Positions 1 through 64,000 of a DNA stretch of 64,000 bases are shown piece by piece. The position numbers and the translations under genes were made by a program. The stretch is from Candidatus Obscuribacterales bacterium. GTDB taxonomy: Bacteria; Cyanobacteriota; Vampirovibrionia; Obscuribacterales; Obscuribacteraceae. Each line of letters begins with the position of its first letter. Position 1 is the stretch's first letter. Under the pieces are notes generated by a model. The model saw nothing but the letters and a program-made list of their open reading frames with translations, searched no databases and was not told the origin of the DNA. Where the stretch lies: positions 1 through 64,000 of the forward strand of contig JAIETE010000142.1 in NCBI GenBank assembly GCA_019745505.1, read 5' to 3'.

Positions 1-802
1 GATTGGGCAAGCCCGGCGGCTTCATCCAATTTGGTTCTTCCTCTTGGTGGCGGCCGCTTCCGTCCGGACCCAATTCGTCTTCTACAGATATAGGTTCGTG
101 TTCGCCGGTGGCTCTTTGCGATTCGGCAATTTTCCTTCTAATAGATTCGGCAAGCGTGAGCGGCTGGTCGTCCGTCAGTTGATTAGGCCCGGCCATGCCG
201 AATTTTTCACCGAGTGAACGAGTAGTCGATTGTGCCTCGCGGCTGTCCATCATCGGTTCGGACATGCCTTTGGCGATCGCTTTCAGTCTTGTCGCCGTGC
301 CGGAATGATCATCGGGTGCTTTGCCCTTTGCTTGCGGCGGTGCCATGGAAGGCGGCACCGAATCCTCAAACTGAGTAATTGGCTGATTGATCGGCTGAGT
401 GCGATGCGGGTAGCGACTGCCCCCGGTCGGTTCCATGTCCATCTCCATTCCTGGAGGCATGGTGTCTTTCTTGCCTCGACCGCCGCCTTTTGGTTCCGGC
501 GGAGCTTTCTTGTCTTGTTTATCTTTGCCTTTGAATAAATTGCCGAAAACAGCAAATGGGGAAGCCTTCTGCTCGGGCAGGTCTTCCATGATGGCGCGAG
601 CGAGCGCTTCGGGTTGCGGAGGCGTCAAGTCGTCCGGCAGTTGAACGTCATCGGCAGCAAGCAGAACTTGTTGAATTTGGTGGTGGAATTTAGCGCACGA
701 TTCGCAGGTCTCCAGGTGGGCGGACAGCATTCGCTCGTCCTGCGCCTGCAGATCCATATCGAATCGTTGTTGAATCAAGTGTCGGAATCGACTGCAATTC
801 AT
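1..802 (-). CDS. Zinc-finger anti-sigma factor, C-terminus beyond window edge
   Basis: The frame stays open from an ATG at 802 to the left edge, giving 267 visible residues. The N-terminus carries the HxxxCxxC pattern of the zf-HC2 anti-sigma fold (HLETCESC, about residues 29-36), preceded by a helix typical of sigma-binding zinc-finger proteins. The remainder is rich in Pro, Lys and Asp/Glu and looks disordered. No transmembrane segment appears in the visible part, so it may be a cytoplasmic anti-sigma factor, although a membrane anchor could lie beyond the edge. It begins 26 bases after the stop of the ECF sigma gene on the same strand, which is the usual sigma/anti-sigma operon. I infer that it holds that sigma factor inactive until a signal arrives. 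Confidence 0.75.
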   Translation of the reverse strand, partial: MNCSRFRHLIQQRFDMDLQAQDERMLSAHLETCESCAKFHHQIQQVLLAADDVQLPDDLTPPQPEALARAIMEDLPEQKASPFAVFGNLFKGKDKQDKKAPPEPKGGGRGKKDTMPPGMEMDMEPTGGSRYPHRTQPINQPITQFEDSVPPSMAPPQAKGKAPDDHSGTATRLKAIAKGMSEPMMDSREAQSTTRSLGEKFGMAGPNQLTDDQPLTLAESIRRKIAESQRATGEHEPISVEDELGPDGSGRHQEEEPNWMKPPGLPN

Positions 803-828
803 TATCAGTTACCGCGCTCTCTAAAGAA

Positions 829-1401
829 CTATCCCCTACCAAGGCATTTAACAATTTGCACCCGTGCTCTGTAGAGCCATGCTTGGATGGTCTCTTTCGG
901 CTGGTGCAAGACCAAACCCATTTGTTCGTAAGTCAGATCGAGCTGATGGCGCAGCATAAATACTTTCTGCTGCTCTTCAGAGAGTGTGCTCAAGCAGCGC
1001 CTGACTCTCTGTGTCCCCAGAATGACTGTCGTTTCCCAGTCCATATTGCCGGAACCGTCTGAAGCCGGGTCCGTACGCGCACCAGGCGGTAACGGACCGG
1101 TGTACTGCGAGTGATATTCGGAGCACGCATCGACGATAAACTGCGACACCCAGTGCCAGAGAGGCATGTTCGTCTTTTTCGGGTCGGTGTGTTTGAGCGA
1201 TGCGAAAGCATTGCGGAAAGCCATTATGGTCAACTGCGTGGCAGATTCAGGATTGCCCGTTGCCATGTAGGCTATGGCGTAGAAGCGCTCTTGGTGATTC
1301 CATACAAAATCGTTGCGCTGCTCCTTGTTGCCTTTCTTCAATTCGAAGAGGACTCCGGCAGCTGCTTGGTTGAAATTATTCCGAGAAGGAAGGATAGGCA
1401 T
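829..1401 (-). CDS. ECF-type RNA polymerase sigma factor
   Basis: This 190-residue protein has the two-domain layout of ECF sigma factors. A sigma-2-like helical region spans about residues 30-100. A sigma-4 helix-turn-helix spans about 133-188 and includes LSEEQQKVFMLRHQLDLTYE and the recognition helix around QPKETIQAWLYRARV. It would direct RNA polymerase to a small stress or envelope regulon. The ATG at 1401 has only a weak purine-rich ribosome site (AGAAAAAG). The gene lies directly upstream of a zinc-finger anti-sigma gene, which supports the call. Region 2 is divergent, so the exact ECF subgroup cannot be assigned. No convincing autoregulatory ECF promoter was seen upstream. Confidence 0.8.
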   Translation of the reverse strand: MPILPSRNNFNQAAAGVLFELKKGNKEQRNDFVWNHQERFYAIAYMATGNPESATQLTIMAFRNAFASLKHTDPKKTNMPLWHWVSQFIVDACSEYHSQYTGPLPPGARTDPASDGSGNMDWETTVILGTQRVRRCLSTLSEEQQKVFMLRHQLDLTYEQMGLVLHQPKETIQAWLYRARVQIVKCLGRG

Positions 1402-1756
1402 CTTTTTCTAAGGCAAGACCGCTGTAAATGCGAATACTGAAACAATAGCCAACAAACTGTCTGAAGCGGGACGTCAGGAGGTTCTTTAAACGCAACACGC
1501 GGCCGCGAATACTCCGAACCAGCAACTCTATGACCCGAAATGGGCGAGCTGCCGACCGCCAAGTAGCCACTTTTCCAGTTTACCTGATTCGGGCGGGACT
1601 CAGGAAGGATTTTGTGGGATAACTGGTGGGCTCAAAAACGCTTACGGACTGAAACAGACCTCCGTTGACAGGCGATAACGACTCATACCGCTAACATATG
1701 ATGTACCACGTTACGCGCGTTAGTATCTTCATTCTGATAATTAGGAAGCTCGCTCG
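1402..1756. other. Gene-free divergent intergenic region
   Basis: This 355-base spacer separates the leftward sigma gene from the rightward unknown gene at 1757. It contains no credible ORF. A TTGACA at 1665-1670 could be a rightward -35 box, but no good -10 lies at the right distance. Promoters for both flanking genes presumably sit here. Confidence 0.5.
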
Positions 1757-2617
1757 ATGTCATTACCGGAAACGCATACTATTGAAATCAAGGTTCGCAA
1801 CAGCGCGGCCTATACCTTGAACAATGTTGTCGCTACAGCAAGAAGCTGTTCGCCGCAGGATTTGAAGATAGCGGCGGCCAATGTGGACCTGGTAGGCGAA
1901 GCCGGCAAAGTGCCGCAAGAAGTCTCGGATTTCGTAAATTTTGTTATGACAGATCTCTTCACACTTTTGCATCGAAGCGGGCTTTACAACAGGCAAAGGG
2001 CGTTCTGGGAGTCAATCGCTCGCGCTGTCAAAGTAACCGTTCATCCTGTCACGCAGGGCTTTTTCAAGAAGGAAGCTTTGCCGATGTATGACGTGCATTT
2101 TGAAGATGCTTCGGGTGGGACAACGCTTTTAGCACTTGTAGTTCAGAATCACGAGCAGTGGAAAGTACCTAAATATGCGACCGCCTATTTTAAGGAATTG
2201 CTGCACAGAGCCCAGCAGCTGGATAAGAAGAGGCCGGTCATGAAATCAGTCATGGTGGTGGCGCCCAAACCCTTCTCGCAGGAGTTGTTCAAACACGTAG
2301 ATAAAATTTTGGGCGGACCGAATCTCGATCCTGTTTCCCGGTTTGAATCTGTACTTGAAGCTCCGATTACCGTCCATTTGAATCTGTTCGAGTATGGCGT
2401 GTCGGCTGCAGAGCCACTTTCTGCTTCATCTGAATTGCCGGCGGATGAGGAAGAATCAGACTCTGCCAGCCCGACATCCTACGACCCGGAAGAAATCGAT
2501 GATCCCAATGTGATTGGAGATGAGAGTCTTTTGCATCCGGATGACATGAAAGTCAAACCCGGCCGATTCATCTTCAAAATGATTCAGCCCGATGTCGATA
2601 GAGCAAGAAAGAAATAG
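1757..2617 (+). CDS. Protein of unknown function, 286 aa
   Basis: I do not recognise this protein. It is soluble, with no signal peptide or membrane segment. Residues 1-210 are mixed alpha/beta and include a hydrophobic strand followed by a polar turn (MKSVMVVAPKPFSQELF) that looks like part of a regular fold. Residues 215-260 are acidic and Ser/Pro-rich, probably a flexible linker before a short basic C-terminus. The ATG at 1757 has AGGA about 11 bases upstream. The stop lies 5 bases from the stop of the convergent carboxyltransferase gene. The codon usage and length make it a real gene. Its role is unknown. Confidence 0.75.
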   Translation: MSLPETHTIEIKVRNSAAYTLNNVVATARSCSPQDLKIAAANVDLVGEAGKVPQEVSDFVNFVMTDLFTLLHRSGLYNRQRAFWESIARAVKVTVHPVTQGFFKKEALPMYDVHFEDASGGTTLLALVVQNHEQWKVPKYATAYFKELLHRAQQLDKKRPVMKSVMVVAPKPFSQELFKHVDKILGGPNLDPVSRFESVLEAPITVHLNLFEYGVSAAEPLSASSELPADEEESDSASPTSYDPEEIDDPNVIGDESLLHPDDMKVKPGRFIFKMIQPDVDRARKK

Positions 2618-2622
2618 AAGAA

Positions 2623-4191
2623 TTAGAGCGGAATATTTCCGTGCTTTCTTTTCGGTCGCTCGATGCGTTTATTCTTCTGAACTTCCAGTGCCGCGTGCAG
2701 ATATCGCCTCGTTTCCGAGGGCAGAATTACGTCGTCCACGTATCCCAGCTCGGCAGCCACATATGGATTGGCAAATCGCTCTCTGTACTCGGCTACCAGC
2801 TCTTTGTGCTTGGCCGGAGCATCTTCTTTGAGCTTGTCCAATTCTTTTCTATACAAAAGATTGACAGCACCGTCTGCACCCATGACGGCGATCTCGGCTG
2901 TAGGCCAGGCAAAATTAAAATCGCCGCCCACATTTTTGGAACCCATTACGTCAAAAGCTCCACCATAGGCTTTGCGCGTGATGACTGTCAGTTTCGGCAC
3001 AGTCGCTTCGCAGTAGGCATAAAGCAGTTTGGCACCATGCCTGATGATGCCGTGGTGCTCCTGTGTGCGACCCGGCAAATAGCCTGGCACATCGACAAAA
3101 GTAATGACCGGGATATTGAACGCGTCCAGGAAACGAACGAAGCGTGCTCCTTTTATAGATGCGTTGATGTCCAGGGTGCCTGCCAGTTTCTTTGGCTGAT
3201 TGGCTACAATGCCGACCGTCTCACCGTGCAGTCTGGCGAATCCGGTAATCAAATTGGTAGCGTAAAGCGGCGCTATTTCGAAGAAATCGCCATTGTCGAA
3301 AATCTTGGTGATGACGTCGTGCATGTCGTACGGCTTTGCCGGGTCATGCGGAACGACGCTGTCGAGGGCACTGCTTTCGGCCGGTTCGGCATCAGGACCG
3401 GGTTCTACGAAGGGAGCCGGTTCCAGGTTGTTCAGAGGCAAATAAGAAAGCAACTTTCTGACCATCCAGAAAGATTCTTCCTCATCTTCGGCGAGCAATT
3501 GCGCGACACCGCTCTTCTCGTTGTGGACGCGCGCTCCGCCCAGTTCGTCAAAAGTTACGTCTTCACCAGTGACGGTGCGCACGATTTCCGGTCCGGTGAT
3601 GAACATATAGCTGGCTTTGTCCACCATAATCGTGAAATCGGTGACTGCAGGGCTGTACACGGCGCCGCCGGCACACGGACCGTAGATCACCGATATTTGA
3701 GGAATCACGCCTGAGGAATTGACGTTTCTGTAGAAGATATCGGCGTAGCCGGCCAGCGAGGCCACCCCTTCCTGGATGCGCGCGCCGCCGCTCTCGTTCA
3801 GACCGATTACCGGGCAGCCCGCTTGCTTCGCCAGATCCATTACTTTGCATACTTTGCGGGCGAAAACTTCTCCCAGTGCGCCACCAAGGAAGGTGGCATC
3901 GTGAGCGAAGATATAAACCGGTCGTCCGTCGATTTTTCCCTGTCCTGTGACAACTCCGTCGCCGACCACCTTTTTCTCGTCCAGTCCGAAGTGTTCGCAG
4001 TGGTGAACGGCGTAGCGGTCCAGTTCGATGAAAGAACCCTCGTCCAGCAGCGCGGCAATCCTCTCTCTGGCGTGCAAGGTGCCTTTATCGTGACGCTTTT
4101 TCAGGGTCGCTTCGCTGACGGCAACTGCTTGTCCGCGCTTTTCGGTCAGGCGTTCGTTTGGCGATTTTGCGGTTTTGCTCTTCGTTTCCAT
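2623..4191 (-). CDS. pccB: Acyl-CoA (propionyl-CoA type) carboxylase carboxyltransferase subunit
   Basis: The 522-residue protein matches the biotin-dependent carboxyltransferase family (PccB/MmdA/AccD5) along its length. The N-terminal carboxyltransferase half has ARERIAALLDEGSF, the GGALGE turn and the oxyanion-type GGARIQEG and GPCAGGAVYSP motifs. The C-terminal half has FVDVPGYLPG, the YGGAFDVM segment and the family-typical ending KHGNIPL. It would transfer carboxyl groups from carboxybiotin to propionyl-CoA or acetyl-CoA, or in reverse as methylmalonyl-CoA decarboxylase. No biotin carboxylase or biotin carrier gene lies nearby, so those subunits must be elsewhere. A B12-binding mutase subunit at 18784 fits the same methylmalonyl-CoA pathway. 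Substrate preference cannot be settled from sequence alone. Confidence 0.9.
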   Translation of the reverse strand: METKSKTAKSPNERLTEKRGQAVAVSEATLKKRHDKGTLHARERIAALLDEGSFIELDRYAVHHCEHFGLDEKKVVGDGVVTGQGKIDGRPVYIFAHDATFLGGALGEVFARKVCKVMDLAKQAGCPVIGLNESGGARIQEGVASLAGYADIFYRNVNSSGVIPQISVIYGPCAGGAVYSPAVTDFTIMVDKASYMFITGPEIVRTVTGEDVTFDELGGARVHNEKSGVAQLLAEDEEESFWMVRKLLSYLPLNNLEPAPFVEPGPDAEPAESSALDSVVPHDPAKPYDMHDVITKIFDNGDFFEIAPLYATNLITGFARLHGETVGIVANQPKKLAGTLDINASIKGARFVRFLDAFNIPVITFVDVPGYLPGRTQEHHGIIRHGAKLLYAYCEATVPKLTVITRKAYGGAFDVMGSKNVGGDFNFAWPTAEIAVMGADGAVNLLYRKELDKLKEDAPAKHKELVAEYRERFANPYVAAELGYVDDVILPSETRRYLHAALEVQKNKRIERPKRKHGNIPL

Positions 4192-4226
4192 TGTCTTTGC
4201 CGTCCGTATTGTCTTTTGAAGTGTCG

Positions 4227-5618
4227 CTATTTAACCACACCCATTGTCGTGTAGAGAAGGAATTGGTGAACGATAGTCAGATAGATAGTCATGGTGCAAA
4301 CATCCAGAATGCTTGTGATGAAAGGTCCGCTGGCGTGCGCCGGATCGATGCCAAGCTTCTGGAAGACCATCGGCATGAGGGTTCCGATCAAAACTCCGCA
4401 AGTCATTGTGACAAACAGCGAACATCCGACGACGAAACCGAGAGTCGGATTGACGCTGTGAAACATCCAGCTCATCAGGGTCGTGGCCACTCCGCATAGG
4501 ATGCCGAGCAGCATGCCAACACGCGCTTCGTGAAAGACATGTTTGAGGATCACACGCCAGGCAAGTTTTTCCATGCCGGTTCCACGCAAAGTGATGCAAG
4601 TGCTTTGCGTTGCCACGGAGCCTGTAACGCCCGACAAGAGCGGCATGAAAGATGCGGCGGCGACGGTTTCTTTGATGACACTGTCGAAGTGTGTGATCAC
4701 CGAAACAGAACCGGCTTCGATTCCCAGTGTGATAAGAAGCCAGGGCAAACGCGCACCGACTGCTCGCCGAACGCTCAAGCTCAGCTGTTCACCGAGGTCT
4801 CCGGCTTCACCTGTGATACCGGAGGCCTGGAACAAGTCTTCGGTTGATTCTTCCCACAATACGTCGATGACATCATCGGCGGTGATAATCCCTCTCAGTT
4901 TTCCTGATTCATCAACGACCGGCAGTGTCAATAAGTCGTATCGGCTGAGCTTTTCGGCTGCTTCTTCCTGGTCCGTAGTGGTCAAGACTTTGATGACGTT
5001 ATCGTCCATCAAACTCTCTACGAGCGCCTCCGGAGGCGCCATCAGAAGTTCTTTCAAAGTGACGCGACCGGCCAGCTTTTCTTCTTCCGAGACTACGTAT
5101 ACGTCATAAATGTCATCTTCCAGTTCTGCGTATGTTTCTCTCAAATAGGAAATCGCCTGATCGGCAGTCAATTTCCCTTCCACCGCCAGGTAGTCGGTGG
5201 ACATGATGCCCCCTGCCGAGTCTTCCTCGAAGCCCATCAATTCCTGGATGTCTTCTTTGGCCTCGGTGTCGGTCATCTGGTTGATGATCTGCTGAACCTT
5301 CTCTTTGGGCAGTTCGGCAAGCAAGTCCGCCGCGTCGTCGGGGCTCATCCTGGCGATGATCGGAACGACGCCTATATCGCCCAGATCCTTAAGCAAATTT
5401 CCTTGGGTTTCGGGTTCCAGCTCCGCCAGCACTGCTGATGCGTTATCCAGGTCTAAGAGTCGGAAGCAAGAAAGCCTGTGGCTGTTGTCCAGATCAGCCA
5501 ACCACTCGGCAATATCGGCCGGATGCTCCTCATTGAGAAGCATCCTCAGTTTTTGACGCTGCCCGTCATCTACGAGAGCGCTCAATTCTTCCGGCGCCAG
5601 CCGCGCTTTCTCGCTCAT
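4227..5618 (-). CDS. mgtE: Magnesium transporter MgtE
   Basis: All three MgtE parts are present in the 463 residues. The N-terminal superhelical domain (about 10-130) contains DLLKDLG- and MSPDDAADLLAELP-type repeats. Two CBS domains follow at about 135-260, including MSTDYLAVEG and LPVVDESGKLRGIITADDV. The C-terminal domain has five predicted membrane helices and the DPAHASGPFITSILDV signature. It imports Mg2+ and closes when the cytoplasmic domains bind Mg2+. The usual GGNAG-type sequence in the first pore loop reads GVTGSVATQ here, a modest deviation. The start is the ATG at 5618. The 5-prime leader contains two strong stem-loops but no recognisable ykoK-type Mg2+ riboswitch. Confidence 0.93.
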   Translation of the reverse strand: MSEKARLAPEELSALVDDGQRQKLRMLLNEEHPADIAEWLADLDNSHRLSCFRLLDLDNASAVLAELEPETQGNLLKDLGDIGVVPIIARMSPDDAADLLAELPKEKVQQIINQMTDTEAKEDIQELMGFEEDSAGGIMSTDYLAVEGKLTADQAISYLRETYAELEDDIYDVYVVSEEEKLAGRVTLKELLMAPPEALVESLMDDNVIKVLTTTDQEEAAEKLSRYDLLTLPVVDESGKLRGIITADDVIDVLWEESTEDLFQASGITGEAGDLGEQLSLSVRRAVGARLPWLLITLGIEAGSVSVITHFDSVIKETVAAASFMPLLSGVTGSVATQSTCITLRGTGMEKLAWRVILKHVFHEARVGMLLGILCGVATTLMSWMFHSVNPTLGFVVGCSLFVTMTCGVLIGTLMPMVFQKLGIDPAHASGPFITSILDVCTMTIYLTIVHQFLLYTTMGVVK

Positions 5619-5667
5619 GATCTACCGGTTGGATCTGGGTGAGACTTATCGAGTAACAAAACTCGCC

Positions 5668-5739
5668 GGATGCATTTGCATCCAGCACTAACCCTATCAA
5701 GATGTCAGCTAAGGTTTAAGACAAGCCCTCTAAGCTGAC
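5668..5739 (-). promoter_or_regulatory. Two stem-loops in the rpoD-mgtE intergenic region
   Basis: Reading toward mgtE, the arms GTCAGCT and AGCTGAC (5704-5739) enclose a 22-base loop region. A second hairpin has 6-bp GGATGC/GCATCC arms around a tetraloop (5668-5683). Neither is followed by a T-run. They may end the rpoD message, protect an RNA end, or shape the mgtE leader. The function is unproven. Confidence 0.45.
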
Positions 5740-5807
5740 CGAAAGAATATTATTTCGCCCGACACAAAGCGGCTTTTGGCGCTCTTTTTTCTCTGAGCTT
5801 TTGTTTA

Positions 5808-6776
5808 TCAATCTTCAAGATAGCCGGCCAACTTCGAAGACCAGGCTGGCTGCCTGAGCTTTCTGAAGGCTTTGTGCTCAATCTGACGAACACGTTCGCG
5901 GGTGATATTGAAGAGTCGGCCGACTTCTTCCAGGGTCCGTTGCCTGCCGTCTTCCAGCCCATAACGTAAATGCATTATGTCGCGCTCGCGCGGTGTCAAT
6001 TGACTGAGCATGCGGTTGAGGTCTTGACGCATCAGCTCTTCTTCCGTTGTCATGTCCGGACGCGAAGTGATGTTGTCTTCGATCAAGTCGCCCAGATAAG
6101 TCTCTTCATCCCTGTTGAGGGGCATCTCCATCGAAACTGGTTCTCTGTCGGCCTGAATAATTTCGGTGATCTTATTTACAGATAATTCCATTGCGTTGGA
6201 CAATTCCGACTCGGTCGGCTTGCGGCCCAATTCTTGGGAAAGTCTGGCCGAGGTCTTTTTCAATTTGTTAATTGATTCGACCATGTGCACAGGTACGCGG
6301 ATAGTACGGGATTTATCGGCCAGACCGCGGCTGATCGCCTGCCTGATCCACCAGGTGGCGTATGTGCTGAACTTAAAACCTTTGGTGTGATCGAATTTCT
6401 CGGCTGCTCGAATCAGCCCGAGATTGCCTTCTTGAATCAAATCTTGGAAAGGCAGACCACGATTGACATACTTCTTGGCGATCGAAATTACCAGACGCAG
6501 GTTGGCTTGAATAAGCTTCTTCTTGGCGTCCAAATCGCCGGAGGCAATTCTTCTAGCCAGCTCGATTTCCTCGTCCGGCTTGATCATTTTTACGCGGCCG
6601 ATTTCGCGAAGATACAGTCTTACAGAGTCTTCAGTAAATCCATCAGGACCTGTCGGCTCTTTTTCTTCTGCCTCTTCTTCCTGACCGACAACGGCAGCCG
6701 GCCCCTGCTGAGCTTCTTCCTCATCAAAGGCTTCTTGCCAATCGTCAGCTACTTCATCGCGAACTTTAGACGCCAA
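5808..6776 (-). CDS. rpoD: RNA polymerase sigma factor, RpoD/SigA family
   Basis: The 322-residue protein has region 1.2 ([20 protein letters not shown], about 50-69), a near-canonical region 2 ([19 protein letters not shown] and [15 protein letters not shown]), region 3 and a full region 4 ending [18 protein letters not shown]. This is the primary or group-2 sigma-70 architecture. It is shorter than many primary sigmas because region 1.1 is reduced to an acidic stretch at about residues 8-45. It is probably the housekeeping sigma factor, but a group-2 paralogue is possible. The start is a TTG at 6776 preceded by AGGAG at a 9-base spacing. No in-frame ATG lies near the expected N-terminus. 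Confidence 0.9.
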
Positions 6777-7228
6777 TCTCGTAAACTCCTGCTAGTAAAA
6801 ACTTGCCAGTGTCAACTCGGCAACTGTCACACACTGGTTATTTACCCAATCAAGTTGGAAATCTCGCGGTCAGCCCACTTCTTTAGCAGTCAAGAGGTAG
6901 ATTAACTTTTGTAAATTTGGGCCGAATCGTTGTTAGTTTCGGCATTTTGGCTGAGAAATGTCGCGATAGCAGCGGCAATGTCCTTGTCATGTTCGATGGT
7001 TAGCCGTTTACATCAATTCGAGCTTATATACATTTGTTATACGAGATAGCAAGCCCGGGGCGCTCAGGCTGTTTCGGCTGCCTTTTCCCGGCTTCAAAAA
7101 CTTCTAAACGCAGAAATGTTTGGAAAGCATTGAGCCTTGCTCCCACACCTATATAGTCGTGCTATATTCACTTTTCGCCCATTCTTATCAAAGTGGGCAG
7201 TTATGCCTGGAAAGGCCGGAGAAACATT
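6777..7228. other. Gene-free divergent region between rpoD and the trpS operon
   Basis: This 452-base region holds the leftward rpoD leader and the rightward promoter of the microprotein-trpS pair. A 7-bp inverted repeat, CCAGTGT/ACACTGG (6806-6812 and 6831-6837), lies 30-60 bases upstream of the rpoD start and contains a leftward TTGACA, but no well-spaced -10 was found. The rest contains only short AT-rich promoter-like patches and no credible ORF. Confidence 0.45.
7130..7157 (+). promoter_or_regulatory. Candidate promoter of the microprotein-trpS operon
   Basis: TTGAGC at 7130-7135 and TATAGT at 7152-7157 are separated by 16 bases. A second TATATT at 7163 could be an alternative -10. The 7229 gene starts about 65 bases downstream. 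Confidence 0.5.
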
Positions 7229-7342
7229 ATGACCAAGAAATACAACGCTCGCGAAAAGAAGCAACGCCGTCTGGCCAAAGAGCGCCGTAAAAAAGAACGC
7301 ATCAAAGAAGTAATCGCCAAGGCTGCCGAAAGGAAGAGCTAG
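7229..7342 (+). CDS. Very basic 37-residue microprotein upstream of trpS
   Basis: ATG at 7229 opens a 37-codon frame ending TAG at 7340-7342. A GGAG lies 8 bases upstream, a good ribosome site. The product begins MTKKYNAREKKQRRL and is about half Lys/Arg, with regularly spaced Glu and Ala that would form one amphipathic, highly charged helix. The size and charge resemble small ribosome-associated proteins, but I cannot assign it to a known family. It ends one base before the trpS start, so the two genes are probably translationally coupled. The promoter directly upstream makes it the first gene of the operon. The gene could be a leader peptide, but it is not Trp-rich, which argues against trp attenuation. 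Confidence 0.65.
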   Translation: MTKKYNAREKKQRRLAKERRKKERIKEVIAKAAERKS

Positions 7343-7343
7343 A

Positions 7344-8405
7344 TTGGCTGCTACCAAGCGCATAATGTCCGGCATGCGTCCTACTGGACGCTTGCACCTC
7401 GGACACTACTTTGGGGCGCTACTCAATTGGGTTGATTTCCAGAGCCGTTATGAGTCGTACTATTCGATCGTCGACTGGCATGCTCTGACCACCAAATATC
7501 AAGACAGCGCCTCGGTTCCTGCCAACGTATTCGAGATTACCCTCGATTGGCTGGCCGTTGGCATCGACCCGGAGCAAGCGACAATTTACGTGCAGTCTGC
7601 CATTCCGGAGATTGCCGAGATTCATTTATTGCTTTCCATGATCACTCCGCACAACTGGGTTGAGCGGGAGCCGACTCTCAAAGACATGGTCAGGATGTTG
7701 GCGCAAGATGAGTCCGAAGCTCGCGAGAAAGCCACATATGGCTTGCTCGGCTACCCTGTCTTGATGTCTGCCGATATTCTTACATTCAAAGGCGAGCTGG
7801 TGCCGGTCGGCAAAGACCAGGAGTCGCACCTGGAATTCGCTCGCGACGTGGCTCGCCGTTTCAACAATACTTACGGCACTGATTTCTTTCCCGAGCCCAA
7901 GCCCGAATTTACCGTAACCCCGCTTCTCAAGGGTATGGACGGTATGAAGATGGGCAAGTCATACGGCAACGACATCAAAATTGCTGATACCGCCGATGAC
8001 ACCATAAAACGAGTGCGCACCATGGTCACCGATCGCACGCGCATCGCCAAGGCGGACCCCGGTCACACTGATTTGTGCGAAGTTCCCTGGCCCTGGTACA
8101 AGGCAGTTGCCGATGAGCAACTGCGCGCCACTGTCAAAGATGAATGCGAGAACGCCAAAATCGGGTGTGTTGACTGCAAAAAACGGCTTGGCGGCCTGAT
8201 TAATGACCGCTTTGCTGAATTTCGCGAGAGGCGCTCGAAGCTGGCAAATGATCCCGAAAGAGTTTTCAAAATTATCGACTTCGGCAATACCAAGGCGCGC
8301 AAAGTCGCTTCGCAAACGCTCAGCCAGATGAGAGAAGTGATGGGAATGATTGACTGGAATGACAGCCAGAAGACCTGGTCAAAGTTGATGGGGACCAAAG
8401 TCTAG
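7344..8405 (+). CDS. trpS: Tryptophanyl-tRNA synthetase
   Basis: Class I aminoacyl-tRNA synthetase of 353 residues that charges tRNA-Trp. The HIGH-type signature is GRLHLGHY at about residues 15-22 and the KMSKS loop is KMGKS at 202-206. GYPVLMSADILTFKGE and VPVGKDQESHLEFARD are typical TrpRS active-site and dimer-interface segments. The start is TTG at 7344, preceded by the purine-rich GAAAGGAAGAG that overlaps the end of the upstream microprotein gene. An ATG at residue 8 is an alternative but lies closer to the conserved core. No T-box leader is visible. The O-antigen-ligase-like gene follows after 6-9 bases and may be cotranscribed. Confidence 0.95.
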   Translation: MAATKRIMSGMRPTGRLHLGHYFGALLNWVDFQSRYESYYSIVDWHALTTKYQDSASVPANVFEITLDWLAVGIDPEQATIYVQSAIPEIAEIHLLLSMITPHNWVEREPTLKDMVRMLAQDESEAREKATYGLLGYPVLMSADILTFKGELVPVGKDQESHLEFARDVARRFNNTYGTDFFPEPKPEFTVTPLLKGMDGMKMGKSYGNDIKIADTADDTIKRVRTMVTDRTRIAKADPGHTDLCEVPWPWYKAVADEQLRATVKDECENAKIGCVDCKKRLGGLINDRFAEFRERRSKLANDPERVFKIIDFGNTKARKVASQTLSQMREVMGMIDWNDSQKTWSKLMGTKV

Positions 8406-8414
8406 TCCGGGTTG

Positions 8415-9995
8415 ATGAGTCTATTGCAAGACAGGATGCCGTTGTTCGGAGGTTCGACAAATAGCTTGTCGCAAACACCGACGAAGTGGAAAAATCTTTA
8501 CGACAAACTCTCTTTATGGCAGGGATATTTGTTTGTCTTCTTCGCGGTCTGGTTGCCGATCTCGATTAGCGCCGTTTGGATTGGAATCGTTGTCGGCGCG
8601 ATCTTCTGGGCGGCCACGAGCTTTCTTGCTCTAAAGATTGTTCTGGACGAAATGCCTAAAGACGGCAGCGTCAATACTTTTCAGTATGTGCGCTCAAAAT
8701 TGCCGGCTATTGTAGGATGTGATGATGCGCCGCTTCTCGTGCCGCTGGCGATCTTTACTCTCGTGATCATGTTTGGTGCTTTTTGTGTCCCGCTTCTGGA
8801 CGGAAAAACGGCCGCAGACGGATTGAGAGTTGCGACAAGAACTCTTGTTTCCCTGAAGGCGCTGATAGTCTATCCCTGGGCTTGTCAGGTCTTGCGCCGC
8901 AGCGACGGAGCTCGCGCTCCCGCCATTTGCGTGCTCTTGTTAGTCAGTTCGCTTTCCTGTTTGTATGCTCCGATCGAACCGAGCATGAAGGAGTTTTTGC
9001 GCAATATTACCGACAATCCTCCACATGACCAGAATTTACTTATCCTGCATCACATGACGGACGGTTTCATCAGGTGGGTGACCGGCTCCAGAACTGACTA
9101 TTTGCAAGGCACAGGTTTTTTGGAACAGCCAATGGCATTTGCCGGTCAGATGCAAACAGTGATGATGATGGCGCTGGCTCTTCTGCTCTGCCGGGGATAC
9201 AGATGGTTGCCGGGCTTGTTCGGCAAACGCTCTATTGCCATAGCGATTGCATGCTGCGTCACCATAGGAATTATTTTCGGTGCGGAAAGAAGCGCATGGC
9301 TTGGCGTCATTGCCGGTGTGATTGTGGTCTGCGCTAGTGTTTCCAGAAAGATGGTGGTTGCTTCTCTTGCCGGTTTGTTCTTGCTTGGCTGTCTGTCCTA
9401 TTTTTGCGTTCCGATTGTCAAAGATAGAGTCGACATTCTCTTCAAACCACAGCAAAAGGCAGCGGCAGTCTTTCATGAGAGCAATTCCGGACCATTCAAG
9501 GATCCCAGCGTGATTGCGCGCTTTCACATCTGGGAAGCGGCAATTGATAAGTTCAAACAAAAGCCGATTTTCGGCAGTTCGCTGATTCGCTTCGGTGTTA
9601 TTCATGCCAAGTCCGCAATGCCGGACAAGGGCTATTTCGATCACGCTCACAGCAATTATCTGCACATGCTCGCCGCAACTGGTCTAGTCGGCTTTGCCGC
9701 TTATCTATATCTTCTCTACTCGATATTTTCGACGACAGTTAAATTATCCAAGCCTGCGCATACCGAAGGACTGGCAGAGCCTGAATTGCAAAGGTTGAGA
9801 TTCGAGCGCTCGGTGGCCGTGGGTCTTCTGGCTGCCAGCGCCTCTCTTGCCGTTTCCGGCCTGTTTGAATTCAATTTCGGAACAGGGCACGTGCGCCTGA
9901 CCTACTTCTATTGGCTGGCGTTTTTGTCTTTGAGCAATTGCAGATATCTTCAGTCGATGCGCAACCAGGAAAAGCTGGGAGCGCCGACCATGTAA
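8415..9995 (+). CDS. O-antigen ligase/polymerase-family membrane protein
   Basis: A polytopic membrane protein of about 526 residues with some ten or more predicted helices and one large extracytoplasmic loop. That loop and the following segment carry the Wzy_C/O-antigen ligase hallmark: a domain beginning around FHIWEAAIDKFKQKP, and DHAHSNYLHMLAATGLVG with its His-rich DHAHSN motif. RSAWLG at the preceding helix is also typical. Members join or polymerise surface polysaccharide units on the periplasmic face. No glycosyltransferases are adjacent, so the glycan is unknown. The ATG at 8415 directly follows an in-frame TTG at 8412, either of which may be used. The 3-prime end overlaps the convergent small gene by 46 bases. 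Confidence 0.8.
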   Translation: MSLLQDRMPLFGGSTNSLSQTPTKWKNLYDKLSLWQGYLFVFFAVWLPISISAVWIGIVVGAIFWAATSFLALKIVLDEMPKDGSVNTFQYVRSKLPAIVGCDDAPLLVPLAIFTLVIMFGAFCVPLLDGKTAADGLRVATRTLVSLKALIVYPWACQVLRRSDGARAPAICVLLLVSSLSCLYAPIEPSMKEFLRNITDNPPHDQNLLILHHMTDGFIRWVTGSRTDYLQGTGFLEQPMAFAGQMQTVMMMALALLLCRGYRWLPGLFGKRSIAIAIACCVTIGIIFGAERSAWLGVIAGVIVVCASVSRKMVVASLAGLFLLGCLSYFCVPIVKDRVDILFKPQQKAAAVFHESNSGPFKDPSVIARFHIWEAAIDKFKQKPIFGSSLIRFGVIHAKSAMPDKGYFDHAHSNYLHMLAATGLVGFAAYLYLLYSIFSTTVKLSKPAHTEGLAEPELQRLRFERSVAVGLLAASASLAVSGLFEFNFGTGHVRLTYFYWLAFLSLSNCRYLQSMRNQEKLGAPTM

Positions 9996-10231
9996 GACCC
10001 ATCTTGCATAGAGACCATGGTGAAACCGGGATTGCGCTTTACCTTAATGCCGGACGCATATTCGACGAAGACGATTTCGCCTTCCGAATCAGTGTTTATC
10101 GTTGTTCCGTCGGGCATTGCCTGCTCTTTGGCTATGCCGCTCTCCGGACGAAGCTGTTTGAACTTCGGAGCGGCGAATGTAGTAATGGAGGCGACAGAAT
10201 TTAGCATGCGCAACACCGAGTCCTTGAGCAA
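9950..10231 (-). CDS. Small hypothetical protein, 93 aa
   Basis: I do not recognise this product. From about residue 38 the sequence alternates Gly/Asp turns with beta-strand-like stretches (MPDGTTINTDSEGEIVFVEY, then GIKVKRNPGFTMVSM), which looks like a genuine beta-rich domain. The start is uncertain: TTG at 10231, GTG at 10216 and ATG at 10207 are in frame, and AAGGA lies just upstream of the GTG. Its 3-prime end overlaps the end of the convergent membrane-protein gene by 46 bases. That overlap and the weak start signal make this a moderately supported gene. Confidence 0.5.
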   Translation of the reverse strand: MLKDSVLRMLNSVASITTFAAPKFKQLRPESGIAKEQAMPDGTTINTDSEGEIVFVEYASGIKVKRNPGFTMVSMQDGSYMVGAPSFSWLRID

Positions 10232-10392
10232 AAGGAGAGAATTACTGGTTGAATGTTTTGGTTGGGATACTTTTAGATTAGGGACAATTTGTGACAGTAC
10301 TATTACAAAATCGCCTCCAAAATCAATTTTCTCGATTTTCTTTCAAAAAGTATTTAAAACGACGCGCTTGGCGGCGAAAAAATCTCAAAAGC

Positions 10393-11802
10393 TCAGATTT
10401 GGGTTTGCAACCAGGCTTTGGACTGATATCTCCAGGCGGTCAAAATTCCCATCACTGCAACAGACAGCGTCATTGACAGCCATGCGCCGTCCGGACCCAT
10501 ATTCATATTTATGGCGAAGAAATAAGCGACAGGCAGCCTGATTGCCCAATTGGATATATAGGAAATGATCATCGGGGTTTTCGTGTCGCCTGCGCCCTGA
10601 AGAGCGGAGCTGAGCACCATTGCCAGAGCAAGGAAGGGACCGCCGTATGCGTTGTAGCGTATGTATGAGGCGGTGATCAGCGCAGTTGCATGATCGCGTG
10701 TCATGATGTCCGAGAGCTGCTGCGAAAAAACCACCAGAAGTGCGCAACTGGTCAGCATCATGCCCAGACCGATATATGTGACGTGCCAGCCGGCTTTGAA
10801 TGCGCGCTCTTCCTGTTTGGCGCCGAGATTTTGCCCGACTATCGATGCTACTGCCAAACTGAGAGCCATAAGCGGCATGAATACAAGGCCTTCTACTCTG
10901 ATACCGATAGTCCAGGCCGCCAGTGCCTCTGTCGGGTTTTCTAAGCAGCGCAAGATGAAGAAGATGACGAAGGTTGAAAGACCCCAGCCGAGCCTCTGCA
11001 ACGCAGCCGGAATGCCGATTTTGACGATGCGACCAATAACCGGGGCGATAAAGGTGAACATGTAGCGCGTGCAGCCTTTCAGCGGCGAGCGCATAAGAAA
11101 ACTGACTGCCACCAAAGCTCCGACGCTGGTTCCGATCACCCCCGACCAGGCCACGCCTCTAACCCCCAAACCGGCGACAGGCCAGCCGTGGAGCACCGTA
11201 AGATAATCGCCGGCTATGTTCACAGCTGTGGATATGAGCATGATGATGAGCGTCGTGCGTGAATCTCCAATGGCGCGAAAGGCGGAATTGATGATGTTGA
11301 GCAAACTGAACGGAATCAGATAGAGGCAATATATAGATAAGTATTGAGCGCCGATTTCGGCAACTTCCGGAGAGCGGCTGAATAAGCCGACAATTTTGTG
11401 AGCCCCTAATTTTGCCATCACCAGAAGCGCCAACCCGGTAAGGAAGGCAAACAGGATCGATTGTCCGGTTGCTCTGGACGCCTCTTCTTGATCTTCGGCT
11501 CCGGTTGCTCGAGAAACCATTGCTTGCGCGCCTACGCCTGTAGACATTATGAAAATCATGAGAATGAAAAGGACTTGTTCCGACACGCCTACTGCGGCTT
11601 GAGATGAGCTTCCCAAATAGCCTGCCACATGCATGTCGGCAAGACCGACAAGGGAACTGGATATTGTCGTCACCATCAATGGCCAGGACATAGACCAGAT
11701 TGCCTTCATCAGGCTGCCGGTCGCGAGATTCGCCGTCAGAGCGTTCTTTTCTTCTGGCTTGATTTCCTTCCCCTGCCGCTCTCTATCGTCTAAAGCGGTC
11801 AT
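10393..11802 (-). CDS. MATE-family efflux transporter
   Basis: The 469-residue protein has twelve predicted membrane helices in two homologous halves, as in MATE/NorM/DinF exporters. The first helix region reads MKAIWSMSWPLMVTTISSSL. Typical MATE segments follow, such as GVGAQAMVSRATGA and the half-two equivalent SIVGQNLGAKQEERA. It should export organic cations or other small molecules using Na+ or H+ gradients. The substrate cannot be inferred. The N-terminus has a short polar extension of about 30 residues. It stands alone, divergent from the gene at 11885 by 82 bases. Confidence 0.9.
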   Translation of the reverse strand: MTALDDRERQGKEIKPEEKNALTANLATGSLMKAIWSMSWPLMVTTISSSLVGLADMHVAGYLGSSSQAAVGVSEQVLFILMIFIMSTGVGAQAMVSRATGAEDQEEASRATGQSILFAFLTGLALLVMAKLGAHKIVGLFSRSPEVAEIGAQYLSIYCLYLIPFSLLNIINSAFRAIGDSRTTLIIMLISTAVNIAGDYLTVLHGWPVAGLGVRGVAWSGVIGTSVGALVAVSFLMRSPLKGCTRYMFTFIAPVIGRIVKIGIPAALQRLGWGLSTFVIFFILRCLENPTEALAAWTIGIRVEGLVFMPLMALSLAVASIVGQNLGAKQEERAFKAGWHVTYIGLGMMLTSCALLVVFSQQLSDIMTRDHATALITASYIRYNAYGGPFLALAMVLSSALQGAGDTKTPMIISYISNWAIRLPVAYFFAINMNMGPDGAWLSMTLSVAVMGILTAWRYQSKAWLQTQI

Positions 11803-11884
11803 GCCAATTCCTCGACGCCAAAATGGTTACCTGCTATATTCTTCCAGATTCAAGACCCGGCAAGTGGCTGAGGAGATAAGGCTT

Positions 11885-12496
11885 ATGAAACTACGCAGTA
11901 GCGTATACGGTTGGAAGTCCGTCTGGATGGAGTTTGCCGATGAGCATCAAGGCACATTCGACGACGGTCAGAAGGTTTTCGTAATGCGAGTGCCGGTGCC
12001 AGGCAAGCCCTGGAGCATCACTTACCACATGCACCAGAAGGGTGTTGGCGGTGCCGTAAGTGACAGCAGTGCTGCGTTCCTTCCTTTTAAGTCCAAAGGA
12101 GCATTCAGCTTCGATCTTCACAATCGCAGTCTGGCAGGCGATGCAAGCAAGATCTTCGGAGCTCAGGACATTGAAATCGGGGAAGATGAATTCGATCGCG
12201 AATACATAATAAAAGGATCGGATGAGAATCTCGTCAAAAGAATCTTCGCCAGTACACGCATACAAGAGTTGATCAAGCTTCAGCCTCATCTCAAGCTCTT
12301 TATACAGGATGAGCCGAAAGAGCTTGCCGAGCATGGGACAGTTCCACCTGGCATCCATGTGCTCGCATTCAAAGATAAAGCTGCAATCAACAGCTACGAG
12401 CGCCTGACACTCGTACATGACTTGATGTTGGCAACCTTGGAAGAAATGATGGCTTGTGACCTTGCATCCCCACAGGATCCAAATTTCGATATCTAA
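11885..12496 (+). CDS. Hypothetical protein, DUF3137-like
   Basis: 203 residues from the ATG at 11885, which has AGGAG nine bases upstream; a longer reading frame exists but lacks such a site. No signal peptide or membrane helix is visible. The central segment, with EDEFDREYIIKGSDENLVKR followed by IQELIKLQPHLKLFIQDE, resembles the core of DUF3137 proteins, in which a phenylalanine-rich strand is followed by a residue-balanced helix. That resemblance is by eye only. It is followed by a strong hairpin and then a gene-free region, so it is probably monocistronic. Function unknown. Confidence 0.75.
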   Translation: MKLRSSVYGWKSVWMEFADEHQGTFDDGQKVFVMRVPVPGKPWSITYHMHQKGVGGAVSDSSAAFLPFKSKGAFSFDLHNRSLAGDASKIFGAQDIEIGEDEFDREYIIKGSDENLVKRIFASTRIQELIKLQPHLKLFIQDEPKELAEHGTVPPGIHVLAFKDKAAINSYERLTLVHDLMLATLEEMMACDLASPQDPNFDI

Positions 12497-12522
12497 TGGG
12501 CTCAAGTTGTATGTTCGTCTGG

Positions 12523-12542
12523 CATCACCTGGAAAGGTGATG
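12523..12542 (+). terminator. Hairpin after the 11885 gene, possible terminator
   Basis: Arms CATCACCT and AGGTGATG enclose the tetraloop GGAA 27 bases after the stop codon. No continuous T-run follows, so termination would be weak or the hairpin may stabilise the 3-prime end. Confidence 0.45.
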
Positions 12543-12759
12543 TTGACTTGATTTCACATCAAATATGATCAATTTCACAAGATTCTCACAAGCAGTGGGA
12601 AGAATAAAAACAGAGCGGTTTTCGCTCCAAGGATCTGGAGGCCTAACCGGACCCGAGAAATATGAGCACTGCGTTTAAGAGGGCGAACCTTCCTAAATAC
12701 AGGTTTGAAGCAAGTGGTCAAATTCGGAATCCGGGAAAAAACGATGGGAGCTTTGACTT

Positions 12760-13107
12760 ATGACCGAAATTGATGACAACGACACATCCGACTCGGTCCG
12801 TCTTGCCGAGCTTTTGACGGAAGCTGGCTATATAAGCCAGAAGGATATCGATGAGGCTATGCAGATCGGCAAGGAAACTGGCATGCGGGTTGGGCGTGTG
12901 CTCATCGTTTCAGGCTGGCTTTCCGAAAATCAACTGGTCGCCGCGGTGAAAGCGCAAACCCTGGTCAACAACGGCAAAATTAGTCGTGGAGCGGCGGTGA
13001 GGGCCCTGAAAATAGCAGACGAGAAAGAACTCTCTTTTGACAGTGCTCTGCAAAAAATGACAGCAACCAGACTGCAAGCCCTTGTGAAAGTAGATACTCG
13101 TTCGTAG
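12760..13107 (+). CDS. GspE/MshE N-terminal-like small protein
   Basis: 115 residues. Residues 14-58 (LAELLTEAGYISQKDIDEAM, then GRVLIVSGWLSENQL) follow the pattern of the MshEN/GspE-II N-terminal domain, an all-helical module that in some ATPases binds c-di-GMP. Here it stands alone without an ATPase domain. The C-terminal half repeats a related helical pattern. ATG at 12760 with GGGAG 11 bases upstream. A large diguanylate cyclase is encoded at 24326, so a c-di-GMP adaptor role is conceivable but speculative. The 263-base upstream gap has small hairpins but no recognised riboswitch. Confidence 0.65.
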   Translation: MTEIDDNDTSDSVRLAELLTEAGYISQKDIDEAMQIGKETGMRVGRVLIVSGWLSENQLVAAVKAQTLVNNGKISRGAAVRALKIADEKELSFDSALQKMTATRLQALVKVDTRS

Positions 13108-13274
13108 CGGCAATTGCCTTTCGACAAATTTTCGGCGATCAAAGACGCTTCGTGACATTCAACTTCACGAGGCGTTTTCACTAGTATGTCCGCGAACTTG
13201 CCTTTCGCGCTGCTATATTTTGGATGATGCAATGGTGACCCGCCCGCCGATGAATTGATCAGGGAGATTTTCTT

Positions 13275-13940
13275 TTGTCCGTCTGGGACATTCTGATTAG
13301 ATATCAGAGCGCTTTTGCCGGTGGACTGATTGTCACTTTCAAGCTTGCCATGATTGTTTGGTCCGCTGGACTGGCTTGTGGGTCCGTGCTCGGCATTTTG
13401 GGCGCGAAATGGAATATCTTGGTGGGCATACCCAGCCGCATTGTTTCGTTCGCACTTTCCGGCATTCCTATTCTTGTTTTTCTTTTTTGGCTTCACTATC
13501 CGCTTCAAACGATGCTAGGTCTGGTGATCGATCCGTTTGTAACAGCTGCACTTACTCTTTCCATAATCAACGCCTTTGCAGTTTCAGACGTCATTCGCGG
13601 GGTGCTTGCCGATTTTCCAAAGCAGTACGTGACAGCCGGTATGGTCTGCGGAATGACACCAATGCAAGTGCTTATCTACATTCAGATGCCGATTGTCTTG
13701 CGTCAGACTGTACCTGTGCTTTTGATGATTCAAGTAAACATGCTGCAAGCAACTCTTTTTGCCAGCTTGATCTCTGTGTCGGAAATTTTTCGTGTCGCGC
13801 AGCAAATCAATGCTCAGATATACCGTCCTGTTGAAATCTATACGGCCCTTGGCGTTCTCTTTCTTTTCATTTGCTTGCCTATGAATGGACTGGCGCTCTG
13901 GCTCAAAGCTCGCTATACGCGGGATTTTTCCGAGAAATAA
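13275..13940 (+). CDS. ABC transporter permease, polar amino acid (HisM/GlnP) type
   Basis: A 221-residue membrane protein with about five to six predicted helices. The EAA-loop region is present around residues 117-145 (DVIRGVLADFPKQYVTAGMV). It starts with TTG at 13275, preceded by GGGAG at good spacing. The next gene, seven bases downstream, encodes the matching ATPase and the following one a solute-binding lipoprotein, giving a complete three-gene importer. The family usually takes up polar amino acids such as glutamine, arginine or histidine. A single permease gene suggests a homodimer. Confidence 0.88.
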   Translation: MSVWDILIRYQSAFAGGLIVTFKLAMIVWSAGLACGSVLGILGAKWNILVGIPSRIVSFALSGIPILVFLFWLHYPLQTMLGLVIDPFVTAALTLSIINAFAVSDVIRGVLADFPKQYVTAGMVCGMTPMQVLIYIQMPIVLRQTVPVLLMIQVNMLQATLFASLISVSEIFRVAQQINAQIYRPVEIYTALGVLFLFICLPMNGLALWLKARYTRDFSEK

Positions 13941-13946
13941 GGTACC

Positions 13947-14676
13947 ATGCTGAAAGCAACTGATCTGAAAAAATCATACCGCGGTCAGAATATTCTCGAC
14001 GGTGTAAACCTGGAACTGGAGCCCGGGCAGATTTCAGTCATAGTTGGTCCGAGCGGTTCTGGAAAAACCACACTTTTGAAAGTTATTTCCATGCTCGATC
14101 CACCGCATTCCGGTTCAATCGAGGTTGATGATTGGAGTGTTAGATTTCCGCTCGAGAAAGGCAAAAAGCTGCAGCCTCCCTGGCCGAAGCTGACGGTTGT
14201 TTTTCAACAACTTTTCCTGTGGCCTCATCTTACATTGCTGCAAAATATCACCCTTCCGGTTTTTTTGCGCCATTCGAAGGAAGATCAGCAGAAGGTTGAG
14301 GAATTGATTGACTTGTTCGAGATGCGCAGTTTTATTTATCGCTATCCAAATGAGGCGTCTCTGGGACAGAGGCAGCGGGCTGCTCTCGCACGAGCTCTGC
14401 TCTTGCAGCCGAAATATTTGCTGTTGGATGAGATAACTTCGTCTCTCGATGTAGAGCAAGTTGCGATTATTCTTTCCTATCTGAAAAAAACTGGCGCAGA
14501 CCGGAATTGGAATTTTGACTGTCACTCACTTGTTGCATTTCGCTCGTGAAGCCGCTGACACTGTGATATTCATGGAGTCCGGGCAGGTCATCGAAAAAGG
14601 CGGGCCTGAAGTGCTGATCTCTCCTTCACAGGAGCGTGTAAAGCGTTTTCTTTCGGTTATCGAGTCGGCTACATGA
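13947..14676 (+). CDS. ABC transporter ATP-binding protein, frameshifted at an A7 run
   Basis: The frame from ATG 13947 contains Walker A (GPSGSGKTT), a Q-loop (VVFQQ), the signature SLGQRQRAALARAL and Walker B (LLLDEITSSLD). It then leaves the family pattern after LSYLKK and stops at 14549. In the +1 frame the missing H-loop and C-terminus are intact: TVTHLLHFAREAADTVIFME continuing to TGA at 14674-14676. The two frames join seamlessly if one A is removed from the run of seven at 14484-14490. The gene therefore carries a one-base insertion, is read by slippage, or contains an assembly error. It belongs with the permease at 13275 and the binding protein at 14734. Confidence 0.85.
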
Positions 14677-14733
14677 TTTCGGAAGCCAAGCTTATATACT
14701 TTTGGCATTGTTTGAACCGGAGGAAAGGCGAGC

Positions 14734-15627
14734 GTGTTCAAAGCAATCTGTAGATCAGTCACTATGCGTATTTTCAGTGCAGCTTTACTGGTAGTGAGCG
14801 CGATTGCGGTACAGTCCTGTTCCAGTTCCACCGTGCAAACAAGAGCCAAGTCCGAATCACTCTATGACCGGGTGATGAGCAGCGGCGTCATCAAATGCGG
14901 ATATGTAGTCTATTTCCCTGGATGCAATAAGGATCCAAATACTGGAAAGCTTTCGGGTATTGGCATAGATACCTTAGAGCAAGTGGCGAAAAATCTCGGG
15001 CTCAAAGTCGAATTTACCGAGGAAGTAGGCTGGGGCACAATGCTGGAAGGCTTGCAGACGAATCGCTATGACATGATTGCTACTCCGATCTGGACTAATT
15101 CAAACCGGGCCAGGCTCGTCGACTTCAGCGATCCTCTCTATTACAGCCCGATAAAAGTTTGGGTGAAAGCCGGTGACAAACGTTTTACCGAAGCGAATTT
15201 GAGCAGTCTCAATAACGCAAAGTTTGTAATTGCCACCGTTGACGGTGAGACCGCAGAAGTAATAGCAAGTGAGGATTTCCCTCAGGCGAAAAAATTGTCT
15301 TTACCTCAATTGTCTGGTGTGGAGCAAGTTTTGCTCAATGTTTCAACCGGAAAAGCTGATGCTTCTTTCGAGGAACCTGCTGTTGCAGAAGCTTTTCTCG
15401 AACACAACAAAGGCGCAATAGAATCAGTCAAAATGGAAAGGCCGATTCGAGTGTTTCCTAATTGCTGGATGTTCAAACGCGGTCAGATGGAATTCAAAGA
15501 CATGATCGATACCGCTCTGGCTCAGTTGATCAACAGTGGCGCCGTAGAAAAAACAATTTCGAAATACGAGAAGCACAAGGGCACGCTGTACCGTGTGGCA
15601 CTGCCTTATCTCAAGCCGAAAGAGTAA
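14734..15627 (+). CDS. Solute-binding lipoprotein of a polar amino acid ABC transporter
   Basis: A family-3 periplasmic binding protein of 297 residues. The N-terminus is a lipoprotein signal peptide: a hydrophobic core (AALLVVSAIAV) followed by QSC, so Cys at about residue 29 would be lipidated. The mature part opens with YDRVMSSGVIKCGYVVYFPG, has the typical GIGIDTLEQVAKNLG and ends with a domain-two segment MIDTALAQLINSGAVEKTI. The start is taken as GTG 14734, with GGAGG about ten bases upstream; an ATG ten codons later would give a more standard signal peptide. It lies 57 bases after the ATPase gene and completes the importer. Confidence 0.88.
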   Translation: MFKAICRSVTMRIFSAALLVVSAIAVQSCSSSTVQTRAKSESLYDRVMSSGVIKCGYVVYFPGCNKDPNTGKLSGIGIDTLEQVAKNLGLKVEFTEEVGWGTMLEGLQTNRYDMIATPIWTNSNRARLVDFSDPLYYSPIKVWVKAGDKRFTEANLSSLNNAKFVIATVDGETAEVIASEDFPQAKKLSLPQLSGVEQVLLNVSTGKADASFEEPAVAEAFLEHNKGAIESVKMERPIRVFPNCWMFKRGQMEFKDMIDTALAQLINSGAVEKTISKYEKHKGTLYRVALPYLKPKE

Positions 15628-15661
15628 GTTTTGAGGCTCTTTCGAATTCGGGTTGTGAACC

Positions 15662-16303
15662 TTATCTGTATTCGGGATCGGTGATACTCATCGATTCCTT
15701 GCTGAGTGGTTTGCGACCACCTGTTTGCATCGCGCGCTCAGCCCCTTTGACCACACCGGTGACCATGCCGGTCGCCAGACCGTAAGGAACGGACATGGCT
15801 GCTCCGAACATGCGTGCAGTCAGGTCTGGCTTCTTCCCGTCCCAGGTGAGGTCATTGGTAACCTGCGAATTCATCCGTTTTGTTTCACTGGCCATAGTCT
15901 TGGCTGCTTTGTAGGGAACTCCGACCATCAACCCGCACATCACGCCTGCTGCTCTTTTGGGGGCTGACAATGCGTGTGAAAGTCCGCTTCCCGTCTTGGG
16001 ATTTTCATCAGGAACGTCTTTTACTGTGTCGGAATCTTTAGATGCAATTTGATTCCTCTGTTCAGATGCGTGCTTGAAAAGAGAGAGTTTGCCAGACTTC
16101 TTTGGCGAAATTTCTTCATTGTCCTGAATTTCCATTCTTATCGGTCTGGGCGCTTCAACCTGCTGTTTCGGCTTGGCGCTGGGTGGCTCTTCATCGAAAA
16201 ACACATCACCCTGCGCGAATGAGGCGCTGGCGGAGGCGACCACGATTGACGCCGTAAGAAGCAGCGAAATTCTCATGGTAGATTTTTTTTCTTTATCGAG
16301 CAT
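15662..16303 (-). CDS. Secreted hypothetical protein
   Basis: 213 residues from ATG 16303, or 204 from the ATG at 16276, which would place a clean signal peptide (MRISLLLTASIVVASASASF, cut after AQ) at the N-terminus. I prefer the shorter form for that reason. The mature part has a polar, Lys/Glu/Pro-rich half. A Gly/Ala-rich half then contains two similar amphipathic stretches (AGVMCGLMVGVPYKAAKTM and GAAMSVPYGLATGMVTG). These resemble an internal repeat that might insert in or lie against a membrane. Family not recognised. It is convergent with the ABC binding-protein gene, stop to stop within 35 bases. Confidence 0.7.
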   Translation of the reverse strand: MLDKEKKSTMRISLLLTASIVVASASASFAQGDVFFDEEPPSAKPKQQVEAPRPIRMEIQDNEEISPKKSGKLSLFKHASEQRNQIASKDSDTVKDVPDENPKTGSGLSHALSAPKRAAGVMCGLMVGVPYKAAKTMASETKRMNSQVTNDLTWDGKKPDLTARMFGAAMSVPYGLATGMVTGVVKGAERAMQTGGRKPLSKESMSITDPEYR

Positions 16304-16414
16304 GTATTACCGAACAGTCTGAGCGAACCTGATAAGGGGCGTTCGGCAAATTATAGCCGCTTCCTGGCAACCTTTAGGAATAACCTTCTTTAGATTAACT
16401 AAGCTTCGTCCTTG

Positions 16415-18067
16415 TCAGGAGATCGACGCTTTCACCTTTTTGCCGAAGTGATCCGTCAATCGTCTCAAAGTCGGAGAGATGTCGTCCTCGGAAATTCGTG
16501 CGTCGATCAAGAAGAGCGAATCGCTGTTCTTCGCTTCTTTCAAGGCTTGCTTGAATTCTTCCGGCGTCTGCGCGATCGCACCTTTGCCGCCCAGGGCTTT
16601 GGTGAGCATAGCGTAATCCCATCTCTGCAGGTCGTAGTAGTCTCGCTTTTGATCGATGAAGCGCAGCATTGCGTAGCTGGCATTATTGAAGACGATAACG
16701 ATTGGATTGATGCCGAGCTTAATGGCTGTGCTGATTTCCATGCCTGTCATTTGGAAGCCGCCATCGCCTACGAGGATTACCGAGCGGCGCTTGGGATTGG
16801 CGATTTGTGCTCCAATACCGGCAGGCACTCCGAAGCCCATGCTGGAGTAATAGCCGGGGGCGATGAAAATATCCGTCTTCAAGCTCATGCCGGCATACAG
16901 GCAATCTCCCACATCGGATACGACTGAGAATTTTTCGCTCATCAAGTCGTTGAGCTGATTGATCATGTGAGCGACGGTGAGATTTTTGTCTCCTGCCTTC
17001 GGCTCGATCAATTCAGGCTCGATTGTCGGCAGGCTGAATCTCAGGGTTGGCTTGACTTTCGATGTGGTCAGTTCAATCAGCTGATCGATAAGCGATTTGA
17101 GATTGACTCCGTGATAGGTGTGATGACCGGCCGTTACTTCATGCGCAGTGCACTGGATAAGTGCTTTTGCCGGCAGCTTGGCGGTGTATCCTGCCGTTTC
17201 CATCTCGGTGAGCACTGTTCCTAGGGAAAGTATCAGGTCGGCCGATTCAACGTAGTCTTTTACTTTGGGGTTGCCGAATTGACCGAAATAGTTTCCGGCA
17301 AAACACGGATGAGACTCAGGGAAAGAGGCTTTTCCGAGGATGGACGTGACTACCGGAATATTGAGCGCTTCGGCAAGTGCCACCACTTTGTCTTTCAGGT
17401 TGAAACGCCTTACTTCCACACCTACGAAAAGAACCGGTTGCTGAGCTTCTTTCAAGCGGTCGATTATTTCGTGGACCGCTTCTTCCAGTGCCGCCGAAGG
17501 CGCTTCCATCGAGCGCGGAGCGCTTTCTTGAATGTCCAGCTCGTAATTGACCATATCGCGCGGAATTTCTATGTATCCGGGGCGAGAGAATTTTGTGGTG
17601 GTCTCGAAAACGCGATCGATCTCATCTTGTGCCGTAGCCGGGTTGGCAAGCAGCGCCTGTGATTCCGTCACTTCTTTGAAAACGTTGTACTGGGTGTCGA
17701 AATTCTTCACGCAGTGGTGGAGCTGCGGCTTTTGGCTCCTGTAGCGTGTTTCTGGGCTGCCGGAGATGATTAGCAGCGGCGATTCTTCCGCGTAGGCAAG
17801 ACCGACCGAGTTGATCATATTGAGACCACCGGCGCCGTAAGTCACCAGCCCTACGCCCAGTCCTTTCAGTCGGGCATAGGCGTCAGCCGCATAACCGACG
17901 GAGGGTTCGTGAGTCATGACCACTGTCTTGAGCTTGGTCTTCTCTTGGGCTGCGTAGAGCGGCAGAATGAAATCACCCGGAATTCCGAACGTCGTGTCGA
18001 CGCCGGAATCTTTGATGCGGTCGAATAGATACTCTGCCAGTTTGCGTTTTGTCATGACATCCACCAT
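16415..18067 (-). CDS. Thiamine-diphosphate-dependent 2-oxoacid decarboxylase
   Basis: A 550-residue enzyme of the pyruvate/indolepyruvate decarboxylase fold. Key features are the cofactor-activating Glu in HEPSVG (E54), paired histidines HH at 117-118, and the ThDP/Mg2+ motif that starts GDGG at 434 and ends NN near 461. The HH pair is the decarboxylase signature (HH..., as in PDC and IPDC) and argues against acetolactate synthase. It would turn a 2-oxoacid into an aldehyde and CO2. The specific substrate cannot be read from sequence. ATG 18067 and ATG 18055 are both possible starts. The gene stands alone. Confidence 0.82.
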   Translation of the reverse strand: MVDVMTKRKLAEYLFDRIKDSGVDTTFGIPGDFILPLYAAQEKTKLKTVVMTHEPSVGYAADAYARLKGLGVGLVTYGAGGLNMINSVGLAYAEESPLLIISGSPETRYRSQKPQLHHCVKNFDTQYNVFKEVTESQALLANPATAQDEIDRVFETTTKFSRPGYIEIPRDMVNYELDIQESAPRSMEAPSAALEEAVHEIIDRLKEAQQPVLFVGVEVRRFNLKDKVVALAEALNIPVVTSILGKASFPESHPCFAGNYFGQFGNPKVKDYVESADLILSLGTVLTEMETAGYTAKLPAKALIQCTAHEVTAGHHTYHGVNLKSLIDQLIELTTSKVKPTLRFSLPTIEPELIEPKAGDKNLTVAHMINQLNDLMSEKFSVVSDVGDCLYAGMSLKTDIFIAPGYYSSMGFGVPAGIGAQIANPKRRSVILVGDGGFQMTGMEISTAIKLGINPIVIVFNNASYAMLRFIDQKRDYYDLQRWDYAMLTKALGGKGAIAQTPEEFKQALKEAKNSDSLFLIDARISEDDISPTLRRLTDHFGKKVKASIS

Positions 18068-18240
18068 TGCTGCCAGTCAAAGCACGAAGCTTTCATACCG
18101 CAGCGAATCCAGTTCCAGGCGGAATTGTAGCGCGATGAAAGTTCAGAAGACCGCTTTCAATCATTTCTTCTTCATTTGCTATTTGTAATTTGCCGATGGC
18201 GATTTGGGATAATCAGTGAGTTACTAAATTTGGTCATGCA

Positions 18241-18714
18241 ATGAAGCCGGCGCCAAAATCGGAATTTGTTTTTGAAGAGAAGGAAGTCTTCAAAAGGCAC
18301 TGGTTCAAGCATGTCTCTCGCATATTCATTTCACTTATCATCGTTGCTCTCAATATCTGCATGGCGATGAGTCTTATAGACAGGATCCTGCACGGCGGAA
18401 ACATGCCTATCCACATGGAGCTGCTTAGCTTCTTGTTTTTGGCATTCATTGATGTGGCTATGCTCATCCCGATGATTTTGGAGGCCAACGAGGTGATTGT
18501 CACTCCCGAATACCTGACACTCAAGTTGCTCTACTTCAAAAAGCGGCTTGCCTGGAGCCAGATCAGCGAATTCAAACAGTGGAATTTCCTGGTCTATGCC
18601 GGAGTCAAGTCAGGCAGATGTTTTTATTTGATTAACAGGCGAGAGATAAAAGGCTTCGAGAAACTGGCGAAGATCATTGCCGAGCGCGTTCCTTTGATAG
18701 AAAAGAAGGACTAA
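18241..18714 (+). CDS. Membrane protein with two helices and a PH-like C-terminal domain
   Basis: 157 residues. Two hydrophobic helices at about residues 28-48 and 60-83 form a hairpin close to the N-terminus. The remainder (VIVTPEYLTLKLLYFKKRLA, then ISEFKQW...FYLINRREIKGF) has the strand-turn pattern of bacterial PH-like domains found in small YdbS/PH_2-type membrane proteins, with the conserved Trp in the SQISEFKQW position. The function of these proteins is generally unknown. The gene is followed after 69 bases by the B12-binding protein on the same strand, possibly a separate transcript. Confidence 0.65.
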   Translation: MKPAPKSEFVFEEKEVFKRHWFKHVSRIFISLIIVALNICMAMSLIDRILHGGNMPIHMELLSFLFLAFIDVAMLIPMILEANEVIVTPEYLTLKLLYFKKRLAWSQISEFKQWNFLVYAGVKSGRCFYLINRREIKGFEKLAKIIAERVPLIEKKD

Positions 18715-18783
18715 ATCGCTCCATATATACTGAACTTGGCGTTTTGACGTCTCGGCAATTGTAGAAGCGTTTGGAAAACGGTT

Positions 18784-19206
18784 ATGGCACAGAAGAAGAT
18801 TCGCGTTTTAATTGGCAAGCCCGGCTTAGACGGGCATGATCGCGGTGCGAAGGTGGTGGCTCGGGCGCTCAGAGACGCCGGAATGGAAGTCGTCTACACG
18901 GGACTGCACAGATCTCCTGAAGAAATTGTCGAAACAGCAATTCAGGAAGACGTTGATGCCATAGGGCTGAGCGTCTTGTCCGGTGCTCATATGACCTTGC
19001 TTCCCCGTGTTGTCGAGCTGCTCAAAGAGCAGAAAGTCGACGACATCCTTGTTTTTGGTGGTGGCGTGATTCCAGAAGAGGACAGGCAGTTGCTTCTCTC
19101 TCAAGGAATAAAAGAGGTTTTCGTGCCCGGTAACGCTACGCAAAGGACTATTGAGTTTCTCAAAGAGCACTTTGGCGAGCGTAATGGCGCGCACAAGGTT
19201 TCTTAA
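18784..19206 (+). CDS. Methylmalonyl-CoA mutase cobalamin-binding subunit
   Basis: At 140 residues this is the free-standing C-terminal B12-binding domain of methylmalonyl-CoA mutase-type enzymes. The base-off cobalamin motif DxHxxG is present as GLDGHDRGAK (D16, H18, G21). The partner motifs SVLSGAH and FGGGVIP follow at the usual spacing. It would supply adenosylcobalamin to a separately encoded catalytic subunit that interconverts methylmalonyl-CoA and succinyl-CoA (or a related acyl-CoA). The large subunit is not in this window. The carboxyltransferase at 2623 acts on the same metabolite. No cobalamin riboswitch was seen upstream. Confidence 0.92.
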   Translation: MAQKKIRVLIGKPGLDGHDRGAKVVARALRDAGMEVVYTGLHRSPEEIVETAIQEDVDAIGLSVLSGAHMTLLPRVVELLKEQKVDDILVFGGGVIPEEDRQLLLSQGIKEVFVPGNATQRTIEFLKEHFGERNGAHKVS

Positions 19207-19331
19207 ATAATTCCTACTTACATCCTGTCTATTATCTTGCTCAACTCGGGTATACCTATTTAGGAGCAATATGAGATTCATTAATTCTTCGGTTTTTTGA
19301 TAAAAATTGCTGAATTATCTCTTGAAGACCA

Positions 19332-19340
19332 TGTTATACT
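19332..19340 (+). promoter_or_regulatory. Extended -10 promoter of the 81-aa gene
   Basis: TG at 19332-19333, one base, then TATACT at 19335-19340 make a good extended -10 element. No strong -35 is needed or seen. The 19382 gene starts 41 bases downstream. Confidence 0.55.
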
Positions 19341-19381
19341 CCTAAAACGTGAGCACTCCCCATATTGGAGAGTTCGAGTAG

Positions 19382-19627
19382 ATGAAGCCAGACGATAGCT
19401 ACAGATTCGACCAACCAAACAAAGTCGATTTCGATAACGCTACGACGACCTGGGAATCCAGATTGTTGTTCGCTGCGAGATTGATGTTCAAACCGACTTC
19501 TGAAGCCGAGCTGAGAGCAGACTGCGCCAGCGCCAAGCGCGACGATTTCGTTGCCCTGAACGTAAGACGCGGCTTCTCCGGTGAAGACCAGCAAGCGGTT
19601 GACGACGCCTACGCGGTATACGCCTAG
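19382..19627 (+). CDS. Small hypothetical protein, 81 aa
   Basis: ATG at 19382 with GGAGAG about ten bases upstream, an extended -10 promoter and a clear rho-independent terminator: this is a complete small transcription unit. The product is charged and probably helical (FAARLMFKPTSEAELRADCA), with no signal peptide or membrane helix. I do not recognise it. It lies 136 bases before a MazF-type toxin gene, but each gene has its own promoter, so calling it the antitoxin would be speculation. It also lacks an obvious DNA-binding motif. Confidence 0.7.
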   Translation: MKPDDSYRFDQPNKVDFDNATTTWESRLLFAARLMFKPTSEAELRADCASAKRDDFVALNVRRGFSGEDQQAVDDAYAVYA

Positions 19628-19662
19628 TTAGTCGAATTTGGTCATATTGTCAAAAGGGTTCG

Positions 19663-19695
19663 AAAGAGCCCATTTGTGTTGCGTGGGTTCTTTTT
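19663..19695 (+). terminator. Rho-independent terminator of the 81-aa gene
   Basis: AAAGAGCCCA pairs with TGGGTTCTTT (one G-U pair) around an 11-base loop. The 3-prime arm runs into five T residues. It lies 36 bases after the stop. Confidence 0.8.
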
Positions 19696-19763
19696 AGGAC
19701 TTCTTTTGCCTGCTGGTACAATGAAAGGCAGTTGGTTGCTGGGTTCTTACTAGTAGGGATTGA

Positions 19764-20207
19764 ATGTCCCAGAAGACGGTCAATTATAGGAAGGGCGACG
19801 TCGTCCTGGTGTCCTTTCCGTACACCACGGATGAAGGCACGACTCAGACTAAGCGCCGCCCGGCGGTCTTAATTTCCAACGACTACAATAATTCGCGGCT
19901 TGATGACGTTCTACTGGTTCCATTAACCAGTAATACGACCCGTGCAGCCCGTGAACCCACGCAGGTGGTGGTGATGATGAACACACCGGAAGGGCAGGCC
20001 GGGGGGCTAAGACTGGACAGCGTTATCGACTGTACGGTTATCGCTACCATCCCGAAAACCCTGCTGGTCAATAAGATTGGTGCTTTTCCTCAAGAAACGA
20101 TGGAAAGAGTGGACCAGTGTTTGATGATTGCCATGGCAATCGGCCGTCCGATATACAAGGAAAAACCGCCAGGCGGACCGGACGAGGACATTCCGGAAAG
20201 CGCCTAG
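19764..20207 (+). CDS. MazF/PemK-family toxin (endoribonuclease)
   Basis: 147 residues with the CcdB/PemK-like fold signature: an N-terminal strand GDVVLVSFPYTT, the RRPAVLIS strand with its conserved Arg, LVPLTSN, and a later GLRLDSVIDCTVIATIPKT segment containing the conserved Ser/Thr-Val turn. MazF toxins cut mRNA at short specific sequences. The C-terminus carries a charged Pro/Gly-rich tail not needed for the fold. A TACAAT -10-like element at 19716-19721 precedes the gene, and TAGGGA serves as ribosome site. No typical antitoxin (AbrB or RHH type) is directly adjacent. The upstream 81-aa protein is the only candidate. Confidence 0.85.
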   Translation: MSQKTVNYRKGDVVLVSFPYTTDEGTTQTKRRPAVLISNDYNNSRLDDVLLVPLTSNTTRAAREPTQVVVMMNTPEGQAGGLRLDSVIDCTVIATIPKTLLVNKIGAFPQETMERVDQCLMIAMAIGRPIYKEKPPGGPDEDIPESA

Positions 20208-20213
20208 TTTGTA

Positions 20214-20241
20214 TTGACACGCATACAAATGTATGTATAAT
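20214..20241 (+). promoter_or_regulatory. Consensus sigma-70 promoter after the mazF-like gene
   Basis: A perfect TTGACA (20214-20219) and perfect TATAAT (20236-20241) are separated by 16 bases. The spacer contains the inverted repeat CATAC/GTATG (20222-20235), and ACGCAT/ATGCGT flank it more widely. Both repeats look like operator sites. It points rightward into a stretch with no credible ORF. Confidence 0.75.
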
Positions 20242-20247
20242 GCGTAT

Positions 20248-20394
20248 ATAGGAAATTGCGGGCCGCGGACAGCGTCGATTCTTTGATTGAATCTCTGTCG
20301 TGGTGTCGCTCCTATGCGCGAGTGTCGCCCGGGGCCCTCGCGCCATCGCAAAGGCTGTCTTGCGCGCATGAGCGGGCAAGTATTGGCGCTGGAC
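20248..20394 (+). ncRNA. Candidate structured RNA downstream of the consensus promoter
   Basis: Transcription from the promoter at 20214 would produce this GC-rich segment, which has no protein-like frame. It can form a 7-bp GCGCGAG/CTCGCGC hairpin, a GATTC/GAATC hairpin and a CTTGC/GCAAG hairpin. Extended further, the RNA would be antisense to the 3-prime end of the SAM hydrolase gene. No terminator is obvious, and it does not match SRP RNA, tmRNA or RNase P by eye. The boundaries are guesses. Confidence 0.3.
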
Positions 20395-21180
20395 TCAGTC
20401 GGTAAGGATACGAACCTTTTCGCCGCATCTCACTTTCAAAATATCTTGCGCGCTTGCCTGCCGCGCTGCGATTTCCAAATAACCATGACTGCCGCAAAGC
20501 ACCTGTGCATGGCCATCATCTATGGTGTCATAGCTGCCATTTGCGATCTTCAAAGACTGGTTACTTATGAGTATTTCTTTGATCCTGGGCTTAATCTCCG
20601 CTTCTATATTGGTGAGCAGATTTCCGTATCTATCTACATAAACGACCATGCCTTCTGTAAGCCCCGGCTCTACCTTTGGCTCCAGCCCTTCAATTCTTGA
20701 AATTGAATTCTTATCGACTTCCACCGCCAGTTCTTTCAACGGAGTGCCGCTCAATAAGTGTGCTGCCACGGGAGCGAAAATATCGCGAGCATGGAAAGTC
20801 TTCGATACCGAATCGAGAAAAAAACGCGGTTTTTCCAGTGAATATGCTCTCTTTGCGTTTTCGATAAAAGGCGTCGTGATGCCGTTATCGGGAGCCAGGA
20901 TTATGCCATCATCAAGTTCTAGCGCAATTCGTCTTTGTTGCGAACCTACCCCGGGATCGACAACAACAATATGAACGGCACCGGATTTGAAATAGGGCAA
21001 GCTGATCTTTAGTGACCAAGCTCCTGCGATTATGTCGAACGGCGGAATCTCGTGATTGAGATCAACTATCAATGCTTGCGGAAAGCGGCTCAGGATGACG
21101 CCTTTTACTACCCCGACATAAGGATCTCTCTGACCGAAGTCAGTGGTTAGAGTGACGATTCTACCGGACTCGGCAACCAT
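20395..21180 (-). CDS. SAM hydrolase/SAM-dependent halogenase-family protein (DUF62)
   Basis: 261 residues of the S-adenosyl-L-methionine hydroxide adenosyltransferase family, related to fluorinase and chlorinase. Signatures are TLTTDFG near the N-terminus, VVDPGVG, LAPDNG, and FHARDIFAPVAAHL with the Arg-Asp-His group used for water activation. A C-terminal domain with DRYGNLLTNIE and SHGYLEIA follows. The likely reaction is SAM plus water to adenosine and methionine. The fluorinase-specific loop is not evident. It is the last gene of folK-acpS-DUF62, with its start overlapping the acpS stop (TGATG), so translation is probably coupled. Confidence 0.9.
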   Translation of the reverse strand: MVAESGRIVTLTTDFGQRDPYVGVVKGVILSRFPQALIVDLNHEIPPFDIIAGAWSLKISLPYFKSGAVHIVVVDPGVGSQQRRIALELDDGIILAPDNGITTPFIENAKRAYSLEKPRFFLDSVSKTFHARDIFAPVAAHLLSGTPLKELAVEVDKNSISRIEGLEPKVEPGLTEGMVVYVDRYGNLLTNIEAEIKPRIKEILISNQSLKIANGSYDTIDDGHAQVLCGSHGYLEIAARQASAQDILKVRCGEKVRILTD

Positions 21181-21563
21181 CAGTGGGCAATCACTGTGGC
21201 TGTGGCAAATTCATGCTCGTGACTGACTGAAACTTCGAACTTTGTGAGATTCTGTCGAGCAGCCACTTCTAATGCGCGTCCATGTAATTTGAGAGTGGGT
21301 TTGCCGGAGCGTTCTCGCACAATTTCCACCTCTTTCCAGCCGACACCGTACCATCCGGTTCCCAGTGCTTTGACCGTTGCTTCCTTTGCCGCAAACCGCC
21401 CGGCCAGCCTTTCGAACATGTGGTGGCGGGCACTGCTTACATGCCTTTCTTCCGCTTCTGTCAAAATGCGCTTTAACAGCTTGTTGCCGAAGCGCTCGTA
21501 AGAAGCGCGAATGCGGCTGACAGAGCAAATATCGGTGCCGATCCTGATGTTAAGGTCAGCCAT
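21180..21563 (-). CDS. acpS: Holo-[acyl-carrier-protein] synthase
   Basis: A 127-residue AcpS-type phosphopantetheinyl transferase, the standard size. It attaches 4-phosphopantetheine from CoA to acyl carrier protein. The Mg2+ ligand Asp is in IGTDI (D11) and the Glu in RFAAKEATVKALGTG (E61). SVSHEHEFATATV near the C-terminus is the third conserved segment. ATG at 21563 with AGGAG six bases upstream. It lies 24 bases after folK and overlaps the next gene by one base, forming a three-gene leftward operon. Confidence 0.95.
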   Translation of the reverse strand: MADLNIRIGTDICSVSRIRASYERFGNKLLKRILTEAEERHVSSARHHMFERLAGRFAAKEATVKALGTGWYGVGWKEVEIVRERSGKPTLKLHGRALEVAARQNLTKFEVSVSHEHEFATATVIAH

Positions 21564-21587
21564 GCTATCTCCTGGTCGGTATCAATA

Positions 21588-22166
21588 TCAAGAACGGCTT
21601 TCTCTGTCGCCGCGAGTGCCGTACAAGTAGACAATCTCAGGTTTTGACAGAGACTCGTGCAATTGCGTGACGGTCTTCTTCAGAGTCGGGTGCTGGAAGT
21701 CAGGTGCGATTTCCAATAGCGGTACCAGGGCATAGGCGCGAAAGGGAACGTTGGGATGAGGCACTCTCAGTTCTTCTTCTTCAACGATAGAATTTCCGAA
21801 AAAGAGAATGTCCAGGTCTATGACCCGGCGGCGTTTCTCACCCGGCACGCAGTCTTTCAATGTTTCTTCCTTGCCGTGCATGATCGCCAGTCGTTTTTCG
21901 ATATCAAGAACAGCATCAAGCAGCGCCTTACAAGAAAGAGTGGTCTCCACCGAAGCAACTGCATTGACAAACCATTTGTCATACTCCACACCGATAGGCT
22001 CCGTCTCATACAGGCTGGAACATTCCAAAACCTTGATTCCGCTTACGTCCTTGAGCATCTGCATGGACTGCTGCACGAAGCCGAGCCGGTCTCCTTCATT
22101 GGAGCCAAGACCTATGAAAGCCTGTGTGCGCTTCGGATTTCCGCGGAATTTCTGTTTGTCGGACAC
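21588..22166 (-). CDS. folK: 6-hydroxymethyl-7,8-dihydropterin pyrophosphokinase
   Basis: 192 residues with the HPPK pattern: IGLGSNEGDRLG at the N-terminus, SSLYETEPIG, WFVNAVASVET, and the Mg2+/ATP motif RRVIDLDILFFG followed by LRVPHPNVPFRAYALVPL. It adds pyrophosphate to hydroxymethyldihydropterin in folate synthesis. The start is GTG at 22166, which leaves a short polar N-terminal extension of about 16 residues. A leftward TATAAT near 22206-22211 is a likely -10. It heads an operon with acpS and the DUF62 gene. Confidence 0.95.
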   Translation of the reverse strand: MSDKQKFRGNPKRTQAFIGLGSNEGDRLGFVQQSMQMLKDVSGIKVLECSSLYETEPIGVEYDKWFVNAVASVETTLSCKALLDAVLDIEKRLAIMHGKEETLKDCVPGEKRRRVIDLDILFFGNSIVEEEELRVPHPNVPFRAYALVPLLEIAPDFQHPTLKKTVTQLHESLSKPEIVYLYGTRGDRESRS

Positions 22167-22279
22167 CTTTTAGACCTCGATTCGCCTTATTTAAAGCGCA
22201 CACATTATATACAAAAGGCGCGGGCAGTGTTTAATATTCTCGTTTTCAATATGCTCTTTGCCTGAATTCCAGTTGTGAC

Positions 22280-22297
22280 GCGGCTATAATAAGCCGC
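22280..22297 (+). promoter_or_regulatory. Palindrome enclosing the clpR -10 box
   Basis: GCGGCT and AGCCGC are perfect inverted arms around ATAATA, and TATAAT at 22285-22290 overlaps the left arm and centre. No good -35 is found at 16-18 bases. The layout suggests an operator over the promoter of the gene at 22357. Confidence 0.5.
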
Positions 22298-22356
22298 AGG
22301 TAAGTCAGAGAGATCGGCCGTTTGCGCTGGCGTGCACTCAGGTCGAAGGAGAAGAT

Positions 22357-23004
22357 ATGAACATTCCTCCCGATCGCAAAAAGATTTTTCAAGCCATAGA
22401 AGAAAGTCCAGTGGCTTACAATCCAACAGTCATCGAGACTACGGCGCGAGGCGAGCGCTCGTTCGATATTTTCTCCAGACTATTGAGAGAGCGGATTATC
22501 TTCTTGGGACAGGGCGTTGACGACGTCGTTGCATCGATCATCGTTGCCCAGCTTCTTCTTCTCGAAGGTGAAGATCCGGAAAAGGATATTCGTCTCTACA
22601 TCAATTGCCCGGGTGGCAGCATCACATCCGGTTTTGCTATCTATGACACGATGATGCACATAAGAAGCGATGTCTCGACGATCTGCATGGGACAGGCGGC
22701 GGCAATGGGCGCCTTCCTTCTCTCCTCGGGAGCAAAAGGAAAACGGCTTGCATTACCGCATTCCCGTGTTCTTATGCGCCAGCCGATGGGCGGCGCCGAA
22801 GGTCAAGCTTCGGATATTGAAATTCAAGCCAAAGAAATCCTGCGCAAGAAGAAATTGCTTGTCGAATTGTTCGCAAAGAATACCGGTCAATCGCAAAAGC
22901 AAATCGAAAAAGACAATGATCGCGACAATATCATGACTCCTGAGGAAGCCAAGGAATACGGCATCATCGATGAAGTCATCGCGCGTGAGCTGGTCACGAA
23001 GTAA
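22357..23004 (+). CDS. clpR: ClpR-like proteolytically inactive ClpP paralogue
   Basis: The 215-residue protein is clearly of the ClpP family ([19 protein letters not shown], then ERIIFLGQ), but two of three catalytic residues are replaced. The serine of GQAASMGA is Ala116 (GQAAAMGA). The histidine of the MIHQP segment is Arg141 (VLMRQP). The Asp (D190 in DNDRDNIM) remains. This matches ClpR, the non-catalytic subunit that cyanobacteria and plastids mix with ClpP3 in a hetero-oligomeric protease ring. It should be structural or regulatory and needs an active ClpP from elsewhere. It is monocistronic, with a palindrome over its -10 box and a good AAGGAG ribosome site. No Clp ATPase is adjacent. 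Confidence 0.88.
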
Positions 23005-23180
23005 GCAGTAAATCTGTTTCCTGACTCGGCTGCCGAAGTCATTCTGCTCGATCTCCGGTCTGCGCTCCGAGAAGGACGCTTGATGCCCTTGGCACAGCGT
23101 ATTTCCCGCTTTCGGTGCCACACTTATGCCACACATTAAAAGCGACATTAAACCGTGTCAGATACACGAGGTAATTTGCG

Positions 23181-23627
23181 ATGGGGCGAGATTGGATCGA
23201 CGACAGAGCTGTGATGATGGCTCGAGATTTGGATCGCGGCAAGGGAGAGACGGTCGCGGAGAAATTGAGAGAAGACGCTTCTCGTATGAGCCCTCGTGAC
23301 TTCATGAAACTGGTCAATCAGACTCAGCGATACGAACAAAGCGGAGTGGGCGATGACCTTGTCGTTTCGCCGATTCCCGGATATAACGGCGGTGGCAAGG
23401 ATATTTCTGTGAACATGCGCCAGAGCGATCGATTCGGTCATCCTGTCATAGTCAATGAAGCCGTAGCTAGAATAGAACCGCCTCAACGTCCTCAACCAGG
23501 GCAACAGCCGCAAGAGCAGCAAGGCCTCGATGCCAAATCGGTATTGCTCGGAACAGCTATCGGCATAGGCATCATGGCCATCACTCGTGATAATCGCAAT
23601 CACCGTCATGACGGCAGGCGTCGTTAG
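23181..23627 (+). CDS. Hypothetical protein with basic His/Arg-rich C-terminus
   Basis: 148 residues, not recognised. Residues 1-60 are charged and probably helical (WIDDRAVMMARDLDRGKG). Residues 95-115 form a Pro/Gln-rich linker. A Gly/Ala/Ile-rich hydrophobic stretch of about 18 residues follows (VLLGTAIGIGIMAI), and the end is a very basic tail of Arg, His and Asn. The hydrophobic stretch could be a C-terminal membrane anchor with the basic tail in the cytoplasm. ATG at 23181. It converges on the HAD gene, six bases apart. Confidence 0.65.
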   Translation: MGRDWIDDRAVMMARDLDRGKGETVAEKLREDASRMSPRDFMKLVNQTQRYEQSGVGDDLVVSPIPGYNGGGKDISVNMRQSDRFGHPVIVNEAVARIEPPQRPQPGQQPQEQQGLDAKSVLLGTAIGIGIMAITRDNRNHRHDGRRR

Positions 23628-23633
23628 TCTTTC

Positions 23634-24326
23634 TCAGTCGAAAATGGCTTTGATGATCGACCGCGTGTCTGCAAGAGTTGGAAACAGATGATCTGGATTT
23701 TGCGCTTCCAGATCCTCGCGTGTAGTGCGTCCTGAATTGACAGCCAAACTGACTGCACCGTAGTGTTTTGCGCACAGAACGTCGAAAATGCTGTCCCCAA
23801 TCACAACTATTTCGCGCGGCTCGAAGGTCGTCTTGAAGTGTTCGTCCGCGCGCTGCTTAGCCACGTGAGGCAGATCGAGGCGGCTGGCCGAATCAGAACC
23901 GTAGGCCCCGAGCGGGAAATGGTGATTGAGTTTGAAACGCTCCAGCTTCATGCGTGCGCCTCTTTCAACATTGCCGGTGAGAAGTCCGAGAAAGGCATTG
24001 TCCATCGTTGCCAGGGCTGCGAGAATCTCCTCTACGCCATCATGAACGATGTAGTTTTTGGTTTCGCGAATTTCTGTTTCCAGGTGAATCAGGTATTCTT
24101 CAATCATCGATGGAATCGACGATTCAATCTCCTTTTTCTCGATACCCGCTTCCGTCATGATCTCAGTCAGGATTTGCGGGTCCGTTTTTCCGGACATCGA
24201 TAATTTGATTGTGGCCGGGTCGATATCATAGCGGTCTTTTAGAACCTTACTGATGGCGCGGCGCCCCGCTCCATCAGACGTGATCATCGTCTCGTCGATA
24301 TCAAATAGAACCAGTCGCTTCTGCAT
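23634..24326 (-). CDS. HAD-superfamily hydrolase, phosphoglycolate-phosphatase-like
   Basis: 230 residues with the HAD motifs in order: motif I FDIDETMI (nucleophile Asp and general acid Asp), motif II LLTGN, a Lys in the cap/core region, and motif IV VIGDSIFDVLCAKHYG. The helical cap between about residues 18 and 90 is type C1, as in Gph and PGMB phosphatases. It should remove phosphate from a small metabolite. The substrate is not assignable. Its ATG overlaps the stop of the upstream diguanylate cyclase (TAATG), so the two are probably translationally coupled, which is an unusual pairing. Confidence 0.85.
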   Translation of the reverse strand: MQKRLVLFDIDETMITSDGAGRRAISKVLKDRYDIDPATIKLSMSGKTDPQILTEIMTEAGIEKKEIESSIPSMIEEYLIHLETEIRETKNYIVHDGVEEILAALATMDNAFLGLLTGNVERGARMKLERFKLNHHFPLGAYGSDSASRLDLPHVAKQRADEHFKTTFEPREIVVIGDSIFDVLCAKHYGAVSLAVNSGRTTREDLEAQNPDHLFPTLADTRSIIKAIFD

Positions 24327-27295
24327 TATTCAGAAGGCTTGAGATTGCTCGAAGTGTCAACGGCAGGTGGTGGCGCCGGCAGTGCTTCATGCGTTTCCGG
24401 TTCTTCGCCTTCATAGATGCGAATCTGATCTCGTCCGCTGTTCTTCGCTACGTAGAGCGCTTTGTCTGCTCGCTCTACCAGCTCTGCTGCGCTGCTTGCT
24501 TGTTTCGGGAATGAAGCAGCACCGATTGAACAAGTGATTCTGCCCAGTCCTGGTACGTGGCAATTCCTAATCTGGCTGCAAATACGATCTGCAATCAGTG
24601 CCGCTTCGAACAGCGAAGTTTCAGGCAGGATGACGCCAAACTCTTCTCCGCCGTAGCGTGCCGGCGTGTCGCCGGAACGTAGGATTGTTTTGAGGATGGA
24701 AGCGACCTGGCGTATGGCGGCATCGCCCACCGGGTGACCGTAGTTGTCGTTGATCACTTTGAGTTTGTCCAGGTCGACCATAAGCAGCGAGCATGACGTG
24801 CCTTTTCTCTTGGCAAGATTGAGGTCTTCCTGCAGGCGGTTTTTGAAATAAACGTGGTTGTAGAGCGTAGTCAGACCGTCTGTAATCGCCTGATGCTTGA
24901 CGGTCGCGAAAAGATGAGCGTGTTCGATCGCGACCGCCACCTGGTCGGCAATAGCGGCTACCAGGCGCACTTCGGTCGGTGTCCACTCTCTTGTATTTTC
25001 GGTTTGATGAACGACGAGCAAGCCCACCAGTCTGTTCTCGCTGACCAGCGGTGCTGCGATCAATGAGCGAGTACCGTTCTGGTCGAGGAAGTGGCGGAAA
25101 GGCATGGCTCGCGAATCGAGATCTATGTCCGTGATTACCGCGATTGGCGCTTCCTGCACTGTGTTTGCATCAATCGGTATCTGCACCAGTTCGCCGTCGT
25201 CAGTTTCGACAAAGGTCGCATAACCTTTGCTCAGTCGATCCAGGTCTATGCCCAAGATCGTGTTGCGGCCGGTCATTACTTCCGCTCTGAGCTCAGCTGG
25301 AATCATGGGCTCGAGTTGATCGTATTGCGAATTGGCATTCAGTGCTTCGCCCGTTTTCGCCTGGAACGTTTGCATGGTCGAGGCTAGCAGATTAGCGGCG
25401 CGCGTCGATTTTATGGTCGGCGAATGGGCTACGCGGAAGTCCAGCTGGTCAGGATACAAGCTTACGCCTTTGACGCTGTCCAGATGCCCGGCGTGGCATT
25501 CATGGGTGACAACGAGCGGACCCTCATTGCGCGGCTGGGCAATCTGCACACGCTCGACACCGAGCGCTTTGAGCAATTCGCCCGTAACCGTATTCAATAT
25601 TGTGTCGAGGTCCAGCGAACTTCTCACTGAGCGCACAATATGATTGATCAGTATTTCCTGCTCAGCCATCTGCTTGGTGCGGTTGTACAAGCGGGCATGC
25701 TGCATGGCCAAGGTAACCTGACGAGCAATCGCTTCTACCAGTTCGAGCTCGTAGTCGGTCCATACACGCAGGCGGTCGCACTGATGGACAAGAATGATAC
25801 CCAGAGGTCCTTCATTCGTCGTGATTGGACATGCAATCAAGGAGCGAACCGATTTCCAGTCTTGCGACTGCTCTTCGGTTGCATTTTCGAAAAGCGGCGT
25901 ATTTACTCCATCGTCGAGAACATCAAGGGAAAGAATCGAACCTTGTTGAAGAATAAGTTTGAGCACACTGTGCTTGGTTATCAAAATCGATTTGTTGGCC
26001 AGTTCGGTTCCGCCCTTTTGCGGATCGGTCCAAACATAGTCGAACATCAGCTCGTCGTCGGAAGTGTCGAGCGTGCAATGCGTGTCTACCAGCGCCAGGC
26101 AGCAGCGGCTCGAGCCCAATGCTTGTCCCAGTTCGCGCACAGTCGTGTTCAGAATTTGGTCCAAATCAAGCGACTTGCGGATCGATTCCGAAACTTGATC
26201 GGTCATGTTTTTCATGTCCTGGTTCAATTCCAGGCGAGCAGCCATTTGATTGAAGGCTCTGGCCAGCAGTCCGAACTCATCTCTTGCCGGTACATTGACT
26301 CGCTTGGTGAAGTCTCCGTGCCCGATTGCAAGCGATTCTTTGACCAGCAAGCGAATTGTGCGAGTGAAGTGCAGCGTAGCCCAGAGAGCCAGTCCGACCG
26401 ATACCGCAACACACGAAACAGCGATGGCGGTGAGAAGAACCAACCAATCATGAGCATGACCATAAATTTCGCTGACCGGAACGCCGACCACGAGCAACCA
26501 GTTTGTAGTCGGTACATGATCGAAGGCATATGCTCGGGTAACGGGATCGGCGATTCCAACAGCCTCATAACTGCCTCTTTGAGCCTTGGAGCCGGCCGTC
26601 ACCGACTTCGCTTTGGAGAAGTCTTTGCCCTGCCAGTATTCGTTTTGCAGGGTGCGTGCGATTACACGTTTGTGACTGTCTACTACGGCTATGACCGTGT
26701 CGCTGTTGTCGCTCAATCCATGGAAGATGCTGAGCACTGAGTTGAGGTCTACCGAGGCTAGAAGGACGCCCTGTTCTTTGACGGGCACGACCACCAGCAC
26801 CGATGGGTCGCCGCAAACCGGTGAATGAGTGTAACCGGACACTGCCGGTACACCCGATCTGACGACATTGGCGATAAATTCCTTGGTGGGCGGGTCCAGC
26901 GTGACTGCTGTGGTTCTAGCCTTGACGCCGTTCTGTCCGCGTTCGGCTGCAGCGATTATTTTGCCGTCTTTGAGCAGCGCCAGATCGTGCCACTGTTTCT
27001 CGGCTTTGAGGGCTGTTTCAAAAATCTTCTGGGTGGCTTCGACCTTGCCTCCGCGCAGAGCTGCCAGCTGAGCGATCGCGCCGGCGGTATCGAGCTGGGT
27101 TTGCGTCCAAAGATGCAAGCTGCGCACGGCTATGGCTGCCTGAAAGGTTGTGGCCCGAGAGGCTTCCAGTCTGAGTGTCTGGTAAGACTTATATAAAGTG
27201 AAGCTGCCGATGGCAATCAGAGGCGCAGCCACTCCTAGGCACAAGAGGAGCATTCTTGTGCGGATACTACAGGGGTTGGATAGCGATCTCAGCAA
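24326..27295 (-). CDS. Membrane diguanylate cyclase with extracytoplasmic sensor, HAMP and two GAF domains
   Basis: A 989-residue signalling protein. Order of parts: membrane helix 15-34; extracytoplasmic dCache-like sensor about 45-275; membrane helix 285-308; HAMP about 305-358; GAF about 370-535; a second, enlarged GAF about 555-795; GGDEF 803-965. The active site reads GGEEF (882-886), and the feedback I-site RSGD lies five residues before it, so product inhibition is expected. It should make c-di-GMP in response to an external ligand and internal GAF signals. The second GAF has an insertion of about 100 residues. The C-terminal 25 residues are Pro-rich. A leftward TATAAT at 27368-27373 is a plausible -10. 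Confidence 0.92.
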   Translation of the reverse strand: MLRSLSNPCSIRTRMLLLCLGVAAPLIAIGSFTLYKSYQTLRLEASRATTFQAAIAVRSLHLWTQTQLDTAGAIAQLAALRGGKVEATQKIFETALKAEKQWHDLALLKDGKIIAAAERGQNGVKARTTAVTLDPPTKEFIANVVRSGVPAVSGYTHSPVCGDPSVLVVVPVKEQGVLLASVDLNSVLSIFHGLSDNSDTVIAVVDSHKRVIARTLQNEYWQGKDFSKAKSVTAGSKAQRGSYEAVGIADPVTRAYAFDHVPTTNWLLVVGVPVSEIYGHAHDWLVLLTAIAVSCVAVSVGLALWATLHFTRTIRLLVKESLAIGHGDFTKRVNVPARDEFGLLARAFNQMAARLELNQDMKNMTDQVSESIRKSLDLDQILNTTVRELGQALGSSRCCLALVDTHCTLDTSDDELMFDYVWTDPQKGGTELANKSILITKHSVLKLILQQGSILSLDVLDDGVNTPLFENATEEQSQDWKSVRSLIACPITTNEGPLGIILVHQCDRLRVWTDYELELVEAIARQVTLAMQHARLYNRTKQMAEQEILINHIVRSVRSSLDLDTILNTVTGELLKALGVERVQIAQPRNEGPLVVTHECHAGHLDSVKGVSLYPDQLDFRVAHSPTIKSTRAANLLASTMQTFQAKTGEALNANSQYDQLEPMIPAELRAEVMTGRNTILGIDLDRLSKGYATFVETDDGELVQIPIDANTVQEAPIAVITDIDLDSRAMPFRHFLDQNGTRSLIAAPLVSENRLVGLLVVHQTENTREWTPTEVRLVAAIADQVAVAIEHAHLFATVKHQAITDGLTTLYNHVYFKNRLQEDLNLAKRKGTSCSLLMVDLDKLKVINDNYGHPVGDAAIRQVASILKTILRSGDTPARYGGEEFGVILPETSLFEAALIADRICSQIRNCHVPGLGRITCSIGAASFPKQASSAAELVERADKALYVAKNSGRDQIRIYEGEEPETHEALPAPPPAVDTSSNLKPSE

Positions 27296-27461
27296 AGCCA
27301 GACCTGCTGTTTAACGGAGTGATGTAATTCGGGTGCCAGTCCCACCGGAGCCAATGCTTCCAGTGAGATTATAAGTGTTATTTAAAAGAGTAAAAGAGTC
27401 TATTTGTTTTAGAAATGACGTTTTTACTAAAACGGGTGGGGAAAATACGTATTGAATCAGG

Positions 27462-28667
27462 TTAATTTCTGCGCCTCGTCCCGGCTAGGGCTCGTTCTTG
27501 AGCAGTTTCCTTTTCGGCCGAGAGAAGACACTCGAAAGCTCTATCCGTATCGATCGGCACTTTATTTTCCAGATCGAGAGTGAGCCCCATCCGCATGGCT
27601 ACGAGGATCTCCTCGCCTGCCTTCTCCTTGTTGCCCTGGCGGAGATAGACGTCCACTTTCACCATCCGTGCCACCAGACATTGCTCGTCGAACTCGAGGG
27701 CACGTTCTGAAAGATTGATGGCGTCAATCAGCTCGCCGTCCGCAAACGCTGCGCAGGCGGCAGCTGCGAGCAATGTACCTTTGAGTTCTCCGTCCACATT
27801 TGGATAATTCGAGGTGAGCAAAAATGCTTGTCTGGACTTTTTGTATTCACGGCGACGGTAGGTCAGAATGCCTTCAAGAAAGTTTGCATATAAGGGATGG
27901 CGATACTCGGATTTCAGTCGACCCAGTAGGCGCTTTGCCTGACGGCGCAGCCCGGCACGATCGTAGAGAAGTCCGACACGAAAGGCCAGGCGAGCACTTT
28001 CCGGGCTGGCGTGCCAGGTCGAAATAGCTCTTCTCAGCTCATCGGAGGCAGCCGGCCTGGTCAATTCCGAGAACCACAAGCGCACCCGAGCCGTCCTCAT
28101 CATCCAGACATAAAGCGCGCCCAGAACAATGTGCACCGTAATCAGTGGCATGCGCGCCGCTGCAGGGGCCATGGTCATAGCTACGCTCCACTTGGTGCCG
28201 CCAAATCCGACCAGGGCAAGAATAGGTTCGGCAATGAAGTTGAGACCGAGCACGAATGCCGCGGTATAGCCAATCACAGTAGACAAAAATGGATGCGGCC
28301 TGAAAAGCATCGACGGCAGAAGCAGGAGCGCCAGAATGCACTGCACCACTTCGCCGGCAAACAATGAAGGGATGACGAAACGCTGGGAGGTCAGACCGGC
28401 AGGAATGGCTTCATACCAGATGAATCCATAGGTGAAGCTCTTGATGAAACCACCGAGAAACTCTGTAGTCACTGTCGTTGCCCGCAAATCAAGGAAAACG
28501 AAAAGCGGGAAAATGACGAATACCACTAAGCGCCAGGCAAATGCCCTGTCTTCGTCATTCAAATCTTCTTTTGATAGCCGGTAGCGTTCAGTCCACAAGC
28601 GATACAGCGTGCTTGCCGCTATGACGGTTGTGAGAAGCGCTACACACCACAGGTAAACCTGATTCAT
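27462..28667 (-). CDS. M50-like membrane pseudoprotease with TPR-like C-terminus
   Basis: 401 residues: about six membrane helices (1-205), then a helical-repeat region with a TPR-like pattern (215-385). It is paralogous to the M50 protein encoded immediately upstream. The segments FPLFVFLDLRAT and FLGGFIKSFTYGFIW align with LPLVVMIHELGH and LLGGQVLDFHYGILW there, and ARVRLWFSELTRP aligns with QRLRLWFAEKTNP. The zinc motif HELGH is replaced by DLRAT (residues 60-64), and the later Asp of YGDW is also gone. It should therefore bind no zinc and be non-proteolytic, perhaps a partner or regulator of the active copy. It lies 84 bases downstream of that gene on the same strand. Confidence 0.75.
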   Translation of the reverse strand: MNQVYLWCVALLTTVIAASTLYRLWTERYRLSKEDLNDEDRAFAWRLVVFVIFPLFVFLDLRATTVTTEFLGGFIKSFTYGFIWYEAIPAGLTSQRFVIPSLFAGEVVQCILALLLLPSMLFRPHPFLSTVIGYTAAFVLGLNFIAEPILALVGFGGTKWSVAMTMAPAAARMPLITVHIVLGALYVWMMRTARVRLWFSELTRPAASDELRRAISTWHASPESARLAFRVGLLYDRAGLRRQAKRLLGRLKSEYRHPLYANFLEGILTYRRREYKKSRQAFLLTSNYPNVDGELKGTLLAAAACAAFADGELIDAINLSERALEFDEQCLVARMVKVDVYLRQGNKEKAGEEILVAMRMGLTLDLENKVPIDTDRAFECLLSAEKETAQERALAGTRRRN

Positions 28668-28751
28668 ATGAGTTGCATGTAATGTCTAACCGGGGTTTCC
28701 AAATCGGCTTGTCATTATAAGTAAGCTCAAGTCGTCAAGTCTGAAATCTAA

Positions 28752-29945
28752 TTACTCCTTGGCAACGTTTCCTTGTTTTGCAATTGCCAGTTCTCTCGGG
28801 ATCAGGTCAGACAGTGAGACATCCAGCCATTTTCTTTCCTGCGCGGAGTAGAGATCGACTTCTGCTCGATCGTAAAGACCAGCTTTATTAAGTAACACGG
28901 CCCTGTGAAAAAGACCGTCTCCAATCTCCGGCAAGACCTTGATAGCCATCGTGTAGGCCCAGACGGCATTTCCCCAGCGCTCGGTGTTTTGCAATTTAGA
29001 CTGGGGTACGCGCAACAGTCTTTCGTCCTCTGCAAGACCAATGGCGATGAAGGCTTTTCCTCTCAGCAGCGGTTCTGCTTCAAGGTTTTCAGCTAATTTC
29101 TTGAAACTCTCTATGGCCGGGTCCGTCTTTCCCTGAGCGTGGCGCACCCAACCTTCCAGCAAATACGCATCCGGCAATTTCGGGTCTGCCCGGCGCGCAT
29201 GATCGACGCAATTGAGCGCCTGATGATCCAGACCGGCGGTGTAGTAAGACCAGCCTACTTCTAATATATGTTCGGCCGTCGGTACTCGCTGCGCCTTCAT
29301 CTGGACGAAGTGGTGCTTTCTGGCCCACGAGGGATTGGTTTTTTCCGCGAACCAGAGCCGCAATCTTTGCGAATAGACGCAGTAGATCATTACGCCCACG
29401 GTCAGGGCGTGCGAGACACCGACTGCAATTACAGCGCCGCGCTCAGGGCTGCTGTAAATGATCCGCCAATCTCCATAAAAACCGAAGATCGACATGATGG
29501 TGTAGAAGATCAAAGTTTCTCCAATCGACCAGAGCGCCGAGTAAGTGCAGAGCGCCACCACCCACGGTGTTTTCGCCATCACCGCTACCCAGAGAAAAAT
29601 CAGACCGGTCAACACTTGCAGCGCATTTCCAGCCAGGAATATCGTCAGGTATTGAGCCGAATTGAACTTTCCGTCCGGTGTTACCGAGCCCCAGAGGATC
29701 CCGTAATGAAAGTCCAGAACCTGCCCGCCCAGAAGGAGAATGGCGGCGACGTGCCCAAGCTCGTGAATCATCACGACAAGAGGCAGTATGAGCAGCATGG
29801 ATGCTTGTTTTAAAACATGGCGATCGACCGAAGTAAGCTGATCATCGACAATCGAAGGCCAGCCTCGCTTCAATTGAACTGCCGTATAGATCATGATAGG
29901 AATCATGAGCCATACTGTCAGGTCATGCTCGTAGAGCCAATTCAC
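28752..29945 (-). CDS. M50-family (site-2-protease-like) metalloprotease with TPR repeats
   Basis: 397 residues. The N-terminal half is a multi-helix membrane domain with the zinc-binding HELGH at 61-65 in the second long helix. An Asn at about 107 and an Asp in YGDW at about 159 are plausible further active-site residues, although the classic LDG/NPDG motif is absent. The C-terminal half (about 205-390) has several TPR-like helical pairs (AEHILEVGWSYYTAGLDHQA). Such proteases cut substrates within or near the membrane. GTG start at 29945 abuts the tatC stop exactly. The gene order tatC, protease, pseudoprotease suggests a membrane-linked operon. Confidence 0.78.
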   Translation of the reverse strand: MNWLYEHDLTVWLMIPIMIYTAVQLKRGWPSIVDDQLTSVDRHVLKQASMLLILPLVVMIHELGHVAAILLLGGQVLDFHYGILWGSVTPDGKFNSAQYLTIFLAGNALQVLTGLIFLWVAVMAKTPWVVALCTYSALWSIGETLIFYTIMSIFGFYGDWRIIYSSPERGAVIAVGVSHALTVGVMIYCVYSQRLRLWFAEKTNPSWARKHHFVQMKAQRVPTAEHILEVGWSYYTAGLDHQALNCVDHARRADPKLPDAYLLEGWVRHAQGKTDPAIESFKKLAENLEAEPLLRGKAFIAIGLAEDERLLRVPQSKLQNTERWGNAVWAYTMAIKVLPEIGDGLFHRAVLLNKAGLYDRAEVDLYSAQERKWLDVSLSDLIPRELAIAKQGNVAKE

Positions 29946-30824
29946 TTACTTGCCGAAAGACTTGACCAGGATAATCGAGAGTCCATAAAGAGCTACCAGG
30001 GCTGCCATGGTTACGAGCATGGAAAACGCAGTTGGATCAGGGGTGACGACAGCGGCTAGTATGCCTGCCGCAAGGATAGCGTAACGCCAGAATTTGAGCA
30101 GATGCTTCGAGGTTACCAGACCGGTGAAAGATAGTGCGCAAATAACCAGGGGCAATTGGAAGCACAATCCCATATAAAGAAGGAATGAGCTCACCAGTGA
30201 GACATAGAAATCCAGTCGCTGATTGACTTGAATCACTCCTTCTCCGAAGCTGGCAAAAAAGTGAAGCATGCTGGGCAAAACGCAAAAATAGGCGAATGCG
30301 GCGCCGGAAAAGAAGAGCACGGGGCTGCAGACAATCACGGGCAGCACCACCTTTTTTTCATTCTTGGTCAATCCGGGAGCAACAAATCGGCAGATCTCGT
30401 TGAGAATGAAGGGTGCGGCAATGACGATGCCGGAATAGAAGCTGACTTTCAAATAGACGAGAATCGGCTCTTCCAGCGAAAGAGCTTGAAACTGTATATT
30501 GCCTGCCGGTGCCTTGAGGATTCTCAAAATGTCTTTTCCGAAGCAAAGGGCAATGGAAATGCCGATGAGCACAGCAAAGAAAGAGCGTATGATGCACATT
30601 CTAAGCTCTTCCAGATGTTCGATTACGGACATCACATGCCCTTCGCCGTCCTTCTGATTGTCATCTGGCGCCGGCGAATCAATCTCATCCGACATTAAAG
30701 ACAGAGCTGTGCCGTCATCGGCGGACAGTTCGTCGCAAATCAGAGCCGTGCTCTCAGCTTCCGTCGAAACGACCTCGACGGGAGATTGCTGTTCCAGGTT
30801 CTCTTGATGTAAGTCTGATGTCAC
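29946..30824 (-). CDS. tatC: Sec-independent protein translocase TatC
   Basis: The core (about residues 65-292) is TatC: SVIEHLEELRMCIIRSFF, the EEPILVYLKVSFYSG loop with the conserved Glu, the FLLYMGLCFQLPLV helix, and a TPDPTAFSMLV segment before the last helix. It has six predicted membrane helices. TatC recognises twin-arginine signal peptides on folded proteins. Unusually, the GTG start at 30824 adds about 63 acidic, hydrophilic residues before the core. A start at the internal Met65 would give standard length. No tatA or tatB lies nearby. It is the first gene of the operon that includes the M50 pair. Confidence 0.92.
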   Translation of the reverse strand: MTSDLHQENLEQQSPVEVVSTEAESTALICDELSADDGTALSLMSDEIDSPAPDDNQKDGEGHVMSVIEHLEELRMCIIRSFFAVLIGISIALCFGKDILRILKAPAGNIQFQALSLEEPILVYLKVSFYSGIVIAAPFILNEICRFVAPGLTKNEKKVVLPVIVCSPVLFFSGAAFAYFCVLPSMLHFFASFGEGVIQVNQRLDFYVSLVSSFLLYMGLCFQLPLVICALSFTGLVTSKHLLKFWRYAILAAGILAAVVTPDPTAFSMLVTMAALVALYGLSIILVKSFGK

Positions 30825-31097
30825 TTGTGTACTGGTGTCAGGTTTTAGAAGCTAATCATAGTGCGCGTCCCGGCAATCGTCCACAAGCCGAGCCGTTTGG
30901 TTAACACCAAGCTATTCTGACCCTTACTCGGGACCATGACAAGCCTGCCGCGATAATTCGCCTCCGGCAGGAAAATCGGCTGTTGCGGCGTCGATATCCT
31001 CTGCCGGGTTTATAGATCTTGATTACAATAGTCCAACGCTCGGCAGGAAGAACTTCTTCCATAAGCCGGATCATTTTCCAACCGTAAACGGAGTTCA

Positions 31098-32537
31098 ATG
31101 AAGGTTCAGCTTTTCGACAATTCCGCTCAATGCATAAAGGAGAAAATCAGGCTCTCTTTGGGAGATCGTGTCCTTTTCACCAGAGCTTCATCTTTCAAAG
31201 ATTCGGCGTTTTTATCTAGATTGCTCAAGCCTAAAGAATCACAGACCGGATGTCCTTCCATTCTTGTAGTCTTGCCCGATGAGACTGTCTCTTCTCGTCA
31301 CGCCACCATCGATTATGTTTGCCAATCCTGCACTGTCGAAGATTTAGGAAGCACGAACGGGACTTTGTTCAACGGCAATACTTGTGAGCCAAACCGGCGA
31401 TACAGTTTGAAAAACGGAGACACCGTAGGCATTTCTGGTCATGAGTTCACCATCGATTTGATCCGCCCTTTCAGCAGCGAGGATGATTGCGATCGGCAAG
31501 GTCCCGAGCTGATTGACCTGGATTCTAAGCTGGCTGCCTGGATTGATATGGAGCGTGAAGTCGATAGGCAAACATGGCTGAGATCAAAGAGCTACGTCTG
31601 TGGGACTTGCCGGCAGAAAATTTCTGCCGAAGAGACTGTTTGTCGGACATGCCTAAATCACAGTGGTGAAATCCTCTCCGTTACTAGTGTTCCTGCGCTC
31701 GGCGATTTTGATTTGAGACTGGGAAATCTTGGCTTTCGCTGGGATAGGCTGCTGCAGGAAGCGGTAATTGTGAGCACGGGCCGTCCTGTTTTTGTTGAAT
31801 GCAGAGCGGTGCACTCGAGAGATCTGCGCGAATGGATTCTCGAGTCTGATGCGTGCCATTCCCTTCATTTGCAGCATCCCGCCTTCTTACGCCTTCTAGC
31901 TTGGTTTGACCTGCCTGCCCCGCGCTGGAAATATGAAAAGGCTCATGTGCGTGTCTATGAGCATGCCGACGCTGTAAATCTCGCTCAGATTTCTAGAAAC
32001 GGGCCAATTGCATCTTCGATTGCAGCGAAGATATTGCTGAATGCCATTGATGCGTCGCTCTATGCACTCGAAGCCAGATGCCCGCAATACGTAGAAAACC
32101 TGGATATCGGTCAAATTTGGTTGGTTCCTGTATCGCAATTCGCCTTCTGTGTAAAACTTGATTGTCACAGACAGAGACTTGTCGCGTGGAAAGGGGCAGA
32201 ATTTGCCGATTTCATTTACAGACCGGTATATCCCATTGCGCAAACGATCTCCTATGCCAGGGGCTTCAGAGAGAAGCAGTGGAACGAGCGCGGCACTGTA
32301 ATGAATGCGGCGCTGATTCTTTATCGACTGGTTGCCGGCCGGATTCCTGAATATCCAGGTTCTGAGATGGACTTGAGCCTGTGGGTGAATTGGTATGTCG
32401 AAGAGTTGCCCAGAGATCTGGACATACCAGAGTCGATTGCAGAGCTGATTTTTTCTTGTCTTGGAAGAGACTGGGCCGGTATGCCGGTTGATCTGCGAGA
32501 ATTTTCGCAAAGACTGTCGCGTTCTCAGACCGCCTAG
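31098..32537 (+). CDS. FHA domain, zinc ribbon and pseudokinase-like protein
   Basis: 479 residues. An FHA domain spans about 20-122, with the phosphothreonine-binding pattern SSRHATI and DLGSTNGTLFNG. A zinc ribbon follows with CGTC (168-171) and CRTC (182-185). The remainder (about 205-475) follows the order of a Ser/Thr kinase: HPAFLRLLAWFD, a hinge-like VYEHADAV, and a catalytic-loop counterpart YVENLDIGQIWLV in place of HRDxKxxN. VKLDC stands where VKLxDFG is expected, and LILYRLVAGRIPEY sits in the late kinase helix. Catalytic Asp and Lys are missing, so I infer a pseudokinase scaffold. ATG at 31098 follows CGGAG. Its 3-prime end overlaps the convergent methyltransferase gene by four bases. 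Confidence 0.75.
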   Translation: MKVQLFDNSAQCIKEKIRLSLGDRVLFTRASSFKDSAFLSRLLKPKESQTGCPSILVVLPDETVSSRHATIDYVCQSCTVEDLGSTNGTLFNGNTCEPNRRYSLKNGDTVGISGHEFTIDLIRPFSSEDDCDRQGPELIDLDSKLAAWIDMEREVDRQTWLRSKSYVCGTCRQKISAEETVCRTCLNHSGEILSVTSVPALGDFDLRLGNLGFRWDRLLQEAVIVSTGRPVFVECRAVHSRDLREWILESDACHSLHLQHPAFLRLLAWFDLPAPRWKYEKAHVRVYEHADAVNLAQISRNGPIASSIAAKILLNAIDASLYALEARCPQYVENLDIGQIWLVPVSQFAFCVKLDCHRQRLVAWKGAEFADFIYRPVYPIAQTISYARGFREKQWNERGTVMNAALILYRLVAGRIPEYPGSEMDLSLWVNWYVEELPRDLDIPESIAELIFSCLGRDWAGMPVDLREFSQRLSRSQTA

Positions 32538-33337
32538 CTGGCGCCAATCGCGCGTTTGGAGGCTATAAAAGCAAGGGCAATGCCGGCGGCTATTGCTACA
32601 TTCAAAGATTCCGAGCGCTCGCTTATCGGAATGGAAATGACGCGGTCTGCTTTTTTCATGTCTTCTAAAGACAAACCGTTGCCTTCGTTGCCGAGCAGCA
32701 GCGCCAGTCTATCAGGGAAACTGGCGGTCCAGAGGCTTTCTTCGGCATTTTGATCCATGGCAAAACAGGTCACCTGATGTGCCTTGAGCTGTTCCATCAC
32801 CTCGTCTAATTGCACATCTAATACGACCGGCAGGGCAAAAAGGGCCCCCATTGCCGAACGCACAACTTTGGGGCTGAAAGGATCCGCTGTGCCCTTCGTC
32901 AGAACAATTGCGGTGGCGCCAAAAGCCAATCCCGCCCGCATAATCGTTCCTAGATTGCCCGGGTCTTGCACCGTATCTGCCACTATGACAAAAGCATCTT
33001 TCTGCTTAAGGACTTCACTCAAATCTGTTTTCAATGACTTGGCGGTCGCTAAAACTCCTTGCGGAGTCTCGGTCGTAGCCAGTTGCAAGAAAAGCAAGTC
33101 TTCGACAACGACAATTTCATTTCTGTCCAGTTGCGGCATGCCTGGCATGCCCTCTTTCAGGAAAGAACTGCTGACGATGATGTCTTCGACTTCTATATCC
33201 TTTGCAGCTGCCTCCTTAAGCAGTTTGATCCCTTCCAGAAGAAATAGCCCGCTCTCTCGTCTGCCCTTACGGTCGTGCAGAGATCGAACCATCTTCAAAA
33301 GTGGATTGGAGGAGCTGGAAATTTCTTTGACTTGCAT
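32534..33337 (-). CDS. SpoU/TrmH-family RNA 2-prime-O-methyltransferase
   Basis: 267 residues of the SPOUT class. An N-terminal substrate-binding domain (about 1-105, FLLEGIKLLKEA) precedes the trefoil-knot domain. That domain has motif 1 (VQDPGNLGTIMRAGLAFGA), motif 2 (LLLGNEGNGLS) and motif 3 (ISIPISERSESLNVAIAAGI) carrying the SAM-binding knot. It would 2-prime-O-methylate rRNA or tRNA with SAM. The resemblance is closest to RlmB/TsnR-like rRNA enzymes, but the target nucleotide is not inferable. It follows the infC-rpmI-rplT operon, separated by a bidirectional terminator. Confidence 0.88.
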   Translation of the reverse strand: MQVKEISSSSNPLLKMVRSLHDRKGRRESGLFLLEGIKLLKEAAAKDIEVEDIIVSSSFLKEGMPGMPQLDRNEIVVVEDLLFLQLATTETPQGVLATAKSLKTDLSEVLKQKDAFVIVADTVQDPGNLGTIMRAGLAFGATAIVLTKGTADPFSPKVVRSAMGALFALPVVLDVQLDEVMEQLKAHQVTCFAMDQNAEESLWTASFPDRLALLLGNEGNGLSLEDMKKADRVISIPISERSESLNVAIAAGIALAFIASKRAIGAS

Positions 33338-33352
33338 TCTAAGACTCTGACT

Positions 33353-33381
33353 AAAAGGGCGACGCCTGGCGCCGCCCTTTT
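33353..33381 (-). terminator. Bidirectional hairpin terminator after rplT
   Basis: Perfect arms AAAAGGGCG and CGCCCTTTT enclose an 11-base loop, giving a T-tail on either strand. It lies about 40 bases after the rplT stop and upstream of the methyltransferase gene. Confidence 0.75.
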
Positions 33382-33419
33382 CAATTTTTAGTCGATTCGG
33401 TCGAACCCGAATATCACTA

Positions 33420-33782
33420 TTACTTGCGACCGACTGCGGTTTTGGCTGTTTCGACCAGACCGGCGAATGCCTTCTCGTCGGTTACTGCCATGTGAGCGAG
33501 CACCTTGCGGTTGAGGTTGATGCCTTGCTTCTGCAGACCGTGCATGAAGAGCGAATAGCTCAGTCCATTGGCGCGGGTGCCGGCATTGATGCGGGTGATC
33601 CAGAGACGTCTGAAATCACGTTTGCGCTTTCTTCTGTCGGCAAATGCATTGCGCCATGCGCGCATGATTGCTTGGTTGGCGGCGATGAAAAGTCTCGATT
33701 TCGAGCCGCGAAAACCTTTTGCGTATTTGAGGATTTTCTTGTGCCGTTTTTGCAGCACATTCCCACGTTTTACTCTAGCCAT
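33420..33782 (-). CDS. rplT: 50S ribosomal protein L20
   Basis: 120 residues, normal length for bL20, with the typical opening [19 protein letters not shown], then [28 protein letters not shown] and a C-terminal helical domain. L20 nucleates 23S rRNA folding. In many bacteria it represses its own operon by binding the mRNA. The 164-base spacer between rpmI and rplT contains CTTGGC/GCCAAG and CATTC/GAATG hairpins that could serve such control. ATG at 33782 with AAGGAG upstream. Confidence 0.97.
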
Positions 33783-33946
33783 CTTTATCTCCTTCTTGGC
33801 CCGCTAATGGGCTCAGGGTTTGTGTGATGTTCCTTCGGAATGTGCTTCTTGGCATTGCCAAGCGCGAAACCAGCCATCGGAGAGGAGACTTCCTTATGCA
33901 AGGCGCTCGCTCATTCGAAGGAATGCGAACAGGTACAAAAGACTTC

Positions 33947-34156
33947 TTAGCGAAGGTACTTGGTGTACGGGAAGCACTCCAGGATGTTGTCTTCCTGGGT
34001 CTTATCGAGAGGAGCCCATCCTCTCAGTTTTCTCTTGACATTCGCCGACATCCATTCGTTGATGTGGCGCTTGCCGGCTTGGCGGCGCAGGATTTTGCCG
34101 GTACCGGTTATTTTGAACCGGCGGGCTGCCGCCTTGTTGGTCTTCATCTTAGGCAT
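33947..34156 (-). CDS. rpmI: 50S ribosomal protein L35
   Basis: 69 residues, standard bL35: PKMKTNKAAARRFKITGTGK, then RRQAGKRH and the C-terminal LRGWAPLDK segment. ATG at 34156. It lies between a diverged infC fragment upstream and rplT downstream in the canonical infC-rpmI-rplT order. Binds 23S rRNA in the large subunit. Confidence 0.97.
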   Translation of the reverse strand: MPKMKTNKAAARRFKITGTGKILRRQAGKRHINEWMSANVKRKLRGWAPLDKTQEDNILECFPYTKYLR

Positions 34157-34242
34157 TGCCAGTGACCCTTTACGTTCTAATTGGTGGATACGAATTACGT
34201 TTTGCCGGTTTCGGCTAACGTTTCACCATCCCTGAGACAGTG

Positions 34243-34395
34243 AATTAAACCCCAGATCTGGGGTCCGGCCGTTCCGCAGGCAAAGTCATCCCTGCTGCGG
34301 AATTGCAGAGAGGACCATGATAACACTCTTCCTCTCTAAATATGGCTGCCTGTCAATGATTGCTAAATCTTTTAGCTGACATTGAGACACGATTC
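34243..34395 (-). pseudogene. Diverged fragment of a second infC (IF3 C-terminus)
   Basis: On the minus strand this stretch aligns with the 3-prime end of infC (34410-34560) at an offset of about 165 bases, with roughly 70 percent identity over the best 80 bases. Its translation reads LKDLAIIDRQPYLERKSVIM, then VLSAIPQQG and a stop. The true IF3 has LKELALIDREPRLEGKSVIM, then ILSAIPQRG. By my count 22 of 32 residues match and most changes are conservative. A stop codon cuts the fragment from any upstream frame, so it is not a full gene. The mild, protein-like changes suggest it came from another functional infC rather than decaying in place. Confidence 0.75.
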
Positions 34396-34409
34396 TTCAA
34401 ATTGCAGAA

Positions 34410-35012
34410 TCAGGCCCCGGCTTTGGGGTCCGGCTTCTCTATCGGCTGAGGCTTACCGCGCTGCGGAATAGCAGAGAGGATCATAATGACGCTCTTGCCT
34501 TCCAGGCGTGGCTCTCTGTCGATCAGTGCCAGCTCTTTCAGCTCGTTGGAAAAGCGATTCATCAGGTCGATAGCCATTTTCGAGTGCTGCATTTCGCGAC
34601 CGCGCAGCATGATGACCACTTTGATTTTGTCGCCGTCATTGAGGAATTTTTGCGCGTTGCGAAGCTTCACGTTGTAGTCGTGCTCTTCGATTTTGTAGCG
34701 CATCTTTATCTCTTTGACATCGACGATATGATGCTTTTTCTTTGTCTCGCGCTCTTTTTTCTGCTGGTCGAATTTGAAGCGACCGTAGTCCATAATCCGG
34801 GCTACAGGCGGGTTTGCATCGGGCTGAACTAGGAAAAGGTCAAGTCCGCGCTCGCGAGCAGTGTTTAAAGCTTCGCGAGTAGGAACGATGCCCAGCTGGT
34901 TACCTTCTTCATCAATGAGGCGAACCTCTCTATCCCTAATGCGCTCGTTCAAAAGCGGCATGTCTCTTCTGGGATCGTTGGGGCGGCGAACGTCACCTTT
35001 GTCTATGCTCAA
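34410..35012 (-). CDS. infC: Translation initiation factor IF-3
   Basis: 200 residues with the IF3 N-domain (PLLNERIRDREVRLIDEEGN, then LGIVPTREAL and DLFLVQPDANPPVARIMDYG), a Lys-rich linker and the C-domain (IKMRYKIEEHDYNVKLRNAQ, then KVVIMLRGREMQHSKMA). IF3 keeps 30S subunits free and checks start-codon pairing. The start is TTG at 35012 with GAGGAG seven bases upstream. A non-AUG start allows classic autoregulation because IF3 rejects poor start codons. A short Pro/Lys-rich C-terminal tail extends beyond the usual end. It is followed by a fragment of a second infC and then rpmI and rplT. Confidence 0.97.
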   Translation of the reverse strand: MSIDKGDVRRPNDPRRDMPLLNERIRDREVRLIDEEGNQLGIVPTREALNTARERGLDLFLVQPDANPPVARIMDYGRFKFDQQKKERETKKKHHIVDVKEIKMRYKIEEHDYNVKLRNAQKFLNDGDKIKVVIMLRGREMQHSKMAIDLMNRFSNELKELALIDREPRLEGKSVIMILSAIPQRGKPQPIEKPDPKAGA

Positions 35013-35070
35013 GCGTACTCCTCATGATTGGGACCGATTATGTAATGTTGCCATTGGCAAACGAAAAACT

Positions 35071-35153
35071 TGCCGAAGGTGGGACTTGAACCCACAAGCC
35101 CTTGCGAGCACTACGCCCTGAACGTAGCGTGTTTGCCATTTCACCACTTCGGC
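35071..35153 (-). tRNA. tRNA-Leu (anticodon CAG)
   Basis: The minus strand folds as a class II tRNA: acceptor GCCGAAG/CTTCGGC with discriminator A, anticodon stem CTACG/CGTAG with loop TTCAGGG (anticodon CAG), a long variable arm, and a T-arm with GGTTCAAGTCC. It is 83 bases without an encoded CCA. It lies between rpsR and infC, all on the same strand, and could be processed from a common transcript. Confidence 0.95.
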
Positions 35154-35221
35154 GCGTGCCAACGATTCTACACCATATTACAACTGGTTAATTCGTTGGC
35201 GCTTCTAACTATTCAGGGACT

Positions 35222-35461
35222 TTAACCGTCGGCTGTATACGCCATGAGGGCTATATCTCTGGCTCTCTTGATGGCAACGGTCAGACTTCTCTGGTGCGAT
35301 GCGCAATTGCCGGAAATACGTCTGGGCAAAATTTTGCCTCTTTCAGTGACGAATTTTTTCAAGCGGTTCGGGTCTTTGTAATCAATATGTTCGACCTTAT
35401 CAGCGCAAAAACCGCAAGTCTTGCGGCGGCGGGGTGGTCCATCTTGATTCATGCGTGACAT
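35222..35461 (-). CDS. rpsR: 30S ribosomal protein S18
   Basis: 79 residues of bS18: [20 protein letters not shown], then [20 protein letters not shown] and [18 protein letters not shown]. The CxxC pair with the later Cys and His is the zinc-binding (C+) form. It pairs with S6 on the 30S platform. ATG at 35461. Last protein gene of rpsF-ssb-rpsR, 72 bases after ssb. Confidence 0.97.
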
Positions 35462-35533
35462 TTCTTATTTCCTTTATCAATAAGTAGTGTGGTTACAGGG
35501 GCGCTCTTTTGCGCTCGTGTGTGCCGGATTTGT

Positions 35534-35998
35534 TTAGAACGGAATCTCATCGTCGGATGCAAAGATTGCGTCCAGGTCATCGGTGTCGCCTGCAGGCTTA
35601 GCCTTTTGACCGCCTTTAACACCGGCTTTCGCCAGGTTTGCTTCTCCTTTCTCTTCGGAGAATGACCCTTGTGAGCCGGTCAGATTCGAGAGATTTTCGA
35701 CACTGACAGCGTCCACTTCCACTTCGCGACGTTTTTGTCCGTCTTGAGATTGGTAGTTGTTGATTTGCAGACGTCCGTCAACGGCGACCAGGTCGCCCTT
35801 TTTGACTTCGGTCGAGCAGCGCTCGGCCAAATCACGCCAGGTAATAACTTTTACGGGCGTGGTTTCGACTTGACCGTCTCTGGGTGGAGACTCAACGGCA
35901 ATCGAAAATTCGGTAACAGCTACGTTTGTCGATGGTGTGAAACGCTTCTCGGGAGCGCGAATGACACGTCCGGAGACAACTATTTTGCTTAGGCTCAT
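35534..35998 (-). CDS. ssb: Single-stranded DNA-binding protein
   Basis: 154 residues. The OB fold covers about 1-105 (SKIVVSGRVIRAPEKRFTPS, then VITWRDLAERCSTEVKKGDL and VDGRLQINNY). A flexible Gly/Lys-rich linker follows, and the acidic tail ends DDEIPF, the standard partner-binding tip. Coats single-stranded DNA in replication and repair. ATG at 35998 with GAGGA upstream. Placement between rpsF and rpsR is a conserved bacterial arrangement. Confidence 0.97.
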   Translation of the reverse strand: MSLSKIVVSGRVIRAPEKRFTPSTNVAVTEFSIAVESPPRDGQVETTPVKVITWRDLAERCSTEVKKGDLVAVDGRLQINNYQSQDGQKRREVEVDAVSVENLSNLTGSQGSFSEEKGEANLAKAGVKGGQKAKPAGDTDDLDAIFASDDEIPF

Positions 35999-36050
35999 CA
36001 GCTAGTCCTCAGTTGAGACTTGGAAAAGACGCTTTTGAATACAACGAAAA

Positions 36051-36377
36051 CTATGCCATTACCGGCGTTTGCGATTCTTCAAAGACAACGACCAAGAAAC
36101 GGATGATGTCCTCGGAGAGGGTCATCATGCGCTTAATCGTGGCGACTTGTTCAGTCTTGATAGTGAAGACCGAGTAGATGTAATAGCCATCTCTCATTTT
36201 GTTTACTTCGTAAGCCAGGCGGCGGCGACCTTTCTTCTCGGTCAGCTCTACGGTTCCACCCAAATTCTTGATGTATTCGTCCACAGCTGCGGATACTTTA
36301 TCGACAGCTTCTTCGTCGATATTCGGACGAACGATATAGGTAACTTCGTACTTTTCTTGCTTTTCTTTGCGTGACAA
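36051..36377 (-). CDS. rpsF: 30S ribosomal protein S6
   Basis: 108 residues of bS6: YEVTYIVRPNIDEEAVDKVS, then VELTEKKGRRRLAYEVNKMR and GYYIYSVFTIKTEQVATIKR. The start is TTG at 36377 with a strong GGGGG ribosome site. S6 binds S18 and 16S rRNA. It heads the operon with ssb and rpsR. Confidence 0.97.
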   Translation of the reverse strand: MSRKEKQEKYEVTYIVRPNIDEEAVDKVSAAVDEYIKNLGGTVELTEKKGRRRLAYEVNKMRDGYYIYSVFTIKTEQVATIKRMMTLSEDIIRFLVVVFEESQTPVMA

Positions 36378-36405
36378 GTTGAATCCCCCTTATGGTCATG
36401 CGCGT

Positions 36406-36456
36406 CCTGCTTTGCAGGCAAGGTGAGGCAATATAAACCGGCACAAGCCGGACCGG
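36406..36456 (-). promoter_or_regulatory. rpsF leader hairpins
   Basis: The leader can form CCGGC/GCCGG around a four-base loop (36438-36451) and CCTGC/GCAGG around a three-base loop (36406-36418), just upstream of the rpsF ribosome site. rpsF operons in many bacteria are repressed by an S6:S18 complex binding the leader. The position fits, but the specific motif is not proven here. Confidence 0.35.
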
Positions 36457-36639
36457 TAATTCTAGCATGCAGAGAGCCCAATGCCCGGTGTGCGGCTGCT
36501 TTGAGCGACTGCAACTATTGCGTAATCGTCACATAGGCAGCAATTCTCGGGATCAACTAAACTTTTGATCATGGCGTACTTCTTGGCTTGCCGGGTGAAA
36601 GAGATTACAATTTAGCCAGCAACGACGAGGCAATCGGCA

Positions 36640-37590
36640 GTGGCAGCCAGTTTTCGCAATATCATCCTGATTTCCCTCTTGTGTCTTGGCTCGCAAGCGT
36701 CACTGGCGCAGGGTCTTCAAAACATGCCCTCTTCCAGCATCATGGATACTCCACAGGGCAATTTTCCGCTCACCCCCAAAGGCATGAATTCCGGCAGCGT
36801 CGGCTCGAATATATGGAATTCGGTCGGCGCGCGAGTGCCAATCGGCACGCTGCTGTCAGGCGTACTCGAAGACGATCTCTCTTCCGGAAAGAATCAGAGA
36901 GGCGATGTTTTTTCGATTCGCCTGGAAGACGGATATTTCAGAAACGGCGTGGAAGTCGTACCGCGTCATTCAAGGATCGTCGGCGCCGTCGTCAATGCCG
37001 TTCCCTCGAGATTGACAGGACATGGGCATCCGGGCAATCTGCAAGTAAATTTGCAGACGATCGTTTTTCCGGACGGCAGCAATACGCCTATTAGCGGTTT
37101 TATCGTCCACAATCCCAATATGGATGAAATGCAAAATCCCCGGCGAACCAGCGCCGCCGATGCCGCCGCCTATTATCCGAAGTCGACGATCAATTCTCTA
37201 GGTATGGTCGGCAGAACGCTGACTGGACGCTTGATCGGTTACAAACCCGGTTTCAGGCAGAAGGGATCGGATTTCCGCATGGAAAAAGGCGAGATTTTAG
37301 CGGTTCGCCTGAATCGCTCGCTCGACCTCAGCCATATGTCGCCGCCGCCTACAGGATTTGCGGCTGGCAATTTGCCTCTGCCCGGACTGACATCACCGAC
37401 GGTGCCGGCGCTGAAATCAGGACAACCGCTTTTGCCGACACCGCCAATCTCAATCAGCGGTCCGAATGCGGTCATGGGCGCCCCGCAAAAGACTGTCACT
37501 AACGGACAGCCGCCTGCTAATGCACCGAATCAAATATTCAATAATCCGCTGGGACCGAAGCCCGGTTTGAACATGCCCGATCCGTTCTAA
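36640..37590 (+). CDS. Secreted protein with TrbI/VirB10-like beta domain
   Basis: 316 residues. A signal peptide covers about 1-23 (NIILISLLCLGSQASLAQG). Residues 60-220 contain VPIGTLLSGVLEDDLSSGKN, GDVFSIRLED and EVVPRHSRIVGAVVNAV. This pattern of a regulated beta-barrel-like domain is found in TrbI/VirB10 C-termini and in several unrelated envelope proteins. The C-terminal 80 residues are Pro/Gly/Asn-rich and probably disordered. No conjugation genes accompany it, so a secretion-channel role is not supported. Start is GTG at 36640. A strong bidirectional terminator follows. Confidence 0.65.
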   Translation: MAASFRNIILISLLCLGSQASLAQGLQNMPSSSIMDTPQGNFPLTPKGMNSGSVGSNIWNSVGARVPIGTLLSGVLEDDLSSGKNQRGDVFSIRLEDGYFRNGVEVVPRHSRIVGAVVNAVPSRLTGHGHPGNLQVNLQTIVFPDGSNTPISGFIVHNPNMDEMQNPRRTSAADAAAYYPKSTINSLGMVGRTLTGRLIGYKPGFRQKGSDFRMEKGEILAVRLNRSLDLSHMSPPPTGFAAGNLPLPGLTSPTVPALKSGQPLLPTPPISISGPNAVMGAPQKTVTNGQPPANAPNQIFNNPLGPKPGLNMPDPF

Positions 37591-37622
37591 TATCGCCTCG
37601 GGGCTTTGCTGCAAGTAAACAG

Positions 37623-37650
37623 AAGAGGGAAGCTTTGCGGCTTCCCTCTT
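37623..37650. terminator. Bidirectional terminator between convergent genes
   Basis: An 11-bp perfect stem, AAGAGGGAAGC with GCTTCCCTCTT, encloses a six-base loop between the stops at 37590 and 37670. Short T-tails occur in both directions. Confidence 0.75.
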
Positions 37651-37669
37651 TGATAAATAGAAACGACTT

Positions 37670-38839
37670 CTAGTCGTCTATAGATGCCGGTGTCGGGCTG
37701 GATGAGCTGGATGAGCTGCCAGCGCCCCCCTTGCCTTGTTGCTGGGTAGCGGCCTTGTATTCCGCTAAATGGCGCCAGCCCTGGTGCAATATCAATTGAT
37801 AGGCGTAGATTTGTTCCAGCCACCTTCTTTCGCCTTCCGGAAGGTCCGGACGCTCCAGTCGACGCTTCAAAGACCCAGTAATATTGCGGGTTTCTTCAAT
37901 TGCTTTTCGGTAGTTTCTGACCGTGCGCTGAAGACCTTGCGCCACCACCTGCGATTGCGATGATGGTTGAGACACATAAGCGGCAGCGGCTGCTGGTTCT
38001 CTCTCGATTCTCTCGCGGCTTTCGCGATTCTCGCGAGTTTGCGGCGACCGCTCGCGCTTGGGCTCTTCGACGTATCTGTCGGTTTCGGCAGCGATGCCGT
38101 TGGCATCGCTCCGCTGAGCCTGACGGCTGGCAGCTTGCTGTGCAAGCGGGTGTTGAATGACATTCTTGTGGCGTTCTGCTCCGCCGCGTCTTCTCTCTTT
38201 GCGCTTGGCCCTGTAACAGTCGAGGCAGTCACGCAGGCGCGGATTCATGTGTTCGAAAACTTTGCCGCAGGTCTGGCAAGTCAGTGAATGTTTCGGTTTG
38301 CCATCGCCGGTTTCGCCTTCGGCTTGCGAGCCGTCGGCATCAACATCGGTTTCCGTTTTTTCTTCTTCTTCAACAGGTTCAGTTTCGTCTTTTTCTTCGG
38401 GCGGCGCTTCTTTCTTGGAGATGCGCTTGGCCGGACGCTTGCTGTCCTTCTCTTTTTCTTTGTCCTTTTCTTTCTCTTTTTCTTTTTCTTTAGATCGAGG
38501 TGCTGGTTTTTCCTCTTCTTCTTCCTCTATTTCCGGCTCGGCTTTTGCTTTGGAAGCAGTCTTTGCCTTGGCTTTGCTCTTCGCCGGTTTGCGATCGGAA
38601 GTGCGCATCTCCTCGAGCTTTTCCAAAACTTGGGGATTGGTCAGACCTTCTTCCTTCAATTCGCGAATTTTTTGCAATTCTTCCATGGCGACATCCGGAA
38701 GAACTTTGATGCCGTTTTCGTCTGATGTGGTTTCGATATTGAACTCAGTAATGTACCGCCTGATGGTTACTGACGTAACGTTGAGATCCTTGGCGGCCTG
38801 GGCAATCTTTGTGCCCTCTACCTTGGCGTTTCGACTCAT
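37670..38839 (-). CDS. MerR-like HTH protein with charged linker and zinc finger
   Basis: 389 residues. The N-terminus (10-80) resembles a MerR-type winged HTH: KIAQAAKDLNVTSVTIRRYI, then LPDVAMEELQKIRELKEEGL. A 120-residue linker of Lys/Glu/Ala/Pro follows, with a long KEKEKEK run. A zinc-finger-like CQTC...CLDC pair sits at about residues 188-209, followed by a basic patch RAKRKERRRGG. The C-terminal third is Arg/Gln-rich with coiled-coil potential, then a Ser-rich tail. DNA or RNA binding is likely. The role is unknown. It could be a Melainabacteria-specific nucleoid or RNA-associated protein. Confidence 0.65.
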   Translation of the reverse strand: MSRNAKVEGTKIAQAAKDLNVTSVTIRRYITEFNIETTSDENGIKVLPDVAMEELQKIRELKEEGLTNPQVLEKLEEMRTSDRKPAKSKAKAKTASKAKAEPEIEEEEEEKPAPRSKEKEKEKEKDKEKEKDSKRPAKRISKKEAPPEEKDETEPVEEEEKTETDVDADGSQAEGETGDGKPKHSLTCQTCGKVFEHMNPRLRDCLDCYRAKRKERRRGGAERHKNVIQHPLAQQAASRQAQRSDANGIAAETDRYVEEPKRERSPQTRENRESRERIEREPAAAAAYVSQPSSQSQVVAQGLQRTVRNYRKAIEETRNITGSLKRRLERPDLPEGERRWLEQIYAYQLILHQGWRHLAEYKAATQQQGKGGAGSSSSSSSPTPASIDD

Positions 38840-39102
38840 TAAAATGTGACCTTGATATAAGTATCGACTTTGAATTGAGGCAGTTTTTCGGATATCGATG
38901 CATCGCTAGCATCAAATCGGAGAGTCTCGGTTCGACTCGTTTAGCTCTCGGCGAGCTTTTGCTTTTAAGCAATAAGACTCTGGGGTCGGCTCGCAAAGAC
39001 TAGCTTTGTTCTCGCCCATTGTTGCTCGCACACCCGTAGGTCGCCTCTGAGCAACTGACTCTAAGTTTATCTCTATATATGCCGGAGGTAACCGTCCCGG
39101 AA

Positions 39103-40113
39103 TTAAATTTCATCCATCTTTGCAATTTGAGGCGAGAAATCCATTGGACTTTCACTGACAAAGGCCGTCTGTGCCTGGTCGTACGCCTTGCGCAAATGCC
39201 CTCTGCTGACATGCGTATAGAGCTGGGTTGTGACGATATTTGCGTGCCCGAGCAGTTCTTGGACCGAGCGCAGGTCCGCTCCGTTTTCTATGAGATGTGT
39301 AGCAAAGCTGTGCCTGAGCGTGTGCGGAGATAGGGATTTCTCTACTCCGGCTTTTTTCGCCAGGCGCTTAACAACTTGCCACACTACCAGGCGCGACAAG
39401 CGGTTGCCGCTGCGGTCGCGAAACAGTGGTCTGACCACGTGTTTGACCTGGGTCAATGATTTCGCCTGGGAAACCGGTTGTGGGAGCGTCTCAGTGTCGT
39501 TAAGCTCTTTCAAGTATTGCTGAACGCATACCAGTGCCTGGCGTCCGATCGGAACAATCCTCTCTTTCGAACCTTTGCCGAAGCATCGCAAATAGCTTTG
39601 CGAGAGATTGACGTCTTTGACGTCGAGACCGACCAGCTCCGAGACACGCAAACCCGCGCCGTAGAGCAATTCTACGATTAGCCTGTCGCGCAGGTTCTCT
39701 GCCGCAGCGATCATCTTTTCGACTTCGTCCTTGCTCAGAACTGCCGGTAGTTTTTTCGAGCGGACGGGATTGTGCATGGCTTCCAGAGGATCTTCTTCGA
39801 CTTTGCCTGTCGTCTTTTGCCAGGCAAACCAACCTCTCAGGCTGGCGATTGCTCTGATTATCGAACTTGTCTTTTGTCCTTTCTGGCGCAAGTAGCCTAT
39901 GTATTGCTGCAAATCCTGCCGTGTAGTGGATTGCTTTTCTCGCTCTCTTTGCCAATTGATGAATGAGAGCAAATCGCGCTGGTAAGCCATTTGAGTATTG
40001 ACCGACAAAGATTTTTCCGAGCGGACAAAATCAATGTAGGATTTCAGACAGGCGTTGATACGCCTGTCCTCGGGTGCGCCGGATGGCACCGAATGTGGTG
40101 GCGCCGAATGCAT
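39103..40113 (-). CDS. xerC: Tyrosine recombinase of the XerC/XerD family
   Basis: 336 residues. The N-terminal SAM-like core-binding domain (about 20-110) contains SVNTQMAYQRDLLSFINWQ. The catalytic domain has Arg156 (GAGLRVSEL), Lys180 (FGKGSKERIVPIG), His264 and Arg267 (SPHTLRHSFATHL), His290 (LLGHANI) and the nucleophile Tyr299 (TQLYTHVS). All catalytic residues are intact. It is expected to resolve chromosome dimers at dif. XerC versus XerD cannot be told apart here, and no dif-like site or mobile element lies beside it. It has its own promoter and a 24-base palindrome in the leader. Confidence 0.88.
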   Translation of the reverse strand: MHSAPPHSVPSGAPEDRRINACLKSYIDFVRSEKSLSVNTQMAYQRDLLSFINWQREREKQSTTRQDLQQYIGYLRQKGQKTSSIIRAIASLRGWFAWQKTTGKVEEDPLEAMHNPVRSKKLPAVLSKDEVEKMIAAAENLRDRLIVELLYGAGLRVSELVGLDVKDVNLSQSYLRCFGKGSKERIVPIGRQALVCVQQYLKELNDTETLPQPVSQAKSLTQVKHVVRPLFRDRSGNRLSRLVVWQVVKRLAKKAGVEKSLSPHTLRHSFATHLIENGADLRSVQELLGHANIVTTQLYTHVSRGHLRKAYDQAQTAFVSESPMDFSPQIAKMDEI

Positions 40114-40143
40114 CGTGCCTCACCTTTCGCCGTGGACGGAAAG

Positions 40144-40167
40144 AGCAATTCGAATGTTCGAATTGCT
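40144..40167 (-). promoter_or_regulatory. 24-base near-perfect palindrome in the xerC leader
   Basis: Perfect 11-base arms AGCAATTCGAA and TTCGAATTGCT are separated by two bases. It lies 31 bases before the xerC start and about 40 bases downstream of its -10 box, so it could be a repressor site or an mRNA hairpin. The half-site spacing does not match LexA boxes. Confidence 0.6.
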
Positions 40168-40203
40168 GGATATTTGTTAGTGGAGATTGTATGTCTGAGA
40201 TAT

Positions 40204-40231
40204 ATCATACTCCGGCTTCGTCAAGAGTCAA
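40204..40231 (-). promoter_or_regulatory. Candidate xerC promoter
   Basis: Leftward TTGACT (40231-40226) and TATGAT (40209-40204) are 16 bases apart. The start codon of xerC is 90 bases downstream. Confidence 0.55.
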
Positions 40232-40350
40232 GCAAAAAACGCGATTTTGGATGGCACCACATAGGGTGTCATCAAGTTATCGGACTATGCCACTGAATCA
40301 GGTGGCTGATAAAATGGACTGGCGCCACCGCGGGAGGTGCAGCTCCGTGA

Positions 40351-43300
40351 TCAGTTTGCTTTGGCTTCCAACAATTTCGCGTCGATGCCGGGCACCGGGT
40401 GCGCGGATTGCAGCGGCTTGGAGGGAAGCCATTTGAACGACTTTTCAATCGATTGTGCAAGCACCTGAGGTTCGTTCAGAGGCGCCGACATTTTGAAAGT
40501 GAATGTTCTTGGTTTGTCACCGGCAATGTCACCGAGAACAGGTAAAGACGGCAGTTTTTCCAACTTATTGAACGTGACGGCATTGAGCAATTTTTGAATG
40601 GTCATGCCGCGAGTCACGTGTCCAATCGGCCCGCGCAGCACGCTTGTTGTAACTCTCGGGAGTGTGCCGGCGATTTCCATGTTGACCTTGCCGTCCACAA
40701 GATTCGCTGTTCCGCCTCCCCAAAGACGCATGTCTTCGCCGTTGTATTTCAGCTCGGTAAAGGCGAGCATACCTTTCGTGATGGCATAACTGCCCATTAG
40801 TTCTTTGAATTCGCCCGTTCTTACAGGCACCACGCTCTGCAGAAGATTGTTCAAGTTAAAACCAAGAACGCCCGATTGCAGAAGATTTGCTTGAGTAAGA
40901 CGCGCCTGCAGGTGTCCAAAGCGTGCCAGGACGCCGTTCTTTATATGAAACTTTCCATTGCCGTTCAAATTTTTGATCATCTCGTCTTTGTCGGAGCCTT
41001 GCGACTTCAGCAGCAGGTCACCATCGGCAGTACCGGTTAGTTCTCCGGGGTGTCCAAACAGGCCAGTAGCGATGATGCTCAGATCGACGCCCTTAAAGTC
41101 CGACCGGGAGCCGAATTTCTCGGTCTCGGGATCTACCCAGGCGTTGAGATTCACGGTTCCGCCGCCGGCTTTCAATTTCATGTTTGCAAGCCGGATCTTG
41201 GGGAGTTTGTCCTCACCGGACGAGGGTTTAAAGCTCATTTCACCGGAGACTTCCGTGACTTTGATCGCTTTTAGCTGTAATTCCTTCATCTCGACGTGAG
41301 CATTGATAGGCGACGCCTGCGACCGTGGATCGTAAGGATCCCGGCTCTGCATGTGACCGGTGGCATGGGAAATATTGAGCTTTGGCACTCCCACATCGAC
41401 GAGATCGAAATTGCCGTTGATTTTGGGATTGGACATCGGACCATTAATCGCACCGTCGACGCTGATTGTTCCTGTAACGGAACTGTCTGCCAGTTGCGGT
41501 GCAAGACCAGCCAGCAGGCGTTTTGCCGGCAGCGGATTGGGCGTGATGATGGCCAAGTTAATCACTTGCTCGTTGAGCAGGTTCGCGTTGTTGTCGTCTT
41601 TGACTTTGATCTCGCCTTTGAAATTCAAGACCGAATCGCTGACGAACAGGTGAGCGTCATTGACTGTCACGCCCTTGGGATGAATAGTGACCGCCCCGTC
41701 CAGAGACATCAATTCGTTGGAAGGCTGGTGCAATACTCCAAACGGACCGTATAGTTTGACATTGTTCTTGCGATTGGCTTGCCCGGAGAAGCTCACTTTC
41801 ATCTCATCCTTGGTGCCGTTTGCCTTCAAGCGAACTTCTATCGGACCCTGGCATGAGAATTTCAGCTGGCTGGCTTTCTTTGCCGGTGAGAAAGTCGAGA
41901 TCAAATTGTTGATTTCAGCGGAATTCAAAGAACCCCGGATGTCGCAACTCAAAGAAGGCGTCTGAGTGCGGAACTGCCTTACATAACCATCGGCTTGGAA
42001 TTGGCTGCCGTTCATCCAGCCGGCGATGTCCTGAAGCAGCAGGTCGTTTTTTGCAGTGGCTAGAACACCACTCAGCCTGTCCACGCCGATCATCTCGTTC
42101 TCGACTCTGAACCCCACCCCCATCAGCCCGATGACGCCGTCAAAACGCGGCAAAGTGCTGCTCGGATCGTCCTTCAGGAAGAGGTCTCCATAAATCTTGC
42201 CGTGCAGTTTGGCCACTGAGTAAGTGTCCAGAATCTTCTGGTAGTCTTTGCGAACTTGCTCAGGAACCACTTGCGAATGAATCCAGGCGTCGAAGTCGGC
42301 AAGATCGAGCCCTTGCGATTTGATTCTGCCGTCCACAAATTCTGCCTGCCCGGGCACTCCTTTTATACGGGCGGTCACTTGCGCCGACCCGCCCCTTGTC
42401 GTGAGCGTCATGTCTTTTAGTGTGAGCAGATCTTTGGTCAGATTGAGAGAACCGCCGCTTGCACGAATAAAGTTTTTCGCATCAGCCAGTTCCAATCGAA
42501 CGTCATCGGGAATGGCAGTGCCTGAAGCGATCGGTGATTTGAGAGAACCGGTGATTCTAAGGCTGGCCTCTTTCACTCTTCCTGATGCTTTCATTCCGGA
42601 CATCTGCGGAACCTGCATTTTGAAAGTTGTCAGCGCGAGAGTCAGTTTGGCCAGATCGATCTTCTTGCCGGCAACGGCCAGATTCATGCCGCCGCCCCGA
42701 ATCGGCACCCTGCCGGTCATGCTGAAGGTGCCACCGTCCATGATGCCGGTCAGGTGGTCGAAAATGAAGTCGTTATCGGTAATGCCGATTTTGCCGTTTA
42801 ATTTGCTTATGTTGAGCGAAGCATCGCTGAAAAAGAAATCGGCATTGCGAAGCGTCAGTGATATGTCCTGCCTGGTCGAATTGCCGCTGCGCTGCAACTT
42901 TGCCTTCAGGTCGGCCAGTCCGCGCAATTGCAATCTGGTTTTGGCAGGAACACTAATGCGTTCGCTCATCTCTTTGAGCGCTTCACGCGATGCATTCATA
43001 TTGGCGGAGAATTTCGTCAAATCAATGGAATTGCCTTCCATGACGTAATTGGAAATTCGATTCTTCAATTCGGTGCGGCCGGTGATTGTCACTTTGCCGC
43101 CGACGATATCGGTGTGTGCAGAGCGAACCTCCAGCGACTGCCCCGGAATCAGGTGGATGTCCCCTTCCAGCATCGATGTATTGGGCACCCCTGCATAAAT
43201 TGCAAAACGCGCATTGTCCGGCGCGGCTTCCTGCAGGATGTCACGCAACAGCAGTCCGCCGGCATTGAACTTGCTTTCGATTTCGGTGTGATTGTTGATG

Positions 43301-44526
43301 TTCTCGATATTGACTATCACTTCGGCTTTTCCGGTCAACCGATCGGGATTGATGCCATCCAGCATCATGAGCGGAGATTGAGAGCCTTTGCCGGAAGGCG
43401 CGCCCAGCAATTTGTTCAAGACCTGCAAGTCTTCGACCTTTCCTGTCAATTTCGTCGAGTACCCGCCCGTTTTTCCTCCCTGACGTTCGAAGTGTCCGGT
43501 CGATACGAGATGCATTCCCGGCAGCTTGAGAGAAAGTTCTTCCCAGGCGATTTTGTTCTTGTCGACGATTACCTGTCCTTCTGATTTTGCATTTGGTGCT
43601 TTTATCGTCCCCAGCTGCGGATCTCGCAATACCAGCCCGTCAGCCTGCATATTGGCTGTCAATTTGATGCCTTTGTCCAGCGTTCCGTTGCCCTTGACCG
43701 TCACGTCGAAAAGGCCGCTTAGGTCGCGAGTTTTTACCTGCACTGCGTCCTCGGGTTTCATAATGAAAGACGCCAGTCTCAGTGCATCATCCGGATTGAT
43801 GCGCCGAGCAAGAAGAGCAATGGTGTAGTGATTGCTCTTCCAATCTTCGATCGCTCCGACGCCCAGACCGTCAAGCTGTACTTGCGTCTTGTAGGTCGGC
43901 TGCTTCAGCTCGAAAGACAGAAAGAACGGCTTGCTGACTTTCTTCTTGGGCCAGACGAATTTCAGCTGCACATTGTCTAAGTTGATACTGCTTCTGTACG
44001 CGGCAGGAGCGGCCATGTCCGTCAAGTGAACGCGACCGTCATTCATCTGGATAATGCGCACATCCGGTCCGAATTTGATCAAATCGGCGCAATTCCAATC
44101 ACCGTTCAATTGCCGGGTGAGCCAGAATTCCGGTTTGCGAAAGTCCAGGTGATGCAATTCTACGTCGCCCTTCATCAGGGGACGGAATGAGACACCTATT
44201 TCGGTGCGCTGCGCGCGCAGAAACGGAGCATCGTCCATCTCATCGACTTCTACTTTATTGGTGGCGATCGCCAGCCCGTTAAAGCCAATGCGCCAGCTTA
44301 TATGTCCCAGCCTCACTTTGCGGTGAAAAAGTTGAGAGAGTGTCGATTCGAATTGCGGCTTGTACCAGTCGGCGTTCAATGCCAGTCCGACCACGGCAAT
44401 GAGGACAATCGAAAGCACCCAGAAAGCCATGAATTTTAGGGCAAGCACCCGTGTTGCGGATTTCTCCGCACTGGTAAGAGGTGCTTGCTTTTCTTCTTGG
44501 CTTGGTTTGGTATTCAGTGTAATCAA
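40351..44526 (-). CDS. Large AsmA/TamB-like envelope protein
   Basis: At 1391 residues it has one N-terminal membrane anchor (about 31-53) and then an almost uninterrupted series of beta-strands with repeats of the AsmA/TamB type. Typical pieces are LFHRKVRLGHISWRIGFNGL at the AsmA N-terminus, VHLTDMAAPA, ADGLVLRDPQLG, and LNGNGKFHIKNGVLARFG in the C-terminal AsmA-2 region. Such proteins form long beta-groove bridges implicated in phospholipid transport between inner and outer membranes. The lone AsmA-like gene has no tamA or bamA neighbour. Start ATG 44526. It supports a diderm envelope for this organism. Confidence 0.85.
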   Translation of the reverse strand: MITLNTKPSQEEKQAPLTSAEKSATRVLALKFMAFWVLSIVLIAVVGLALNADWYKPQFESTLSQLFHRKVRLGHISWRIGFNGLAIATNKVEVDEMDDAPFLRAQRTEIGVSFRPLMKGDVELHHLDFRKPEFWLTRQLNGDWNCADLIKFGPDVRIIQMNDGRVHLTDMAAPAAYRSSINLDNVQLKFVWPKKKVSKPFFLSFELKQPTYKTQVQLDGLGVGAIEDWKSNHYTIALLARRINPDDALRLASFIMKPEDAVQVKTRDLSGLFDVTVKGNGTLDKGIKLTANMQADGLVLRDPQLGTIKAPNAKSEGQVIVDKNKIAWEELSLKLPGMHLVSTGHFERQGGKTGGYSTKLTGKVEDLQVLNKLLGAPSGKGSQSPLMMLDGINPDRLTGKAEVIVNIENINNHTEIESKFNAGGLLLRDILQEAAPDNARFAIYAGVPNTSMLEGDIHLIPGQSLEVRSAHTDIVGGKVTITGRTELKNRISNYVMEGNSIDLTKFSANMNASREALKEMSERISVPAKTRLQLRGLADLKAKLQRSGNSTRQDISLTLRNADFFFSDASLNISKLNGKIGITDNDFIFDHLTGIMDGGTFSMTGRVPIRGGGMNLAVAGKKIDLAKLTLALTTFKMQVPQMSGMKASGRVKEASLRITGSLKSPIASGTAIPDDVRLELADAKNFIRASGGSLNLTKDLLTLKDMTLTTRGGSAQVTARIKGVPGQAEFVDGRIKSQGLDLADFDAWIHSQVVPEQVRKDYQKILDTYSVAKLHGKIYGDLFLKDDPSSTLPRFDGVIGLMGVGFRVENEMIGVDRLSGVLATAKNDLLLQDIAGWMNGSQFQADGYVRQFRTQTPSLSCDIRGSLNSAEINNLISTFSPAKKASQLKFSCQGPIEVRLKANGTKDEMKVSFSGQANRKNNVKLYGPFGVLHQPSNELMSLDGAVTIHPKGVTVNDAHLFVSDSVLNFKGEIKVKDDNNANLLNEQVINLAIITPNPLPAKRLLAGLAPQLADSSVTGTISVDGAINGPMSNPKINGNFDLVDVGVPKLNISHATGHMQSRDPYDPRSQASPINAHVEMKELQLKAIKVTEVSGEMSFKPSSGEDKLPKIRLANMKLKAGGGTVNLNAWVDPETEKFGSRSDFKGVDLSIIATGLFGHPGELTGTADGDLLLKSQGSDKDEMIKNLNGNGKFHIKNGVLARFGHLQARLTQANLLQSGVLGFNLNNLLQSVVPVRTGEFKELMGSYAITKGMLAFTELKYNGEDMRLWGGGTANLVDGKVNMEIAGTLPRVTTSVLRGPIGHVTRGMTIQKLLNAVTFNKLEKLPSLPVLGDIAGDKPRTFTFKMSAPLNEPQVLAQSIEKSFKWLPSKPLQSAHPVPGIDAKLLEAKAN

Positions 44527-44737
44527 CTTCTTAGGCTTGTTAGAGAGTGGCTAGTGTCGCTGCTAATGATCACTAACCCTGACATTTTGAGCCCTTTGTG
44601 CTCCAGGAAAGAGGGCGTCGCCCCATATACTCTTGCCTGAATCTTTTGCTATTCCGCGTGATGATAATCTTGAAGATAATCGGTGAACTCGTATAGAACT
44701 GACGATCATACCGGTCTGCTGTTCCCCTATATGTCGG

Positions 44738-45364
44738 GTGGCTATATTGGCAGAGCCTTTTTCTCGAAACTGCGCGGCTTTTGGCGCTATTTTGTTAACT
44801 TTCGTCTATTGCCGGGGCGCTTTTGCTGATCTCGAAAACGAAAGAGCGGGAAAGGACGTAAGCGGCAGTCCAACAAGAATTAAACGGGACGTAAAGATCG
44901 AGAGAAAGAAGACATCAGGCTACCATAACCAAGTCAGGTCGCCAAGTAGAGATGCCGGTGATGAGAGTTATTTACTCGTTGCTGAAGAGCCGAAAACTGA
45001 TGAAGAGAAGACCTGTCGTAAGTTTGAAGCAATACAGCTGCCGAAAATTTTATCCGTTTTGAAGACTGGAAATTTCGCAAAAGCTCAGCAAATGCTGACT
45101 GAGCTAGCCCTGTCGATGCCAGTGGATTCTCAAGCGCGGTATTTGTACCAAACTCTGGCCAAACGCTGCGAATCGCGTCGGGATGCCGAGTACTGGTACC
45201 GCTATGACATCAAAGAGATGAGACATCTAGGCACCCGCCGCTCGATTGCCGACCTGCCCGTTACTGCCGGCTCGTCTTTAGCCACTTCCACTCAGTCAAA
45301 CGACTCGGTGCACAGCCTGAGAAAAGAAGCATGGCTGCTTCTCGGTACGGAGGACAAGAAGTAG
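44738..45364 (+). CDS. Secreted hypothetical protein with short helical repeat
   Basis: 208 residues from a GTG at 44738. A signal peptide with core AAFGAILLTFVYC ends near residue 32 (CRGAFA, then DLEN). Residues 35-85 are very basic and polar. Residues 90-150 have a TPR-like helical pair (ILSVLKTGNFAKAQQMLTEL). Not recognised. The alternative starts nearby are poor and the exact N-terminus is uncertain. Confidence 0.6.
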   Translation: MAILAEPFSRNCAAFGAILLTFVYCRGAFADLENERAGKDVSGSPTRIKRDVKIERKKTSGYHNQVRSPSRDAGDESYLLVAEEPKTDEEKTCRKFEAIQLPKILSVLKTGNFAKAQQMLTELALSMPVDSQARYLYQTLAKRCESRRDAEYWYRYDIKEMRHLGTRRSIADLPVTAGSSLATSTQSNDSVHSLRKEAWLLLGTEDKK

Positions 45365-45458
45365 GGGCGCTGCATTTTATAGGACAAAAGTCGCGGTCGA
45401 CAGCGGTTCTAAGCGAGAAAAACGGCCGCTATCTCCTGGGCGAAGCCAGTCAAACAGG

Positions 45459-45752
45459 TTGATTCGGTGTGTCTTCGGGTACAGTTATGTTACGTCCCAG
45501 CCAAGGAAACCCGCGTTGCCTCAACTAAGCGCAGAGGAATTAGACGATGCTTGCTGGCCGATTTTCCAGCGGCTCATGCATGAATTGGGTGATCGCTACG
45601 AAAATTGGTTGGTCGTCATCGAGCCCAATTCCGCCGACTACTTTCTTGGGCAAGATGACCACGAGGTGCTCGCCCGTGCAAGAAAGAGACATCCGCACGG
45701 TTCGTTTTTCGCTTATCGTCTCAACAAAGATCCTGTCATCGACACGCTTTGA
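45459..45752 (+). CDS. DUF5678-like small protein
   Basis: 97 residues from TTG 45459; a second TTG at 45516 would shorten it by 19. The second half (ENWLVVIEPNSADYFLGQDD, then EVLARARKRHPHG) matches the pattern of DUF5678-type proteins, in which a WV-I strand and a GxD turn precede an Ala-rich helix. These are often paired with small aspartic-protease-like proteins. That is also seen here: the next gene overlaps its stop by four bases and encodes a retropepsin-like fold. I infer a two-gene unit. Function unknown. Confidence 0.6.
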   Translation: MIRCVFGYSYVTSQPRKPALPQLSAEELDDACWPIFQRLMHELGDRYENWLVVIEPNSADYFLGQDDHEVLARARKRHPHGSFFAYRLNKDPVIDTL

Positions 45753-46180
45753 GTTTGAATATGGTGGCATTCAGTGAAGAGGGCTCAGCGAGCCTGACAC
45801 AACGAAAAAAGGTTGACAGGTCCGTGCGCGGTCGCATCGATGAGTCGGGAAAAGTTCTTCTGCCGATAATTCTGGTCGCCTCCGATGGTTTGGAAATCGA
45901 GGTGGAAGCGCTGATCAATCTGCAATTCGGTGGTGCCATAGTCATTCCCGAAGATTTGACCGCTCCTCTGGGATGGCGTCGTCTGGGCGCTAGAAGAGTT
46001 CAAGCGGGCAGTGAATGGGTGCGCATGAATCACTATATCGGCATGATGTCTTTAGGCGGTGAATTGAAAAACGTAGTTGTTCTCGGCGGCGCCAAGACTC
46101 ATCCTGTGCTCGGCCAACGGCTCATGTCCGGCAGAAAGCTGACTGTCGATTTTCAGCAGGGCACTGTCATTCTCGAATAA
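45749..46180 (+). CDS. Retropepsin-like (clan AA) protein lacking the catalytic Asp
   Basis: 143 residues; TTG 45749 overlaps the previous stop, and ATG 45761 is an alternative start. The pattern follows clan AA aspartic proteases of the AF_0612-like group: an N-terminal GRIDESGKVLLPIILVASDG, the active-site strand, PEDLTAPLGWRRLG, and the C-terminal VLGQRLMSGRKLTVDFQQGT. The expected DTG triad in VEALIDTG reads VEALINLQFGG (N57, L58, Q59), so the protease is almost certainly inactive. It may be a binding module that partners the upstream protein. Convergent with the response regulator, stops adjacent. Confidence 0.65.
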   Translation: MSLNMVAFSEEGSASLTQRKKVDRSVRGRIDESGKVLLPIILVASDGLEIEVEALINLQFGGAIVIPEDLTAPLGWRRLGARRVQAGSEWVRMNHYIGMMSLGGELKNVVVLGGAKTHPVLGQRLMSGRKLTVDFQQGTVILE

Positions 46181-47425
46181 TCAGCAGAGATGATTCTCGT
46201 AGGCATAACGTACCAGAGCGGCACGGCTGCTCAGATTGAGTTTCTTTCTCAAGCGGGAAACATGCACTTCGGTCGTGCCTTCGGTAATGTGCAGGGCTTC
46301 GGCAATTTCTCTGTTAGAGAGTCCCTGAGCTACTTTTCGAAGTACTTCGATCTCGCGGGTAGAGAGCTTTACACGCACCTTCTCGCGGCTCTCCTGACGC
46401 TCCGTCAGGTCGCGAGTCGAGTTGACGACCGAATTGAGCTGCGTGCACAAGTCCGTCAATTTGTTGATCGAGTTGCTTTGCGTTTCGAAATCTTGGTAAA
46501 GACGAGCTTGGCTGATAGCGATGGAAAGCTGGTTGGCAATGCGAGAGAGCAGGCTTATTTCGGCCTGGGTGAACAGTCTGGACTCGTCGCACTGATCAAG
46601 GTGGACCAGACCCATTAGCCGGCCGCGATAGACAAGAGGCACCATGATCATCGATAGAATTCCATGGTGAACGAGATCCGCTTTTACATCGGTGGCAAAA
46701 GGAAATGTGTCTTCCTGCATGACCACCAGCGGGCGGCGCTCACCCACGTCGAGCAGCAAATCATGATAGCGTTGGAAGAGGACACTCTTCTCTGAAATCG
46801 CTGTAGCATCCGCTACCGTCACCTGGCGAGCAATTCGCATGGAAGAGGTGGGATCGGCGGACAAGCAAATAATCGCTCTGGACACTTTGAATTCGTCCGC
46901 CAGGCTCTGTGCGGCTCGGTCGATGATTTCTTCCAGGTCCAGGGAGCCGTGTATGTTGACTATCAAACGATTGAGGAGCGCCTCGTCGCGAGATATGCGT
47001 TCTACGCGCTGATACATCTCGCGCAAATTCTCCAGAAGCAAAGCCCTCTGAATATTGGTCGTAATCATTCGGGGCAAAAACTTGTGATATTCGGCGATTT
47101 TAGGCAAATAGTCACTGGCGCCTGCCATCAAAACTTTGAGCGCCTTGTCCGGGCTGTCAGCCGCTGTCATGGCGATAATCGGACAATTCGGGTTGATCTG
47201 GTGAATGTCGCGGATCAGGTCATCTCCGCTCATATCCGGTACTTCGTAGTCCATGACCACCAGGTCGAAGTGATTGGATGCCATTACCTCACGAACTTCT
47301 CGTCCCGCCGATATGCTTTTCACCCCATATAGGGGTGATTGCGACAGGATGGCATCGTGGCAAAGCTTGAGCTGAGCCTCGTTATTTTCTATTAGCAGTA
47401 CCAGACGCTCCCTAGTTTCCGCCAT
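46181..47425 (-). CDS. Response regulator with REC, GAF and LuxR-type HTH
   Basis: 414 residues. The receiver domain (8-125) has the phospho-acceptor Asp59 in VVMDYEVPDMSG and Lys109 in DYLPK. A helical linker leads into a GAF domain (150-310). The LuxR/FixJ-type HTH is at 350-410 (LSTREIEVLRKVAQGLSNRE, then IAEALHITEGTTEVHVSRLRK). It should bind DNA after phosphorylation, tuned by a small ligand in the GAF domain. No histidine kinase lies next to it, so its partner is unknown. Coiled-coil-like linkers flank the GAF domain. Confidence 0.92.
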   Translation of the reverse strand: MAETRERLVLLIENNEAQLKLCHDAILSQSPLYGVKSISAGREVREVMASNHFDLVVMDYEVPDMSGDDLIRDIHQINPNCPIIAMTAADSPDKALKVLMAGASDYLPKIAEYHKFLPRMITTNIQRALLLENLREMYQRVERISRDEALLNRLIVNIHGSLDLEEIIDRAAQSLADEFKVSRAIICLSADPTSSMRIARQVTVADATAISEKSVLFQRYHDLLLDVGERRPLVVMQEDTFPFATDVKADLVHHGILSMIMVPLVYRGRLMGLVHLDQCDESRLFTQAEISLLSRIANQLSIAISQARLYQDFETQSNSINKLTDLCTQLNSVVNSTRDLTERQESREKVRVKLSTREIEVLRKVAQGLSNREIAEALHITEGTTEVHVSRLRKKLNLSSRAALVRYAYENHLC

Positions 47426-47727
47426 TTTTAGCGTCCCTGTGTCCTTTAGGTCTCCTATTGCCCCCTGTGCGGGCTTCTATATAAATATAATGCTCAGGAA
47501 ATGGTATCGGGTTACTCTGCCGAAGATAGGGGAGGGGATAAACAATTATTGCCCAGCCCATAATCTAAGGGTGGATCGAAACTGCTATAAAAGCAATAGT
47601 GCCGGTTGTAAAGCGCCGCGCGTCATTACTGACAACGTGCTTCAATCGTGTCTGCGTCGCTCGACCCTCACAAAAGCCCCCCAGATCTTTTGGTTTGACG
47701 CATACAAATTGAATTCGCGAGGTCCCG

Positions 47728-47764
47728 AAAGAGCAGCCATCCCCTCCGGCTGCTCTTTTATTTT
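47728..47764 (+). terminator. Strong rho-independent terminator with no upstream gene
   Basis: AAAGAGCAGCC and GGCTGCTCTTT form a perfect 11-bp stem around a nine-base loop, followed by TATTTT. On the minus strand the 3-prime side reads TTTCGGG, a poorer tail. Rightward use is therefore more likely. Confidence 0.7.
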
Positions 47765-47765
47765 G

Positions 47766-47792
47766 GGGAAATTGACAAAATTTCCCTGTCAA
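47766..47792. promoter_or_regulatory. Two mutually exclusive hairpins
   Basis: GGGAAATT/AATTTCCC (8 bp, 5-base loop) and TTGACA/TGTCAA (6 bp) share bases and cannot form together. They lie just beyond the terminator and 28 bases from the end of the 47820 gene. Confidence 0.5.
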
Positions 47793-47819
47793 TGGAAATG
47801 TCGCCGAACGGGCTCTTGA

Positions 47820-48101
47820 TTAGCTCTTGCCCTTGCCTGTCATTTTTACGGGCTGTCTGCCGCGCTGAACGTAGACATTGATCAATTCGCTATAAGGAAT
47901 TTCCTTTGCCTGCGAAAGGTCGCATGAATATGGAACGGCTTCCGGGTTGAAGTCGATGCGCTGAGTGCGTTCGTTATTAGTGTCGAAGAATTCTCCTGAT
48001 ATCTCGAATTCACCTTCCGGAAAAGTGGCGAAACTCGGATTTATGAAGTAACCCACCGGCTGGCCGTGAGTAGAGAAAACCTGAACCTTGACTTCGGACA
48101 T
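47820..48101 (-). CDS. Small hypothetical beta-rich protein, 93 aa
   Basis: A soluble 93-residue protein of mainly beta strands, not recognised: VKVQVFSTHGQPVGYFINPS, then FEISGEFFDTNNERTQRIDF and a C-terminal VYVQRGRQPVKMTGKGKS. ATG at 48101. Upstream is a 200-base spacer shared with the divergent ferredoxin gene. Confidence 0.65.
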   Translation of the reverse strand: MSEVKVQVFSTHGQPVGYFINPSFATFPEGEFEISGEFFDTNNERTQRIDFNPEAVPYSCDLSQAKEIPYSELINVYVQRGRQPVKMTGKGKS

Positions 48102-48304
48102 TATTGGAAGACCTCCAGATGTCAGACCTCTTGTCTGTCTGCACGCTCCTTTTATAGTCTGCGCGCGAAGAATTTTGGCAAGTGTAAGAAGAAAAATTCG
48201 TTAAAAAATTGCCGTAAGTCGTGGCCCTCATCTTCCACTGTGGTTTAGTAGTGGGGAGAGCCGTGAGGTTCTCACAGACAAGAAGCTATGAGGAGTTTGC
48301 CAAA

Positions 48305-48529
48305 ATGTCCTACACCATAGTTGCTGACGTCTGCGAAGGTATTGGTGATTGTATTCCTGTATGTCCAGTAGAGTGCATCCACTGGGTAGAAGGCAAAGTC
48401 AATACTAAGTCGACGAAGTACACATACATTGACGACAGCACTTGCATTGATTGCGGTGCCTGTTTGTCGGTTTGCCCTATTGAAGGTGCAATCCTTGATG
48501 AGTGGAAGCCCGAGCTGCAAAAGCCCTAA
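48305..48529 (+). CDS. Two-cluster bacterial ferredoxin
   Basis: 74 residues from ATG 48305, with a GAGG site. The second cluster is canonical: CIDCGACLSVCP (CxxCxxCxxxCP) for a 4Fe-4S centre. The first cluster region reads VCEGIGDCIPVCPVECIHW, a spacing (Cx5Cx3Cx3C) typical of proteins annotated as ferredoxin family that may hold a 3Fe-4S or 4Fe-4S centre. It carries electrons in metabolic reactions. The rest is acidic. Single gene with a terminator 27 bases after the stop. Confidence 0.9.
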   Translation: MSYTIVADVCEGIGDCIPVCPVECIHWVEGKVNTKSTKYTYIDDSTCIDCGACLSVCPIEGAILDEWKPELQKP

Positions 48530-48555
48530 GCTTCTTCCCGTCAATATGTAAGACT

Positions 48556-48590
48556 CGCGCCCAATCGAAAGAATGGGCGCGTTCTGTTTT
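48556..48590 (+). terminator. Ferredoxin terminator
   Basis: CGCGCCCA and TGGGCGCG enclose a ten-base loop, followed by a T-rich tail (TTCTGTTTTT). Confidence 0.85.
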
Positions 48591-48613
48591 TATGGTTCTG
48601 AGCGCAATCTTTA

Positions 48614-49372
48614 CTAGTTCTTGTAATTGTATTTTTCCGCATCAGCAAAAAAGGATGCTGCCAATTCGCGCATCCTGTCCATTCGAACTTGCAAGAGTTC
48701 CGTGAACTGCTCGCTCTCTTCGGTTGTTATGCCTTTCGGTATATCGATTGGATGTCCAAAGATATGCACCATCGGTGTAGCCCACCACGGCGCCATAAAA
48801 TTGTCCCAACTGTCCATCCAATAGTTCTGGCTCGTGTGCGTTACAAAAGGAATGATCGGCAAGCCTGTTATCTCAGCGAGCCGTACCAGTCCTTGCTTTA
48901 CTTGATAACGTGGTCCGCGCGGACCGTCCACCATCATTGCCAGACGACTATTGGCTTTGGCGGCAGTTTTCATTTCGAGGGCGCCGCGAACGCCTCCGTG
49001 GGCCGGCGAACCGCGAGCGGTGGAAAATCCTATCTCCTTCAGAGCCCGGGCAATGATTTCGCCGTCTCTGCTGTTGCTGATTAAGATAGTCAATCTATTG
49101 TTGGGCCTCAAACTCGGCAAGCCGACCATCCGTCCATGGTAAATGGCAAAAATGGCAGGCTTGGATTGATCCTCCCCTTTGCCATCCCCCGAAGCGAATT
49201 CTTGCCAGAGATTGTCAAGATAAGGGCGGGTCTCTTCCGGATAGAAGAATGTATTTGGATAAGTAGAAGTTGAGAAAAGGGTGCCTGCTTTGCAGACGCC
49301 AACCAGGACGGATCGCCTGAATCCGTCCAGTACTGGGTATTTGAGGAAGATGTCCCGAAGCCGAATCTTCAA
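48614..49372 (-). CDS. DUF374/lysophospholipid acyltransferase-like protein
   Basis: 252 residues of the DUF374 group of acyltransferases. The H-x4-D-like block is present as AIYHGRMVGLPSLR, then ISNSRDGEIIARALKEIGF, RGSPAHGGVRGALEM and DGPRGPRYQVKQG. These are the four conserved blocks seen in KDO/lysophosphatidate-type acyltransferase families. It probably transfers a fatty acyl group to a lipid. The donor and acceptor are unknown. Start is TTG at 49372, less certain because the ribosome site is weak. Confidence 0.82.
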   Translation of the reverse strand: MKIRLRDIFLKYPVLDGFRRSVLVGVCKAGTLFSTSTYPNTFFYPEETRPYLDNLWQEFASGDGKGEDQSKPAIFAIYHGRMVGLPSLRPNNRLTILISNSRDGEIIARALKEIGFSTARGSPAHGGVRGALEMKTAAKANSRLAMMVDGPRGPRYQVKQGLVRLAEITGLPIIPFVTHTSQNYWMDSWDNFMAPWWATPMVHIFGHPIDIPKGITTEESEQFTELLQVRMDRMRELAASFFADAEKYNYKN

Positions 49373-49527
49373 AGTGCTGATTATATCCTGCTTAAGAAGA
49401 AGGCCTTAACGATACAAAAAAGGTCATAAAGTGCTCAAAAGCATGACTGGCGCATGCACTGTGATATTATCTACTACTGCCAAGAAATAGATCATAGGAA
49501 AAACACAAGAATAAGGGCGAACAGTCA

Positions 49528-49797
49528 ATGGCACTTGTAGCAGAACATAAAGTTGAAATCGTAGAATCTCACCGCCGCTCTGGCAAAGACACCGGCTCGC
49601 CGGAAGTGCAAGTTGCGCTTCTGACTGAGCGTATTAATCAGTTGACCGAGCACCTAAGAACTCACCCCAAAGATTTTCACAGCCGCCGCGGACTTCTCAT
49701 GATGGTCGGCAAAAGAAGAAGGCTTCTCCAATACTTGAGTCGTGCAGCGCACGATCGCTACAGAAGCCTGATCGAAAAGCTGGGATTGAGACGCTAA
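49528..49797 (+). CDS. rpsO: 30S ribosomal protein S15
   Basis: 89 residues, standard uS15, with [20 protein letters not shown], then [20 protein letters not shown] and [20 protein letters not shown]. It binds the central domain of 16S rRNA. Upstream of pnp in the conserved rpsO-pnp order. A strong terminator separates it from pnp. Confidence 0.98.
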
Positions 49798-49807
49798 GTT
49801 CTAAGAA

Positions 49808-49835
49808 GGCGAGCTTTAGGGCTCGCCCTTTTTTT
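49808..49835 (+). terminator. rpsO terminator
   Basis: GGCGAGC and GCTCGCC pair around a six-base loop and run into seven T residues. Confidence 0.9.
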
Positions 49836-50075
49836 CGCTCTGGATCTTTAGAACTACAGGAATCGGACAAAGATTCATCTAGTGGATCCTAAGACGTCAT
49901 TATCGATCCCAGGCAAATTCGGCTCATCCTGTGCAGTTTTTGTTTAGCCACAAGCGAAAAGAGCAATTGGAAATCTCCACCAAGTAATCGATCTGGCTTG
50001 ATTGAGCCGGTCGAGTTTTGGCATATCGAGCTTTATTTAGAAGTTAAATCAGAAGAAGTAGAAGGAAAAGAAACA

Positions 50076-52238
50076 ATGGATGTTCAGACACTTTCACCGG
50101 ATGCAGTCAAGTCATTTGAAATTGATATCGACGGCAAACTTGTAACTGTAAAAACCGGTCGAATGGCAAAGCAGGCCTCAGGCTCAGTTGAAATTTACTG
50201 CGGCGATACCATGCTGCTGGTTACCGCAACCGAAAGCAAAAATGTGCGTGAAGGAATAGATTACTTCCCGCTTCTGGTTGACTACGAAGAAAAACTCTAT
50301 GCCGTCGGTCGTATTCCCGGCAGTTTCGGAAGACGCGAAGGTAAGGCTCCGGACAAAGCAATTTTGATCAGCCGTCTAATCGACAGACCGATCCGCCCAC
50401 TCTTTCAGGAAGGCTATCGCAACGATGTGCAAATAGTTGCTACTGTCATGTCCGCCGACCAAGACAATCCTACAGATACTTATGCAATGCTGGGAGCCTC
50501 AGTGGCACTTGGTCTTGCCGGATTGCCATTCAACGGACCGATTGGCGCCGTACGGGTCGGACGAGTCGCTGGCAAGCTGGTTGCCAATCCTACATACAGT
50601 CAGCTCGATGAATCAGATCTCGACCTGGTGGTCGCCGGAACCGAAAATTCAATCATGATGGTCGAAGCCGGTGCCAAGTTCGTCACCGAAAAGGACGTTC
50701 TTGCTGCAATCGATTACGCTCACCAGCACATCAAGCGCCAGGTGGAAGCGCAGAACAAATTCTTGCGCCAGTTGGGAATCGAGAAAAAAGCTTTCGAAGC
50801 TCCTGCTGAAATCACCGCGCTCAAAGATTTGATTCGCGAAAAGACAACCGAAAAATTGAAAGAATCGATGCAAGGCGTAACCGACAAGGCCGTGCGTGGA
50901 GCGCTAATAGACGCCGCCAAGCAGGCTGTTGTCGATGCCATCGCCGAATTGCCGGAAGAAGATGAATTGAAGACTGTTTCTTCCGGGAAAATCGCCGAAT
51001 ATTTGGAATTGTACGAAGCAGAACTGATGCGCTCGCAAGTACTTGATACCGGCAAGCGCGCAGACGGAAGACGTTGCGACGAAATTCGTCCGATCACTGT
51101 CGAGGCAGGCATTCTTCCTCGCACCCACGGTACGGGCCTCTTCACCAGAGGTACTACTCAAGTGCTTTCGATTGCTACGCTCGGCATCGCTGGTGATGCG
51201 CAAAGATTGGATTCAATCGATCCGCAAACCGAAAAGAAATACATGCACCACTACAATTTCCCCGGCTTCTCAGTCGGCGAAGTTAAGCCGATGCGCGGTC
51301 CGGGAAGAAGAGAAATCGGTCACGGTGCCCTGGCTGAGCGCGCCATCATGCCGGCACTTCCGGATCATGCCGAATTCCCCTACACACTGCGCGTAGTCTC
51401 CGAAGTCATCGAATCGAACGGTTCTACCAGTATGGCGTCTACCTGCGGTTCATCTCTCAGCCTCATGGATGCAGGTGTTCCACTGAAAGAAACCATCGGC
51501 GGAATCGCGATGGGCCTGATTCTGGAAGGCGATCGTTTCGCTATCCTTTCCGACATTCAAGGACTGGAAGACTTCCTGGGCGACATGGACTTCAAAGTCG
51601 CAGGCAGCAAGGAAGGCATTACAGCACTGCAAATGGACATCAAGATCGAAGGCATTTCGCTCGACATCATGAGAGTGGCGCTGGATCAAGCTAAACGCGG
51701 ACGTAATCACATCATCTCCAAGATGGAAGAAGTCTTGCCGAAGGCTCGCCCGGAATTGTCTAAGTGGGCGCCGCGCATCATCACCATCCATATTCACCCG
51801 GAAGATATCGGAACCGTCATTGGACCGGGCGGCAAGATGATCCGCAAGATTATCGAAGAGACCGGCGCCACCATCGACATCGAAGACGACGGCACAGTGC
51901 TCATCGGCAGCGTCGAAGCGGCCGGAGGAGAATCAGCTCGAGATAAGATTCTCAATCTGGTGAAGCGTATCGAGGTAGGACAAATCTATTGCGGTCGAGT
52001 CACTCGGATAATCCCGATGGGCTGCTTCGTCGAGCTTTTGCCCGGCAAAGAGGGCATGGTGCACATCTCTCAACTTGAGAACCGCCGGGTAGAAAAGGTC
52101 GAAGATGTTGTATCTATCGGACAGCGCGTGATCGTCAAGGTAAGAGAAATCGACGATCGCAATCGCGTCAACCTGACAATGAAGGGTGTAAGCGAAGAAG
52201 AGCGCGCTGAGTGCGAAGCCAAGAATCCAACCATCTAG
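50076..52238 (+). CDS. pnp: Polyribonucleotide nucleotidyltransferase (PNPase)
   Basis: 720 residues from ATG 50076, which has AAGGAAAAG upstream. A longer frame starting at 49998 adds 26 residues not seen in the family. Two RNase PH domains (about 20-225 and 335-545) flank an all-helical domain. A KH domain (IGPGGKMIRKIIEETG) and an S1 domain (GQIYCGRVTRIIPMGCFVEL) follow. Catalytic-site segments such as RPIRPLFQ, MGPGRREIGHGALAER and MASTCGSSLSLMDAG are intact. It degrades RNA 3-prime to 5-prime with phosphate. The 240-base leader after the rpsO terminator may hold its usual autoregulatory structure. Confidence 0.96.
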   Translation: MDVQTLSPDAVKSFEIDIDGKLVTVKTGRMAKQASGSVEIYCGDTMLLVTATESKNVREGIDYFPLLVDYEEKLYAVGRIPGSFGRREGKAPDKAILISRLIDRPIRPLFQEGYRNDVQIVATVMSADQDNPTDTYAMLGASVALGLAGLPFNGPIGAVRVGRVAGKLVANPTYSQLDESDLDLVVAGTENSIMMVEAGAKFVTEKDVLAAIDYAHQHIKRQVEAQNKFLRQLGIEKKAFEAPAEITALKDLIREKTTEKLKESMQGVTDKAVRGALIDAAKQAVVDAIAELPEEDELKTVSSGKIAEYLELYEAELMRSQVLDTGKRADGRRCDEIRPITVEAGILPRTHGTGLFTRGTTQVLSIATLGIAGDAQRLDSIDPQTEKKYMHHYNFPGFSVGEVKPMRGPGRREIGHGALAERAIMPALPDHAEFPYTLRVVSEVIESNGSTSMASTCGSSLSLMDAGVPLKETIGGIAMGLILEGDRFAILSDIQGLEDFLGDMDFKVAGSKEGITALQMDIKIEGISLDIMRVALDQAKRGRNHIISKMEEVLPKARPELSKWAPRIITIHIHPEDIGTVIGPGGKMIRKIIEETGATIDIEDDGTVLIGSVEAAGGESARDKILNLVKRIEVGQIYCGRVTRIIPMGCFVELLPGKEGMVHISQLENRRVEKVEDVVSIGQRVIVKVREIDDRNRVNLTMKGVSEEERAECEAKNPTI

Positions 52239-52260
52239 AGACCGTAAACAGAACCCGAAT

Positions 52261-53298
52261 ATGGGACCTGACGTTTCTTACCGACTACTGAAAGAGCCGG
52301 ATGCAAGTGCTAGCCGGTTCTTTCTGCCGCGAACGAATAATTTGCTTCGCGTCGTCTTCGTTATGCTCTTGGTCTGGTCCTTTCTCGGTGATTTCGTTCT
52401 AGAGACAGAGGCTCGCACCTCCAGGAGAGCCTCTGCCGGCCGTTCACGCTCGGTGGCAAGCCGAAGGTCTCAGAGAGCGCCGCGCGCGCGCACATCCGCG
52501 CGCCGCGCTGCAAGAACGAGGGGACGGCCAGTGGCTGCGCCGGCTGCGGCACATCATGGACCTTCCGCTGCCCAAATCCGTCGGCAGGAAACTTCCGGCG
52601 CTAATGATCTTGAAAAGCGCACCGCTCTCGAGCGATCTTACAGAGCATATGATCAAGGTCTGACTGAATGGCTGGCCGGTAATTACGGACAGGCCGCCAA
52701 GTATCTCAGTGAATCCTATGAGCTTTACAGCGATTTTCACGGAGCTCATGACGTACTTGATTCGATCTATTTGTATGATCTCGGCCAAGCTGCTGAGGCT
52801 GCAGGTGATGTGTCTCTGGCTAAAAACAGCTATCAGCGTTCTTTGCGCAGACGCCCGGACTTCTCGGACTGTTGCATTCGTCTGACCGCGCTCCTGACGA
52901 AGAACGGTGAAACGGCACTGGCTCTTGTATACGCGCGCAGGCTAGCCGACAAAAATCCACAAGATCCAAGGGCGCAATTTTTGCTGGCTACCATGCTGGA
53001 CAAGGCCGGCTTTATAGAAGAGGGAAAAGCAGCCAGAGAAAATTTCAATTTGCTGCTCAGAGGCGGAACGGTAGCGGCGCCGAAAAATCAAGTGGAACAA
53101 GCAGTTACAGGCACGCCTCCGGCTAAGGATAGCGGCGAGTCTGGTGGCGCAAACAAAACCGAGCCGGTCGAGAAAGTAGAAAAAGATGAATTCGATGCCG
53201 AGAACAGTGGTGCTAAAAATTCGAATTCTCAAGGCAAAGAAAATTCGACCGCCGGAGGAGCTCTTAAGAAGCCGGATTCCGAGTCTGACAGTAAATAG
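52261..53298 (+). CDS. TPR protein with signal anchor and Arg-rich segment
   Basis: 345 residues beginning 22 bases after the pnp stop, probably cotranscribed. An N-terminal hydrophobic helix (LLRVVFVMLLVWSFLGDFV, about residues 28-46) is followed by a very Arg/Ala-rich stretch (50-100). Residues 115-260 hold about four TPR units (WLAGNYGQAAKYLSESYELY). The tail (275-345) is Lys/Glu/Ser-rich and disordered. A membrane-attached scaffold is the likely role. I do not recognise the family. Association with the RNA-decay gene may be incidental. Confidence 0.7.
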   Translation: MGPDVSYRLLKEPDASASRFFLPRTNNLLRVVFVMLLVWSFLGDFVLETEARTSRRASAGRSRSVASRRSQRAPRARTSARRAARTRGRPVAAPAAAHHGPSAAQIRRQETSGANDLEKRTALERSYRAYDQGLTEWLAGNYGQAAKYLSESYELYSDFHGAHDVLDSIYLYDLGQAAEAAGDVSLAKNSYQRSLRRRPDFSDCCIRLTALLTKNGETALALVYARRLADKNPQDPRAQFLLATMLDKAGFIEEGKAARENFNLLLRGGTVAAPKNQVEQAVTGTPPAKDSGESGGANKTEPVEKVEKDEFDAENSGAKNSNSQGKENSTAGGALKKPDSESDSK

Positions 53299-53457
53299 TC
53301 GCTGCTAATCGCCAGTCAATCTTTGAATCGGAACATCATCCTGATTCTTTCTTGATGCTGGAAAAACGTTCTGACTTTCTTTTCGATTGCGCTGAATAAT
53401 CCAATCCATATCTTTTGGCGTATGTGCGATATCCTCATGAAAAGCCGGTCTTCGAAC

Positions 53458-53484
53458 AAAAATGAGGGCGCTTTCGCGCCCTCA
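53458..53484 (-). terminator. HU gene terminator
   Basis: TGAGGGCGC and GCGCCCTCA pair around a tetraloop, followed by ATTTTTG on the minus strand. It lies 32 bases after the HU stop. Confidence 0.85.
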
Positions 53485-53516
53485 TCAAAGTCTTTCAATT
53501 AAGATCTTTGGGGATC

Positions 53517-53795
53517 TTATCTGTCTACTTTTTCTTTGAATTCTTTACCAGGAGCAAAGGCCGGTACTTTCTTCGCCGGTACTTTGATCTTTTCGCCCGG
53601 TTTTTGCGGGTTGTTTGTTTCGCGAGCGTTGCGGCTTCTGCGTTCAAATGTGCCGAAACCAACGAGGGTTACGCGATTTCCGCGAGCAACTTCTTCGGTT
53701 ACAACATCGGTAAAGGCCGCCAAAAACTCTTCTACAGCTTTCTTTGTAGTCGTTGTGCGGGCGGCGATTTCTGCAGCGAGTTCTGCTTTGTTCAC
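53517..53795 (-). CDS. HU-family DNA-binding protein
   Basis: 92 residues, the typical HU length: MNKAELAAEIAARTTTTKKA, the VGFGTFERRSRNARETNNPQ arm with the intercalating Pro of NPQKPG, and a basic C-terminus. It bends DNA and compacts the nucleoid. GTG start at 53795 with a strong AGGAGGAG ribosome site. Its promoter is flanked by a perfect inverted repeat. Confidence 0.95.
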   Translation of the reverse strand: MNKAELAAEIAARTTTTKKAVEEFLAAFTDVVTEEVARGNRVTLVGFGTFERRSRNARETNNPQKPGEKIKVPAKKVPAFAPGKEFKEKVDR

Positions 53796-53857
53796 TGAGT
53801 CTCCTCCTGTGCCTATCCTGGGTCTACGAGCTAGTAATCAACTCTACGTAGAGGGCA

Positions 53858-53895
53858 AGAATACAGCACCTATCACCCATAGACAAGATAGGTGC
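53858..53895 (-). promoter_or_regulatory. HU promoter with inverted repeat
   Basis: Leftward TTGTCT (53886-53881) and TATTCT (53863-53858) are 17 bases apart. GCACCTATC (53866-53874) and GATAGGTGC (53887-53895) are perfect 9-base inverted arms on either side of the -35 box, suitable for a dimeric repressor. Confidence 0.6.
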
Positions 53896-54354
53896 GCATA
53901 AAATGTCGCACTTGATAAACGTTTTTTGCCGATTTGTTTTTCTTGTCGGATGTCGAGATGCACTTTCTAACCTCCTTTTCGGCAGTCATTCGCATAGATA
54001 TAAGGAAAGTTTTGCGCTATTTAAGTAGCTGAAGGATCCATTTTTCTTGCGCTTGATAGTCTGAAAGTGTATGCCAGGCAATGGTTTGCAGTCATTGTTC
54101 GGTTGCGGTTTCGATTTTTTTTTTGCAGGTGAAAGATAAAATCCGTTCGTCGTGCAGAAAAAAGCGCACCAATTTCGATCTTTTTGTGGCAGTGCTTTTT
54201 ATCGCTCGAAAAAAAGGTCGAAATGTTTCACTGGGCGGCAGATTCCGCAACATTAAGCAGCAAACCAGCGGCGGCATCACCAAATGGGGGGCCTTTTTGC
54301 CGCAAGTTTCGGCAAAAAGTTAGCTCAGGCTGCGTGAAATGCTAGCTAAAATGG

Positions 54355-54386
54355 GAACAACTATAATACTGATCATATAGTTGTTC
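54355..54386 (+). promoter_or_regulatory. rsfS promoter with 11-base inverted repeat
   Basis: GAACAACTATA and TATAGTTGTTC are perfect arms separated by ten bases. The rightward -10 TATAAT (54362-54367) overlaps the left arm. The start of rsfS is 37 bases downstream. A repressor bound here would block transcription, or the RNA may form a hairpin. Confidence 0.6.
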
Positions 54387-54403
54387 ATACTAGGAAATCC
54401 AAT

Positions 54404-54796
54404 TTGGGACGAAGATCCGCAAGCTCAACTGCAGTCGATTCGCGCACGGCAGCCTTTGCCGCAGCAAACGCGGCTGAAGTTAAGAAGGCAAAGGGCACTG
54501 TTGTTCTTGATGTGAGGGAAGTGACCGTTCTGGCGGAATACTTCGTCATCACGGGAGGGGATTCACCCAGTCAGGTCAAGGCGATTGTTGAGGCGGTGGA
54601 CGATAGGCTGGGACCCCTGGGTTGCAAAGCCCTTGGGATTGAAGGCAAATCGGAATCCAGGTGGGTGCTTCTTGACTATGGCGATGTTATCGTCCATGTG
54701 TTGCACGAGAAGGAAAGAGGGTATTACAAGCTAGAGCAGTTTTGGAATCAAGCTCTTATGGTTGACCGCTCCGAGTGGGAACAACAAGAAGAGTAA
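54404..54796 (+). CDS. rsfS: Ribosomal silencing factor RsfS
   Basis: 130 residues of the RsfS/Iojap family. The core runs from KKAKGTVVLDVREVTVLAEY through FVITGGDSPSQVKAIVEAVD to the signature ESRWVLLDYGDVIVHVLHEK. It binds L14 on the 50S subunit and blocks subunit joining under starvation. TTG start at 54404 with AGGAA upstream. A short low-complexity N-terminal extension of about 30 residues precedes the core. The next gene starts 74 bases later. Confidence 0.92.
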   Translation: MGRRSASSTAVDSRTAAFAAANAAEVKKAKGTVVLDVREVTVLAEYFVITGGDSPSQVKAIVEAVDDRLGPLGCKALGIEGKSESRWVLLDYGDVIVHVLHEKERGYYKLEQFWNQALMVDRSEWEQQEE

Positions 54797-54870
54797 ATGT
54801 CCAGGAAAGACGGAAGTCCGTTAGATAAGTGGTTTAGGCTGATTTAGTATCTTGGGGGTTGCGGTTACCT

Positions 54871-56028
54871 ATGAGTTTCAGGACCAGATTACAAGGGTTT
54901 GTAGAAAACCGGCAAAAAATACAAATCTGGTACGGAATGGGCTGCCATAACACGGTGACCGGAAGAGTCCTTTCGGTTGACCATGATCACATCGATGTCG
55001 AATCGTATTCACACGAAAGCGACGGGCAGATTCACATTCGCCGTATCCTCGTGCCGCTTCATCTCATCCTCCATATTGATATCACTTCGGCGGAGATGGC
55101 TGAGGAGGAAGACAATTTCTCGCTGCCTGTCGAGAAGGAGTCAAAACAGGCAGCTGCTGCACCGCAAATGTCTGTCATCGACCTGCCTGATGCACCCAGA
55201 GGCTACGGAGTCAAAGTGCTTTCGCAGCTCAACGCTTCCTATTCCAATCGCTTCTCCCGCATGGCATCGGGTCCTGGCGGCGTCTATTTCGCTTGCGACG
55301 GCAGTGTCTGGTTTGTCGACAGTTCCGGTCAGTTGACCGAATACGCGCGCATACGCGGAAACAGCACAATTTCCGGCTTGCGTTTCGATCGCAAAGGTGT
55401 TCTGTATGTCGCCACCATTCAAGGCACCGTCTACCGAATCGACCCCAATAAGTCGGGACGAATTCTTGCTCAACTGGACGGCAGTTTGACCGGCGGTGGA
55501 ACATTCTTGTCCGACCTGGCCATCGGCACTAGAGATGAGATCTACGTTTCTAATTTCCCGTCCAATACGGGCGGAATATTCAAAATCGATCGCACCGGCG
55601 AGTACGAAGTGCTGGTTGGCGGACCGGGACACGGTACTCAGGGACTTCTTCTGGACTCTGACGGATTTTTATGGTGTCTCGAGCATGCTACCGGTTCTGT
55701 CGTAAAACGCTCTCTGGATGGGCGCGAGGTCGCTCGCATTCAGGTAGCCGAGCCGGAAAGCTTCAATTTCGCAGATGGTTATGACGGCAATTTGTCCATG
55801 GACAGTCTGGGCAGAATCTATGTCACGGCAGGAAGAGCAGGCTCTGTCTTCCGCGTTAATCGCGAAGGGCGTAGCGAGACTTTCCTTGTAGGACTGGTAA
55901 ATCCAACCGGCGTGGCTTTTGGAGGCGACGGTGCCCTCTTTGTTCTGGAAGCCGGACGCTCGCGTGTACTGAGAGTAGCCGCTTTGGAAAAGGGTGACCG
56001 CGCCACATCGGCTACGGCACTCAGCTGA
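54871..56028 (+). CDS. Sm-like domain fused to an NHL/SMP-30-like beta-propeller
   Basis: 385 residues from ATG 54871; TTG 54859 would add four. Residues about 5-75 (TRLQGFVENRQKIQIWYGMG, then VTGRVLSVDHDHIDVESY) look like an Sm/Hfq-type five-stranded domain. A linker with a Gln/Ala run follows. Residues 105-370 form beta-propeller repeats of the Vgb/SMP-30/NHL type (GLRFDRKGVLYVATIQGTVY, DLAIGTRDEIYVSNF). No catalytic residues were identified. The fusion suggests RNA or protein binding plus a ligand-binding propeller. It is downstream of rsfS on the same strand. Confidence 0.7.
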   Translation: MSFRTRLQGFVENRQKIQIWYGMGCHNTVTGRVLSVDHDHIDVESYSHESDGQIHIRRILVPLHLILHIDITSAEMAEEEDNFSLPVEKESKQAAAAPQMSVIDLPDAPRGYGVKVLSQLNASYSNRFSRMASGPGGVYFACDGSVWFVDSSGQLTEYARIRGNSTISGLRFDRKGVLYVATIQGTVYRIDPNKSGRILAQLDGSLTGGGTFLSDLAIGTRDEIYVSNFPSNTGGIFKIDRTGEYEVLVGGPGHGTQGLLLDSDGFLWCLEHATGSVVKRSLDGREVARIQVAEPESFNFADGYDGNLSMDSLGRIYVTAGRAGSVFRVNREGRSETFLVGLVNPTGVAFGGDGALFVLEAGRSRVLRVAALEKGDRATSATALS

Positions 56029-56053
56029 AGCTCGAGTACGGCAGGCTTATTGC

Positions 56054-57940
56054 CTATCTGCTGCTGGAAACCAGCCCTTTGCCGGGTTGTCCTTGCGATT
56101 GTTTGTTTTGAACTTTCTCTTCTTTGTAGAGTTTGTCGATTATCGACTTGTAGTTCTTAACGACGACATTGCGCTTGATTTTCAAGGTGGCTGTCAGTTC
56201 GCCTGCTTCTACGGAAAGATCGTTGGCCAGCACATGGAAGTTGCTCACTTTCTCGTAGTCGGCAAGCGATTTGGAGCGCTCGGCAATTTCTTTCTTGAGC
56301 ATATTGACCACTTCAGGCATCTCGACGAGTTCTGCAAAACTGTTGAAATTCCATCCTTCGTCTGATGCATGTTGGGTCATCGCTTGCTCATCCAGAACAA
56401 TGAGGGCGACCAGTTGCTTGCGCTTGTCTCCGAAAACGACAGCTTGGTTGACGAACGGAACTGTCTTGAGGATTGCTTCGATCTTTTGAGGAGCGATATT
56501 CTTGCCTGACGAGTTGACGATGATGTCTTTCTTGCGGTCGGTAATTTTCAGGTAGCCGTCACCGTCGATGATACCAATGTCGCCGGTGCGGAACCAGCCA
56601 TCGACGAATGCCTCTTTAGTTGCCTCTTCCAGACCGTAATAGCCTTTGAAGATAGAGGCGCCGCGAACGAGAATTTCACCGTCATCGGCAATGATCATCT
56701 CGACGCACGGCAGAGCCGGTCCGACAGTGCCAATCTTCTTCCTGTTCATCAGATTGACGCAAGCGGGGGCTGCCGTCTCGGTCAATCCATATCCTTCAAT
56801 GGTCGTGATGCCGATAGCGTTGAAGAATTCTATGGTATGGCCGGTTGCCGGCGCTCCACCCGAAACGACAAGGCGCAGAGACGGGCAGATTCTCTCTCTC
56901 AGCTTGCGAAATACGGTCTTTTCAGCCAGCCAGTGCTTGGCTTTCAAGCCCGCTCTGGGTTTTACGCCACTGGATTCGGCATCCACCATCGCGGTGCCGA
57001 CTTTCAAAGCCCAGTCGATAAGCCGCTTAGCGTTACCCGAGGCTCCGTCGATGCCGCTTCTTACTTTGGCGTAAATCTTGTCCAATACCCGAGGTACGGT
57101 CAAGATCATGGTGGGCTTAACTTCAGCCATGTTTTTCGCCATGGTCTCAATGCCCTCTGCGTAGGCGCAGACGCCGCCCGAATAAATCCAGTAATATTCG
57201 CCGCAAACTCGCTCGAAAACGTGCGACATCGGCAAGTAAGACAGGTAGACGTCGTTTTCATCAATCGGGATAACGCTCTTGAGCTCGTCCAGAACGCTGA
57301 CGATATTTCCGTGCGTGAGAGGCACTCCCTTTGGAGTGCCGGTCGTGCCGGACGTATATATGATCGTAGCCATTTCTTCAAAGCGAATCTGTTCCATTCG
57401 CCCGCTGACAATTTCAGGATTCTTATCCAATTGGCTGAGACCTTTCTGTCTCAGCTCCTCGAGACCAATCACGAAATCAGGACTGATTTCGTTTTCAGCG
57501 AGAAATTCGCTCAGAGAACGTCCTTTGTTCAGTTGAGAAACAAGGACGATTGTCTTCAGAGCCTCTTGCTTCGAGGCCAACACCTTCTTGAGAAGCGCTT
57601 CTCCGTGGACAAAAACAACTTTGGCTCCGGAATTGTTCAAAATGAAATCGATATCCGACTGAGAGCTGGTCGGATAAATGGGTACCGTCACTGCGCCACT
57701 GGATATGGTGGCAAGGTCGGCAGCCGCCCAGAGGTGGGAGGTTTGGGAAAGAATGGCGACGCGATCGCCTGCTTCGATACCGGCGTCGATGAGTCCGGCG
57801 GCCATCTCTTTCACCAGACGGGCGAGGGCCGACCAGGTCATGGACTTGTATGGCGACTTGTTTTCCTTGTAGCGCACGGCTTCACGGTCGGAAAGCAGTT
57901 CGGCTCTTTCAAAAAATGTCGTTGCTAGGCTCTTCTTCAC
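56054..57940 (-). CDS. Long-chain acyl-CoA synthetase (AMP-forming)
   Basis: 628 residues of the FadD/AMP-dependent synthetase family. The P-loop is YTSGTTGTPKG. Further motifs are YLPMSHVFE, EGYGLTE, WFRTGDIGIIDGDGYLKITD and KNIAPQKIE. It activates fatty acids as CoA thioesters in an ATP-dependent reaction. The length and DRKKDII-type hinge fit the long-chain class (about 600). GTG start at 57940 with GAGAGG upstream. A possible ECF-type promoter element lies upstream at 57991-58016. Confidence 0.92.
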   Translation of the reverse strand: MKKSLATTFFERAELLSDREAVRYKENKSPYKSMTWSALARLVKEMAAGLIDAGIEAGDRVAILSQTSHLWAAADLATISSGAVTVPIYPTSSQSDIDFILNNSGAKVVFVHGEALLKKVLASKQEALKTIVLVSQLNKGRSLSEFLAENEISPDFVIGLEELRQKGLSQLDKNPEIVSGRMEQIRFEEMATIIYTSGTTGTPKGVPLTHGNIVSVLDELKSVIPIDENDVYLSYLPMSHVFERVCGEYYWIYSGGVCAYAEGIETMAKNMAEVKPTMILTVPRVLDKIYAKVRSGIDGASGNAKRLIDWALKVGTAMVDAESSGVKPRAGLKAKHWLAEKTVFRKLRERICPSLRLVVSGGAPATGHTIEFFNAIGITTIEGYGLTETAAPACVNLMNRKKIGTVGPALPCVEMIIADDGEILVRGASIFKGYYGLEEATKEAFVDGWFRTGDIGIIDGDGYLKITDRKKDIIVNSSGKNIAPQKIEAILKTVPFVNQAVVFGDKRKQLVALIVLDEQAMTQHASDEGWNFNSFAELVEMPEVVNMLKKEIAERSKSLADYEKVSNFHVLANDLSVEAGELTATLKIKRNVVVKNYKSIIDKLYKEEKVQNKQSQGQPGKGLVSSSR

Positions 57941-57990
57941 GGCCAGACCTCTCCATACAGCGCCCCTGGCGCGAATAGTCGAATAAGTGA

Positions 57991-58016
57991 GACGCCTATA
58001 TTTTACTGCGGGTTCC
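57991..58016 (-). promoter_or_regulatory. Possible ECF-type promoter of the acyl-CoA synthetase
   Basis: Leftward GGAAC (58016-58012) and CGTC (57994-57991) lie 17 bases apart, the general pattern of many ECF promoters. The window does encode an ECF sigma factor, but its specificity is unknown. Confidence 0.3.
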
Positions 58017-58133
58017 CAATAGGTGGACCGTTTGTGAGAAATCTATACTGATTTTGGAGGTTTTGTGAAGAGCTCTTAATCTTCTATAAGCAAACCCTGC
58101 CCGCTTTTGAAAGCTTGACCGGAATACGCTTTT

Positions 58134-58149
58134 GCACCATATATGGTGC
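58134..58149. promoter_or_regulatory. 16-base perfect palindrome
   Basis: GCACCATATATGGTGC is fully self-complementary. It sits between two leftward genes, 46 bases after the hydrolase stop and about 190 bases before the acyl-CoA synthetase start. It could be a protein-binding site. Confidence 0.5.
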
Positions 58150-58206
58150 GCCTTTCCTGCTTTTCAATGCCAATACTCACGGGCAGCCCGTTGTGGCATC
58201 CCGCAG

Positions 58207-59088
58207 CTAGGTCAGAATCAGCTTTTCTGGTGCTGTTTCGGCCGTCCAGGTGTTGACTCTTTCGACAAGATCGTCGATTACCGGGTCGAACATCAAGTCA
58301 TGCCATGCGTCTTTGAAGACATGCTTCTGCTTGGATGGAGCATTTATTCTTTCGAAAACCGCATCGTTAATCTTGTTGTTGACGATTTTTTCGTTGCCGG
58401 CAGTCAGCATTAACACAGGACAGGGTGCGGATTTTACTCGGTTCTGCACGTCCTGGGAAAGCATCAGCAGTTCAAAGAGCATTTTGGCCGGAAGTTTGAA
58501 TCTTCTTTCAGCGTCTGCATCGATCCACTTGCGAACACCGACATCTCTTGTCACTTGATCCGGAGCATAAGGCAAAGCAAGCTCTGTTTCGGGGGAGACC
58601 ATCGCCGTCCAAACCGAATGCACTCTGAAAAACAGGTCGAAAGTCTGTGGGTGCCCGTCGAAACCGGGTGAAAATAGAACCAGACCATTGGGCTTGATGC
58701 GATTGGCTACTTTGAGTGCGACGAGAGCACCCATGCTATTGCCCATCAGATATATCGGTTTGTCGCCGACTTTCTCGCGCACATAGTTGTAGGCCGTAAC
58801 CGTGTCGTCAAGCCACTGGTGAAAACTCGTGAAAGATTCATTGCGCCTTTTGCCGAAACCTACATGGTCAGGCGCTACGGCGAACATTCGCCGCACTTTC
58901 AGGCGGCGGCCAAGTGCTTCGAACCAGCCGCTATGCGCGCCCAGCCCGTGGATGAGCAGAGCCGCCGCGCGGCATTCGGAAGCAGTGCCCCAGGTTCGGC
59001 CGGTAATCGGCGGGGACACGCCCTCTCTATCGCCTCTGGCGATTTCAATGGGGGATGCAGTCGGAGTCAGATTTATATCAGTGGTCAT
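58207..59088 (-). CDS. Alpha/beta hydrolase, monoacylglycerol-lipase-like
   Basis: 293 residues with the alpha/beta-hydrolase order: an oxyanion segment LLIHGLGAHSGW, nucleophile elbow GNSMGA (Ser near 115), an acid in LMLTAGNEKIVNN and the final His in KDAWHDLMFD. A lid-like insertion lies between about residues 150 and 215. The SWISS-knife layout and GNSMG resemble monoacylglycerol lipases and lysophospholipases. It probably frees fatty acids, feeding the acyl-CoA synthetase gene that follows. ATG at 59088. The divergent TPR gene starts 65 bases away. Confidence 0.85.
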   Translation of the reverse strand: MTTDINLTPTASPIEIARGDREGVSPPITGRTWGTASECRAAALLIHGLGAHSGWFEALGRRLKVRRMFAVAPDHVGFGKRRNESFTSFHQWLDDTVTAYNYVREKVGDKPIYLMGNSMGALVALKVANRIKPNGLVLFSPGFDGHPQTFDLFFRVHSVWTAMVSPETELALPYAPDQVTRDVGVRKWIDADAERRFKLPAKMLFELLMLSQDVQNRVKSAPCPVLMLTAGNEKIVNNKINDAVFERINAPSKQKHVFKDAWHDLMFDPVIDDLVERVNTWTAETAPEKLILT

Positions 59089-59153
59089 ATTGCACGTTAT
59101 TATAACTTTGATGAGTCTTACATATGCGTTTTATCTCAATTGAGAAGCATTAG

Positions 59154-60701
59154 ATGTCCAATGTGGATGCGCGTGAAAATTTGGAATCGCAACCAGCCAC
59201 AACAGGTGGTTTCAAAAAGTGGCGAGTTCTCATTTTTATTCTGATTGGCGCATCAATTGTGGCTCTGGTGATTTTTTTCGGCAGGCCTGAAAAGACTCCT
59301 TTTGAACAAGCAGTGGACTTAATTAAATCGGGCAAGTCGGCTTTTGCAGTGCCCATCCTTGAGAAGCTGTCTCGCGAACGTCCTGATGATGCCAATATTT
59401 ATCCTTATCTTGCCCAGGGATATTTGACTACCGATCGACCTGCCGAAGGTCGCCTCGCTCTGGACACCGCACTGCGACTGCGTATAGCAGGACGACAATT
59501 GGCTCCAGTCGTCAGTGCCTATGCGAGCTACTACACGACTAAGGGCCACTTTGCCGAAGCGGAAAAACTTTTCAATTCGGCATCGTCAGTAATGGGTGCC
59601 CATGACGGTGCCGATGAGCGAGCGCGTTTGTATCTGGCCTGGGCCGAAGAGAATCTTCGCATTGCCGACCTGGAAGCGGCAGTTGCTCACTTGAAACAAG
59701 CCAACTCCCATGCCGAAGATGTCAGCGAACCTCTGCGTTCGCTGATTCCGCATCGTCTCAGCGATTGCTACAGGCAATTGGCTGCGCTTGCGGAAACTAA
59801 GGAGAAGGACCAGAAAAAGGCTGCTTCTCTGCTCGAAACAGCGCTCAAAGTATCGGACGAGCCGATCACAAGAATGAATCTGGCTTTGATATACAGACAG
59901 CTGGGCAACAATGCCGGTGCCATCCAGAATTACGATCTGGTATCGAAGGCAGATCCGAATAATCTCGAGGCCCGACACCACCTGATTACGCTTCTGTGTG
60001 AAAAGAACGATTTCCAAGCGGCGCAAACTGCACTTATAGACCTTACCGACAAAGAACGAAGTGTCGAAAATTATGTTCTTCTGGCTAATCTCGATTTGAA
60101 GCTTAACAACTATCCGGGAGCGGTTCGCGCACTGGAAGATGCCCTGGATCTGGGAGATAAGCCGGAATTGCTGCAGCAACTCGAAGGTGTACTACTTGAC
60201 TGGAGCCAAAAACTGCTGAAAGAAGGCAAACGAGAGGAGTCCGCTTCGGTGAAGGTGCGCGCCGAGCGAGTGGCAGAGCAGCTTTCGCTGCTGATAGGCA
60301 AGCCGGAAGACAAAGATAAACCGCTGGAAGACGAGAATAGTTTGGCATCTAAGCCGGATGAGTATTTCGAGAAGGTGCCACCGATAGCACTCAGTTCCAG
60401 TCGCATCTGGTTGGCCAGAGGAAGTTTTACACCCGAAGGTGAAATTCGCATTCGCAATATAAGCGGCAGGCCGGTCAAAGATTTGTCTTTGAAGGTTGTT
60501 TTTTATGACCATTCTTCCAAACGCACGGCGGGTTCCGTAACTCTGCCCGTCGCCTCTCCTTCCTCGCCGCCGATGGAGACCGGAGGCACGCGCACGCTTT
60601 ATTTTTCTTCTCCCTCTACCGTAAAGGCTGAGCATCGTCTGGCCGTCGTCATATACTGGCGAGGGCGACTGCTAAAGGAATATCCCGTAGTAAAGCAGTA
60701 G
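59154..60701 (+). CDS. Membrane-anchored TPR protein
   Basis: 515 residues. One membrane helix (about 25-43, VLIFILIGASIVALVIFFG) is followed by TPR-like repeats to about residue 390 (PILEKLSRERPDDANIYPYL, then GYLTTDRPAEGRLALDTALR and further units). The C-terminal 110 residues are a beta-rich domain (IWLARGSFTPEGEIRIRNIS) resembling FN3/CARDB-like modules. It should act outside the cytoplasmic membrane as a scaffold. ATG at 59154 with AGAAG upstream. Family not identified. Confidence 0.7.
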   Translation: MSNVDARENLESQPATTGGFKKWRVLIFILIGASIVALVIFFGRPEKTPFEQAVDLIKSGKSAFAVPILEKLSRERPDDANIYPYLAQGYLTTDRPAEGRLALDTALRLRIAGRQLAPVVSAYASYYTTKGHFAEAEKLFNSASSVMGAHDGADERARLYLAWAEENLRIADLEAAVAHLKQANSHAEDVSEPLRSLIPHRLSDCYRQLAALAETKEKDQKKAASLLETALKVSDEPITRMNLALIYRQLGNNAGAIQNYDLVSKADPNNLEARHHLITLLCEKNDFQAAQTALIDLTDKERSVENYVLLANLDLKLNNYPGAVRALEDALDLGDKPELLQQLEGVLLDWSQKLLKEGKREESASVKVRAERVAEQLSLLIGKPEDKDKPLEDENSLASKPDEYFEKVPPIALSSSRIWLARGSFTPEGEIRIRNISGRPVKDLSLKVVFYDHSSKRTAGSVTLPVASPSSPPMETGGTRTLYFSSPSTVKAEHRLAVVIYWRGRLLKEYPVVKQ

Positions 60702-60723
60702 CTTGGATTTAGGCGTATCCAAA

Positions 60724-60752
60724 TTGAGTGTTTGAGTGCATATATATATAAG
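60724..60752 (+). promoter_or_regulatory. Promoter of the 60776 gene
   Basis: TTGAGT (60724-60729) and TATAAG (60747-60752) are 17 bases apart, with an AT-repeat spacer. Confidence 0.6.
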
Positions 60753-60775
60753 TAGGTCTCCTGGAGTTTTACTGA

Positions 60776-61240
60776 ATGGGTCAAGAACCGGCAACTTGCC
60801 GACACGAGTACGTGACAATCTATCAACGTCGTCTCAAAGGTTTAGATAGACGACTCGTTGCGACACGCGCTTATCTTCCGGTTGGTTTCAAAATGGCCGA
60901 TTTCGGACATTTGAGCGAAGGCAGCTACTGCTTTTGCTCGCGCTGTCGCACCCGTTTGTTTCCCAAGCGTTCGCAGGCTGAAAAGCTGAAAGCCAGGGAG
61001 TTGTTAGCTGCCTCGAAAGCTCAGAAGGCGCTGGATGCCATGGGTGGATTCCCTGACGACGAAAGCATGCTCGATGCCGAAAATCTTGATGAGACTGAAA
61101 ACGAAAGCTCATCATCGGCTGAGATTCAGGTTGAAGAGCTTGAAATAGAAGCCGTGGACGTGGAAGATATTCAGGCGGAAGGAGTCAAAATCGATGACGA
61201 TGATGAATCTACCTGTCTGGCTGATGACGCAGACGATTAG
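60776..61240 (+). CDS. Hypothetical protein with Cys pair and acidic tail
   Basis: 154 residues. The first 60 contain CRHEYVTIYQRRLKGLDRRL and the cysteine-rich CFCSRCRTRLF, which suggests a small zinc-binding site. The last 70 residues are strongly acidic, with many Glu/Asp and an ending DDDDESTCLADDADD. The protein may bind a basic partner or RNA-associated protein. Family unknown. It starts a likely cotranscribed group with the 40-aa membrane protein and the 61444 gene. Confidence 0.6.
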   Translation: MGQEPATCRHEYVTIYQRRLKGLDRRLVATRAYLPVGFKMADFGHLSEGSYCFCSRCRTRLFPKRSQAEKLKARELLAASKAQKALDAMGGFPDDESMLDAENLDETENESSSSAEIQVEELEIEAVDVEDIQAEGVKIDDDDESTCLADDADD

Positions 61241-61301
61241 TTTCGCTGAAAGGAACTTGAAGGAAGCCTTTTTCAGTTTTCGACTAAGAGGATGAGTGGA
61301 A

Positions 61302-61424
61302 ATGAAACGATTGATCGATAAATTCATTGCTGCAGTGGTTTTGCTGCCTCCTTTGTATATGCTCTTGCGCTTTTTGCGTTGGTCGATGAATCAGGATATT
61401 CCTGCAGCCGAAGAAGAGATTTAG
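61302..61424 (+). CDS. 40-residue single-pass membrane microprotein
   Basis: ATG at 61302 opens a 40-codon frame ending TAG at 61422-61424. An AGAGGA ribosome site lies upstream. The product is MKRLIDKFIAAVVLLPPLYM, followed by LLRFLRWSMNQDIPAAEEEI. Lys/Arg at the start, a hydrophobic helix of about 16-18 residues and an acidic end fit a single-pass membrane protein. The flanking genes on the same strand lie 61 bases upstream and 19 bases downstream. No family recognised. Confidence 0.55.
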   Translation: MKRLIDKFIAAVVLLPPLYMLLRFLRWSMNQDIPAAEEEI

Positions 61425-61443
61425 TTAGTTTCGGAACCTTTGA

Positions 61444-62049
61444 ATGGCACAATACATAGCCAGAATTATCCGAGCAATCGTCGTGGGAGCATTGGGCTTC
61501 GGCGGTGGTATCGGACTGCTCATAATCATCATCTTTTTGACCGTCAAAGGCGATCAAAACGCTTTTGAATATGGAGTCAAATGGGGTTTTGAAATCGGCA
61601 TGGTCTTTGCCATTTTGATGGTTGCGGTGCTCTTGCCACTCGATCTTTTCTTGCGCATGAACAGGGCCAAAGGAGAACACAGCCAGCTCTGGGAATTGGA
61701 GCAGTCTAGAGAGCTGATATTCGAGGGCAGCAGCAAAGAAGCGATGGCTGCCTGCCGAAAGGCACTGCTGATGGTGCCATATGTTCACCAGGTTTCCGAC
61801 GATACGGAGCATCTTACTGCGCGCGCTTCGACCGGCGCAAGCTGGAGATCCCCGGGAGAAGATCTGGAAGTGGAAATCAACCCGATTTCAGAGAACAAGT
61901 GGCAAGTGAAATGCGTGAGCCGCTCGCGTTCGAAGAGTGTCGTTTTCGATTACGCGAAGAATTTCGAGAATGTCGAGACCTGGTTCAAAGGCATAACAGA
62001 ACCAAGCGACCCGCCTCAGTCATCACCTTCGAAGCCAGTCGCCAAGTAA
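61444..62049 (+). CDS. Two-helix membrane protein of unknown function
   Basis: 201 residues. Two membrane helices (about 10-35, VVGALGFGGGIGLLIIIIFL, and 46-70, GMVFAILMVAVLLPLDLFL) form a hairpin. The cytoplasmic or periplasmic remainder (about 80-180) is mixed alpha/beta (MAACRKALLMVPYVHQVSDD, then EVEINPISENKWQVKCVSRS). The C-terminal 20 residues are Pro/Ser-rich. It probably forms an operon with the 40-aa microprotein. Family unknown. Converges on the permease gene. Confidence 0.65.
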   Translation: MAQYIARIIRAIVVGALGFGGGIGLLIIIIFLTVKGDQNAFEYGVKWGFEIGMVFAILMVAVLLPLDLFLRMNRAKGEHSQLWELEQSRELIFEGSSKEAMAACRKALLMVPYVHQVSDDTEHLTARASTGASWRSPGEDLEVEINPISENKWQVKCVSRSRSKSVVFDYAKNFENVETWFKGITEPSDPPQSSPSKPVAK

Positions 62050-62072
62050 TCGATTGCGACGCTCTTGCGCAT

Positions 62073-62849
62073 CTATGCAGATTTCCAGCGCATCAGCATG
62101 CTCTCGATTTGCTCGATGATAAAAGTCAGCACAAGAGCGATTATGATCAGCGCGATCACTCCTGCAAATACGGTTGCCTGATCGTAAAGACCGGAAGCTT
62201 TCACAATCATGTGTCCGAGCCCTTCTTCGGAGGAAATGAATTCTCCGATGAAGGCGCCCATCAAGGCAAGACCGATATTCAGTTTCATTGCATTGATGAC
62301 CCAAATAACTGAAGAAGGCACGACTAAAAGTTTGAAAGTTTGCCAGCGTGTGGCGCCTGCTACTTGCATTAGTTTTAGAAAACGACTTTCTACGGACATA
62401 GCGCCCTGATAGCTTTGAACGATGGCTACAGACACTGTAGTTAAGAATGCCAGGGCAATCTTGGAACGAATATCGATGCCGAACCAGGAGATGATGATCG
62501 GTGCCAGAGCAAAGATAGGAACTGTTGCCAGGGCCGTAATGTACGGTTTGGAAATTTCTGCCACGACGCGAGAATACCAGAGGGCCAGACCAATCACCGC
62601 GCCGACACTTGTTCCGAGTGCAAATCCGGCGACGGCCTCCATGATGGTGACCTGGCAATTCGTAAACAGCTCACCACTTTTAGCCAGCCGCTCCATAGCG
62701 TCTGCTACTTGCATCGGGCTTGAGAAAATGAATTGACGTTCTTTATTGTCGTGGGTCGCCAGATGCCAGGCAATGACGAAAACGATGAGCGGAAGCGGGT
62801 ACAGCAGGCGCTGTGCGAAGGTTAGCTTGGTCTTGCTCGCAGTGTCCAT
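62073..62849 (-). CDS. ABC transporter permease, SsuC/TauC type
   Basis: 258 residues with about six membrane helices and the EAA-like cytoplasmic loop (ESRFLKLMQVAGATRWQTFK). Sequence features such as GTSVGAVIGLALWYSRVVAE and FIGEFISSEEGLGHMIVKAS are typical of the nitrate/sulfonate/taurine family. It should pair with the ATPase and binding protein downstream of the window edge. Start ATG 62849, 15 bases after the ATPase stop. Confidence 0.88.
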   Translation of the reverse strand: MDTASKTKLTFAQRLLYPLPLIVFVIAWHLATHDNKERQFIFSSPMQVADAMERLAKSGELFTNCQVTIMEAVAGFALGTSVGAVIGLALWYSRVVAEISKPYITALATVPIFALAPIIISWFGIDIRSKIALAFLTTVSVAIVQSYQGAMSVESRFLKLMQVAGATRWQTFKLLVVPSSVIWVINAMKLNIGLALMGAFIGEFISSEEGLGHMIVKASGLYDQATVFAGVIALIIIALVLTFIIEQIESMLMRWKSA

Positions 62850-62864
62850 CTCTTTTTTTTCTCT

Positions 62865-63626
62865 CTATCCGCTGATTATTGATTTCAATTCCATCCAAAT
62901 TTCTCGATAGTGTTTTGCAAACTCTTCGCTGCCGCGAGTAATCTCATTTTCTGTTTCCCTTCTTATCCCAAATTCTTTGGCTAATTTCCCGCCGCTCATA
63001 ATGAATGCTCTGGAGCCCATAGCAACTGCTTCTTCGATGTCGTGGGTGACAAGAATCGCCGCTTTCTTCTTTTCTTTGACAAGATTGCAAAACTCTTCTT
63101 CCAGACTCAGCTTGGTGTAATAGTCCAGTGCGGAAAACGGCTCGTCCAGAAGCAGCAAATCCGGATCGAACATCAAAGATTGAATGATGCTTACTCTCTG
63201 TCGCATTCCGCCTGATAGCTGCGCCGGGTATTTCATCAATACTTGCCGGCTCAGGTGAAACATCGCAAGGTACTGTTGCATCGTCTCAGTTGCTTTGCTT
63301 CTATCAAGACTTTTGTTTATGTCGAAAGCAAGCATCAAGTTGCCCTCTACTGTGCGCCAGGGGAAAAGCGCGTCTGATTGGAAGATATAGCCGATGCTGT
63401 TTCGCTTACCAGCCTCGGTCCGCAAATTTATCGTTCCTGATTTCGGCTTGAGCAGCCCGGCTATGAGATTCAATACCGTAGTTTTTCCGCAGCCGCTTGC
63501 CCCTAAAATGCAAACTATTTCCCCTTTTTCCACGCTCAACTCTAATGCATTGACTGTCTTTTCCGACTGACCGTCGAAATCAAAGCAAAGATTTTCGATC
63601 GTCAAAAGCGGCGATGTTGCGCTCAT
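62865..63626 (-). CDS. ABC transporter ATP-binding protein, SsuB/TauB type
   Basis: 253 residues with Walker A (LGASGCGKTTV), Q-loop (GYIFQSDALFPW), signature (LSGGMRQRVSIIQSLM), Walker B (LLLLDEPFSALD) and H-loop (ILVTHDIEEAVAMG). The DALFPW sequence is characteristic of SsuB/TauB. It energises uptake of sulfonates, taurine, nitrate or thiamine precursors. Its ATG overlaps the stop of the upstream binding-protein gene by four bases, so translation is coupled. Confidence 0.92.
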   Translation of the reverse strand: MSATSPLLTIENLCFDFDGQSEKTVNALELSVEKGEIVCILGASGCGKTTVLNLIAGLLKPKSGTINLRTEAGKRNSIGYIFQSDALFPWRTVEGNLMLAFDINKSLDRSKATETMQQYLAMFHLSRQVLMKYPAQLSGGMRQRVSIIQSLMFDPDLLLLDEPFSALDYYTKLSLEEEFCNLVKEKKKAAILVTHDIEEAVAMGSRAFIMSGGKLAKEFGIRRETENEITRGSEEFAKHYREIWMELKSIISG

Positions 63627-64000
63627 CTCTTTGCTGGTTTGGTCGGTGATGCCGATGGGACCGTTTTGACTTTCAAGGCAAAGCGCATGTCGACATTGTC
63701 TCTGTACGCACCGGCACTCTTTAAATCACCGATTTCTTTGCGCAGAGAGATGGCGTTATTCCAGGCATTTTCCGGAAGCAAGGGAGACTTTGGAATCGTC
63801 CCTTCTTTGATCAGTCGCCGGAGAGCTTCTCTTATTACGCTCTCTTTGACCTCCGGGAAATCTGCACAGGCGACTTTGACGGCTCCCTCGTAGTCCTTTT
63901 GAATGAATTCCATTGCCCGAGCGATTGCGTTAACCGCCTTTTGCACGTCATCCGGATTTTTATTCATGTAGTCATCCGATACGGTAAGTCCCGTAAAAGC
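63623..64000 (-). CDS. Solute-binding protein of the SsuA/NMT1 type, N-terminus beyond window edge
   Basis: The frame is open to the right edge. The visible 125 residues contain LTVSDDYMNKNPDDVQKAVN and IQKDYEGAVKVACADFPEVK, the C-terminal lobe pattern of SsuA/TauA/NMT1 periplasmic binding proteins. The stop overlaps the ATPase start (ATGA). The gene order binding protein, ATPase, permease indicates one importer operon. Signal peptide and ligand pocket are outside the window. Confidence 0.8.
   Translation of the reverse strand, partial: AFTGLTVSDDYMNKNPDDVQKAVNAIARAMEFIQKDYEGAVKVACADFPEVKESVIREALRRLIKEGTIPKSPLLPENAWNNAISLRKEIGDLKSAGAYRDNVDMRFALKVKTVPSASPTKPAKR

Follow-up and report, generated by a model that had tools for sequence, protein, structure and literature searches.

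In Escherichia coli, a promoter for ribosomal-protein genes has been reported inside infC (PMC10931766), and bL20 acts through a 'translated operator' with a pseudoknot that begins at the very end of that gene (PMC10931766; PMC6962249, citing Lesage 1990 and Chiaruttini 1997). In Bacillus subtilis, the bL20 leader (Rfam L20_leader) serves the same infC-rpmI-rplT genes, with control likewise placed upstream of ribosomal-protein genes – though there the leader lies upstream of infC and attenuates transcription from a promoter before infC.

We analyzed the infC-rpmI-rplT locus within a 64,000-nucleotide stretch of a Candidatus Obscuribacterales genome (contig JAIETE010000142.1, hereafter the window). 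As in E. coli, the infC 3' region of the Obscuribacterales would combine IF3 coding with rpmI-rplT control, and comparative evidence suggests an infC-internal rpmI-rplT promoter of the E. coli kind in relatives with a single infC. Unlike E. coli, the Obscuribacterales belong to another phylum and have a fixed upstream box, an extended -10 and constrained synonymous codons; duplication has, moreover, repeatedly separated their putative control region from the coding sequence and left it behind as a gene-end relic. In the window, the element lies outside infC. Unlike in B. subtilis, no Rfam leader matches the window's infC-rpmI locus. The closest promoter class is the extended -10 sigma-70 promoter (TGnTATAAT), with which TGTTATNAT is in register, but from which the locus differs in having no usable -35 at 16-18 nt and in a conserved box (TTTAGCA-N3-ATTGACA) one helical turn upstream of the usual -35 position. 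Repeated release of an infC-internal promoter from coding sequence by duplication appears to be new; a limited literature search found no description of repeated separation that leaves gene-end relics as promoters.

Results

A decayed second infC lies between infC and rpmI

On the minus strand of the window, infC is followed by a 253-nt spacer, rpmI and rplT (Table 1). We observed that the spacer repeats the infC 3' end (74% over 84 nt and 79% over 28 nt), with a start-to-start spacing of 165-166 between the fragment and the infC copy. The fragment matches the IF3 profile (E 8e-9, residues 153-182), and none of 100 shuffles that left the motif bases in place scored as high, so its likeness to infC is not a product of chance. 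An earlier note on this DNA had described a fragment of a second, diverged infC at this place, and the repeat, the profile match and the shuffles bear it out, as does our translation, which is the same (IIDRQPYLERKSVIMVLSAIPQQG, then a stop). The note gave the extent as 34243-34395; the fragment is present there, but alignment to the second infC (infC2) of a relative carries the homology further 5', to about 34409. The entire spacer is thus infC2 remnant plus rpmI leader.

The fragment has the marks of an infC pseudogene: homology to infC, a lost frame and lost coding constraint. Only the last ~55 residues of IF3 are retained, and the reading frame ends after PQQG with a stop followed by indels. 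Complete N and C domains and an open frame, as expected of a functional IF3, are absent from the fragment, and its Pfam IF3_C score is far under the cut-off. The window's genome has no other infC.

Table 1. Features of the infC-rpmI-rplT locus in the window; positions are those of the forward strand.
Feature	Position	Strand	Remarks
infC (IF3), full length	34410-35012	-	IF3_N and IF3_C, E about 1e-32
Remnant of second, tandem infC (about residue 146 to C-terminus), frame broken	34242-34409	-	Intact homologue in L012
Conserved upstream box GATTTAGCAATCATTGACAG, direct repeat TTTAGCA / ATTGACA, 10-bp period	34350-34369	-	About -57 to -41 from the putative start
Extended -10 TGTTATCAT of the putative rpmI-rplT promoter	34317-34325	-	28 nt after TTGACA
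Putative transcription start	34310	-	About 7 nt past the -10; placed from the -10 only
Leader hairpin 1, TTCCGCAG...CTGCGGAA	34272-34302	-	Compensatory A-U to G-C change in both non-coding copies (window, L009)
Leader hairpin 2, GGACCCC...GGGGTTT, then AATT; terminator-like	34248-34265	-	
Irregular leader hairpin ACGTT-A-GCCG-AAAC-CGGC-AA-AACGT	34197-34221	-	Almost unchanged across six genomes, with N4 as the loop
rpmI (bL35), first gene of the putative transcription unit	33947-34156	-	
rplT (bL20)	33420-33782	-	

The fragment derives from a tandem copy within the genus

Six genomes of the same genus, the window's included, hold the locus. One (L012) has two full infC genes in tandem; in L013, L009 and the window, infC is accompanied by a 3' fragment at the same place, with a different 5' extent in each relative; and L010 and L011 have only one infC, with a 3' end much like the fragment. 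The second infC of L012 is intact up to ...SAIPRRG and its stop, and its body differs from infC1 by 23/16/46% at codon positions 1/2/3, and is thus still coding-constrained. In an infC tree this full copy falls inside the same-genus clade (support 99/94) on a long branch. The fragment itself is nearest to same-genus infC 3' ends (81-84% identity) rather than to the local infC (66%). From the tree position, the tandem place and the tail similarity, we infer that the fragment is not foreign but is the end, next to rpmI, of a native tandem copy of infC.

The second infC of L012 (2388-2909 of that locus) directly follows infC with a shortened N-terminus, a body under relaxed coding constraint and a likely GTG start about 20 nt past the infC stop.

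The fragment has lost coding constraint but is conserved as DNA

In a comparison of the window with L009, its nearest relative, differences at codon positions 1/2/3 amount to 19/22/12% in the fragment and 4/1/30% in the infC body, which indicates that the fragment is free of coding constraint. The changes are therefore not mainly conservative, as the earlier note had described them. The fragment nonetheless diverges less than synonymous sites, in agreement with that note's view that simple decay does not account for it: 18% (22/124) between the window and L009 against 31-37% at neutral sites (four-fold sites 21/57, p about 0.008), and 9% (11/126) between L012 and L013 against 22% (43/192) at third positions (p 0.001). 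The fragment has thus lost its role as protein while its DNA remains constrained, and its conservation is due to a DNA element rather than a protein.

A promoter-like element at the end of infC

In Obscuribacterales with infC immediately next to rpmI, a fixed DNA element written in rare synonymous codons occupies the final ~25 codons of infC. It consists of GATTTAGCAATNATTGACAG followed by the extended -10 TGTTATNAT, with 28 nt from TTGACA to TATNAT; across the family, an infC end directly before rpmI tends to read GATTTAGCAATNATTGACAG...TGTTATNATGAT. In 36 of 42 loci, the 300 nt upstream of rpmI contain the extended -10 pattern TGNTATNAT (2% expected per locus), and 23 loci have an exact TTGACA 27-28 nt before TATNAT. 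A related -10 is present in a second family of the order, and sampled genomes from other orders of the class lack the element.

Codon usage in the 23 genomes with infC adjoining rpmI is far more uniform than in synonymous shuffles exactly at the element. Against shuffles that preserve each gene's protein and codon usage, per-codon z values in these genomes are 12 for K159, 7 for D160, 12 for L161, 6 for A162, 7 for S174 and 14 for V175; in 11 genomes with infC separated from rpmI, the values for K159, D160, A162 and V175 lie close to background and those for L161 and S174 only slightly above it. Leu161 is TTA in 16 of 20 adjacent genomes versus 14% elsewhere, and codon 175 ends in T (GTT/ATT) in 21/21 adjacent but 0/13 separated genomes. 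Codon 174 is AGT in most adjacent genomes, or GCT, ACT or AAT after an amino-acid change; where Ser174 has become Ala, Thr or Asn, the codon mostly still ends in T, which keeps TGnTATNAT.

We also observed that the adjacent genomes have unusually fixed Leu-Ser codons at 179-180 (CTCTC), just past the -10 (z 8 and 13.5). These codons coincide with the expected position of a transcription start.

In the window's genome, the exact composite element is found in the fragment only (one-mismatch matches number 7, versus 1 for a control pattern), and the fragment is the sole exact or near-exact match to the upstream box alone. The element is missing from the 3' end of the window's own infC, where the SVIM codons read AGC GTC ATT ATG.

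The sequence suggests a promoter role for the element and, with it, a start site and any regulator. TGTTATCAT has TGn directly before a TATAAT-like -10, as in extended -10 sigma-70 promoters, a class in which the -35 hexamer is optional. There is no -35 hexamer at 16-18 nt, and TTGACA instead stands at 28 nt, so the element is not a textbook promoter; a standard sigma-70 scan of the minus strand did not call it.

The element follows rpmI rather than infC

In all 12 genomes with more than 200 nt between infC and rpmI, the -10 is gone from infC; at less than 200 nt, the loss is seen in 2 of 31, and both of these have a -10-like site in the spacer. The association of separation with -10 loss has a Fisher p of 6e-9 that is not tree-corrected and reflects about six changes on the tree. 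With tree correction, three pairs agree, none disagrees and one is neutral (p 0.25), which is not significant because there are only four independent pairs.

The separated genomes whose rpmI was read have a -10-like site in the spacer, just upstream of rpmI. An infC origin of this site could be demonstrated in the window's genus, L154 and L185, and is probable in L183/L120; a decayed infC end thus houses it in three lineages at least, and probably in four. For L125, L134, L130/131, L146/148 and L119, tests that kept the motif bases unchanged could not demonstrate an infC origin of the spacer element. Three loci (L185, L184 and L183) were obtained after the element was defined. L185 (genome G035) has infC, a frame-broken second infC end (E 1e-17) and a perfect element before rpmI, while its sister L147 has a single infC that bears the element; L184 has the full element inside infC, and L183 has the extended -10.

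Additional IF3-like sequences were observed. The L015 locus (about 1840-2578) has an open frame, at most about 282 aa long, with a partial IF3 N-domain (residues 28-75) ahead of a full second IF3; rpmI of that genome lies about 21 kb away (L183). Several family members encode distant IF3-like proteins, mostly of about 210-240 aa and 29-60% identical to IF3, away from infC (G034:C88, G036:C7, G042:C40, G016:C58, G014:C31, G011:C25 and C52, G035:C343).

The rpmI leader is predicted to be structured

The fragment sits in the L35/L20 control region, directly upstream of rpmI-rplT, as the earlier note had pointed out. The predicted rpmI leader is strongly structured (z -3.55; hairpins in Table 1). 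Its irregular hairpin, for which we found no Rfam match and, on searching one 23S gene (L186) as plain text, no look-alike there, may be a candidate bL20 or bL35 site.

Alternative explanations

The earlier note had proposed that recombination brought the fragment into the operon from a different, functional infC. The fragment was indeed once part of a whole gene, intact in L012 with a constrained body, and its divergence from the local infC clearly exceeds that of the genus's infC genes among themselves. That excess, however, follows from the loss of coding constraint. The intact second copy of L012 is a same-genus tandem copy, the position is common to four genomes, and relatives – L009 in particular – carry the same segment with frame-breaking changes at the same position, contrary to what the note had expected of an imported piece; only its expectation that the local infC would not be the closest sequence held. 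Recombination is thus very improbable, and arrival from elsewhere was rejected on the tree and the position. A plain tandem duplication followed by neutral decay, with the fragment as junk on its way out, would account for the broken frame, the lack of codon-position bias, the varying 5' extents and the two relatives that have no fragment. It is nonetheless quite unlikely, given that the fragment evolves more slowly than synonymous sites, that at least three unrelated lineages have always retained the rpmI-proximal end, bearing the same element, and that L010 and L011 still bear the element, inside infC. A short functional peptide could be read from a 34-aa open frame that begins with GTG (34286-34390), but the absence of codon-position bias and a frameshift and stop inside the same stretch of L009 make it extremely improbable; this candidate was discarded on the codon-position divergence and the frameshifted relative.

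Two further alternatives concern what the element does and when the pair arose. Instead of being a promoter, the element could act at the RNA level, as part of a bL20 (or bL35) translational operator extending into infC like that of E. coli; the strong leader structure, the compensatory pair change and the invariant irregular hairpin are in keeping with this. The best-conserved bases, however, are those of TGnTATNAT, whose free position may be A, C or T, as in a -10, and the distance from element to rpmI varies from about 70 to 245 nt over unrelated intervening sequence. We therefore regard an RNA operator in place of a promoter as unlikely; regulation by the leader RNA would in any case be compatible with an upstream promoter. 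The single infC of L010 and L011 could also be a later hybrid, formed by deletion between infC1 and the infC2 end, with the pair ancestral to the genus. The L010 gene matches infC1 over its body (81-83%, versus 71% to infC2) and, over its last ~130 nt, infC2 and the fragments at least as well as infC1 or better (79-89%, versus 75-79% to infC1), as a hybrid would, and flanking genes leave the branching order of the three genome pairs unresolved. Promoter constraint alone accounts for the tail similarity, however, and the infC body tree places L010 and L011, weakly, outside the duplicated group (89/71); we consider such a hybrid, which would be a variant of the history favored here, rather unlikely.

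Discussion

Duplication, decay, nucleotide-level constraint and the link to rpmI adjacency were all observed in the genomes compared, and we think it likely that the fragment is the end of a duplicated infC that has been retained as promoter and leader of rpmI-rplT. The infC 3' end of Obscuribacterales would then be dual, encoding the end of IF3 and carrying the rpmI-rplT promoter (box and extended -10) along with the first part of the leader. Tandem duplication of infC in the window's genus would have let the upstream copy keep the protein role and lose the promoter bases, while the downstream copy adjoining rpmI would have lost its protein role and been whittled to its promoter-bearing end, the present fragment. 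RNA polymerase would start near 34310 on the minus strand and produce a structured leader of roughly 150 nt ahead of rpmI, where bL20 may exert control.

More tentatively, and with somewhat less than even confidence, the infC 3' end may be in an adaptive conflict between protein and promoter that has been resolved repeatedly by duplication, the upstream copy returning to ordinary codons and the downstream copy becoming a non-coding promoter. That promoter would be an unusual one, with TTTAGCA-N3-ATTGACA one helical turn above an extended -10, probably as the site of a dedicated activator.

These genomes would form a natural series from a single dual-use gene to a full tandem pair, to fragments, and to a promoter apart from infC – a series that suggests how a regulatory element lying within essential coding sequence comes to stand on its own. 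The analysis predicts a promoter for an uncultured group and offers an account of a pseudogene fragment that annotation would call junk. It also advises caution, as relics of gene ends in front of ribosomal-protein genes may work as promoters.
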